A DNA stretch of 35,088 nt from an uncultured cyanobacterium (GTDB lineage: Bacteria; Cyanobacteriota; Cyanobacteriia; Gloeomargaritales; Gloeomargaritaceae). Positions 1 through 35,088 of this stretch are shown piece after piece. The stretch lies in NCBI GenBank assembly GCA_937936705.1, contig CALHCP010000160.1, positions 1 to 35,088 of the forward strand, in the 5' to 3' direction. Position 1 is the first letter of the stretch; the number at the start of each line of letters is the position of its first letter. Below the pieces are notes generated by a model. The model was not told where the DNA came from. It did not search any database and saw only the letters and a program-made list of their open reading frames with translations. A program made the position numbers and the translations under genes.

Positions 1-120
1 GCGGTGGCGGATGAACCCCAGGCGGGCAATGCCTTTGGCTCCACGGTGACGGCGCCGGTGGTCAAAGCAGTGATTGAGCGTTTGATTACTCTGGACGGGA
101 TCCCCCCCCAGCGCCGGTAA
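1..120 (+). CDS. ftsI: Penicillin-binding protein 2/FtsI, C-terminal end (partial)
   Basis: The window opens inside this gene. Frame 1 is open for 39 codons to a TAA at 118-120. The visible tail contains AFGSTVTAPVVKAVIE and ends in LDGIPPQRR. This resembles the last strand and helix of the transpeptidase domain of cyanobacterial FtsI-type class B penicillin-binding proteins, which often end in a similar GIPP/KIPP tail. Proteins of this family cross-link septal peptidoglycan at the outer face of the inner membrane. No catalytic motif lies in the visible part, so the call rests only on the conserved tail and could be another class B PBP. The gene is convergent with the broken gene on the minus strand, with only 4 bp between the stops. 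Confidence 0.65.
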   Translation, partial: AVADEPQAGNAFGSTVTAPVVKAVIERLITLDGIPPQRR

Positions 121-487
121 TGGGTTAACGTACCCGCCGCGCTTTGATTAAGTATTGCTTCGCCGTGCCAACTCGGAAGATTGGAAATTGCAAGCGATAA
201 AGCCGCAGTGCTTCTTGGATATGCTGCAAAGCGGTGGCGCGTTCCCCAGACCCGAGCAACGCAATACCCAGTTGTAGGTGTAAATTCGGGTTATCCGGCT
301 GGCGATTCACCCGTTGTTGATTGCGGCGTCTCATCGTTAGGGCACTGGCAACCAACAGGGCTAAAGGAGCCTCTTGCCCTTGGGTGGGTAATACTTTGGT
401 GCGAATCGCTTTTCGTATATCTCCCCGTAATTGGACTTTTTCTTTTGCGGTGCGAGCCGAAATATCTTCCCCTGGTTCCAAGCGTAA

Positions 488-1081
488 TCAGTCGGTTAAG
501 GTTGCTAACATTTGCTCACATCCCCCCTGATTTTTGCACCGGACGGTTGGGAGATAAAGCAGATTTCTCGCCACATCCAGAGCTAAGGTTGGGGTTTTGT
601 CGTAACGATGGACAGAGCGAATGGAGGTGAGGGGAAATTCATACACACCGGTTTGCAAATGCCACAGAGGGACAAAATGAATGTTATTGCTATTATTAGG
701 GTCTCTGCCGAGGGTGATCAACATCGGCAAACCCAACTGAAAGCGTAGCGTTAATTGATCCGACCCTTTATCGAAAATAAATTCTCTGATATTGGTATAA
801 CGACACAGAACTAAAGAAAGCGTGATATAGGTCAGCAGAAAAATAGTGAGATAAAACACCCAAACAAATAATGTAGCCCCTACCTGAGTCTGTAAAACGA
901 CAAGAGCCAACGGTGTGATAATAAATCGGCTTAGGGGAAAAGCCGACGCAATCACGAAAAAAATTAACACCAACGTACTACACGACTGTAAACAACCGCC
1001 AATTTCAATCACAGATTCAGGCCAGCGGAGATAGGCCGCCAACAGTTCAAAAACAGCAGTCCCCAACGTGGCACTAATCAC
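488..1081 (-). CDS. Membrane protein fragment (middle segment of the broken gene)
   Basis: This 197-residue frame opens at a GTG overlapping the upstream stop. It has three or so hydrophobic helices in the first 110 residues, then a soluble region (FDKGSDQLTLRFQLGLP...) and a last part with YLPTVRCKNQGGCEQML. It stops at TGA 490-488, and the same frame continues beyond the stop as a TPR-containing segment with no other stop until 125. I do not recognise the family. Confidence 0.4.
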   Translation of the reverse strand: MISATLGTAVFELLAAYLRWPESVIEIGGCLQSCSTLVLIFFVIASAFPLSRFIITPLALVVLQTQVGATLFVWVFYLTIFLLTYITLSLVLCRYTNIREFIFDKGSDQLTLRFQLGLPMLITLGRDPNNSNNIHFVPLWHLQTGVYEFPLTSIRSVHRYDKTPTLALDVARNLLYLPTVRCKNQGGCEQMLATLTD

Positions 1082-1344
1082 AATAAAAAAATCAACAAAA
1101 TACTGCCAAAAAAGGCAATACTTCCTGCTGCTTCTTCAGGATTAACGGGACCAAAAAAACTGGGGCCAATGTAGAACAAGCCAGAGGCAGATAATATATC
1201 AGATAATATGAAAAAACTTGCGCCAGCGAAAATGGCAAACCCAAAAATCGCACTCAACCGCCCGACTGAACCAATGTGATTTGTGTATTCGGTTAAGATG
1301 CACTGATTATTCCGTTCGTGGGTCACTATCGCAACTGTACTCAT
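1078..1344 (-). CDS. Small membrane protein fragment (5' segment of the broken gene)
   Basis: This 88-residue frame starts with ATG at 1344. It has a short polar N-terminus followed by two hydrophobic stretches (about residues 28-48 and 72-88). It ends abruptly in a membrane helix (ILLIFLL), which is unusual for a complete protein and fits a frameshifted N-terminal piece. It overlaps the next segment by 4 bp (GTGA). If it is an independent gene, it is a two-helix membrane protein of unknown role. Confidence 0.4.
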   Translation of the reverse strand: MSTVAIVTHERNNQCILTEYTNHIGSVGRLSAIFGFAIFAGASFFILSDILSASGLFYIGPSFFGPVNPEEAAGSIAFFGSILLIFLL

Positions 1345-1459
1345 AAGTAGCCTCTATAAGTTGCTAATGAGCGGACGCGGGCACGTATCCCTCCTTCCTA
1401 GTTTTCTAAGAACCTGCCTAATTATATGCAGCTATCATTTAATGGGCAAAGGTTGACCT

Positions 1460-1620
1460 AGTCTGGGTCGTCGGGCGCCGCCCGCGTCTCTGGGTTCCCC
1501 AACCAGAGCGCATTGCTATTGGATTGCTCTACTATAGCCATCCTACCTGAGTTGAGAATGGCGGTCGCCGACTTAGGTTGCCCCAAATCTGGGTTCGCCC
1601 ATCAGATCCCATTGCTGTAC
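1460..1620 (+). repeat. Hairpin repeat family, degenerate tandem copies (R1a, R1b)
   Basis: The 290 bp between the broken gene and the secreted-protein gene hold no plausible gene. They contain two diverged copies of the window's dispersed repeat. R1a has GTCGTCGGGCGCCGCCCG then CTGGGTTCCCC. R1b has GGCGGTCGCCG then CTGGGTTCGCCC. Both are followed by a CATTGCT sequence. Bases 1540-1570 match 12205-12235 at 30 of 31 positions, which places R1b in the same family as the copy upstream of dapA. Confidence 0.6.
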
Positions 1621-1634
1621 CACAGAAAACCCGC

Positions 1635-2054
1635 TTACCGCCCCACGGTTATCCCATAGGTAAAGCGAAAGGGCTTGAGGTCGCCGGTTTTGGGTGCACA
1701 GGCCAGGTGTAATTGGTAACGCCCCGGTTGGGGAAAGGTCACCTGGGCAGCGGGGGTATCCCGATACCGTTCCACGTTGATGCCCTGCAACCGGGTGGCG
1801 AGGAGCAAATTCCCCTGCGGCTCTTGGCGAATTTCCAGCTTACAGGCAACCTCCCGGTTGAAGATCGGGTTCCCCCCCCGCCGCGTCAACGCCACCCACA
1901 CCTGCGTTGGCTGCCCCGCCCGTGGATGATGGTTCGGTTCCACGTGCCAGAGCGCCGCCACATCCCCCGACCGCTGCACCGTATGCGCCCAACCCGCTGA
2001 GGCCAACCCAAGCGTACAACTCATCCAACTAATGCCTAGAATTAGCCGGTTCAT
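1635..2054 (-). CDS. Small secreted protein, unrecognised (possibly FixH-like fold)
   Basis: The protein has 139 residues and an N-terminal signal peptide (hydrophobic run ending near SAGWAHT, about residue 24). The mature part looks all-beta: VWVALTRRGG, CKLEIRQEP and a PGRYQLHLAC strand, with two cysteines that could pair. The start overlaps the last 26 bp of the upstream SafE-like gene, so the two are probably translated together. The overall shape recalls FixH/YtkA-like periplasmic beta proteins, which accompany metal or heme handling, but I see no decisive motif. Histidines near the mature N-terminus (HVEPNHH) could bind metal; this is inference. Confidence 0.7.
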   Translation of the reverse strand: MNRLILGISWMSCTLGLASAGWAHTVQRSGDVAALWHVEPNHHPRAGQPTQVWVALTRRGGNPIFNREVACKLEIRQEPQGNLLLATRLQGINVERYRDTPAAQVTFPQPGRYQLHLACAPKTGDLKPFRFTYGITVGR

Positions 2055-3171
2055 ACCATGCCTCCTTCTGCCACCAGCGCCACCACCAGGACTGCCGGAG
2101 CAAAAGGACGAGCAGGATCCCGGTGATCAGCCCCAATGTTCCCAGAATACCCCAACGTTCACCCATCAGCAGGCCGATATGCCCGGCCGCCAAAACCCAT
2201 ATCCAGGTGGCCAGGCGGTGCAGGTGATGCCAATAGGGACCCAAACGGCTGACCCAGCCATCGGTACTGGTGACGGCCAAAGGCACCATGAGAGCCAAGG
2301 CGACCGCCCCCAGCATAACCCCCCAAAACGAGGAGGAGGGCAAAAAGAAAACCCCGGTTATATCCCACGCGAACCCATGCTCAAGCATATGCAGGCTGTG
2401 AATCACCGCCAACCCAAACGCCCCCACCCCCAATTCCCGCCGCAGGGGACGTAATCCCGGCCACAGCCGTTGGAGGGGTCGTGCCAGCAGCGCCATGCCC
2501 AAAAGCAATAAACTGCCATAGCCGCTGATGTCCACCATGCGATCGGTTCGCAGGAGCATCAACGCCCCCATCAGCATGGTTAACCCGCCTGCCCAGCGAC
2601 TCAAGCGCTGTCCCATGTCCGTCCCGACCCGGCTCAACCACAGTCCCAGCCCCAACAACACGGGCACCGTCCCCAACCCAAACGCCAGCATGACGGCTGC
2701 TCCCCCCCCCGGCTGCAGGGTTGCCACGGCTTGCAGTTGCGCCGCATACAAAAAACCACAGGGAATCAAACCCCACAACAACCCCAACAGCAGCGGATGT
2801 TGCGGCAGTTTTCCCTGGGGATGCCGCCCCCACCGCAACCACCCCGGCGACTGCTGCTGCCAACCAGTCCATACCAATAGCAGCCCAATCGCCACCGTGA
2901 CCGCCTGGCGGACAACACTACCCACCCCCGCCAACTGCCCGCCGGCCACCACCAGGGAACCCGTCTGTCCCAATACCGCCCCCACCGCCGTGTAGGTCAA
3001 CACCCGCCCCAGGTGTAATAACACTTGCTGCATGAGCCGGCGCGGCCAGGGTTGCTGTTTTTGCCCCAAGGCCACGCCCAACACCAGCGGCCCGCACATA
3101 CCGGCGCAATGACCAAAACTGCCCAAAAACCCCAAGGCAAACAGCAAGCCCAGAGCGATTTGATTCGGCAC
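2029..3171 (-). CDS. SafE/DsbD-like membrane protein fused to a ferric-reductase-like membrane domain
   Basis: A polytopic membrane protein of 380 residues starting at a GTG with a GGAGG upstream. Residues 1-230 match the TauE/SafE-related family, with HCAGMCGP at 21-28 and a later IPCGFLY. These Cys motifs are typical of the UreH/DsbD_2-like members linked to heavy-metal or heme handling rather than sulfite export. Residues about 245-370 look like a ferric-reductase-like (YedZ/cytochrome b-like) four-helix domain, with possible heme histidines in HSLHMLEH, HHLHRLAT and AAGHIG. It overlaps the secreted-protein gene by 26 bp and lies 58 bp downstream of potA on the same strand. The combination suggests transmembrane electron transfer or metal reduction. 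Substrate unknown. Confidence 0.75.
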   Translation of the reverse strand: MPNQIALGLLFALGFLGSFGHCAGMCGPLVLGVALGQKQQPWPRRLMQQVLLHLGRVLTYTAVGAVLGQTGSLVVAGGQLAGVGSVVRQAVTVAIGLLLVWTGWQQQSPGWLRWGRHPQGKLPQHPLLLGLLWGLIPCGFLYAAQLQAVATLQPGGGAAVMLAFGLGTVPVLLGLGLWLSRVGTDMGQRLSRWAGGLTMLMGALMLLRTDRMVDISGYGSLLLLGMALLARPLQRLWPGLRPLRRELGVGAFGLAVIHSLHMLEHGFAWDITGVFFLPSSSFWGVMLGAVALALMVPLAVTSTDGWVSRLGPYWHHLHRLATWIWVLAAGHIGLLMGERWGILGTLGLITGILLVLLLRQSWWWRWWQKEAWYEPANSRH

Positions 3172-3229
3172 GATTGCCCCTCTGCCTCCAGCCCAGCCTA
3201 GTTATAGGGTAGCCCCCGTTTGAGCTAAA

Positions 3230-4357
3230 TCAAAGCGTCTCGCGCCTGGGGGCAACTTGGGGTGGGGGTTGCCGGTGTTCCTGATCCACCGGCAAGGGCG
3301 GGTCTAGCCCAATCACCCGCAGGGCGGTGGGCGGCCAAGACACCTGCACCCGTTCGCCGATGTGCAAACCGCCCCCGGCTTGCCGCACCTGTAGTTCAAT
3401 GCCCCCCGGCAGTTGCACCCGGTAGCGGGTATCTAAACCCAGGTAGTCCATGGCCACAATCCGAGCCGCCGGTTCCGTGGGGGTGGCGGGCTGGAGCTGC
3501 ACCTGCTCCGGGCGGATCATCAAGGTCACTGCGGCGCCCAGGCTCAAATTGCCGCCGGGGTGATGCACCCGCACCGGTTGGTCATTACGCAAACGAACCT
3601 GCAGCCACGGACAACCCGGTTCCACCACCTGCCCGGTGAGGAAGTTGGATTCCCCGATAAAATCCGCCACAAAGTAGCAGGTAGGTTGTTCGTACACTTG
3701 CTGGGGTGTCCCCACCTGCAAGACCCGCCCCCCCTGCATGACGGCGAGGCGGTTCGAGAGGGTCAGGGCTTCTTCCTGGTCGTGGGTGACGTAGAGAAAA
3801 GTCAGCCCCAATTGCTGCTGCATCTGCTTGAGTTCACTCTGCATTTGCTTACGCAGCTGCAAATCCAATGCCCCCAAGGGTTCATCCAAAAGCAATACTT
3901 GTGGTTTTTGGATCAACGCCCGGGCCAGCGCTACCCGCTGTTGCTGCCCGCCGGAGAGTTCCCGGGGATAGCGGTGCGCCAGCCCATCCAGCCGCACCAA
4001 GGCCAGCATTTCCCCCACCCGGGAGCGGATTTCCCCCCGGCTGACTCCCCGCACTTCCAACCCAAAGCTGATATTGCGCGCCACGGTCAGATGGGGAAAC
4101 AGGGCGTAATTCTGAAACACCGTATGCACCGGGCGTTGAAAGGGAGGCACCCCCACCAGGGATTGTCCCCCCAGGCGAATCTCCCCCCGATCCGGGGTTT
4201 CCAACCCGGCGATTAAGCGCAACGTCGTGGTTTTGCCGCACCCGGAGGGGCCGAGCAGCGCAAAAAACTCCCCAGCCTGAATCTGCAGGTCAACCCCCGC
4301 CACCGCCGGTCGCGCTTCTCGTCGGTAGGTTTTCCAGACCTGGCTCAAGCTCAACAT
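3230..4357 (-). CDS. potA: Spermidine/putrescine ABC transporter ATP-binding protein PotA
   Basis: This cytoplasmic ATPase powers polyamine import. In 375 residues it has a Walker A GPSGCGKT at 36-43, a Q-loop in VFQNYALFPH, the signature LSGGQ at 134-138, Walker B VLLLDEP at 154-160 and the H-loop YVTHDQEEA. A C-terminal TOBE-like region follows from about residue 280. Length is normal for PotA. The start ATG overlaps the potD stop in TGATG, showing translational coupling. Related CUT1/MOI ATPases such as FutC and CysA share these motifs, so the substrate is assigned mainly from the adjacent PotD and PotC. Confidence 0.9.
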   Translation of the reverse strand: MLSLSQVWKTYRREARPAVAGVDLQIQAGEFFALLGPSGCGKTTTLRLIAGLETPDRGEIRLGGQSLVGVPPFQRPVHTVFQNYALFPHLTVARNISFGLEVRGVSRGEIRSRVGEMLALVRLDGLAHRYPRELSGGQQQRVALARALIQKPQVLLLDEPLGALDLQLRKQMQSELKQMQQQLGLTFLYVTHDQEEALTLSNRLAVMQGGRVLQVGTPQQVYEQPTCYFVADFIGESNFLTGQVVEPGCPWLQVRLRNDQPVRVHHPGGNLSLGAAVTLMIRPEQVQLQPATPTEPAARIVAMDYLGLDTRYRVQLPGGIELQVRQAGGGLHIGERVQVSWPPTALRVIGLDPPLPVDQEHRQPPPQVAPRRETL

Positions 4358-5445
4358 CAGCCCTGACCAACCCGGAGTTTCACCTCGCTCCAGGCGGCAT
4401 CGTAGAGCTTCAACACCGCCGGCGGCAAATCCCGTAACACCTGCAACTTGGCAAACACCTCCGGGGGCGGGTAAATGGCCGGATTATGCCAATCCTCCGC
4501 CTGGATCAGCTTGTCCTGGATCGCCGTTTGGTTGGGGGTGGCGTAGTGGGTGTAGTTGGAAATTTGAGCAGCCACCTGGGGTTCTAACAGATAATTGATG
4601 AACTTTTGCGCCAATTCCACATGGGGTGCCCCCTTGGGGATGGCCATGGTATCCACCCACAAAATTGCCCCTTCGCGGGGAATCGTGTAGGCAATATCGG
4701 CATTTTCCGCCATCACCTGAAACACATCGCCGCTGTTTTCCAACGCCAGCGCCACTTCCCCCTGATTGAGCAATTCCTCCCCCGTATCCGGGGCAAAGGC
4801 AACGATATTGCGGCGGTGCTGAATCAGCCAATCCCGTGCCCGGTTAATCTCCCGCGCCTCGGTGGTGTTGGGGTTCAACCCCAGGGCGATCAAAACCGTT
4901 CCCAAGGTCGCGCGGGACTCCTCCTGCCACGCCACCCGGTACTGCGGGTCAAACATGGCGCTCCAACTGTCAATGGGTTTGCCCGTTTTTTTGCGGTTAT
5001 AGCCGATCCCCTGGGTGCCCCACTGGTAGGGCATACTGAAGCGGTTGCCGGGGTCGTAGCTGGGGTCGCGGAATTTCTCGCTCAGATGCACCTGGTTCGG
5101 CATCTGCGCTGCATCCAAAGGCAGCAACATCTCCTCTTGGATCATCCGGGCAACCAGATAATCGGAAGGGAAAATCACATCATAGCCGGGATTACCCGGT
5201 TTCAGCTTGGCATAGAGGGTATCGGGGCTATCAAAGGTGTCGTACTTGATCTGGACGTTGAATTTTTTTTCAAAATCCGTTAAAACCTGCGGCGCAATGT
5301 AGGTCGCCCAGTTATAAATACTCAAGGTCGTCGTGGGGGGAGCGGCAGTCCGGTTTAGCCCACACCCCAGCGGCAACCAGGCCGCCAGGCAAAACCCCGC
5401 CACCAGCACCCATCCCCGTCGCCACCACTGCTTCATGTCTGCCAC
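4357..5445 (-). CDS. potD: Polyamine-binding periplasmic protein PotD
   Basis: The solute-binding protein that delivers spermidine or putrescine to the permease. It has 362 residues. The N-terminus has paired Arg residues, a hydrophobic helix and a cysteine at residue 28 in LPLGC, so it may be a lipoprotein, though Pro at -3 makes the lipobox weak. The mature start LSIYNWATYIAPQVLTDFEK is characteristic of the PotD/PotF family, as are DVIFPSDYLV and PYQWGTQGIGYN. It overlaps the 3' end of potC by 13 bp and couples to potA. A second in-frame ATG lies at codon 4. Confidence 0.9.
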   Translation of the reverse strand: MADMKQWWRRGWVLVAGFCLAAWLPLGCGLNRTAAPPTTTLSIYNWATYIAPQVLTDFEKKFNVQIKYDTFDSPDTLYAKLKPGNPGYDVIFPSDYLVARMIQEEMLLPLDAAQMPNQVHLSEKFRDPSYDPGNRFSMPYQWGTQGIGYNRKKTGKPIDSWSAMFDPQYRVAWQEESRATLGTVLIALGLNPNTTEAREINRARDWLIQHRRNIVAFAPDTGEELLNQGEVALALENSGDVFQVMAENADIAYTIPREGAILWVDTMAIPKGAPHVELAQKFINYLLEPQVAAQISNYTHYATPNQTAIQDKLIQAEDWHNPAIYPPPEVFAKLQVLRDLPPAVLKLYDAAWSEVKLRVGQG

Positions 5446-6281
5446 TCCTTACGACCACCATTTCCCCGTTCCCCCTGAATCCCCCAGGCCAAAACCACCA
5501 ACAGGGTGGAAGCCAGCAGCATCAGGGTAGAAATGGCATTGATTGCCGGGGTTACTGAAAATTTAATCATGCCATAGACAAATACAGGTAACGTAGTTGC
5601 GCCGATCCCGGCGGTAAAAAAAGTCACCACAAAGTCATCCAAAGAGAGGGTAAAGACCAACAAGGCTCCACTGACCACCGCCGGGGTCAACCAGGGCAAG
5701 GTAATCCGCCAGAGGGTCTGCCAGGGATTTGCCCCCAAATCCATCGCCGCCTCCTCCCAGCGGGGGTCGAGTGCTGCCAGGCGCGCCCGCACCACCAAGG
5801 TCACAAAGGAAATGGCAAACGTAATATGCCCAATCGTCACCGTCGGCAAACCCAGCGTCAGTTGCCCGCCCCCCCACTGCTGCCAGAGACGAAACACCCC
5901 GGTGAAAAACACCAGCAACGACACCCCCTGGGCAATTTCGGGAATCACCAACGGCAACAATACCAACGCCTCCACCGCCACCCGTCCCGGCCACCGCACC
6001 CGCTCCAACCCCAAGGCTAAAGCCGTCCCCAACCCGGTGGCCACCACCGTCGTTACCGCCGCCACCACCAGGCTGTTGCCCAAGGCGGCTAGAAGGCCGT
6101 AGCGGCCAAACCCCACCGTTTCCGGGAACGTTCCCCCGCTTCCGGTCAGCAACAGCCGATACCAGTTCCAGGTAAAGCCCTGCCAAACCCCCGTAAACCG
6201 GGAATTATTGAACGAATAGACCACCAAGATCACAATCGGCAGGTAGATAAACCCCAACACTGCCCCTGCCCACAGCCACAA
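5433..6281 (-). CDS. potC: Polyamine ABC transporter permease PotC
   Basis: An inner-membrane permease of 282 residues with about six helices. The PotC N-terminus is recognisable in YLPIVILVVYSFNNSRF. The cytoplasmic EAA loop that docks on PotA reads EEAAMDLGANPWQTLWRITL, followed by DDFVVTFFTAG, typical of PotC. The start is a TTG at 6281, 17 bp after the nuclease-like gene's stop. No ATG lies nearby in frame, so the exact start is uncertain. The partner permease PotB is not in the window and its usual place next to potC is taken by an unrelated gene. Confidence 0.88.
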   Translation of the reverse strand: MWLWAGAVLGFIYLPIVILVVYSFNNSRFTGVWQGFTWNWYRLLLTGSGGTFPETVGFGRYGLLAALGNSLVVAAVTTVVATGLGTALALGLERVRWPGRVAVEALVLLPLVIPEIAQGVSLLVFFTGVFRLWQQWGGGQLTLGLPTVTIGHITFAISFVTLVVRARLAALDPRWEEAAMDLGANPWQTLWRITLPWLTPAVVSGALLVFTLSLDDFVVTFFTAGIGATTLPVFVYGMIKFSVTPAINAISTLMLLASTLLVVLAWGIQGERGNGGRKEWQT

Positions 6282-6298
6282 CCCCCGCCGCGGCCAGC

Positions 6299-6817
6299 CT
6301 AATCCCGCTCCGATGATTCCTGTCCCTCGCTATGGCCGCTGCGGCCGACAAAATCCTCCGGTCGCACCTGGGCGACAAACTGCCGAAACGCCTCCAATTC
6401 CGCCTCATCCGCCTCCCGATCCACCGGAATCGAAGCGTTGGCGACCACCTCTTCCATCACCCAGATGGGGAGATTCGCCTTGAGCGCCAGGGCAATGGCA
6501 TCGCTGGGGCGGGCATCCAACTGGCGCAATTCGTCCCCCCGGTACAAGTACAGCACCGCATGAAACACATTATCCTGCAGGGAGTGGATCACCACCCGGC
6601 GCAGGGTCACATCCCACAACGCCCAGCCATTCAGCATCAGGTCATGGGTCAAAGGGCGGGGCAAATCCTCCCCCTCCAAGGCACTGATAATGGCTCTGGC
6701 TTCCGCCTGCCCGATCCAAATCGGGAGCGCCCGCCGTTCCGTCGTGTCCTTGAGCAGTACAATTGGATTGCGGCTCAGGGCATCGAGGGCGATCCCGGCA
6801 ACCTTCATCTCAATCAT
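6299..6817 (-). CDS. Bifunctional nuclease (BFN/DUF151) family protein
   Basis: A 172-residue soluble protein. The core motifs of the BFN domain are visible: LPIWIGQAEARAI near residues 31-43, PRPLTHDL, and RPSDAIALAL near 104. The acidic tail (ESSERD) is poorly conserved in the family. Plant relatives have DNase and RNase activity; bacterial members are mostly untested. It is the first gene of the minus-strand run that continues into potC, potD and potA. It diverges from ribE across an 85-bp gap that contains a TATACT. Confidence 0.88.
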   Translation of the reverse strand: MIEMKVAGIALDALSRNPIVLLKDTTERRALPIWIGQAEARAIISALEGEDLPRPLTHDLMLNGWALWDVTLRRVVIHSLQDNVFHAVLYLYRGDELRQLDARPSDAIALALKANLPIWVMEEVVANASIPVDREADEAELEAFRQFVAQVRPEDFVGRSGHSEGQESSERD

Positions 6818-6864
6818 GCTTGGGTCATGCCGCCTTTGGGTAAATCTAAATTGCCTGTATTTAC

Positions 6865-6870
6865 TATACT
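6865..6870 (+). promoter_or_regulatory. Possible -10 element for ribE
   Basis: TATACT lies 32 bp before the ribE ATG in the AT-rich divergent gap between ribE and the BFN gene. No good -35 hexamer sits at the usual distance, so this is only a candidate. Confidence 0.3.
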
Positions 6871-6902
6871 AAGACGCAACAGCCTTACCAAGCGATCCCG
6901 CC

Positions 6903-7553
6903 ATGTTTACGGGTTTGGTGCATACGTTAGGGCGGGTCATCACCTGCACCCGTGACCGGATTCAGATCGCCGCCGATATGCACCGGTTTGCGGATGTGGC
7001 GGTGGGAGACAGTATTGCCGTCGATGGAGTGTGCTTAACCGTTACCGCTTACGATACCCAGGGCTTTACGGCGGCCACCTCGCCGGAGACCCGCCAACGC
7101 AGTACCCTGGGGCAGCGCCCCTGGGTGAATTTGGAACCGGCGTTGCGGGTGGGGCAAAAACTGGGCGGCCATTTCGTCACCGGTCATGTGGACGGCATTG
7201 GCATTTTAACCCGCAGTGAACCCGTCGGCAGGGATTTTTGGGAGATGGATTTTAACGCGCCGGCGGCGGTGCAGCGGTATCTCATCGCCAAGGGTAGTGT
7301 GGCGGTGAATGGGGTGAGTTTGACCATTGCCCAGGCGCGCTCAGACGGCTTTCGGGTGGCGGTCATTCCCCTGACCTACGCGCAGACCAATCTGCATCAC
7401 CTCCAACCCGGTGACCCGGTGAACCTGGAGGCGGATCTGCTGGGCAAATATGTAGAAAAATTTCTGCAGGGGGCGGCGGTGGCGCCGGCCATTTCTCAGG
7501 ATTTTTTAAGCCAGCATGGCTTTCTCGGGGCTGGGGCAAACCTGATAGAGTAG
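6903..7553 (+). CDS. ribE: Riboflavin synthase, alpha chain
   Basis: It converts two molecules of 6,7-dimethyl-8-ribityllumazine into riboflavin and the pyrimidinedione precursor. The 216-residue protein starts with the diagnostic MFTGLV and contains two similar beta-barrel lumazine-binding halves, with GDSIAVDGVCLTV near residue 38 and KGSVAVNGVSLTIA near residue 134. GHVDGIG is the conserved turn between them. Length is normal for the homotrimeric enzyme. ppk follows closely on the same strand and may be cotranscribed, although they are functionally unrelated. The symbol ribC is also used for this gene in some species. Confidence 0.95.
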   Translation: MFTGLVHTLGRVITCTRDRIQIAADMHRFADVAVGDSIAVDGVCLTVTAYDTQGFTAATSPETRQRSTLGQRPWVNLEPALRVGQKLGGHFVTGHVDGIGILTRSEPVGRDFWEMDFNAPAAVQRYLIAKGSVAVNGVSLTIAQARSDGFRVAVIPLTYAQTNLHHLQPGDPVNLEADLLGKYVEKFLQGAAVAPAISQDFLSQHGFLGAGANLIE

Positions 7554-7579
7554 GGGTGCCGTCTCACCAGGTGACACCG

Positions 7580-9730
7580 ATGAACGACGCTGCTCCCCTG
7601 CCCTTGGGGCATCCCAGCCACTTTCTCAACCGGGAAAAAAGCTGGTTGTATTTCAACGACCGGGTTCTCCACGAAGCCCTTGACCCCCGCACCCCTCTGC
7701 TCGAGCAGGTGAAATTTTTGGCGATTTTCAGCACCAACCTGGATGAGTATTTTATGGTGCGCATTGATGCCTTACGGGATCAGGTAAAAGCCCAGGTCAC
7801 CACCCCCACCCCGGACGGCCTCACCCCCCAGCAACAACTGGATTTGATCAGCGCCCACCTGGTACCGGTGGTGACCCAGCAACACGATTATTTCGCCCAA
7901 CAGCTCTGTCCCCGCTTGGCGGCGGCCGGGATCGTCATTGCCGATTACCCCAGCCTCACCCCGGAGCAGCAGGCCTACCTGCACAACGACTTTATGCGGC
8001 AGGTGTTCCCCATTTTGACCCCCCTAGCCGTGGACCCCGGCCACCCGTTTCCCTATGTGTCCAACCTGAGTTTGAATCTGGCGGTCTTGCTGCAGGATTT
8101 GAAAACCGGCCAGCACCATTTCGCCCGGGTGAAAGTCCCCACCAAAGCCGCTGCCAACCCCGGTGGCAAGGCTCTCAAGCGGTTTGTCACCCTGCCGGAG
8201 CCGTTGCGTCCGCCGGGGGTGCGTTGGTTGGGGGTACCCCTAGAGCAGGTGATCGGCCACAATTTGGCGGCTCTGTTCCCCGGCATGGCCTTGGTGGGGT
8301 GGTATCCCTTTCGGGTGACCCGGGATGCGGATTTGGAAATCCGGGAAGATGAAGCGGGCGACCTCCTGGCAGAAATCGAAAAAGAAGTGCGCAGCCGCCG
8401 CTATGGCCGGGATGCCACCCGTTTGGAAATTGTCAAAGGCACCCCCGAATTGGTGCGGGAAACCCTCATCCAAGGGTTAAAAATTGAGGCTCCCTGGGTG
8501 TACGAGCTGGATACGTTACTGAATCTGGGGGATTTGATGGAGCTGGCGTTTTTGCCCTACCCGGAACTGCGCGACCCGGATTGGACCCCGGTCCTGCCCA
8601 CCCTGTTTGAGGAAAAAGCCTACAACGAAACCCTCGACGGCGTGGACTGGTTCGCCCTGATTCAGCAGGGGGATGTGTTAGTCCATCATCCTTACCATTC
8701 CTTTGCCGGTACGGTGGAGCGGTTTATTGCTCAGGCGGCGGCCGACCCGGACGTGCTGGGTATTAAAATGACCCTGTACCGCACCTCCGGCGATTCGCCG
8801 ATTGTGCAGTCGTTGATCACGGCGGCAGAAAACGGCATCCAGGTGGCGGTGCTGGTGGAACTCAAAGCCCGTTTCGATGAAGAAAATAATATCCTCTGGG
8901 CCAGACGCTTGGAACAGGCGGGGGTGCATGTGGTGTACGGGTTGATCGGCCTGAAAACCCACAGCAAAGTGGCCTTGGTGGTGCGGCGGGAAGGGGAAAA
9001 CATTCGCCGTTACATGCACTTGGGCACGGGCAATTACAACTCCAAAACCGCCCGGATTTACACGGATTTGGGCATTTTGACCTGCCGGGATGACCTGGCT
9101 GCCGATGTGACCGAGTTGTTTAATTTCTTGACCGGCTATTCCCGCCAACGGCATTACCGGCAACTCTTGGTGGCGCCGGTGAATATGCGGGAGGAAATGG
9201 TGCGGTTGATCCGCCAAGAGGCCGAATATGCCCGGGCAGGGCAACCGGCGCGCATTTTTGCCAAAATGAATGCCCTTGCCGACACCGCCATCATTTTAGA
9301 ACTCTACCAAGCCGCCCAAGCGGGGGTAGAAATTCGCCTGCTGGTGCGGGGGATGTGTACCCTGCGCCCGGGAGTGCCCGGCCTGAGCGAGAGGATTCAG
9401 GTGGTGAGCATCATCGGCCGGTTTTTGGAACATTCGCGCGTGTTTTGGTTCCACAATAACGGCCAAGAAAATCTGTACATTGGCAGTGCCGACTGGCGGA
9501 CGCGCAACTTGGATCGGCGGGTAGAAGCGATTACGCCGGTGTTGGATGCTACCGTTAAACAGCAACTGCAAGACATTATGGAACTGATGTGGCGTGACAA
9601 CCGCCAAGCCTGGGATTTACAGCCCGATGGTACCTATGTCCAGCGGCAGCCCGCCCCCGGCGAACCGGAACGGGGTTCCCATGCCCTCCTGATGCAGCGA
9701 GCCTTGGCGGAAGCGACACCGGTGGTGTAG
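7580..9730 (+). CDS. ppk: Polyphosphate kinase PPK1
   Basis: It reversibly polymerises the gamma-phosphate of ATP into inorganic polyphosphate. The 716-residue length is normal. The N-terminal domain begins HFLNREKSWLYFNDRVL, then LDEYFMVR. The two catalytic phospholipase-D-like domains carry the histidines in LKTHSKVALV (the expected phospho-acceptor) and FLEHSRVFW, plus RYMHLGTGNYN and YIGSADWRTRNLDRR. I chose ATG 7580, which has AGGTGA about 5 bp upstream, over an in-frame GTG at 7556. It converges on a secreted 5'-nucleotidase, so two phosphate-metabolism genes meet tail to tail. Confidence 0.95.
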   Translation: MNDAAPLPLGHPSHFLNREKSWLYFNDRVLHEALDPRTPLLEQVKFLAIFSTNLDEYFMVRIDALRDQVKAQVTTPTPDGLTPQQQLDLISAHLVPVVTQQHDYFAQQLCPRLAAAGIVIADYPSLTPEQQAYLHNDFMRQVFPILTPLAVDPGHPFPYVSNLSLNLAVLLQDLKTGQHHFARVKVPTKAAANPGGKALKRFVTLPEPLRPPGVRWLGVPLEQVIGHNLAALFPGMALVGWYPFRVTRDADLEIREDEAGDLLAEIEKEVRSRRYGRDATRLEIVKGTPELVRETLIQGLKIEAPWVYELDTLLNLGDLMELAFLPYPELRDPDWTPVLPTLFEEKAYNETLDGVDWFALIQQGDVLVHHPYHSFAGTVERFIAQAAADPDVLGIKMTLYRTSGDSPIVQSLITAAENGIQVAVLVELKARFDEENNILWARRLEQAGVHVVYGLIGLKTHSKVALVVRREGENIRRYMHLGTGNYNSKTARIYTDLGILTCRDDLAADVTELFNFLTGYSRQRHYRQLLVAPVNMREEMVRLIRQEAEYARAGQPARIFAKMNALADTAIILELYQAAQAGVEIRLLVRGMCTLRPGVPGLSERIQVVSIIGRFLEHSRVFWFHNNGQENLYIGSADWRTRNLDRRVEAITPVLDATVKQQLQDIMELMWRDNRQAWDLQPDGTYVQRQPAPGEPERGSHALLMQRALAEATPVV

Positions 9731-9738
9731 GGGCAGGG

Positions 9739-11376
9739 TTAGTTGGTGATCCGTCCCAAACGCGGCGGCGCCAGGGGCGACCGGCTGCGGAAATAGGCTT
9801 CCAACGCCACCAGGTCCACCACTCCCCCCCGGCGGTCTTGGCCTTGCCGCAGTACCGTGAAATTGTCCCCGCCGTCGGCCAAAAAGCTATTGACCGTTAC
9901 CCGATAGGTCTGGGTGGGAACCAGGGGCTGACCGTTGAGGGTGATGCTCTGCACCCGCTGACCGGCAGGCGCGGCGGCTGACCAGCGGTAGGCAAAGCCC
10001 TGGGATACCTGCAAAATCCGGTTTTGCCCCACCACCGGATTATCAAATTGCTGTTCCAACAGGTCTTTAATCTGCGCGCCCGTCAGGGTCATCGTCACCA
10101 AATTATTGCCAAAAGGTTGCACCGCAAAGGCTTGCCCGTAGGTGACATTGCCCGCCGATAGCTCCGCCCGAATCCCCCCCGGATTCATGAACGCCACTAC
10201 CGCGCCGCCCTGGTCGGGGGCTTGCGTCGCCGCCAACTGGGCATCGGCAATCAAATTGCCCAGGGGCATTTCCCCGCTGGCGCTCGCCGTCCGCAGTAAA
10301 TCCGCCGTCAGCTGACCGATCACCCGATTCGCCAGGGGGTCCGCCAGGGCTTTGTACTGATTGATCAAACGGGTGAGCGCCCTATCTTTCGGCACATCTT
10401 GGGTGACGATCCGGTTATTCGCCGCAACGGCACGCACATCCCGAGTCCGCCGGTCCAGCGTCAGGTGAATCTCCGTCACCAACCGGCCAAAGGAAGCGGC
10501 ACTCGTAACCACCCGCCCATCCAACACACAGTTATAGGCTTGGTGGGTATGGCCGGTGATGAACAAATCCACCTCCGGGTCGGTGCGTTTGACAATGTCC
10601 ACAATTGCCCCCGACAACTGCGGGCATTCATTGTAGCCCCCCGTCGGCAAACCGCCCTCATGCACCAGCACCACAATGGCTTTAATCCCTTGCTTTTTTA
10701 ATTCGGGCACCAGGGCATTGACCGTATCGGCTTCATTTTGGAAGCGCAGCCCCACAATCCCTTTTGGGGAAACAATTTTGGGAGTGTCTGCCAAGGTCAT
10801 GCCGATGAAGGCAATTTTCACCCCGTCAAAGGTATAGATTTTATAGGGGGGTAAAATCGGTTGACCACTTTTTTCATCGATCACATTCGCCGCCAGATAT
10901 TGAAACTTAGCGCCGCCAAACCGTGGCCGCTGGCCACAGCCATCTTGAGGATGACAGCCGCCTTTTTGTAACCGCAGCAGTTCGACATAACCCTGGTCAA
11001 ATTCATGGTTGCCCACCGCATTCACCGCCATTTGCATGGCATCCAGGGCTTGAATCGTCGGTTCATCGTGGAACAAAGCCGAAAGTAAAGGGGTTGCCCC
11101 AATGGCATCACCGGCCGAGACCAGTAAAGTGCGGGGATTTTTTTGGCGCAATTGCCGGATATGGGTGGCTAAATATTCCGCACCCCCGGCGGGAATGCGT
11201 TGACCGTCCGGCATCGTAAAAGTTAAATTGGCAGGCTCTAAATTACCGTGAAAATCGTTGAGAGCGATTAATTGCACCGACAGGGGTTCCCCTTGAGCCA
11301 CCAGCACCGGCGTCAGCCCTAAAGTCAATAAGAGGGAGCATAAAGCCACCCCCAGGATTTTCACAATCCGATTCAT
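9739..11376 (-). CDS. Secreted 5'-nucleotidase/2',3'-cyclic phosphodiesterase family protein
   Basis: A periplasmic or extracellular enzyme of 545 residues that probably strips phosphate from nucleotides. It has a signal peptide (about residues 1-27). The N-terminal dimetal metallophosphatase domain has LNDFHGN, SAGDAIG, GNHEFD, LVHEGG and TGHTHQAY. The C-terminal 5'-nucleotidase domain has GNLIADA, NPGGIRAEL, VQPFGNNL and SFLADGGDNF. All expected metal ligands are present. The family includes UshA, but the substrate cannot be fixed. The closeness to ppk fits phosphate economy, though I see no clear Pho box upstream. A TAAAAT is present on the minus strand at 11417-11412. Confidence 0.93.
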   Translation of the reverse strand: MNRIVKILGVALCSLLLTLGLTPVLVAQGEPLSVQLIALNDFHGNLEPANLTFTMPDGQRIPAGGAEYLATHIRQLRQKNPRTLLVSAGDAIGATPLLSALFHDEPTIQALDAMQMAVNAVGNHEFDQGYVELLRLQKGGCHPQDGCGQRPRFGGAKFQYLAANVIDEKSGQPILPPYKIYTFDGVKIAFIGMTLADTPKIVSPKGIVGLRFQNEADTVNALVPELKKQGIKAIVVLVHEGGLPTGGYNECPQLSGAIVDIVKRTDPEVDLFITGHTHQAYNCVLDGRVVTSAASFGRLVTEIHLTLDRRTRDVRAVAANNRIVTQDVPKDRALTRLINQYKALADPLANRVIGQLTADLLRTASASGEMPLGNLIADAQLAATQAPDQGGAVVAFMNPGGIRAELSAGNVTYGQAFAVQPFGNNLVTMTLTGAQIKDLLEQQFDNPVVGQNRILQVSQGFAYRWSAAAPAGQRVQSITLNGQPLVPTQTYRVTVNSFLADGGDNFTVLRQGQDRRGGVVDLVALEAYFRSRSPLAPPRLGRITN

Positions 11377-11462
11377 AATCAGATGGTTCCGCCTCGCCCG
11401 CCTGCGCCCTTATTTTAGCCTAAGTATTGGGAACGCCCGCATCCACCGGGAAAATTGCTCTC

Positions 11463-11590
11463 GGGCACCTCTATTGATGGGAGCCCAGCGGCAATTCTCT
11501 GGCCAGAACGCCCCAATGACGGAAAACCACAGCGGGGAGTGCCCCCCTGCGACCGCTAATTCTAAATTAGAATTCTTAATAGAGGTTTCC
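11463..11590. repeat. Hairpin repeat/MITE-like element (R2)
   Basis: This 128-bp element begins GGGCACCTCTATT and ends AATAGAGGTTTCC, near-perfect terminal inverted repeats (11 of 13). Its first 100 bp or so match the copy at 30853 with only scattered substitutions. Internally it holds AGCGGGG..CCGCT and a perfect palindromic stretch ATTCTAAATTAGAAT that is absent from the other copy. It codes for nothing. Its last base is the first base, on the plus strand, of the EVE gene's stop codon (TAG on minus). Confidence 0.75.
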
Positions 11591-12051
11591 TATAGCTTCA
11601 ATCCCGTTTTCGCGGCAATATCCAGGGCAATTTCCCTAGAGACAGGCATGACCGACAAACGATTGCCCGGGCGCAGCAGTAAGAAATCGGCGGGCTGATA
11701 ATATCGCCGCAAATCCGCCAAGGTCAGGGGTGGGGCACAGGTTTGCAGATAACTCACCGCCACCGTCCACCAGCGGGGGTTATTCTCAGGGGATTTCGGG
11801 TCGTAATAGGGGCTGTGGGGGTCAAATTGGCTGGGGTCGGCCAAGTTAATTTGGCTGATTTCCATCAAGCCAAAAATGCCCGGCGGGTCCGCATGGGAAT
11901 GGTAAAAAAATGCCCGTTCCCCCGGCTGCATCTGCCGCAAAAAATTGCGGGCTTGGTAATTGCGAACCCCGTCCCAAATCGTGCGACCATCCCGTTTGAG
12001 GTCATCAATGCTGTAAACTTTGGGTTCGGATTTCATCAACCAATAGGCCAT
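11590..12051 (-). CDS. EVE-domain protein (thymocyte nuclear protein 1-like)
   Basis: A 153-residue single-domain protein. The EVE (PUA-like) fold is recognised from MAYWLMKSEPKVYSIDDL at the start, then TIWDGVRNYQARNFLR and GERAFFYHSHADPPGIFG. Near the end, FLLRPGNRLSVMPVS forms another conserved strand. EVE domains bind modified bases in DNA or RNA; some family members occur in antiphage systems, but stand-alone copies like this are common in cyanobacteria and their role is unclear. No partner gene sits beside it. The gene lies between two repeat elements, and its stop codon overlaps the end of one. Confidence 0.93.
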   Translation of the reverse strand: MAYWLMKSEPKVYSIDDLKRDGRTIWDGVRNYQARNFLRQMQPGERAFFYHSHADPPGIFGLMEISQINLADPSQFDPHSPYYDPKSPENNPRWWTVAVSYLQTCAPPLTLADLRRYYQPADFLLLRPGNRLSVMPVSREIALDIAAKTGLKL

Positions 12052-12052
12052 C

Positions 12053-12204
12053 GGTTACCTCTACATAGCCGTACTCATTCGGATGAAGACGCCCAATTGG
12101 GGCGGCCGGGCACTACCCCGTTTGGGTTTTCACTCCCCTCTCCCGTTCTGGAACAGGGGCGGGGGCAAAAGGGTCCTCAATCCCACCCATAGCGCCATAT
12201 CGCA
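12053..12204. other. Gene-free spacer upstream of the EVE gene
   Basis: This is the part of the 374-bp gap between the EVE gene and dapA that R3 does not cover. It begins CGGTTACCTCTA, which resembles the inner end of R2 read on the opposite strand, so it may be a decayed repeat copy. It is rich in C runs and has no credible reading frame. The promoter of the EVE gene should lie here, but I cannot point to one. Confidence 0.4.
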
Positions 12205-12352
12205 ATCCTACCTGAGTTGAGAATGGCAGTCGCCGGGGCGCAGCGCTCGTCTTCGGTTCTCCGTAATCTCTGGATGCTCACGGGGAGATTTTCGGTTGGT
12301 TGGCAGCAGGTTTGGCACCAGGTTTGAACAATTTGAATAAATAGAGGTGCCC
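12205..12352. repeat. Hairpin repeat/MITE-like element (R3)
   Basis: The copy carries the family core GCAGTCGCCGGGGCGC followed by TCGGTTCTCCGT, and ends in AATAGAGGTGCCC, the exact reverse complement of the left end of R2. Bases 12255-12299 match 23668-23712 (R4) at 42 of 45 positions. The left 31 bp match R1b. It is oriented opposite to R2 and lies 74 bp upstream of dapA. Confidence 0.7.
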
Positions 12353-12425
12353 TTTACGATAAACTCTAGTGCAGATCGTTTGGGGTCAACCCGGTGTGCT
12401 GTGTTTTGCTGGTGGGTAATGCGTC

Positions 12426-13334
12426 GTGAGTAAACCGGAAATGCCCCGCTTTGGGCGAGTGATTACGGCCATGGTCACGCCGTTTAGCCCCGATGGGCAA
12501 GTGGATTACGCGGTGGCCGAACGATTAGCTGTGCATCTGGTGGCCAATGGCAGTGACGGTCTGGTGGTGGCGGGCACCACAGGGGAATCCCCTACCTTGA
12601 CCTGGGAAGAAGAATACGAGTTGTTCCGGGTGGTGCAGCGGGCAGTGGGGCAGCAAGTGCCGGTGCTGGCGGGCACGGGCGCCAACAGTACCCGCGAGGC
12701 GGTGGCAGCGACGGTGAAGGCGGCCGAATTGGGGCTGGATGGCAGTTTACAGGTGGTTCCCTACTACAACAAACCCCCGCAGGCCGGCTTGGTGGCTCAT
12801 TTCCGCGCCATTGCCCAGGCGGTGCCCGATTTCCCGCTCATGCTCTACAACATTCCGGGGCGGACGGGGGTGAATCTGCTGCCGGAAACCGTGGCCGAAT
12901 TAGTCCAGAATGCAGCGAATATCGTGGCCATCAAAGAAGCCAGTGGGAATCTGGAACAGGTGGCTCACCTGCGGCAGTTGGTGCCCGCCGAGCGGTTGGA
13001 TATTTATTCTGGGGATGATAGCCTGACCCTGCCCTTGCTGGCGCTGGGCGCCGTGGGCGTGGTCAGTGTTGCCAGTCATCTGGTGGGGGGCGCGATTCAA
13101 GCCATGGTGCAGGCCTTTCTCCAGGGACATCCCGAAACCGCCCAGGAACGCTACAATGAAATCTATCCACTCTGTAAAGCCCTGTTTACCAGCACCAACC
13201 CGATTCCGGTCAAACGCGCTCTGGAGTTGGCGGGCTGGCCGGTGGGTGCCCCGCGATTACCCTTGGTCAGGGCTACACCCGCAGTGGAACAGATTTTGCG
13301 CCCCGTGATGCAGAAGTTGCATCTGTTGGCCTGA
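12426..13334 (+). CDS. dapA: 4-hydroxy-tetrahydrodipicolinate synthase
   Basis: It condenses pyruvate with aspartate semialdehyde, the first committed step to lysine and diaminopimelate for peptidoglycan. The 302-residue TIM-barrel protein has the GTTGESPTL motif at 50-58 (the Thr pair at 51-52), the catalytic Tyr at 141 in YNIPGRTG and the Schiff-base Lys at 170 in IKEASGN. All catalytic residues are present. It starts at a GTG at 12426. The neighbour downstream is rnj, a pairing also seen in Synechocystis (slr0550-slr0551). Confidence 0.96.
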
Positions 13335-13400
13335 AAGTTTCGCTCCCGTTGGGGGTGAATGGTGCTCGTTCGTCCTATTTACCGTTGAGTGAAGGAGTCT

Positions 13401-15179
13401 ATGACCAAAACCCATTCCCAGACCACGCCTACCCTGAAAATCATTCCGTTGGGGGGTCTGCACGAAATCGGCAAAAACACCTGTGTCTTTGAGATCAACG
13501 ATGAAATTCTCCTGTTAGATGCGGGGTTGGCCTTTCCTACGGAATCTATGCACGGGGTACAGGTGGTGCTGCCGGATTTGACCTACCTGCGGGAAAACCG
13601 CCACAAAATCAAAGGGATGATCATCACCCACGGGCACGAAGACCACATCGGCGGCATTCCCTTCCATCTGCAACAAATTGACATTCCCATCATGTATGGC
13701 CCCCGTCTGGCGATTGCCCTGCTGCAAGCCAAGCTGGAAGAAGCCGGGGTGGCCAATCGCACCCAACTGCATACCGTCGGCCCGCGGGATTTTGTGCGGA
13801 TTGGCAATTCCTTCCTGGTGGAATTTATCCGTAATACGCACTCGATTGCCGATAGCTTTACGGTAGCATTACATACTCCCGTGGGGGTGGTCATCCACAC
13901 GGGTGATTTTAAGATGGATCACACTCCCATTGACGGCGAACGGTTTGACCTGCAACGCCTGGCGGAACACGGCGAAAAGGGGGTGCTGTGTTTGATGAGT
14001 GATTCCACCAATGCGGAAGTAGCCGGGTTTACGCCGTCGGAACGGGCGGTGATTCCGGGGTTAGACCGGGCGTTTAGCGAAGCGCCGGGGCGGTTGTTGG
14101 TGACGACGTTTGCCTCCTCGGTGCATCGGGTGAATATCATTTTGCAGTTGGCACAAAAACACAAACGCAAGGTTTCGGTGTTGGGACGTTCCATGCTGAA
14201 TGTGATCGCCCATGCCCGCACTTTAGGGTATATTCAATGTCCTGACGATTTACTGCAACCGCTACACGTGATCCGGCATTTACCCGATGACCAAGTGGTG
14301 ATTTTAACCACGGGTTCCCAGGGGGAGCCGTTGTCGGCTTTGACGCGGATTGCCAACCGGGAGCATAAGGATATTCAAATTCGCCCCACCGATACGGTGG
14401 TGTTTTCGGCCAACCCGATTCCCGGCAACACGATTGCGGTGGTGAATACCATTGACAAGTTGATGGCGCAGGGGGCGAAGGTGATCTACGGCAAGGAGCG
14501 GGGGATTCACGTGTCCGGGCATGGCTGTCAGGAGGATCAAAAACTGATGCTGGCGTTGACCAAACCCAAGTTTTTTGTGCCGATCCACGGGGAACACCGG
14601 ATGTTGGTCAAGCACAGCGAAACGGCGCAGGCGCTGGGTGTGCCCGCAGAAAATATCGTGATTGTGGACAACGGCGATGTGATCGAACTGACTCCCGACC
14701 GGATTCAGGTGGTCGGTCGGGTCAAGGCGGGCATCGAACTGGTGGACACCTCCGGGGATGGGGTGGTGGACGGCAAAGTTCTCAAAGAACGGCAACGCCT
14801 GGCGGATGACGGTGTGGTGACGGTGGCGGCCACGCTGGATACTCAGGGGCAACTGTTGGCGACTCCAGCGGTTCATGCCCGCGGTGTGGTGACGGCGATT
14901 GACCTGGGATTACTGCGGCAGCTGGTGCAGGAAACCCTGAGCCAAACGGTGCAGGAGCGTTGGTCGGAATTTGCCGTGAATGGGACGGATATTGACTGGA
15001 CGGGATTGCGGGAAGCGATGGAAGCGGCTCTGCAACGGCTAATCCGCCGGGAACTCAAAAGCCATCCCCTGTTGATTTTCCTGCTGCAAACGACGGCTCC
15101 GGCTGCCGCCAACGGCTCGGTCACGGAAGAGGTCAACCGGCGTACCCGCAAACGGCGCAGTGAAGTGGCTACGGTGTAA
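13401..15179 (+). CDS. rnj: Ribonuclease J
   Basis: A 5'-to-3' exo- and endoribonuclease for mRNA turnover and rRNA maturation in the cytoplasm. The 592-residue protein has the metallo-beta-lactamase motif HGHEDHIGG (His77, His79, Asp81, His82), then HTGDFKMD, the beta-CASP motifs SDSTNAE and GSQGEP, and IHGEHRML. A C-terminal domain of about 120 residues follows. I chose ATG 13401, which sits 5 bp after AAGGAG; an in-frame GTG at 13389 is less likely. The KRRSEV basic tail is unremarkable. The next gene begins 2 bp after the stop. Confidence 0.96.
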   Translation: MTKTHSQTTPTLKIIPLGGLHEIGKNTCVFEINDEILLLDAGLAFPTESMHGVQVVLPDLTYLRENRHKIKGMIITHGHEDHIGGIPFHLQQIDIPIMYGPRLAIALLQAKLEEAGVANRTQLHTVGPRDFVRIGNSFLVEFIRNTHSIADSFTVALHTPVGVVIHTGDFKMDHTPIDGERFDLQRLAEHGEKGVLCLMSDSTNAEVAGFTPSERAVIPGLDRAFSEAPGRLLVTTFASSVHRVNIILQLAQKHKRKVSVLGRSMLNVIAHARTLGYIQCPDDLLQPLHVIRHLPDDQVVILTTGSQGEPLSALTRIANREHKDIQIRPTDTVVFSANPIPGNTIAVVNTIDKLMAQGAKVIYGKERGIHVSGHGCQEDQKLMLALTKPKFFVPIHGEHRMLVKHSETAQALGVPAENIVIVDNGDVIELTPDRIQVVGRVKAGIELVDTSGDGVVDGKVLKERQRLADDGVVTVAATLDTQGQLLATPAVHARGVVTAIDLGLLRQLVQETLSQTVQERWSEFAVNGTDIDWTGLREAMEAALQRLIRRELKSHPLLIFLLQTTAPAAANGSVTEEVNRRTRKRRSEVATV

Positions 15180-15181
15180 CT

Positions 15182-16000
15182 ATGCGCCGGGAATTTGCCA
15201 GCCGGGCGGACTTGATTGCCTATGTGACCCAAGTCTTTCCGGGGGCAACGGGGGCGGTGAGTGAGACGGTAGGGGGGCGGACGGTTGCCCTAGAAAAGCT
15301 GGCCGCCCTGCAACCCGACCGTTACGGCCACTCCCGCAATGAGTTGGAGGGGGCGGTGACTCGGCTATCCCCCTACATTCGCCATGGGGTGCTGACGCTG
15401 GCGGAGGTGCGGGACCATCTCCAGGCGCAGGGGTATGCTTGGGCGGTGGTGGAACCCCTGCTCCGGCAATTGGCCTGGCGGGACTATTGGCAGCAATTGT
15501 ATGAACAATGGGGGGACGGGATTTGGGACGACCGGGAACCCTACAAAACCGGATTCACCGCCGCTGATTATGCCGATGAATTGCCGCAGGATATTATCAA
15601 CGGCACCACCAGCTTAGATTGTATGGATCATTTTAGTCGGGAATTGCAAACAACCGGGTATTTACACAACCACGCCCGCCTGTGGTTGGCTGCCTATATC
15701 ATCCATTGGCGTCGGGTGAAATGGCAGGCGGGGGCGCGTTGGTTTTTGAGTCATCTGTTAGACGGCGACCCGGCCAGTAATCAGCTCTCCTGGCAGTGGG
15801 TGGCGAGTACCTTTAGTGTGAAACCCTATTATTTTAATCAGGAAAATCTCGCCCGTTTTAGCCGGCGCAAATGGTGTGCCACCTGTCCCCACGCAGCCCA
15901 AACCTGCCCCTTTCGGGGGAGTTATGAACAGTTACACAAGCAACTCTTTCCCCATGCCGAAGCAAGCCACTCCAGCCGTCGTTTGGGTACACGGCGATAG
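15182..16000 (+). CDS. Photolyase/cryptochrome FAD-binding half, stand-alone
   Basis: This 272-residue protein corresponds to the C-terminal helical FAD-binding domain of DNA photolyases and cryptochromes, without the N-terminal alpha/beta domain. Visible motifs are RYGHSRNELEG, LSPYIRHGVLT, QLAWRDYWQ, TGYLHNHARLWLAAY and HLLDGDPASNQLSWQWVAS, the last two being core FAD-contact segments. The end has KWCATCPHAAQTCPF. Cys147, Cys232, Cys235 and Cys242 are spaced similarly to the four [4Fe-4S] ligands I recall for the iron-sulfur bacterial photolyase PhrB (350, 438, 441, 454). An iron-sulfur cluster is therefore plausible but inferred. It starts 2 bp after rnj, and the next gene, which resembles the missing N-terminal half, overlaps it by 77 bp. 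Confidence 0.85.
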   Translation: MRREFASRADLIAYVTQVFPGATGAVSETVGGRTVALEKLAALQPDRYGHSRNELEGAVTRLSPYIRHGVLTLAEVRDHLQAQGYAWAVVEPLLRQLAWRDYWQQLYEQWGDGIWDDREPYKTGFTAADYADELPQDIINGTTSLDCMDHFSRELQTTGYLHNHARLWLAAYIIHWRRVKWQAGARWFLSHLLDGDPASNQLSWQWVASTFSVKPYYFNQENLARFSRRKWCATCPHAAQTCPFRGSYEQLHKQLFPHAEASHSSRRLGTRR

Positions 16001-16385
16001 CCTCAGCCCCACCAATCCGGCTTTGCTCGCCAATCCGGGCGCACCGGCGGTGTGGGTCTGGGACGAGGAATTGTTGGCGCAATGGCAGATCAGCCGCAAG
16101 CGAATTGTGTTTATCTATGAATGTTTATTAGAATTACCCGTAGCCATTCGCCGGGGCAAGGTGGTGCCGGAAATCCGCCAATTTATGCAGGAACACGCTG
16201 CCCAAACAATCGTCACCACCGCCAGTCCGAGTCCGCGTTTCCGGGCAATTTGTCAAGAATTATCAGGTTCGTTTACTCTAGAAATTTTACCCATGCCGGC
16301 TTTGATCCCACCCCAAAAGCATCTGGATTTGCGGCGATTTTCCCGCTATTGGAAAGTGGCAGAAAAAGTGATTTATCCGCGTTAA
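15924..16385 (+). CDS. Photolyase N-terminal (alpha/beta) half, stand-alone
   Basis: The protein has 153 residues from ATG 15924, which has GGGGAG 3 bp upstream; GTG 15876 and ATG 15954 are also in frame. The sequence AVVWVHGDSLSPTNPAL, then AVWVWDEELL, the SRKRIVFIYECLLELP helix and TIVTTASPSPRF follow the pattern of the Rossmann-like N-terminal domain of photolyases. It ends RRFSRYWKVAEKVIYPR, where the linker to the FAD domain would begin. It lies downstream of, and overlaps, the FAD-binding half, so the domain order in the DNA is reversed relative to ordinary photolyases. The two may form a heterodimer. Identification as photolyase-related is by pattern only. Confidence 0.75.
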   Translation: MNSYTSNSFPMPKQATPAVVWVHGDSLSPTNPALLANPGAPAVWVWDEELLAQWQISRKRIVFIYECLLELPVAIRRGKVVPEIRQFMQEHAAQTIVTTASPSPRFRAICQELSGSFTLEILPMPALIPPQKHLDLRRFSRYWKVAEKVIYPR

Positions 16386-16399
16386 TTCGGCGACTGACG

Positions 16400-17065
16400 A
16401 TGCGTTTTGATGTGGTCACGTTATTCCCGGAGTTTTTCACCAGTCCTTTGGCGCAGGGGTTGATCGGTAAAGCCTTGGCCAAACAAATTGCCACGGTGGT
16501 TTATACCAATCCGCGGGATTTTACCACCGACAAACATCAACGGGTGGATGACGAACCCTACGGTGGGGGGGTGGGGATGGTGCTCAAGCCGGAACCCATT
16601 TTTGCCGCGGTGGAATCTTTGCCCCAGTGGCCACCGCGGGAAATTATTTTACTCACCCCCCAGGGGGAACGCTTAAGCCAATCCCATTTCCGGCAATGGG
16701 CAACCTATCAACAACTGGTGTTGATCTGTGGGGCTTATGAGGGTTTTGATGAGCGGATTCGTTATTTGGCCGACCGAGAAATTTCCCTGGGCGATTTTGT
16801 CTTGACCGGTGGCGAGATTCCGGCTTTGACGATTATCAACGGGGTGATGCGATTGCTCCCCGGAACGGTGGGTAAACCGGCCTCTTTAGTCTGCGAAAGT
16901 TTTAGTGAATCTTTATTGGAATATCCCCAGTACACCCGTCCGCCGGAATTCCGGGGTTGGCAGGTGCCGGAGATTTTGCGTTCCGGCAATCACCAGGCGA
17001 TTGCCGCGTGGCGGGTGGCGCAGCAAAAACAACGCACCCAAAGCCGTCGCCCGGATTTAGGGTGA
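16400..17065 (+). CDS. trmD: tRNA (guanine-N1-)-methyltransferase TrmD
   Basis: It methylates G37 next to the anticodon of tRNAs reading CNN codons, preventing frameshifts, with SAM as donor. The 221-residue protein begins MRFDVVTLFPEFF, the typical start, and has DEPYGGGVGMVLKP at 51-64, CGAYEGFDERI at 110-120 and the knotted SAM-binding segment GDFVLTGGE at 131-139. The open frame extends upstream, but MRFDVV is clearly the start. It follows the photolyase-like half by 14 bp. Its 3' end overlaps the converging TIGR02450-like gene by 9 bp. Confidence 0.96.
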   Translation: MRFDVVTLFPEFFTSPLAQGLIGKALAKQIATVVYTNPRDFTTDKHQRVDDEPYGGGVGMVLKPEPIFAAVESLPQWPPREIILLTPQGERLSQSHFRQWATYQQLVLICGAYEGFDERIRYLADREISLGDFVLTGGEIPALTIINGVMRLLPGTVGKPASLVCESFSESLLEYPQYTRPPEFRGWQVPEILRSGNHQAIAAWRVAQQKQRTQSRRPDLG

Positions 17066-17281
17066 ATGCCGGGGCTGCCAACCCGGTTGCCAGAGGTCGC
17101 GGTCGGCCAGTTGCTGGGCATTCAGCCAGAAGCGTACCTTGGGGTCGCACACCGCCACCAATTCGACAAAGATGAATGGGGCTTGGCGTTTCACGTTTTT
17201 GACCTGAAAGTGCCGCCAACCCCAGGTGGTTTGCCGGGCGGTCCACTGCGAACCCAAACGGGGATTTAAGCGGCGGGGCAT
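17057..17281 (-). CDS. Small Trp-rich protein, TIGR02450-like
   Basis: A 74-residue protein with seven tryptophans. The sequence RLNPRLGSQWTARQTTWGWR, then VFVELVAVCDP-like FVELVAVCDPKVRFW and DRDLWQPGW agrees with the cyanobacterial family I recall as TIGR02450 (conserved Trp-rich hypothetical). Function unknown. The start overlaps the end of the DRTGG-protein gene by 16 bp and the 3' end overlaps trmD by 9 bp, so it is tightly packed between two genes. Confidence 0.85.
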   Translation of the reverse strand: MPRRLNPRLGSQWTARQTTWGWRHFQVKNVKRQAPFIFVELVAVCDPKVRFWLNAQQLADRDLWQPGWQPRHSP

Positions 17282-18336
17282 GGGTGACCCCAGTGGCGCA
17301 GTAACCGTTCCATATCCAGGTATTGCGCCATCATCTGCTGGACGTACTGGATTTTCACCGGCTCTTGCAGGCGGACTTGCTCAAAGGTGCGTTCAATGGT
17401 CTCGACCGCCGTCAGGGTGTCCATTTCCACCATGAGAATGGGAATTTCCATTTCCTCGGCGCGGTGCAAAACCATGGGTTCGGGCGTGTTGGGACCGGTC
17501 AAGACCAGACATTGGGTCGAGGCTTCCAGGGCGGCCAGTTGAATATCGGTGCGACCGCTGCCGGTGATCACCACCATATTCACCCCCTGGCGGAAGTAGT
17601 CCAAGGCGGCATTGACGCTCATGGCGCCGATGGAAAGATGCTCCACCAGTAAATCCATGCGTTCGGGACAACAAACGACCCGTGCCTGCAAATGCTGGGC
17701 CAATTCTCCCACCCGGACACTGCGGAGTAAACGACTGCGGGGGAAAACCCCGAAGACAGGAATGCCCCTTTGCTCCAACATGGGGACAAGAATTTCCTGG
17801 ACGGGTTGGTCGGGGGGCACGGCATTTAACAAGACGCCAAGCAGGCGTTCGCCCAAATGCGCCTGCGCCATCAGCAATTCATCCAAGAGCAGCAGGGACT
17901 GGAACCGCACCACCAGCACAATGCCGGCATCCAAACTGGCGGCTATCTGCGCCAACCCCAGACCGAATAAATGCCCTTCGTGGAGATTGGCGGGGGCCTC
18001 CAGGAGGATGAGTTCCGGTTCGGTGAGGCTTTGGTAGCGAGCCAGGGCACCGGTCAGGGGGGTGGCCTGGGGGAGCAAATCCGGCTGTTTGAGCCAATCT
18101 TCCCAAAAAACCAGGGTGGGGGCGAGGCATTCCGGCGGTAGATTCAAGACCTGGGCGGCCAAATGGGCATCCGCATCCAGGGGCACCGGGTCGGTGGTGA
18201 TGCGGCTGGTGCCAACGGGTTTGCCGTAACCGATGCGGAATTGTCGGGCTTGGAGCTGTTGGGCAATGCCCAGGGTGGCGGTGGACTTGCCACTGTAGGC
18301 TTGGGTGGAACCCACCAACAAAAAACGACTGGTCAC
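17266..18336 (-). CDS. BioD-like P-loop/DRTGG-domain protein
   Basis: A 356-residue protein. The N-terminal half is a dethiobiotin-synthetase-like P-loop ATPase domain with GSTQAYSGKST at 9-19, YGKPVG and LLEAPANLHEG. The C-terminal half is a DRTGG-like domain, including MSVNAALDYF and VVITGSGRTDIQLAALE. This is the regulatory N-terminal architecture of long phosphotransacetylases (COG0857), but the acetyl-transferring Pta domain is missing. It is common in cyanobacteria with no assigned role; nucleotide sensing is an inference. Its start abuts the end of the MBL-fold gene at 18336. Confidence 0.85.
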   Translation of the reverse strand: MTSRFLLVGSTQAYSGKSTATLGIAQQLQARQFRIGYGKPVGTSRITTDPVPLDADAHLAAQVLNLPPECLAPTLVFWEDWLKQPDLLPQATPLTGALARYQSLTEPELILLEAPANLHEGHLFGLGLAQIAASLDAGIVLVVRFQSLLLLDELLMAQAHLGERLLGVLLNAVPPDQPVQEILVPMLEQRGIPVFGVFPRSRLLRSVRVGELAQHLQARVVCCPERMDLLVEHLSIGAMSVNAALDYFRQGVNMVVITGSGRTDIQLAALEASTQCLVLTGPNTPEPMVLHRAEEMEIPILMVEMDTLTAVETIERTFEQVRLQEPVKIQYVQQMMAQYLDMERLLRHWGHPCPAA

Positions 18337-19013
18337 TACCTCACCTGCGGGACGCTTGGAGAAATTCGCCCCATGATTTCATCATACCAGTCTGTCCCTG
18401 GCCTGTGCTCTAGGTAACCCCGTCCCCGCAAAAAGCCGGTATGGGCGCCGGGGCAAAAGTAGCGCAGGGGGCGGTCGCCCAGCCAATTTTTTAAGCGATA
18501 CAAACTCCGTTGTTGCCGCGGCCAGTGGAAGGTTTGGCGGGTGGGCAGTAGGCTGAGTTGCCCTTGGGGGTTGGGGAGCAAATGCCGCCCGGTAAATAAT
18601 ACGCCCCCCAGCCGTTCTAAGTAGATACAACTGCTGCCCGGACTATAGCCCGGTGTCCAGACCAGGGTGACGCCGGGGGTGACCGAGCCTGTTTCGGCAA
18701 AGGGATGAACCGCTACGTCGGGGTACAGGTAGGCTTCCTGTTGCTGGGTGACGACCGGGCAGGCCAATGTCTTTTGCCATTGGGGGAGGCGGTCGCCGTT
18801 GTCCCGGTGGGTGAGCAGGAGATGCGTGACTCCCCCTTGCGCTTGACACCAAGACTGCCAGGCGGGGTCGGGACAATCGATCAGGAGATTACCCGTCAGG
18901 CCGAGTCGCTCTCCTAAAATGAAATAACTGGTTCCGCCCAGGGTGTACCGGTTGGGGGGAAAGGCCAATATCCCGTCGAGGATGATTTGGGGAGCCGAAT
19001 GCGACGATGACAT
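18336..19013 (-). CDS. Metallo-beta-lactamase-fold protein with a degenerate metal site
   Basis: A 225-residue protein with the MBL scaffold: NLLIDCPDPAW, THLLLTHRDNGDRLP, WTPGYSPGSSCIYLE, GGVLFTGRHLL and FCPGAHTGFLRGRG. The canonical HxHxDH reads H-R-D-N-G-D, the PGHTPGS histidine is Tyr, and the aspartate of LFTGD is Arg. Most zinc or iron ligands are therefore gone, and hydrolase activity is doubtful. Its start codon overlaps that of the divergent site-2-protease-like gene, and it is followed directly by the DRTGG-protein gene. A binding or sensory role is possible but not shown. Confidence 0.82.
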   Translation of the reverse strand: MSSSHSAPQIILDGILAFPPNRYTLGGTSYFILGERLGLTGNLLIDCPDPAWQSWCQAQGGVTHLLLTHRDNGDRLPQWQKTLACPVVTQQQEAYLYPDVAVHPFAETGSVTPGVTLVWTPGYSPGSSCIYLERLGGVLFTGRHLLPNPQGQLSLLPTRQTFHWPRQQRSLYRLKNWLGDRPLRYFCPGAHTGFLRGRGYLEHRPGTDWYDEIMGRISPSVPQVR

Positions 19014-20323
19014 GGGTAGCCTTGGGATGTTTGGCGGTAACGACGTTTCTTCTAGTGTGGCATCACATTCGCCCGGTCAGCCGCACGCCCTGGTGGTTGT
19101 TGTGGTTGGTGCTGATGTTGCCGGGGTTGGTGGTGGGGTTGTGGGTGTGGTTGCACGGGGAACAACAGACCCTGCCGGCTTGGCTGGCGGTGGTGCCCTT
19201 TCTGTTGAGCGGTGCGTTTTATCTCCTATTGTTGGGGCAAGGGGGGAGCTTGCCTCAGCCACCGTTGCCCCCGCCGCTGACGCCGGCGGAAGTGGCGCAT
19301 CTGCGTCGCTGTTTCCCCTGGGAACTGTACCCGCTGCAGCGGATTGACCAGCGCCAGGGGGTGGTGCTGTGTTATGGACGGCTGCGGGGCAATGCGGCCA
19401 CCGCTTATCAAGTCGTGGGTGCCCAGATCCAAGCGCTCCTGGGGCAACGGTTTTGGCTGATTTTGGAACGCAATCGGGAGCAACAGCCCCTGTTTGCCCT
19501 GGTGCCCCGCCGCCGGCGACCGCCGCGGGCTGCGGGTGGGTTGATGGCGCTGGTATGCCTGGGGTTGGGTGTGCTGGCGACGGTGCCCCTCACGGCTCCC
19601 CATCTGGGCATTACCGCACCCTTGGGCTGGGGCTATGGGGTGGGCGTGTTGGGGATTTTAGCCGCCCGGGAGGTCGGGCAGGTTTGGGGACTGCGGGGTT
19701 ATGGGGTCAAGGGGGGGTGGCCTTGGGTGTTGCCGTTACCGATTTGGCCGGGGGTGTTGGCAACCTACCGGGAACTGGACGAACCGTTACCCCATCGGCG
19801 GGCGGTACTGGACCGCACGTTGCTGGGGCTGGGGCTGGCGTTGGCTGTCACCTTGCTGCTTTTGCTGTGGGGGTTGGCGCATTCGCACCTAGCCGTCGGG
19901 GGATTTTCTCCCCGGCATTCCTGGCTGCTCTGGGGGCTGAGTCGCTGGGTGTGGGGGGCGCAATTGACCGCGGACATGGGTTTACACCTGCATCCCTTGG
20001 CCTGGGCGGGGGTGGCGGGGCTGGGGTTGCTGGCGGTGCAGTTGACCCCGGTGGGCAGCCTCGACGGGGGACGGATTCTGCAGGCGCTGGTGGGGCGGCG
20101 AACCGCCGGGCAATGGGGTTGGCTGGTGAAGGGGCTGATTTGGCTCTTGGGCTGGCAACTCCAACCCTGGTTGCGGGGCTGGGGGGTCTTGCTGCTGCTG
20201 GTGCCTAATTCCCCGCCCCTGGTCTTGAATGATGTCACCGAGTTGAACCCCTGGCGGGACGCCTTGGGACTGTTGGCGTTGGCCTTCTTTGTGGCGATTA
20301 TCCTGCCGCTACCGGGGGGTTGA
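19007..20323 (+). CDS. Site-2 protease (M50, EGY-like) homologue lacking the HExxH histidines
   Basis: A 438-residue membrane protein with two N-terminal helices, a soluble domain (about 85-165, like the cyanobacterial/plastid EGY N-domain) and about six more helices. The position of the zinc motif HExxH reads AAREVGQ at 219-225: Glu222 is retained, but the two histidines are Arg221 and Gln225. The second M50 motif is preserved as LTPVGSLDGGR, with Asp353. The surrounding pattern (ILAAREVGQVWGLRGYGVK against the usual HELGH..A..YGV) leaves little doubt about the family. It is likely a pseudoprotease, as described for plant EGY3. The start codon overlaps that of the divergent MBL-fold gene, and the 3' end overlaps the converging dehydrogenase by 26 bp. 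Confidence 0.88.
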   Translation: MTWVALGCLAVTTFLLVWHHIRPVSRTPWWLLWLVLMLPGLVVGLWVWLHGEQQTLPAWLAVVPFLLSGAFYLLLLGQGGSLPQPPLPPPLTPAEVAHLRRCFPWELYPLQRIDQRQGVVLCYGRLRGNAATAYQVVGAQIQALLGQRFWLILERNREQQPLFALVPRRRRPPRAAGGLMALVCLGLGVLATVPLTAPHLGITAPLGWGYGVGVLGILAAREVGQVWGLRGYGVKGGWPWVLPLPIWPGVLATYRELDEPLPHRRAVLDRTLLGLGLALAVTLLLLLWGLAHSHLAVGGFSPRHSWLLWGLSRWVWGAQLTADMGLHLHPLAWAGVAGLGLLAVQLTPVGSLDGGRILQALVGRRTAGQWGWLVKGLIWLLGWQLQPWLRGWGVLLLLVPNSPPLVLNDVTELNPWRDALGLLALAFFVAIILPLPGG

Positions 20324-21401
20324 CCCAGGGTTGGGTGGTGGTCTGCATCGCCTGGATGAGCTGGGTCGGGCTGACGGCAAACGGTAGGCGGTGCAGGTCA
20401 CTGCCCGGTTGGCCGATCACCTGGGCTAAAGCCAGCAATTCTGACTCGCCTAAATCCCCCAACCCCAACTCCGCCAGGGTGCAGGGCAGATGAATTGACC
20501 GATACAGGCTGAGCAATTGCGCCCGGGCGACCCCTGCCAAGGGCGCGCCCTGCATTTCTTCCAGGCGCAACTGTACCAAAATCCCAAAGGCCACCTTTTC
20601 GCCGTGATACCAAGCGTGGGTCTGCGGCCAATGGGTCAAACCGTTGTGTACCGCATGGGCGGCGACGGTGCGGCATTGTGCCCCGCCCAGACCCCCGATC
20701 AACCCGGCCATCAGGACCGTGGCATCCACCACCTGTTGCCAGGTTTCACTCCCCGGTTGGGTCAAAGCCGGGATGGCTTTTTGCAGCAAAATATCCCGCA
20801 AAACCCGCGCTTGTTGCACCGCCATCACCACACAGGTATCCGTCGCTTGAGCAGTGCTGACGGCGGCTTCGTACCACTTGGCCAAGGCATCCCCGATCCC
20901 CGCTGCCAAGGTGCGGGCAGGGGCGGTTTGGATCAAGTCATAATCCAAAAGCAGCCAGGCGGGGCAACGGCGCAGCGGGACATCGTACTGAAAGGCTCCG
21001 GCCGGGGAGTAGATGTTACTCAGGGCAGTCCAGGCGGCACAGGTGGCCGCCGTGGTGGGGATGGTGACCACGGGAATATCGTGGTCGTGAGCGGCCAGCT
21101 TACCCGCATCCAGCGCTTTGCCCCCGCCGCAGGCGAGAACCCCCTGAATGCCCGCGTCGGCAATGATACGGGCTAACTGCTGGCGGACGGCAACCGTGCA
21201 TTCCTTGAGCGTCAACACCTGCACGGGGGGCATGCCGGCACCGGCAAGCTGCGGTAAAACCAAAGCCACCGCAGTCGCGCCGCCCACCAGCAACCAGCGT
21301 TGCGCCAGAGCCGCCAACCGTTCCCGCTGGTGGGGGATGAGCCTGCGCCCGCGGAGTACCGCTTGGGGCGCTATCACCAAATCAGACATATTTTCAGACA
21401 T
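20298..21401 (-). CDS. Iron-containing alcohol dehydrogenase, GldA-like
   Basis: A 367-residue NAD-dependent dehydrogenase of the glycerol dehydrogenase/dehydroquinate-synthase-like superfamily. It has the dinucleotide motif GGGKALDAGK near residue 95, IPTTAATCAAWT, and metal-site residues in GIGDALAKWYEA (Asp), AAHAVHNGLT (His) and YHGEKVAFG (His). All expected ligands are present. The glycerol or other polyol substrate cannot be read from sequence. Two in-frame ATGs (21401, 21389) are possible starts, neither with a strong ribosome-binding site. Upstream is a short AT-rich gap below ycf51. Confidence 0.88.
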   Translation of the reverse strand: MSENMSDLVIAPQAVLRGRRLIPHQRERLAALAQRWLLVGGATAVALVLPQLAGAGMPPVQVLTLKECTVAVRQQLARIIADAGIQGVLACGGGKALDAGKLAAHDHDIPVVTIPTTAATCAAWTALSNIYSPAGAFQYDVPLRRCPAWLLLDYDLIQTAPARTLAAGIGDALAKWYEAAVSTAQATDTCVVMAVQQARVLRDILLQKAIPALTQPGSETWQQVVDATVLMAGLIGGLGGAQCRTVAAHAVHNGLTHWPQTHAWYHGEKVAFGILVQLRLEEMQGAPLAGVARAQLLSLYRSIHLPCTLAELGLGDLGESELLALAQVIGQPGSDLHRLPFAVSPTQLIQAMQTTTQPWVNPPVAAG

Positions 21402-21449
21402 ATTTATATTTTTTATTGACTATTGAGTTGCTATTTGCTGGGTTGCACT

Positions 21450-22007
21450 TCATTCCGAACCGGCTAACCGCCCCTGCACGCGGGCAAGGGCTTGGGTATC
21501 TAATTCTACCACCATCGCCGGGTCTTGCCGTTGCCGCAAGGAACGGCGCACCTGCCCCAGATAAACCGGTTCCGTCACCCCCGGTTCGGGATGCAACAAA
21601 GTGCGGGCGCGGACGGTCAACACCGGCTCCCCCGGCGCCAAGCGACCGTAAGAAAATAAATCATTCGCCGCCTGTTGCAGGGTGGCGGTCAATTCCGTAG
21701 GGGTCAAATCCGCCGCCACCGCAATCACCGCCTGGGTACCGCCGCCGTCATAAACGGTGGTATAACGGCCGGCATTCGGCAAAACCGTGCGGGTCACGGG
21801 AGTCAACCCCAAGGCAAATAACCCCCCCGTCAGCACCCCCATAAACCCGGTGATCCCCACCAAGCGAAAGCGAATGCCCCAGCGCCAGCCAAACCCCACC
21901 AGAGTGAGCAAGGCACTGAATAAAGTCAATCCCCCCATGACCTGAGCCGCTTGGGCAAACTCGCCCAGGGTGGGAATCGCTAACACCAACAGGCCACCCA
22001 TGTTCAC
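21450..22007 (-). CDS. ycf51: Ycf51 family protein
   Basis: A 185-residue protein with three N-terminal hydrophobic segments (to about residue 75) and a soluble C-terminal domain. The stretches GVLTGGLFALGLTPVTRTV, PTELTATLQQAANDLFSYGR and TLLHPEPGVTEPVYLGQV agree with the Ycf51 family conserved in cyanobacteria and some plastids, as I remember it. No function is established. The GTG start overlaps the stop of the response-regulator gene in GTGA; an ATG follows two codons later. Translational coupling with the regulators is likely. Confidence 0.85.
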   Translation of the reverse strand: MNMGGLLVLAIPTLGEFAQAAQVMGGLTLFSALLTLVGFGWRWGIRFRLVGITGFMGVLTGGLFALGLTPVTRTVLPNAGRYTTVYDGGGTQAVIAVAADLTPTELTATLQQAANDLFSYGRLAPGEPVLTVRARTLLHPEPGVTEPVYLGQVRRSLRQRQDPAMVVELDTQALARVQGRLAGSE

Positions 22008-22384
22008 CGGACGTATTGTTGTACCACGGTCAGCAGTTCCTTGGGGGCAAAGGGCTTAGTAATGTAGGCATTGCCCCCCTGGCGCATCGCCCAAAAGCGG
22101 TCAAATTCTTGGTTTTTAGACGTGCAAAACACGATGGGAAGCTGATTCAACTCCGGGCGAGAGCGAATCATTCGGCACAGGTCTAAACCGCTTTGCCCCG
22201 ACATGACAATATCCAGGATCACCAGCGCCGGGGTGTGCTCATGCAACCAAGCCCAAGCCGGTTCCACCCCGGCAAAGACCACCACATCAAACCCCGCTTG
22301 GGAGAGCAAACCCGCAATTAACTGTTGTTCGGCTCGGCCATCTTCCACCAAGAGAATCGTCTTGGTAGCGGTCATCTGCACCAT
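22004..22384 (-). CDS. CheY-like response regulator, PilH type
   Basis: A single receiver domain of 126 residues. It has the acidic pair in LLVEDG, the phospho-acceptor Asp in LVILDIVMSGQSGLDLCRMI, a Ser/Thr switch in FCTSKN and the Lys in YITKPFAPKEL. The short stand-alone form placed right after a PatA-type regulator matches PilH in cyanobacterial pil/tax clusters that control type IV pilus motility and phototaxis. The CheW, MCP and CheA partners are not in the window, and ycf51 follows instead. The role is inferred from gene order. Confidence 0.85.
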   Translation of the reverse strand: MVQMTATKTILLVEDGRAEQQLIAGLLSQAGFDVVVFAGVEPAWAWLHEHTPALVILDIVMSGQSGLDLCRMIRSRPELNQLPIVFCTSKNQEFDRFWAMRQGGNAYITKPFAPKELLTVVQQYVR

Positions 22385-22410
22385 GTTGTTACTAACTCAG
22401 GGATTTCCAT

Positions 22411-23571
22411 CTACGAGCTTATACCATCTGCCGAGGGAGCGGAGAGCAACTTCTGCACCGCCTGGGTCAACTGTTGTGGGGCAAAGGGCTTGGTGAGATA
22501 AGAATTGGCTCCCACCAACTGCGCCCGCAGCCGGTCGATCAGCCCATCCCGCCCGGTCAGCATCACAATCGGCACATCTTTCAACTGGCGGGACTGGCGC
22601 AACATCCGACACAACTCATAGCCGTCAATATCGGGCATATTAATATCCATCAGAATCACCTGCGGTCGCCGCCGTACCAGAGTCGTCAACGCCCGCGCCG
22701 GCTCGGTAATCGCCAGAATATCATAGCCCTCCAACTCCAGGGTCATCTGCACCTGCCGCTGCACCGCTTTGCTGTCATCAATACAGGCAATGACCGGTTT
22801 CGGTTGCGGGGGGGGCGCAGGGTCAACGGCGACCCTGGCCTGTTGGAACGGTAGGCTCGCCAAAGTTCCCGCCCCCACCAAACCCCGCATCCGGGTAGCC
22901 AGTTCCAAAGGCGAAACCTGCACCATACTCGAACATTCATAAATACACCGTTTCCGCCCCAGCATTTGAATCCAAGCCGCCAGGGTTTGCCGTTGCCAAA
23001 ACTGCCGGTACTCCGGGGTATCCTGAATCTGCTCCCAGAAATCACAAAACGCTCCCACCCGTCCCATGTCCAAATACAGGCGACTCAAAGGGGACAAGCC
23101 CTGCCCCCGCAACAACTGCCAACCGTAAACCTGTTGCCGCACCGTCGTTAATAAATCCGGCCAGGGCGGAGTAATCAAAATCGGATCCGGTTGCACATTG
23201 CGCTGAAAATCAATCGGCGCCTTGGGAATGGCGACCGCCTGGATCAGGGCTTCCTGGCTCAAACAGGTCACCAACTGACGCAACTGCGCCAACGGTAAAG
23301 ACTGCCGCTGCCACCACTCCCGCAACCAAGCCGGTTCCGACTCTATTTCCGCCAAAGACGGCCACTCCAGACCCGGCTGCAGCCGGGATAAAACATTCGC
23401 CAACCGTTCCCGCTGCCCGGCAATACTGGTAGCGTAATACAGCCGTTGACCGCCGACATACAGACACCAGCCCGCCCCCTCTACCTTGGGGTCATGGACG
23501 GTGAGACAACCGGTTAAATCGCGGGCGGCCAGTTCTCGGAGAGCCTTGTAGGGAGAGGCGACCGTCTTCAT
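22411..23571 (-). CDS. PatA/PilG-type response regulator
   Basis: A 386-residue regulator. The N-terminal 250 residues resemble the PatA N-terminal domain (ALRELAARDLTGCLTV, then LYYATSIAGQRERLANVL). The C-terminal receiver domain has IDDSK, the phospho-acceptor Asp in VILMDINMPDIDGYELC, the switch in VMLTGRDG and the Lys in YLTKPFAPQQL. This architecture matches PilG/PixG/TaxP1 of cyanobacterial chemotaxis-like systems. It sits 26 bp upstream of the PilH-like gene, forming an operon. I chose ATG 23571; a GTG precedes it by one codon. An 11-bp tandem duplication covers the start region. Confidence 0.85.
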   Translation of the reverse strand: MKTVASPYKALRELAARDLTGCLTVHDPKVEGAGWCLYVGGQRLYYATSIAGQRERLANVLSRLQPGLEWPSLAEIESEPAWLREWWQRQSLPLAQLRQLVTCLSQEALIQAVAIPKAPIDFQRNVQPDPILITPPWPDLLTTVRQQVYGWQLLRGQGLSPLSRLYLDMGRVGAFCDFWEQIQDTPEYRQFWQRQTLAAWIQMLGRKRCIYECSSMVQVSPLELATRMRGLVGAGTLASLPFQQARVAVDPAPPPQPKPVIACIDDSKAVQRQVQMTLELEGYDILAITEPARALTTLVRRRPQVILMDINMPDIDGYELCRMLRQSRQLKDVPIVMLTGRDGLIDRLRAQLVGANSYLTKPFAPQQLTQAVQKLLSAPSADGISS

Positions 23572-23591
23572 CACTACCAGATCACTACCAG
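23570..23591. repeat. 11-bp tandem duplication over the PatA-type gene start
   Basis: ATCACTACCAG occurs twice without a gap. On the minus strand the second unit runs directly into the ATG of the regulator gene, so the ribosome-binding region is duplicated. Confidence 0.7.
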
Positions 23592-23613
23592 TTCAGTTTG
23601 GTTTAATGTTAAT

Positions 23614-23744
23614 GGGAACCTCCATGAATTGGGGCTGGGCAGTCGCCGGGACGCCGCCCCCGTCTCGGGTTCTCCGTAATCTCTAGATGCTCACGGGAAG
23701 ATGTTCGGTTGGGTTGCATCCGGTTTGTATAAATAATGTGTCCT
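23614..23744. repeat. Hairpin repeat/MITE-like element (R4)
   Basis: A 131-bp copy. It starts GGGAACCTCC, matching the reverse complement of the right end of R7, carries CAGTCGCCGGGACGCCG and CTCGGGTTCTCCGT, and ends in AATAATGTGTCC, a decayed form of AATAGAGGTGCCC. Bases 23668-23712 match R3 at 42 of 45 positions. It fills half of the gap upstream of the PatA-type gene. Confidence 0.65.
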
Positions 23745-23762
23745 AAATCATGCTCATAGAAT

Positions 23763-23784
23763 CTTGACGCATCACTTGACGCAT
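23763..23784. promoter_or_regulatory. Direct repeat, possible regulator-binding site
   Basis: CTTGACGCAT occurs twice with a 12-bp period, about 190-210 bp upstream of the PatA-type regulator start. Head-to-tail decamers with about one helical turn spacing are typical of dimeric response-regulator sites. No regulator is identified, and a local duplication is equally possible. Confidence 0.35.
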
Positions 23785-23833
23785 TAATGTAGCCTATGTA
23801 ACCAAGTTTGCCGGTGGGGAGCCATTCGGGAGG

Positions 23834-24517
23834 CTAGTAGCGGATTTGCAGCATCACTTGCGCTTGAACGGTCTGTTCGCCGCCGACAATGGGCGTGACG
23901 GCACGGGCTTCGGCAACGGCCAAACTGCGGGGCATCGGGGCGTTGACGGACATAATCGTGATGCCGATGACTTCCTTGGGGGTCAGTTGCAGGGCTTGCA
24001 AAACCGTCTGGGCTTGTCTTTGGGCATCCTGTACCGCCGCTTGCAGGGCTTGGGTGCGACCCTGTTCGAGAGCCGGCTCGGTTGCCACAAAACTCAGGCG
24101 GGTGATTTGATTGGCGCCCTGGCCGACCAATTCATCTAAAACCGCCCCCGTTTGGGCAATGGGGAGCCGAAACTGCACCGTATTGCGCCCGACAAAACCC
24201 AGAACTTGTTGGCGTTCCCCATAGAACGGGAAAAGCTGTACACCGGTAGTGGTGAGTTTTTCCGGGGATTTTCGCCGGATGCTTGCAATGATTCGCTCCA
24301 TACTTTGGGCAATTTCCGCTTGCACTTGGTTGGCGTTTTTGCCGCGAATTTCTACCCCCACTTCCACTTCGGCCAGTTGGGCGGGGACGGTGATGGCGGC
24401 TTGCCCGGTCACTTGCAGGACTCGCTCTTGGCTCTGGGCTAAGGCGGCGGGCATGACCGGTGCGCAGACCACCAGCATGACACTCAACCATCGGCCGACT
24501 TGGGGCATCCGTTGCAT
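23834..24517 (-). CDS. SIMPL-domain (DUF541) secreted protein
   Basis: A 227-residue protein with a signal peptide (hydrophobic run ending ALAQSQ, about residue 29). The SIMPL/DUF541 pattern is clear: LQVTGQAAITVPAQLAEVEVGVE, NQVQAEIAQSMERI, LTTTGVQLFPFYGERQQVLGF, then ALQAAVQDAQRQAQTVLQAL and a final beta strand VQAQVMLQIRY. Members are periplasmic or outer-membrane-associated with poorly known roles, some linked to oxidative stress. It is divergent from the P-type ATPase gene across a 187-bp gap. Confidence 0.9.
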   Translation of the reverse strand: MQRMPQVGRWLSVMLVVCAPVMPAALAQSQERVLQVTGQAAITVPAQLAEVEVGVEIRGKNANQVQAEIAQSMERIIASIRRKSPEKLTTTGVQLFPFYGERQQVLGFVGRNTVQFRLPIAQTGAVLDELVGQGANQITRLSFVATEPALEQGRTQALQAAVQDAQRQAQTVLQALQLTPKEVIGITIMSVNAPMPRSLAVAEARAVTPIVGGEQTVQAQVMLQIRY

Positions 24518-24704
24518 ACCAGGTTCTCCTCACATCCCAAGAGAAACTTTAAGACGACCCGGCTCTTGCCCAAGTTCCGGCAGGGGTGGCGCGATTTCCG
24601 GTTACTGCCCAACGGGTCGGGGAGATGGGGATTGGGAGTGGCGGTTGGGAAAATCGGCGGTTTAGTGCTATGGTTTCTAAGAAAGTTTGTTTCCCCCCAC
24701 CATC

Positions 24705-26993
24705 ATGACCAGCACCCAACCTCGCCCGGTTCAGACAACGGAGCCGTCTATTCCGGTTGCGCTCCCTATTTTAGTAGAAAAAATTCATTATCAAGTCAAG
24801 CATTGGTTGCCGGGTCGGTTTCGCCTGTATGTGCCGCAGGTAGCCTACGATGAATCCTATCGGGTACGGTTGGAGCATGGGTTAACCCAGGTGATGGGTG
24901 TGCAGGGAGTGCGGGTCAACCCGGAGGCGCGGGCGGTGGTGGTGGACTACGAACCGGATTTACCGGTGAACCAAGTCCAGGAAGCAATTTTTGCGGTGAT
25001 CCAAAATCCGCCGATACAAGTGCGGGCATCCAGGCCGGTGACCCACGAGGTGAATTATCAGGAGCGGTTGGGATTGCCGATTCTAAGTTTGGGGTTAAGT
25101 TTGGCGTTGATGGTGGGCTTGCCCCTGCCGGAAATTCTGCTGGCGGGGTTGATTTTTGTGGCTGCCCTACCGGTGTTCCAGCGGGCTTGGGCGGGGATCC
25201 GCGAGGAGCATCAGTTAAACATTGATTTTCTGGATGCCCTGGCGCTGAGTGCCCATGTGTTCCAGGGGAATTATTTTGCCTCGACCTTCATGATGAATTT
25301 AATCGAAGGCGGGGAAGTGATCCGGGATATGACGGCGCGGGGTACCGACCGGGCGAGTCTTGACCTGTTGGATTGTTTGAACCAGACGGTGCGGGTGGAG
25401 CGGGACGGTCAGGAGGTGGACATTTCGGTGCGGGCGGTGGTGCCGGGGGATCGCGTGTTGGTCTATCCGGGGGATCAAATTCCGGTGGATGGCTATCTCC
25501 TGCGGGGGACGCTGGTGGTGGATCAATGTAAACTCACGGGGGAATCGGTGCCGGTGCGCCGGGAAACCGGGGATGAGGTGTTTGCTTCCACATTGGTGGT
25601 GGATGGAACGGCCTGTATTTTGACGGAACGGACGGGGAATGAGACGCGGGCGGGGATAATTGTGTCGTTGATGGAAGCCGCACCGGTACATGACACGCGC
25701 GTAGAAAATTATGCGGCTTTGGTGGCGAATCAGGCGGTGGTGCCGACCTTGCTGATCGGCGGGGCGGTGTGGGGTTGGACCGGCGATGTCCAGCGGGCAA
25801 TTGCTTTGATCACGTTGGATTTTGGCACGGGGATTCGGGTGTCGGTGCCGACGGCCATTTTGTCGGCGCTCACCTATGCGGCTCGCAACGGGGTGTTTAT
25901 CCGCAGTGGCCGGGCGATTGAGATGCTGGCACGGGTGGATGCGGTGGTGTTTGACAAAACGGGGACGTTGACCCAGGGGCAGGCCACGGTGACGGAGGTA
26001 CGGCTGGTGCCGGGGTGTGGGGAAACGGTGGCCGGGGTGTTGGCATTGGCGGCGACGGCGGAACAGGGTTTAACCCATCCGGTAGCAGAGGCGATTGTGC
26101 GGCACGCCCGCCAACGGGGGATTGAACCGGGGCGTTGTGACCGGTGGGAATACCGGGTGGGGATGGGGGTGGTGGCGGAGATTCAGGAGCGGGAAGTCCT
26201 GGTGGGCAGTCACCGGCTGATGGCGCACGCGGGCGTGGCGGTGCAAGGGTTTGAACAGGCTTATCCCGATTTGAAAACCGGCAGTTATTCGCCGGTGTAT
26301 GTGGCTGCGGAGGGCATGCTGCTGGGGGTGATCCTGTACCGTGACCCGCTCCGCTCTGAAAGCGCCGGCGTGATCGAGGAACTGCAACAACTGCGGGTGA
26401 CGCCCTATATGCTGAGCGGGGATGTGAAACGGGTGGCCTATGCGGTGGCCAACGAGGTGGGCATTGCCCCGGAGCGAGTTTATGGGGAGGCGTTTCCGGA
26501 GCGGAAGGTGGAAGTGGTGAAAGCCATCCATGACCAAGGGCGGGTGGTGGCGTTTTGTGGGGATGGCATCAACGATTCGGCGGCCTTGGCCTATGCGGAT
26601 GCGTCCATTTCCTTCGGGGGAGCCACCGATATTGCCCGGGAAACGGCGGATGTGGTGCTGATGGAAAACGACCTGCGGGGCTTGACCCAGGCGATCAAGG
26701 TGGCGCGCTACACGATGGAGGTCATCTGGCAAAACACGCTGATTGTGGCGGTGCCCAACTTGGGGGCATTACTGGCGGGGATTTTCTTTGCCCTCGACCC
26801 GATTCTAGCCATCGTGATCAACAACGGCTCGGCGATTTTGGCGGAATTGAACGGGCTACGCCCCTTGCTGGGGCCGGGGGAAGCCTTGCCGATACTCCAG
26901 GGGCACCTCGATCAAGAGGCGCTGATGATTGAGGAAGACCATCTGCACCACCGGCAAGAGTTGCAGGGTTATGGCAGTACCCATCAGTCTTAG
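24705..26993 (+). CDS. Heavy-metal-type P-type ATPase without a CPC motif
   Basis: A 762-residue P1B-like pump. An N-terminal HMA-like domain (LPGRFRLYVPQV..) lacks the CxxC metal site. Catalytic motifs are intact: TGES at 278-281, phosphorylated Asp417 in DKTGT, the HP locus (LTHPVAEAI) and GDGINDS. In the membrane helix where Cu or Zn pumps have CPC or SPC, the sequence is DFGTGIRVSVPT (372-383), so neither cysteine is present. The tail has EEDHLHHRQE, possibly metal-binding. The transported ion is unknown. I chose ATG 24705; an in-frame TTG at 24687 is less likely. No metal-chaperone or sensor gene is adjacent. Confidence 0.9.
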   Translation: MTSTQPRPVQTTEPSIPVALPILVEKIHYQVKHWLPGRFRLYVPQVAYDESYRVRLEHGLTQVMGVQGVRVNPEARAVVVDYEPDLPVNQVQEAIFAVIQNPPIQVRASRPVTHEVNYQERLGLPILSLGLSLALMVGLPLPEILLAGLIFVAALPVFQRAWAGIREEHQLNIDFLDALALSAHVFQGNYFASTFMMNLIEGGEVIRDMTARGTDRASLDLLDCLNQTVRVERDGQEVDISVRAVVPGDRVLVYPGDQIPVDGYLLRGTLVVDQCKLTGESVPVRRETGDEVFASTLVVDGTACILTERTGNETRAGIIVSLMEAAPVHDTRVENYAALVANQAVVPTLLIGGAVWGWTGDVQRAIALITLDFGTGIRVSVPTAILSALTYAARNGVFIRSGRAIEMLARVDAVVFDKTGTLTQGQATVTEVRLVPGCGETVAGVLALAATAEQGLTHPVAEAIVRHARQRGIEPGRCDRWEYRVGMGVVAEIQEREVLVGSHRLMAHAGVAVQGFEQAYPDLKTGSYSPVYVAAEGMLLGVILYRDPLRSESAGVIEELQQLRVTPYMLSGDVKRVAYAVANEVGIAPERVYGEAFPERKVEVVKAIHDQGRVVAFCGDGINDSAALAYADASISFGGATDIARETADVVLMENDLRGLTQAIKVARYTMEVIWQNTLIVAVPNLGALLAGIFFALDPILAIVINNGSAILAELNGLRPLLGPGEALPILQGHLDQEALMIEEDHLHHRQELQGYGSTHQS

Positions 26994-27063
26994 CACGCCA
27001 AATCTGCGCCACCGCCTCGTTGGGGTGTTGACTCCCCTAGGATTGCTATCGCTTGGGCAGGTG

Positions 27064-27624
27064 CTACGGCTGACCGGCCATTTCCCGCTCCAAACGCCGT
27101 TTGCGGGCATAGAGTTGAATGGCCGCCGCCATGGCCAGCACCAACCCCACCACCGCCCAAGTGGTCACCCCCAGGGGAAAGTTGTTTTTGAACACCGCCA
27201 GCAGGACAATCACAAACAGCAATACCGTGGGGGCTTCGTTAAACGCCCGCAACTGCCCGCTTGTCCAGGTGCAGGTGCCTTTTTCCAGCTGATGCAGCAA
27301 CCGGCCACAATAAAAGTGATACGCCAGTAACAGAACCACCAGGGTTAACTTCAAATGTAACCACCAATCCCGGAGCAGAGAACGCTCTAAAATGAGTAAG
27401 CCCACCGCCATCGCCACGGTTAATACCATACCGGGAGTTGTAATGATATTATACAGACGTTTTTCCATGAGGCCGTACTGGGCTTTGAGGATGCTTTGGG
27501 CGGGTTCCGGTTGGGTTTGGGCTTCCACGTGGTAGATAAACAGGCGTACCAGGTAAAACAGGCCGGCGAACCAGACCACCACGCCGATAATGTGCAGGGC
27601 TTTGAACCAGGAATAAGCCATCAT
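27064..27624 (-). CDS. hemJ: Protoporphyrinogen IX oxidase HemJ
   Basis: It oxidises protoporphyrinogen IX to protoporphyrin IX, a shared step of heme and chlorophyll synthesis, in the membrane. The 186-residue protein has about four to five helices. Family hallmarks are WFKALHIIGVVVWFAGLFYL, with the conserved His11, MEKRLYNIITTPGM, HLKLTLVVLLLAYH and RAFNEAPTVLLF. Length and motifs match slr1790 of Synechocystis. It diverges from the helicase gene. Confidence 0.94.
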   Translation of the reverse strand: MMAYSWFKALHIIGVVVWFAGLFYLVRLFIYHVEAQTQPEPAQSILKAQYGLMEKRLYNIITTPGMVLTVAMAVGLLILERSLLRDWWLHLKLTLVVLLLAYHFYCGRLLHQLEKGTCTWTSGQLRAFNEAPTVLLFVIVLLAVFKNNFPLGVTTWAVVGLVLAMAAAIQLYARKRRLEREMAGQP

Positions 27625-27716
27625 CAGAGGTTAGCGAAGGTGCGTTTCTACTATGGTAGCGGGCGGGGACGGGCGGAGATTTTTGTTGCACAATGTCACA
27701 ATAGAGTTAGGCCATT

Positions 27717-30356
27717 ATGGGAAAGGCGTTGACCCCTGATCCGCAGGAACTTTTTCCCTTTGCCCTGGATGAGTTTCAACTCCAGGCGATGGCGGCGTTG
27801 GCGCAGGGACGGTCGGTGGTGGTGTGTGCGCCGACGGGTTCGGGGAAAACCTTGGTGGCCGAGTATGCGATTCACCGGGCCTTGTATCAGGGCGAGCGGG
27901 TCTTTTATACCACGCCGTTGAAAGCGTTATCCAATCAAAAATTTCGCGATTTTCGGCAACAGTTTGGCAGCGAAATCGTGGGGTTACTGACGGGGGATGT
28001 GTGTATCAACCGGGATGCCCCGATTGTGGTGATGACCACCGAGATTTTTCGCAATATGCTCTACGGCACCCCGATTGGCGAAATGGGGACATCGCTGACC
28101 GGCTTAAATGCGGTGATTTTGGACGAATGCCACTACATGAATGATCCGCAACGGGGGACGGTCTGGGAAGAAACGATTATTTATTGTCCCCCAGCGGTGC
28201 AGTTGGTGGCGCTTTCGGCCACGGTCGCCAATAGTCGTGAATTGACCCAATGGATCGCCCAGGTGCATGGGCCGACGGAATTAATTTACTCGGATTTTCG
28301 CCCGGTGCCGTTGCAGTATTTTTTTGGCAATGATAAGGGCATTTTTCCGTTACTCAATGAGACCCAAACCGGCCCGAATCCCCGCTTAAAATTACGCCGA
28401 CCCACCGGGGATCGCCAGGGGATACCCGAAATTGGCATGGTGGTGAAAACGTTGCAGGAATGGGATTTCCTGCCGGCAATTTATTTTATTTTCAGTCGGC
28501 GGGGCTGTGACCAGGCGGTGCAGACGGTGCGGGAGTTGGATTTGCTCACGCCGGCGGAGTCGGCCCGTTTGCGGCAACAGGTGGATGATTTTCTGGCGCG
28601 CAACCCCGAATTGTACCAACCGGGGGCGATGTTGGATGCCCTCTACCGGGGGATTGCCGCCCACCACGCCGGGGTCTTGCCCCCGTGGAAAGCCTTGATC
28701 GAAACCCTGTTTCAGCAGGGGTTGATCCGGGTGGTGTTTGCCACCGAAACCTTGGCGGCCGGGATCAATATGCCGGCGCGGACGACGGTGATTGCCAGTT
28801 TATCGAAACGTACCGACCGGGGGCATCGGTTGTTGTTTCCGTCGGAGTTTTTGCAGATGGCCGGGCGCGCCGGTCGCCGCGGCATGGACGACCAGGGTTA
28901 TGTGATTATTCTGCAAACCGCCTTTGAAGGAGCGCGAGAAGCGGTGCGGTTTGCCTTGGCTGCTCCCGACCCCTTAGAGAGCAAATTTACCCCCAGCTAT
29001 GGCATGGTCTTGAACCTGCTGCAAATGCACACCCTAGAAGAAACCAAAGCCTTGATTCAGAGCAGTTTTGGGCAGTTTTTATCCCTGCGTTCGCTGCAAC
29101 CTTTGCAGGATCAGCTGGAGCAATTAACCGCTCACCAACAGCAATTAGTCGCGGAATTGGCGGGGGTGGATGTGACCCAAGCAGCTCAGTATGAAAAACT
29201 ACGACAACAGCATAAGGAAGCCCGCCGCTTATTAAAAATTCTGGAGGAACAGGCCAGAGAAGCCCGGCAAAAACAACTCTCCTTGGCGGTGAATTTTGCT
29301 ATTACCGGCACCTTACTGACCATGCACGGTAAACACGTACCCCATCCGACCCCGGCAGTATTGGTGACCCGGGTGGCCGGGGGCGGCCAATTTCCCTATT
29401 TGGTCTGCTTAGGCCGGGACAACCGTTGGTATGTGATTACCACCCATGATGTCATTGACCTGCACACCCAACTGCCCCGCATGACGGCGGTGGATGACCT
29501 GACGCCACCGGGGGATTTGCCGCCGAAACCGGGTCAGCAGCGCCAGGGGAACGAAAAAACGGCATTTTTAGCGCAGCAGATTCCCGATTTTGCTCCCTTA
29601 GCGATGGCGCCCGAGGTGCTTTGCCAAAGGCAACAGGTGGAGGCATTGGCAGCTCAGTTAGAACAACACCCGGGGCGCGCTCTGCAAAAGTCGGGGGCAT
29701 TGGTACAGAAGCAATATCAACTGGATAAAATCAACCAGCAAATTCAAAATTTGCAACAAGAATTGCGGCAGAAATCCCAACGCCACTGGCAGGATTTTCT
29801 GAGTTTGATTGATATGCTCAAAGAATGTGAGTGTTTAGCCTCTCTAACTCCGACCGATTTGGGACAAACCGTGGCCGCCCTGCGCGGGGATAACGAACTC
29901 TGGCTGGGGTTGGCTCTGGCCAGCGGCGCGTTTGATGGGTTGAGTCCTTCCCATTTGGCGGCGGCGGTGGCGGCGATTGTGATGGAAACCCCCCGTTCCG
30001 ATAGCTGGACCAATTACCCCCTGCCAACGCCGGTGGAGGTAGCCTTGGGGCAGTTGCGTCCCCTGCGCCGCAAATTGTTTCAACTGCAACGGCGGTATCA
30101 GATTGGCTTTCCCCTGTGGTTGGAACCGGACTTGGTGCCCTTGGTGGAGCGGTGGGCGGGGGGAGTGAGTTGGCTGGAACTGTGTCAGCACACCAACCTG
30201 GACGGGGGCGATATGGTGCGTTTGCTGCGGCGAACCATGGATGTGTTGTCGCAAATTCCCCATGCCCCCCATTTGCCTGCTGGGCTGAAAACTCGCTCTC
30301 GCACGGCGTTGCAGGCCATGAATCGTTTTCCGGTGGAAGAGGGTTTGGAGGACTGA
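27717..30356 (+). CDS. Ski2/Mtr4-like DEAD/DEAH-box RNA helicase
   Basis: A large cytoplasmic helicase of 879 residues. It has Walker A APTGSGKT at 38-45, the motif II DECH at 136-139, SAT in ALSATVANS, motif V with FATETLAAGINMPART, and motif VI QMAGRAGRRGMD from residue 380. The C-terminal 450 residues contain a coiled-coil-rich insertion (about 470-520) and a DSHCT-like helical end. The closest kind I recall is the cyanobacterial group related to plastid ISE2, involved in RNA processing. HU follows in the same direction but with its own promoter-like sequence. Confidence 0.92.
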   Translation: MGKALTPDPQELFPFALDEFQLQAMAALAQGRSVVVCAPTGSGKTLVAEYAIHRALYQGERVFYTTPLKALSNQKFRDFRQQFGSEIVGLLTGDVCINRDAPIVVMTTEIFRNMLYGTPIGEMGTSLTGLNAVILDECHYMNDPQRGTVWEETIIYCPPAVQLVALSATVANSRELTQWIAQVHGPTELIYSDFRPVPLQYFFGNDKGIFPLLNETQTGPNPRLKLRRPTGDRQGIPEIGMVVKTLQEWDFLPAIYFIFSRRGCDQAVQTVRELDLLTPAESARLRQQVDDFLARNPELYQPGAMLDALYRGIAAHHAGVLPPWKALIETLFQQGLIRVVFATETLAAGINMPARTTVIASLSKRTDRGHRLLFPSEFLQMAGRAGRRGMDDQGYVIILQTAFEGAREAVRFALAAPDPLESKFTPSYGMVLNLLQMHTLEETKALIQSSFGQFLSLRSLQPLQDQLEQLTAHQQQLVAELAGVDVTQAAQYEKLRQQHKEARRLLKILEEQAREARQKQLSLAVNFAITGTLLTMHGKHVPHPTPAVLVTRVAGGGQFPYLVCLGRDNRWYVITTHDVIDLHTQLPRMTAVDDLTPPGDLPPKPGQQRQGNEKTAFLAQQIPDFAPLAMAPEVLCQRQQVEALAAQLEQHPGRALQKSGALVQKQYQLDKINQQIQNLQQELRQKSQRHWQDFLSLIDMLKECECLASLTPTDLGQTVAALRGDNELWLGLALASGAFDGLSPSHLAAAVAAIVMETPRSDSWTNYPLPTPVEVALGQLRPLRRKLFQLQRRYQIGFPLWLEPDLVPLVERWAGGVSWLELCQHTNLDGGDMVRLLRRTMDVLSQIPHAPHLPAGLKTRSRTALQAMNRFPVEEGLED

Positions 30357-30403
30357 GGCGCAAAATGTCAAACCGATTGCGGATTCCAGTTCATTTGTTC
30401 GGG

Positions 30404-30431
30404 TTTACAGCCAAAAATTGTGCCATAATAG
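30404..30431 (+). promoter_or_regulatory. Candidate promoter for the HU gene
   Basis: TTTACA (30404-30409) and TAATAG (30426-30431) are 16 bp apart, about 56 bp before the HU start codon. A GAGGAG ribosome-binding site (30473-30478) lies 9 bp before the ATG. Confidence 0.4.
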
Positions 30432-30487
30432 ACACGATTCCACGGAGTTTTCTCTGGGAAGATTTCATTTGTGAGGAGTGTGTTGTT

Positions 30488-30763
30488 ATGAACAAAGGTG
30501 AATTGGTTGACCTAGTTGCCCAGAATGCTGACCTACCTAAAAAAATGGTGGATGCGGTAATCAGTGAGGTCTTCAACACCATCATTGAGACAGTTTCGAC
30601 CGGAGAAAAAGTGACTTTGGTGGGTTTTGGTTCCTTTGAAGCCCGCAAACGGCAAGCCCGGGAAGGCCGCAATCCCCGTACCGGTGAGCCGATGCAGATT
30701 CCCGCGACTCAAGTCCCGGCCTTTTCGGCGGGTAAACAGTTCAAAGACCGGGTGTCGGCTTAA
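30488..30763 (+). CDS. hup: DNA-binding protein HU
   Basis: A 91-residue histone-like protein that bends and compacts DNA as a dimer. It starts MNKGELVDLVA and has the conserved GFGSFEARKRQAREGRNPRTG arm region, split here as GFGSFEARKRQA and REGRNPRTGE, then IPATQVPAFSAGKQFKDRV. The frame is open far upstream, but ATG 30488 with GAGGAG upstream gives the standard HU length. It is followed by a clear terminator, so it is probably a monocistronic gene. Confidence 0.96.
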   Translation: MNKGELVDLVAQNADLPKKMVDAVISEVFNTIIETVSTGEKVTLVGFGSFEARKRQAREGRNPRTGEPMQIPATQVPAFSAGKQFKDRVSA

Positions 30764-30781
30764 TTCGGTCACTTTGTTTTG

Positions 30782-30845
30782 AGGTTGGGGTTGTCGCCGG
30801 CCGGGCTTTGCGCTTTTCTGCGCCCCAACCTAACCATCTTTTTTT
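30782..30845 (+). terminator. Rho-independent terminator after HU
   Basis: AGGTTGGGG (30782-30790) pairs with CCCCAACCT (30823-30831), a perfect 9-bp stem with a 32-nt loop that can itself fold partly (GCCGGCCGGG). A run of seven T follows at 30839-30845. It lies 18 bp after the HU stop. Confidence 0.7.
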
Positions 30846-30852
30846 ACCTTGA

Positions 30853-30971
30853 GGGCACCTCTATTGATGGGAGCCCAGCAGCAATTCTCTGGCCAAAACG
30901 CCCAAATGACGGAGAACCAAAGCGGGGGGTACCCCCCTGCGACCGCTCATTCTGAATAAATAGAGGTTTCC
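30853..30971. repeat. Hairpin repeat/MITE-like element (R5)
   Basis: A 119-bp element, the closest relative of R2. It starts GGGCACCTCTATT and ends AATAGAGGTTTCC. TTGA occurs directly on both flanks (30849-30852 and 30972-30975), as a target-site duplication would. It contains the perfect palindrome GGGGGGTACCCCCC (30924-30937). No coding capacity. Confidence 0.75.
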
Positions 30972-30989
30972 TTGATACATACTTAATAC

Positions 30990-31045
30990 ATCAAGGAACA
31001 GTGGTCGCCGGGGCGCAGACCCCTTCCTGGGTTCTCTGGAATTTT
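30990..31045. repeat. Partial hairpin repeat in opposite orientation (R6)
   Basis: It carries GTGGTCGCCGGGGCGCAG and CTGGGTTCTCTGG, the family core, in the orientation opposite to R5. Its left end ATCAAGGAA (30990-30998) pairs with TTCCTTGAT (30968-30976) at the right end of R5, giving a 9-bp stem with a 13-nt loop. The right end of a full element is not seen. The rest of the gap to the M61 gene holds a TATAGT (31070-31075) that could be its -10 element. Confidence 0.55.
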
Positions 31046-31101
31046 GGTTCTCAAATCGGGTCAGATTGCTATAGTGAAGAAACCGCTTCTGGTGATTGCC
31101 G

Positions 31102-32823
31102 ATGTCCGCCCCAATTTGCTATCGGATTTCTGCCCCCTCCCCGGCGACCCATTACGTGCAAGTTATTTTACAAATTCACGGCTGGGATCAAGAGGTACTG
31201 GATTTGAAATTGCCCGTGTGGACGCCCGGTTCCTATCTAGTGAGAGAATATGCGCGACACCTAGAACAATTTAGCGTCCGCGGGGGCTTGTCCTGGCAAA
31301 AAGTCAGTAAAAATCATTGGCAGATTCACACACCGGGGGTCAATCAGATTACCGTTGAATATCAAATCTATGCCAATGAATTATCGGTGCGAACCAATCA
31401 TGTGAACGAAGAGCATCTTTATCTCAACGGCGCGGCTACCTTTTTAGCCATTCCCAACTGGCGGCATCTACCCAGTGAAGTCGAGATGATTCTTCCCTAT
31501 GCGGATTGGCGGGTCACAACCACATTAGAACCTTTGGGGCATCAGCGGTTTCTGGCTCGGGATTACGATACTTTGGTGGACAATCCGATTGAGGCGGGTC
31601 GCCAGGCAGTTTATGAATTTACCGTCCAGGATATTCCCCATCGGTTGGCGGTGTGGGGACAATTGAATTGTGATGCCAATCGGTTAATCCAAGATATCAT
31701 TAAAATTATCGAAGCGACAGCCCAATTATTCGGCCCTTTACCCTATGATCAATACCTGTTTCTCTTGCATTTAACCACCCAAGGCTACGGGGGATTAGAA
31801 CACCAAAATTGCTGCTCTTTAATTTACAGCGAAAAGGGGATGGGTAATCCTGAGCAGTACCAGAAATTTTTGAATCTAATCGCCCATGAATTTTTCCATC
31901 TGTGGAATGTAAAACGCATCAAACCCGCCGAGTTTGTCCCCTTTGACTACGACCGGGAAAACTATACCACTTCCCTATGGTTCTGTGAGGGAACGACCAG
32001 CTATTACGATTTGGTGATGCCGTGGCGGGCAGGCATTTATGATGCCAAAGAATTTCTAAAATTACTCGGTGAAGAAATCAGCCGTTATTATCAAACCCCA
32101 GGACGAGACGTGCAAAGTTTGAGTGAAGCCAGCTTTGATGCTTGGATCAAATACTATCGCCGGGATGCCAACAGCTATAATAGTCAAATTTCTTACTATC
32201 TCAAAGGGGCTTTGGTTACCCTAATCCTGGATCTGAAAATTCGCCGAAAATATCAAAATCAACGTTCATTTGATGATGTCATGCAGAAAATGTGGCAAAA
32301 GTTTGGTCAAACAGAAATAGGATTTACACCGACAGAACTCAGCGAAATTATGACCACTGTTTTGGCCGAGGATTTGACCGATTTCTGGCAAAACTATATC
32401 CACGGATTAACGCCTTTGCCTCTTGCGGAAACCCTAGAGGATTTCGGGTTAGAACTCCAAGAAATCCCCGGAAAAATCCCATTTTTAGGCATTACTTTAG
32501 AGCCGGGGCGGTGCGTCGTTAAACAAGTTCTCCGGCATTCGCCCGCTTGGTGGGTCGGGATCGACCCCGGCGATGAGCTGATTGCTGTATCCGGGCGGCG
32601 GGTGAGACCCGAACATTGGCCGGAACTATTGCAGGAGTTTGCTCCCGGTCAAACCGTGCAATTGTCCCTATGCCGGTGGGAGCAAATCCGTAATTATAAT
32701 GTGATCTTGGCCGATCCCCAGCCGGAACGGTTTGCCGTTGCACCGATGGCAAAACCCACCCCGACCCAGCAGGAATTGAGAACCGGCTGGTTAGGAAATT
32801 TGGCGTTTTGTCCCGAAACGTGA
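31102..32823 (+). CDS. M61 family metallopeptidase with PDZ domain
   Basis: A 573-residue glycyl-aminopeptidase-like zinc protease. An N-terminal beta domain (LPVWTPGSYLVREYARH, typical of M61) precedes the catalytic domain with GYGGLEHQNC and HEFFHLWNVKRI; the zinc motif HEFFH is at 262-266. WFCEGTTSYYDL follows, with the third ligand Glu. A C-terminal PDZ domain (about 470-550, ...GIDPGDELIAVSGRRV) ends the protein. Length and order are normal. No signal peptide is seen, so it probably acts in the cytoplasm. ATG 31102 is preferred to a TTG two codons upstream. Confidence 0.93.
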   Translation: MSAPICYRISAPSPATHYVQVILQIHGWDQEVLDLKLPVWTPGSYLVREYARHLEQFSVRGGLSWQKVSKNHWQIHTPGVNQITVEYQIYANELSVRTNHVNEEHLYLNGAATFLAIPNWRHLPSEVEMILPYADWRVTTTLEPLGHQRFLARDYDTLVDNPIEAGRQAVYEFTVQDIPHRLAVWGQLNCDANRLIQDIIKIIEATAQLFGPLPYDQYLFLLHLTTQGYGGLEHQNCCSLIYSEKGMGNPEQYQKFLNLIAHEFFHLWNVKRIKPAEFVPFDYDRENYTTSLWFCEGTTSYYDLVMPWRAGIYDAKEFLKLLGEEISRYYQTPGRDVQSLSEASFDAWIKYYRRDANSYNSQISYYLKGALVTLILDLKIRRKYQNQRSFDDVMQKMWQKFGQTEIGFTPTELSEIMTTVLAEDLTDFWQNYIHGLTPLPLAETLEDFGLELQEIPGKIPFLGITLEPGRCVVKQVLRHSPAWWVGIDPGDELIAVSGRRVRPEHWPELLQEFAPGQTVQLSLCRWEQIRNYNVILADPQPERFAVAPMAKPTPTQQELRTGWLGNLAFCPET

Positions 32824-32883
32824 AGATAAAATTCAGTACAATAAGTAGTATGGGAAGGTTAAGGCAGTCGCAAGGGGGCGCTG

Positions 32884-33108
32884 ATGTTGCAGGATGCACG
32901 GGCAATCCGATTTTATCAAAGGTTGACCGATGCTTTGGTGGAGTTGCGCCGGCGGGGTCACTCGGTGGATGAACTGCGATTGTACTTAGACGGCTATTTG
33001 GCTGCCCTGCGGCATGGTACAGAATTGGAACCCTATCTCGTGCATCGGCTGGAGGAAGACGCAGTCCGGTTTATGTACGACCCGTCCAATCTGATGGAAG
33101 TTTCCTAG
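32884..33108 (+). CDS. Small cyanobacterial protein, DUF6761-like
   Basis: A 74-residue soluble, mostly helical protein (IRFYQRLTDALVELRRRG, LDGYLAALRHGTELEPYLVH, RLEEDAVRFMYDPSN). It resembles a small cyanobacteria-specific family I recall as DUF6761. Function unknown. GGGGGCG precedes the ATG. Its stop is directly followed by the ATG of glcD, so the two are probably cotranscribed. A TACAAT at 32837-32842 could be a -10 element for the pair. Confidence 0.85.
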   Translation: MLQDARAIRFYQRLTDALVELRRRGHSVDELRLYLDGYLAALRHGTELEPYLVHRLEEDAVRFMYDPSNLMEVS

Positions 33109-34554
33109 ATGGTGGATTGGGGGCGGGTGGCGGATGAGTTGGCTCAGTGTTTGGAGCCGCGGCGGGTGGTGCGACGGCGAGAAGAATTGCTGGTTTATGA
33201 ATGTGACGGGTTAGCCAGCTATCGCCAGCGCCCGCGACTGGTGGTTTTGCCCAAGACGACGGCGGAGGTGCAGGCGGCGGTACAAATCTGCCGCCGGTAC
33301 GGCATTCCCTTTGTGCCGCGGGGGGCGGGGACGGGGTTGTCGGGGGGGGCGCTGCCGGAGGAAAACTCGGTGCTGATCGTCACGGCAATGATGCGGCAGA
33401 TTCTGGAGGTGGATGTGCCCAACCGGCGGGTGGTGGTGCAGCCGGGGGTGATTAACACCTGGGTGACCCAGGCGGTGAGCGGCAAGGGGTTTTATTATGC
33501 GCCCGACCCGTCCAGCCAGACGGTGTGTTCGGTGGGGGGGAATGTGGCGGAAAATTCCGGCGGGGTGCATTGTCTCAAGTATGGGGTGACGACCAATCAC
33601 GTGCTGGGGTTAACCCTGGTGACCGGGCTGGGCGAGGTGGTCGAGTTGGGCGGGAGGGTGCCGGAAATGCCCGGTTATGACCTGACCGGGGTGGTGGTGG
33701 GTTCCGAGGGCACCCTGGGAATTGTCACGGAAATTACCCTGAATATCCTGAAAGCCCCGGAGGTGGTGCAGGTGCTGTGTGCCGATTTCCCGACGGTGGC
33801 GCAGGCGGGGGCGGCGGTATCGGCGATTATTGCCGCCGGGATTACACCAGGTGGCATGGAAATTATGGATAATTTGAGTATCAATGCCGTGGAAAATGTG
33901 GTGGCGACGGGCTGTTATCCCCGCGATGCCGGAGCCATTTTGCTCGTCGAAGTGGACGGTCTGCCGGGAGAAGTCGCCGAAGCCATGGCAGCAGTACAAA
34001 CATTGTGTAAACAACAAGGGGCACGGGGAATTCAAATTGCCAGCGATCCCCAGGAGCGGTATCGCTTGTGGCAGGGGCGGAAGGCGGCCTTTGCGGCGAT
34101 GGGAAAAATGAGTCGGGATTACTACGTCCAAGACGGAGTGGTGCCCCGCAGTCAACTGCCCCGGATTTTGCAGGCAATTGAACGGCTGAGTCAGGCATCG
34201 GGGTATCGCATTGCCAATGTCTTTCACGCCGGGGACGGTAATTTGCATCCACTCATTTTGTTTGACCAATCGGTGCCGGGGGCATTAGCAGCCGTGGAAC
34301 GGTTGGGGGGGGAAATTCTCAAACTCTGTATTCAGGCGGGCGGCACCATCTCCGGTGAACACGGGGTGGGGGCGGAAAAACGCTGTTATATGAGTGATTT
34401 ATTTTCACCGGTGGATTTGGAAACCATGCAATTATTGCGGCGGGCTTTTGACCCGGAGCATTTGGCCAATCCCAGCAAAATTTTTCCTACCCCCAAAACC
34501 TGCGGGGAACGGGCACAGGCGGCACAGAACTTTCCCCAATTACCGGTCTATTAA
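33109..34554 (+). CDS. glcD: Glycolate oxidase/dehydrogenase subunit GlcD
   Basis: An FAD-linked oxidase of 481 residues that oxidises glycolate to glyoxylate, used in cyanobacteria to process photorespiratory 2-phosphoglycolate. The FAD-binding (PCMH) domain has PRGAGTGLSGGALPEENS, CSVGGNVAENSGGVHCLKYG and GSEGTLGIVTEI. The C-terminal domain has NVFHAGDGNLHPLI and GTISGEHGVGAEK. All are typical of GlcD; D-lactate dehydrogenases of the same family are possible. The GlcE and GlcF subunits are not in the window. The ATG follows the upstream stop with no gap. Confidence 0.92.
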   Translation: MVDWGRVADELAQCLEPRRVVRRREELLVYECDGLASYRQRPRLVVLPKTTAEVQAAVQICRRYGIPFVPRGAGTGLSGGALPEENSVLIVTAMMRQILEVDVPNRRVVVQPGVINTWVTQAVSGKGFYYAPDPSSQTVCSVGGNVAENSGGVHCLKYGVTTNHVLGLTLVTGLGEVVELGGRVPEMPGYDLTGVVVGSEGTLGIVTEITLNILKAPEVVQVLCADFPTVAQAGAAVSAIIAAGITPGGMEIMDNLSINAVENVVATGCYPRDAGAILLVEVDGLPGEVAEAMAAVQTLCKQQGARGIQIASDPQERYRLWQGRKAAFAAMGKMSRDYYVQDGVVPRSQLPRILQAIERLSQASGYRIANVFHAGDGNLHPLILFDQSVPGALAAVERLGGEILKLCIQAGGTISGEHGVGAEKRCYMSDLFSPVDLETMQLLRRAFDPEHLANPSKIFPTPKTCGERAQAAQNFPQLPVY

Positions 34555-34558
34555 GTTA

Positions 34559-34678
34559 GGGCACTGTGATGGATGGGAAGCAGCAGAAAATCATCTCACT
34601 GGCATATTGAATGAATGGAGAACCCGAGACCGGAGCGGCGCCCCGGCGACCGCTGTTCCCTCATGAACCGAGGTTCCC
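34559..34678. repeat. Hairpin repeat/MITE-like element (R7)
   Basis: A 120-bp copy in the R2/R5 orientation. It begins GGGCACTGTGATGGATGGGA, related to the start of R5, contains GGAGAACCCGAG and GGCGCCCCGGCGACCGCT, the reverse complement of the family core, and ends AGGTTCCC. It fills most of the gap between glcD and the MscS-type gene. Confidence 0.6.
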
Positions 34679-34752
34679 GTTAGGTCATCCCTCAAATTCT
34701 GCAAACTTTGATACTCTATAGGGAGTGAGATGGCACTAGGGGCAATATCTCC

Positions 34753-35088
34753 ATGAACTGGGGCTACGTAACGCGCAAGCTCATCCTATTATTCATCAGC
34801 TTGTGGGTGGTTCTCATCACCCCCTTATCTGCCCCGGCACAATTGACTCTGCCTCAACAGGAGTCCCAATCCATTTTACCCAGTCGTGTGACTCGCTATG
34901 GGAATATCGAAACTGCCAATGTAGTCTTTGACGGCCGAAATTTATTCACCATCGCTTCCCAAACCGTGTGGAACCGGGATAACCCCGGCAATTTAGTGCC
35001 GGTGGAAATTCGCGCCGACTTGATTGAAGCCAATCTGCATCGGATTGTGGCACCCTATACCCAAAACTTACTCGATCAGCGAGAGCCG
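34753..35088 (+). CDS. MscS-type mechanosensitive channel, N-terminal part (partial)
   Basis: The first 112 codons of a gene cut by the window end. A signal peptide or first helix (residues about 9-29, ILLFISLWVVLITPLSAPAQ) is followed by VVFDGRNLFTIASQTVWNRD, NPGNLVPVEIRADLIEANL and HRIVAPYTQ. This N-terminal domain is typical of cyanobacterial MscS-like proteins, with the membrane channel part expected further downstream. Because no channel helix is visible, the family call is by N-terminal pattern only. A TTGATACTCTATAGG about 40 bp upstream may hold the promoter. Confidence 0.7.
   Translation, partial: MNWGYVTRKLILLFISLWVVLITPLSAPAQLTLPQQESQSILPSRVTRYGNIETANVVFDGRNLFTIASQTVWNRDNPGNLVPVEIRADLIEANLHRIVAPYTQNLLDQREP

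What the first reader, a model, noticed from the sequence alone, without database searches (positions are those of the whole stretch)
15182..16385. Split, order-reversed photolyase-like pair with a candidate iron-sulfur Cys quartet
Seen: the FAD-binding half of a photolyase (272 aa) is a separate gene, and the gene resembling the N-terminal alpha/beta half (153 aa) lies downstream, overlapping it by 77 bp, so the halves are in reversed order. Seen: Cys147, Cys232, Cys235 and Cys242 in the FAD half have gaps of 85, 3 and 7 residues. Known, from memory: PhrB-type bacterial photolyases hold a 4Fe-4S cluster on cysteines 350, 438, 441 and 454, gaps 88, 3 and 13. Inference: a two-subunit iron-sulfur photolyase or cryptochrome, placed in an RNA-processing operon (rnj, trmD).
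Basis: partly seen in the sequence, partly recalled or inferred. Interest (0 to 1): 0.72.

Follow-up and report, generated by a model that had tools for sequence, protein, structure and literature searches.

The report
Split, reversed-order photolyase (Phr4/Phr5) pair
Two adjacent genes in a Gloeomargarita cyanobacterium encode the two halves of a light-driven DNA-repair enzyme in swapped order; the arrangement was already described in marine Synechococcus as phr4/phr5, and here it is shown to be much wider, with the two genes always found together even when they lie far apart in the genome.

Summary
ORF 15182-16000 (272 aa) is a stand-alone photolyase FAD domain. ORF 15924-16385 (153 aa) is a weak but real photolyase N-domain, overlapping it by 77 bp. 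The four cysteines have gaps 85/3/7. The pair is the Gloeomargarita version of phr4/phr5, published by Haney et al. 2022 (PMC9426592), who already reported the reversed order, the split, a natural fusion (phr6) and the four Fe-S cysteines.

New here: Phr4 and Phr5 co-occur in 58 of 58 cyanobacterial genomes; in 10 they lie far apart on one contig; all three reading phases occur among adjacent pairs. So two separate chains, not a +1 frameshift fusion, are the general form. The cysteines are invariant in 49 of 50 non-redundant Phr4s, lost together in one, and pair column by column with crystallised PhrB-type Fe-S photolyases. Deinococcus plasmids carry the same protein, fused in three and split in one. 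The rnj/trmD setting is confined to Gloeomargarita and says nothing about function. Structure prediction failed (pLDDT 45-47), so interface and cluster geometry are untested. The lesion repaired is open.

The parts
15182..16000 (+). phr4: stand-alone FAD-binding photolyase domain, 272 aa, with Fe-S type cysteines C147, C232, C235, C242
   Evidence: Pfam FAD_binding_7 E 8e-21; 54-60% identical orthologues in 50+ cyanobacterial genomes; cysteines 49/50; in register with PhrB/CryB
15924..16385 (+). phr5: photolyase N-terminal-type alpha/beta (antenna) domain as a separate 153-aa protein; start at 15924 or 15954
   Evidence: PF00875 in 20/21 family members, PDB photolyase N-domains best hits of profile; start codons compared
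15924..16000 (+). 77-bp overlap of phr4 and phr5 in different frames
13389..15179 (+). rnj, ribonuclease J; its stop is 2 nt before phr4 (neighbour, not part of the system)
   Evidence: TIGR00649 682 bits; neighbourhood conserved only in Gloeomargarita
16400..17065 (+). trmD, tRNA (m1G37) methyltransferase, 14 nt after phr5 (neighbour, not part of the system)
   Evidence: TIGR00088 304 bits

Best explanation
The two genes are the Gloeomargarita orthologues of phr4 and phr5, a two-chain photolyase. Phr4 holds FADH- and, on C147/C232/C235/C242, very probably a [4Fe-4S] cluster; Phr5 docks on it as the alpha/beta antenna domain that usually forms the N-terminus of a photolyase. Excited FADH- (directly, or fed by an unidentified antenna pigment on Phr5) would donate an electron to a UV photoproduct in DNA and split it. 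Shown: the domain identities, cysteine conservation and register, FAD-site and N5-side Asn conservation, obligate co-occurrence, and fusion into one chain in other species. Inferred: heterodimer, cluster loading, antenna function, light-driven repair and the lesion repaired.
For: Domain hits. Orthology to published phr4/phr5, whose phr4 mutant in Synechococcus RS9916 survives UV-C 20-30 times less well, while phr4/phr5 raises UV-C survival of a photolyase-less E. coli 10-20 times (PMC9426592). Co-occurrence 58/58 in 292 genomes, including 10 pairs far apart on the same contig and 8 on different contigs. Single-ORF fusions in the same order in G270 and three Deinococcus plasmids. Fe-S cysteines 49/50 and paired one-to-one with CryB 3zxs and relatives by profile alignment, probability 98-99%. 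E. coli photolyase N378, W382, W359 equivalents are N200, W204, W181 (alignment) and are conserved.
Against: In E. coli the UV-C protection by phr4/phr5 did not differ significantly between light and dark, so light-driven catalysis is unproven. No usable structure: models had mean pLDDT 46.9 and 45.4. One phr4/phr5 pair (G229, L068) has lost all the cysteines, so the cluster is not essential to the class. The distal Trp of the classical triad (E. coli W306) is Ile138 here. Phr5 has no demonstrated pigment.
Confidence: 0.72

Rival explanations
1. A single reversed-order protein is made by programmed +1 frameshifting in the overlap (as Haney et al. considered for Synechococcus); the two ORFs are translated as one chain.
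For: phr5 lies in the +1 frame in all Gloeomargarita genomes with an intact overlap; natural in-frame fusions exist; a CCC-C stretch lies in the overlap of all seven genomes compared.
Against: In 10 genomes the genes are 0.48-4.9 Mb apart on one contig, six of them on opposite strands. All three phases occur among adjacent pairs, even within one genus (g60: L070, L088, L092), and many pairs show the -3 offset of an ATGA-type stop/start overlap. CCC is 44% of proline codons in this window and the residues there are constrained. Every Gloeomargarita genome retains an ATG for phr5.
Confidence: 0.08
2. A cryptochrome-like light sensor rather than a repair enzyme.
For: Phr4/Phr5 protection in E. 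coli was not significantly light dependent; the third triad Trp is missing.
Against: Asn at the N5-side position (E. coli N378) is invariant; loss of phr4 lowers UV-C survival and transfer to E. coli raises it; closest catalytic relatives are NewPHL photolyases according to PMC9426592.
Confidence: 0.15
3. Decaying remnants of a photolyase, without function.
For: One Gloeomargarita genome (G241) has phr4 cut by a 179-bp repeat; G284 holds a second, truncated copy.
Against: 54-82% identity across the phylum with 81 near-invariant residues, intact ORFs and strict co-occurrence.
Confidence: 0.02

Closest known systems
Phr4/Phr5 (and fused Phr6) of marine Synechococcus and Cyanobium, Haney et al. 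2022 (PMC9426592)
   Same: Same two domains, same reversed order, split genes, four Fe-S cysteines (RS9916 Phr4 C169, C254, C257, C263: gaps 85, 3, 6)
   Different: Overlap of 77 bp in the +1 frame instead of a short spacer; rnj-phr4-phr5-trmD neighbourhood; Gloeomargarita is not mentioned in that study
NewPHL / Phr7 (Emmerich et al. 2020, known here only as cited in PMC9426592)
   Same: Catalytic FAD domain first, second domain after it; shared HNH and DGDxASN signatures
   Different: One chain, no Fe-S quartet, and its C-terminal Z-domain shows no detectable sequence relation to Phr5 (hhalign probability 0.2%)
PhrB/CryB-type bacterial (6-4) photolyases with [4Fe-4S] (3zxs, 4dja, 8ijy)
   Same: Four cysteines in the same alignment positions, KPY...CxxC...CPF motif
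   Different: Order alpha/beta then FAD in one chain; third-to-fourth Cys gap 13 instead of 7; about 22% identity; PF04244-type N-domain rather than PF00875

Membership tests
Phr4/Phr5 reversed-order photolyase | Stand-alone FAD_binding_7 protein and stand-alone DNA_photolyase-domain protein, FAD gene first | tested here: met
Phr4/Phr5 reversed-order photolyase | Orthologous to the picocyanobacterial genes | tested here: met
   55-59% identity to phr4 of family f19 (the family that also holds the Phr7-bearing small genomes) and one group with them, support 93/95; the published RS9916 sequence itself was not compared
Phr4/Phr5 reversed-order photolyase | Four Fe-S cysteines in the FAD half | tested here: met
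Phr4/Phr5 reversed-order photolyase | Light-driven repair activity and heterodimer formation | not testable with these tools
   needs protein; also not settled in the published work
PhrB/CryB Fe-S (6-4) photolyases | Cys quartet in register | tested here: met
   hhalign
PhrB/CryB Fe-S (6-4) photolyases | N-terminal alpha/beta domain fused before the FAD domain in one chain | tested here: not met
   separate downstream PF00875-type gene
NewPHL | FAD domain followed by Z-domain in one chain | tested here: not met
   two genes; Phr5 profile does not match the Z-domain

The most novel reading that the evidence does not exclude
A true heteromeric photolyase: the catalytic Fe-S/FAD chain and the antenna chain are separate gene products that assemble in trans across many cyanobacteria, can be regulated apart, and are single chains in some Deinococcus plasmids and picocyanobacteria. 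Haney et al. raised a heterodimer only as one possibility.
Probability: 0.55. Interest if true: 0.55.

Novelty: new member of a known kind. Interest (0 to 1): 0.36.

Why it matters
All photolyases with solved structures known to me are single chains. The co-occurrence of phr4 and phr5 in 58 of 58 genomes, including unlinked pairs, makes the two-subunit hypothesis of Haney et al. stronger than their own data did and argues against their frameshift alternative as the general rule. The set of split pairs, fusions and one cysteine-less pair is a ready-made natural experiment on what the iron-sulfur cluster and the antenna domain do. The Deinococcus plasmid copies extend the class to a genus known for radiation resistance.

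Tried and rejected
Three viral-contig scans found no relatives to deepen the alignment. Phage records hold only distant photolyases. A sequence link between Phr5 and the NewPHL Z-domain was tested and not found; a first test was spoiled by a wrong cut in L098 and one degenerate shuffle. The idea that the CCC-C stretch plus the neighbouring trmD (m1G37, which limits +1 slippage at proline codons; from memory) controls a frameshift was considered and set aside: CCC is a common codon here and the residues are constrained. Emmerich et al. 2020 is not held.

Full report
Observation. The 272-aa protein is a photolyase FAD domain (PF03441, E 8e-21); the 153-aa protein gives a sub-threshold PF00875 hit. 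A profile of 21 relatives of the 153-aa protein has photolyase/cryptochrome N-domains as its best PDB matches (E 6e-5 for 8p4x, aligned to its N-terminal domain), and 20 of 21 members hit PF00875.

Identity. A literature search found Haney et al. 2022 (PMC9426592). They describe phr4 and phr5, adjacent genes for an FAD domain and a photolyase domain in reversed order, in all marine Synechococcus and half of the Cyanobium strains. They report the fused form phr6 in two Cyanobium strains, the four Fe-S cysteines in all Phr4 and Phr6, and Phr7 (NewPHL) as closest relative. They predict a (6-4) photolyase from the cysteines. A phr4 insertion lowers UV-C survival 20-30 fold, not UV-B survival. The phr4/phr5 region raises UV-C survival in E. 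coli, without a significant light effect. The finding is therefore a new member of a published kind. The window comes from a Gloeomargarita-type genome (nearest named relative: Gloeomargaritales cyanobacterium VI4D9), a lineage not mentioned in that paper.

Distribution and two-chain character. In 292 genomes of the phylum, 58 carry phr5 and the same 58 carry phr4; the only additional phr4-like hit counted is a 451-aa single-chain relative in G026. Of the 58 pairs, 34 are adjacent (one of them, G270, a single ORF), 6 lie within 3 kb, 10 are far apart on the same contig (6 of these on opposite strands) and 8 are on different contigs. Among adjacent pairs all three reading phases occur, also within one genus, and many show the -3 offset of an ATGA-type overlap. 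This fits two translationally coupled proteins and does not fit a conserved programmed +1 frameshift. Fusion into one ORF is seen in G270 (582-aa open frame) and in plasmids of Deinococcus wulumuqiensis (472 aa), Deinococcus sp. AJ005 (456 aa) and D. psychrotolerans (457 aa), whereas Deinococcus sp. QL22 has two ORFs overlapping by 4 nt. Co-occurrence without linkage plus fusion is classical evidence that two proteins work together; that they form a stable heterodimer is inference.

Iron-sulfur cysteines. In 50 non-redundant Phr4 sequences the quartet is invariant in 49 and missing as a set in one (L068, G229); the Deinococcus proteins keep it. Profile alignment of Phr4 with PhrB/CryB-type enzymes (3zxs, 9hnk, 8ijy and the host's own PhrB-like protein) pairs all four with the corresponding cysteines of the Fe-S enzymes, probability 98-99%. 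Vibrio cholerae (6-4) photolyase ligands Cys357/445/448/461 have gaps 88/3/13 (PMC9852545). The cluster itself is thus very likely but not shown. Its presence does not prove (6-4) specificity: the nearest catalytic relatives, NewPHL, act on CPDs in single-stranded DNA according to PMC9426592.

Catalytic features. By the alignment to E. coli photolyase (1dnp), N378, W382 and W359 correspond to N200, W204 and W181, all conserved in the family, while W306 corresponds to Ile138. The Asn at the N5 side speaks for a photolyase (general knowledge of the family).

Context. dapA-rnj-phr4-phr5-trmD is conserved in other Gloeomargarita genomes (dapA checked where the locus reached it; in G241 trmD lies elsewhere), but rnj and trmD were not found beside phr4 in any other cyanobacterial locus examined. 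Six of seven same-genus genomes have intact phr4; the one genome of the sister genus has only distant photolyases. In G241 phr4 is interrupted by a 179-bp repeat present in more than 30 near-identical copies.

Limits. Structure prediction was not informative. The tree of FAD domains has long branches and supports only the unity of cyanobacterial plus three Deinococcus Phr4s (97/94) and of NewPHL (100/99); deeper order is unresolved. Genome counts rest on an even draw of 292 genomes of the phylum, not all of them.

Noticed in passing
L037:1226-1404 (G241:C1:1031425-1031603): A 179-bp element with GGGACTTT/AAAGTCCC ends, more than 30 near-identical copies in genome G241 and none in G000 or G085, interrupts phr4 before the CxxC motif: a MITE-like element.
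   Followed up: partly
L106:3947-5365, L107:3893-5263, L108:3857-5230, L109:3899-5190: Deinococcus plasmids carry fused (three) or split (one) Phr4-Phr5 with the Fe-S cysteines, annotated only as FAD-binding domain-containing protein.
   Followed up: partly
L068:4187-5404 (G229): A phr4/phr5 pair in which all four Fe-S cysteines are lost together; a natural cluster-less version.
   Followed up: partly
L069 (G026) and L111 (Persicobacter plasmid): Single-chain relatives without the cysteine quartet whose C-terminal part matches the Phr5 profile (hhalign probability 91%; reversed control 1%).
   Followed up: partly
L003:1210-2697 (G000:C105): The window genome's own PhrB-like photolyase lacks the Fe-S cysteines, so Phr4 may be its only Fe-S photolyase (genome 83% complete).
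   Followed up: no
L067 (G284:C1:293268-293917): A second, truncated phr4-phr5 copy in a genome that also has an intact pair; part of the stretch reads N.
   Followed up: no
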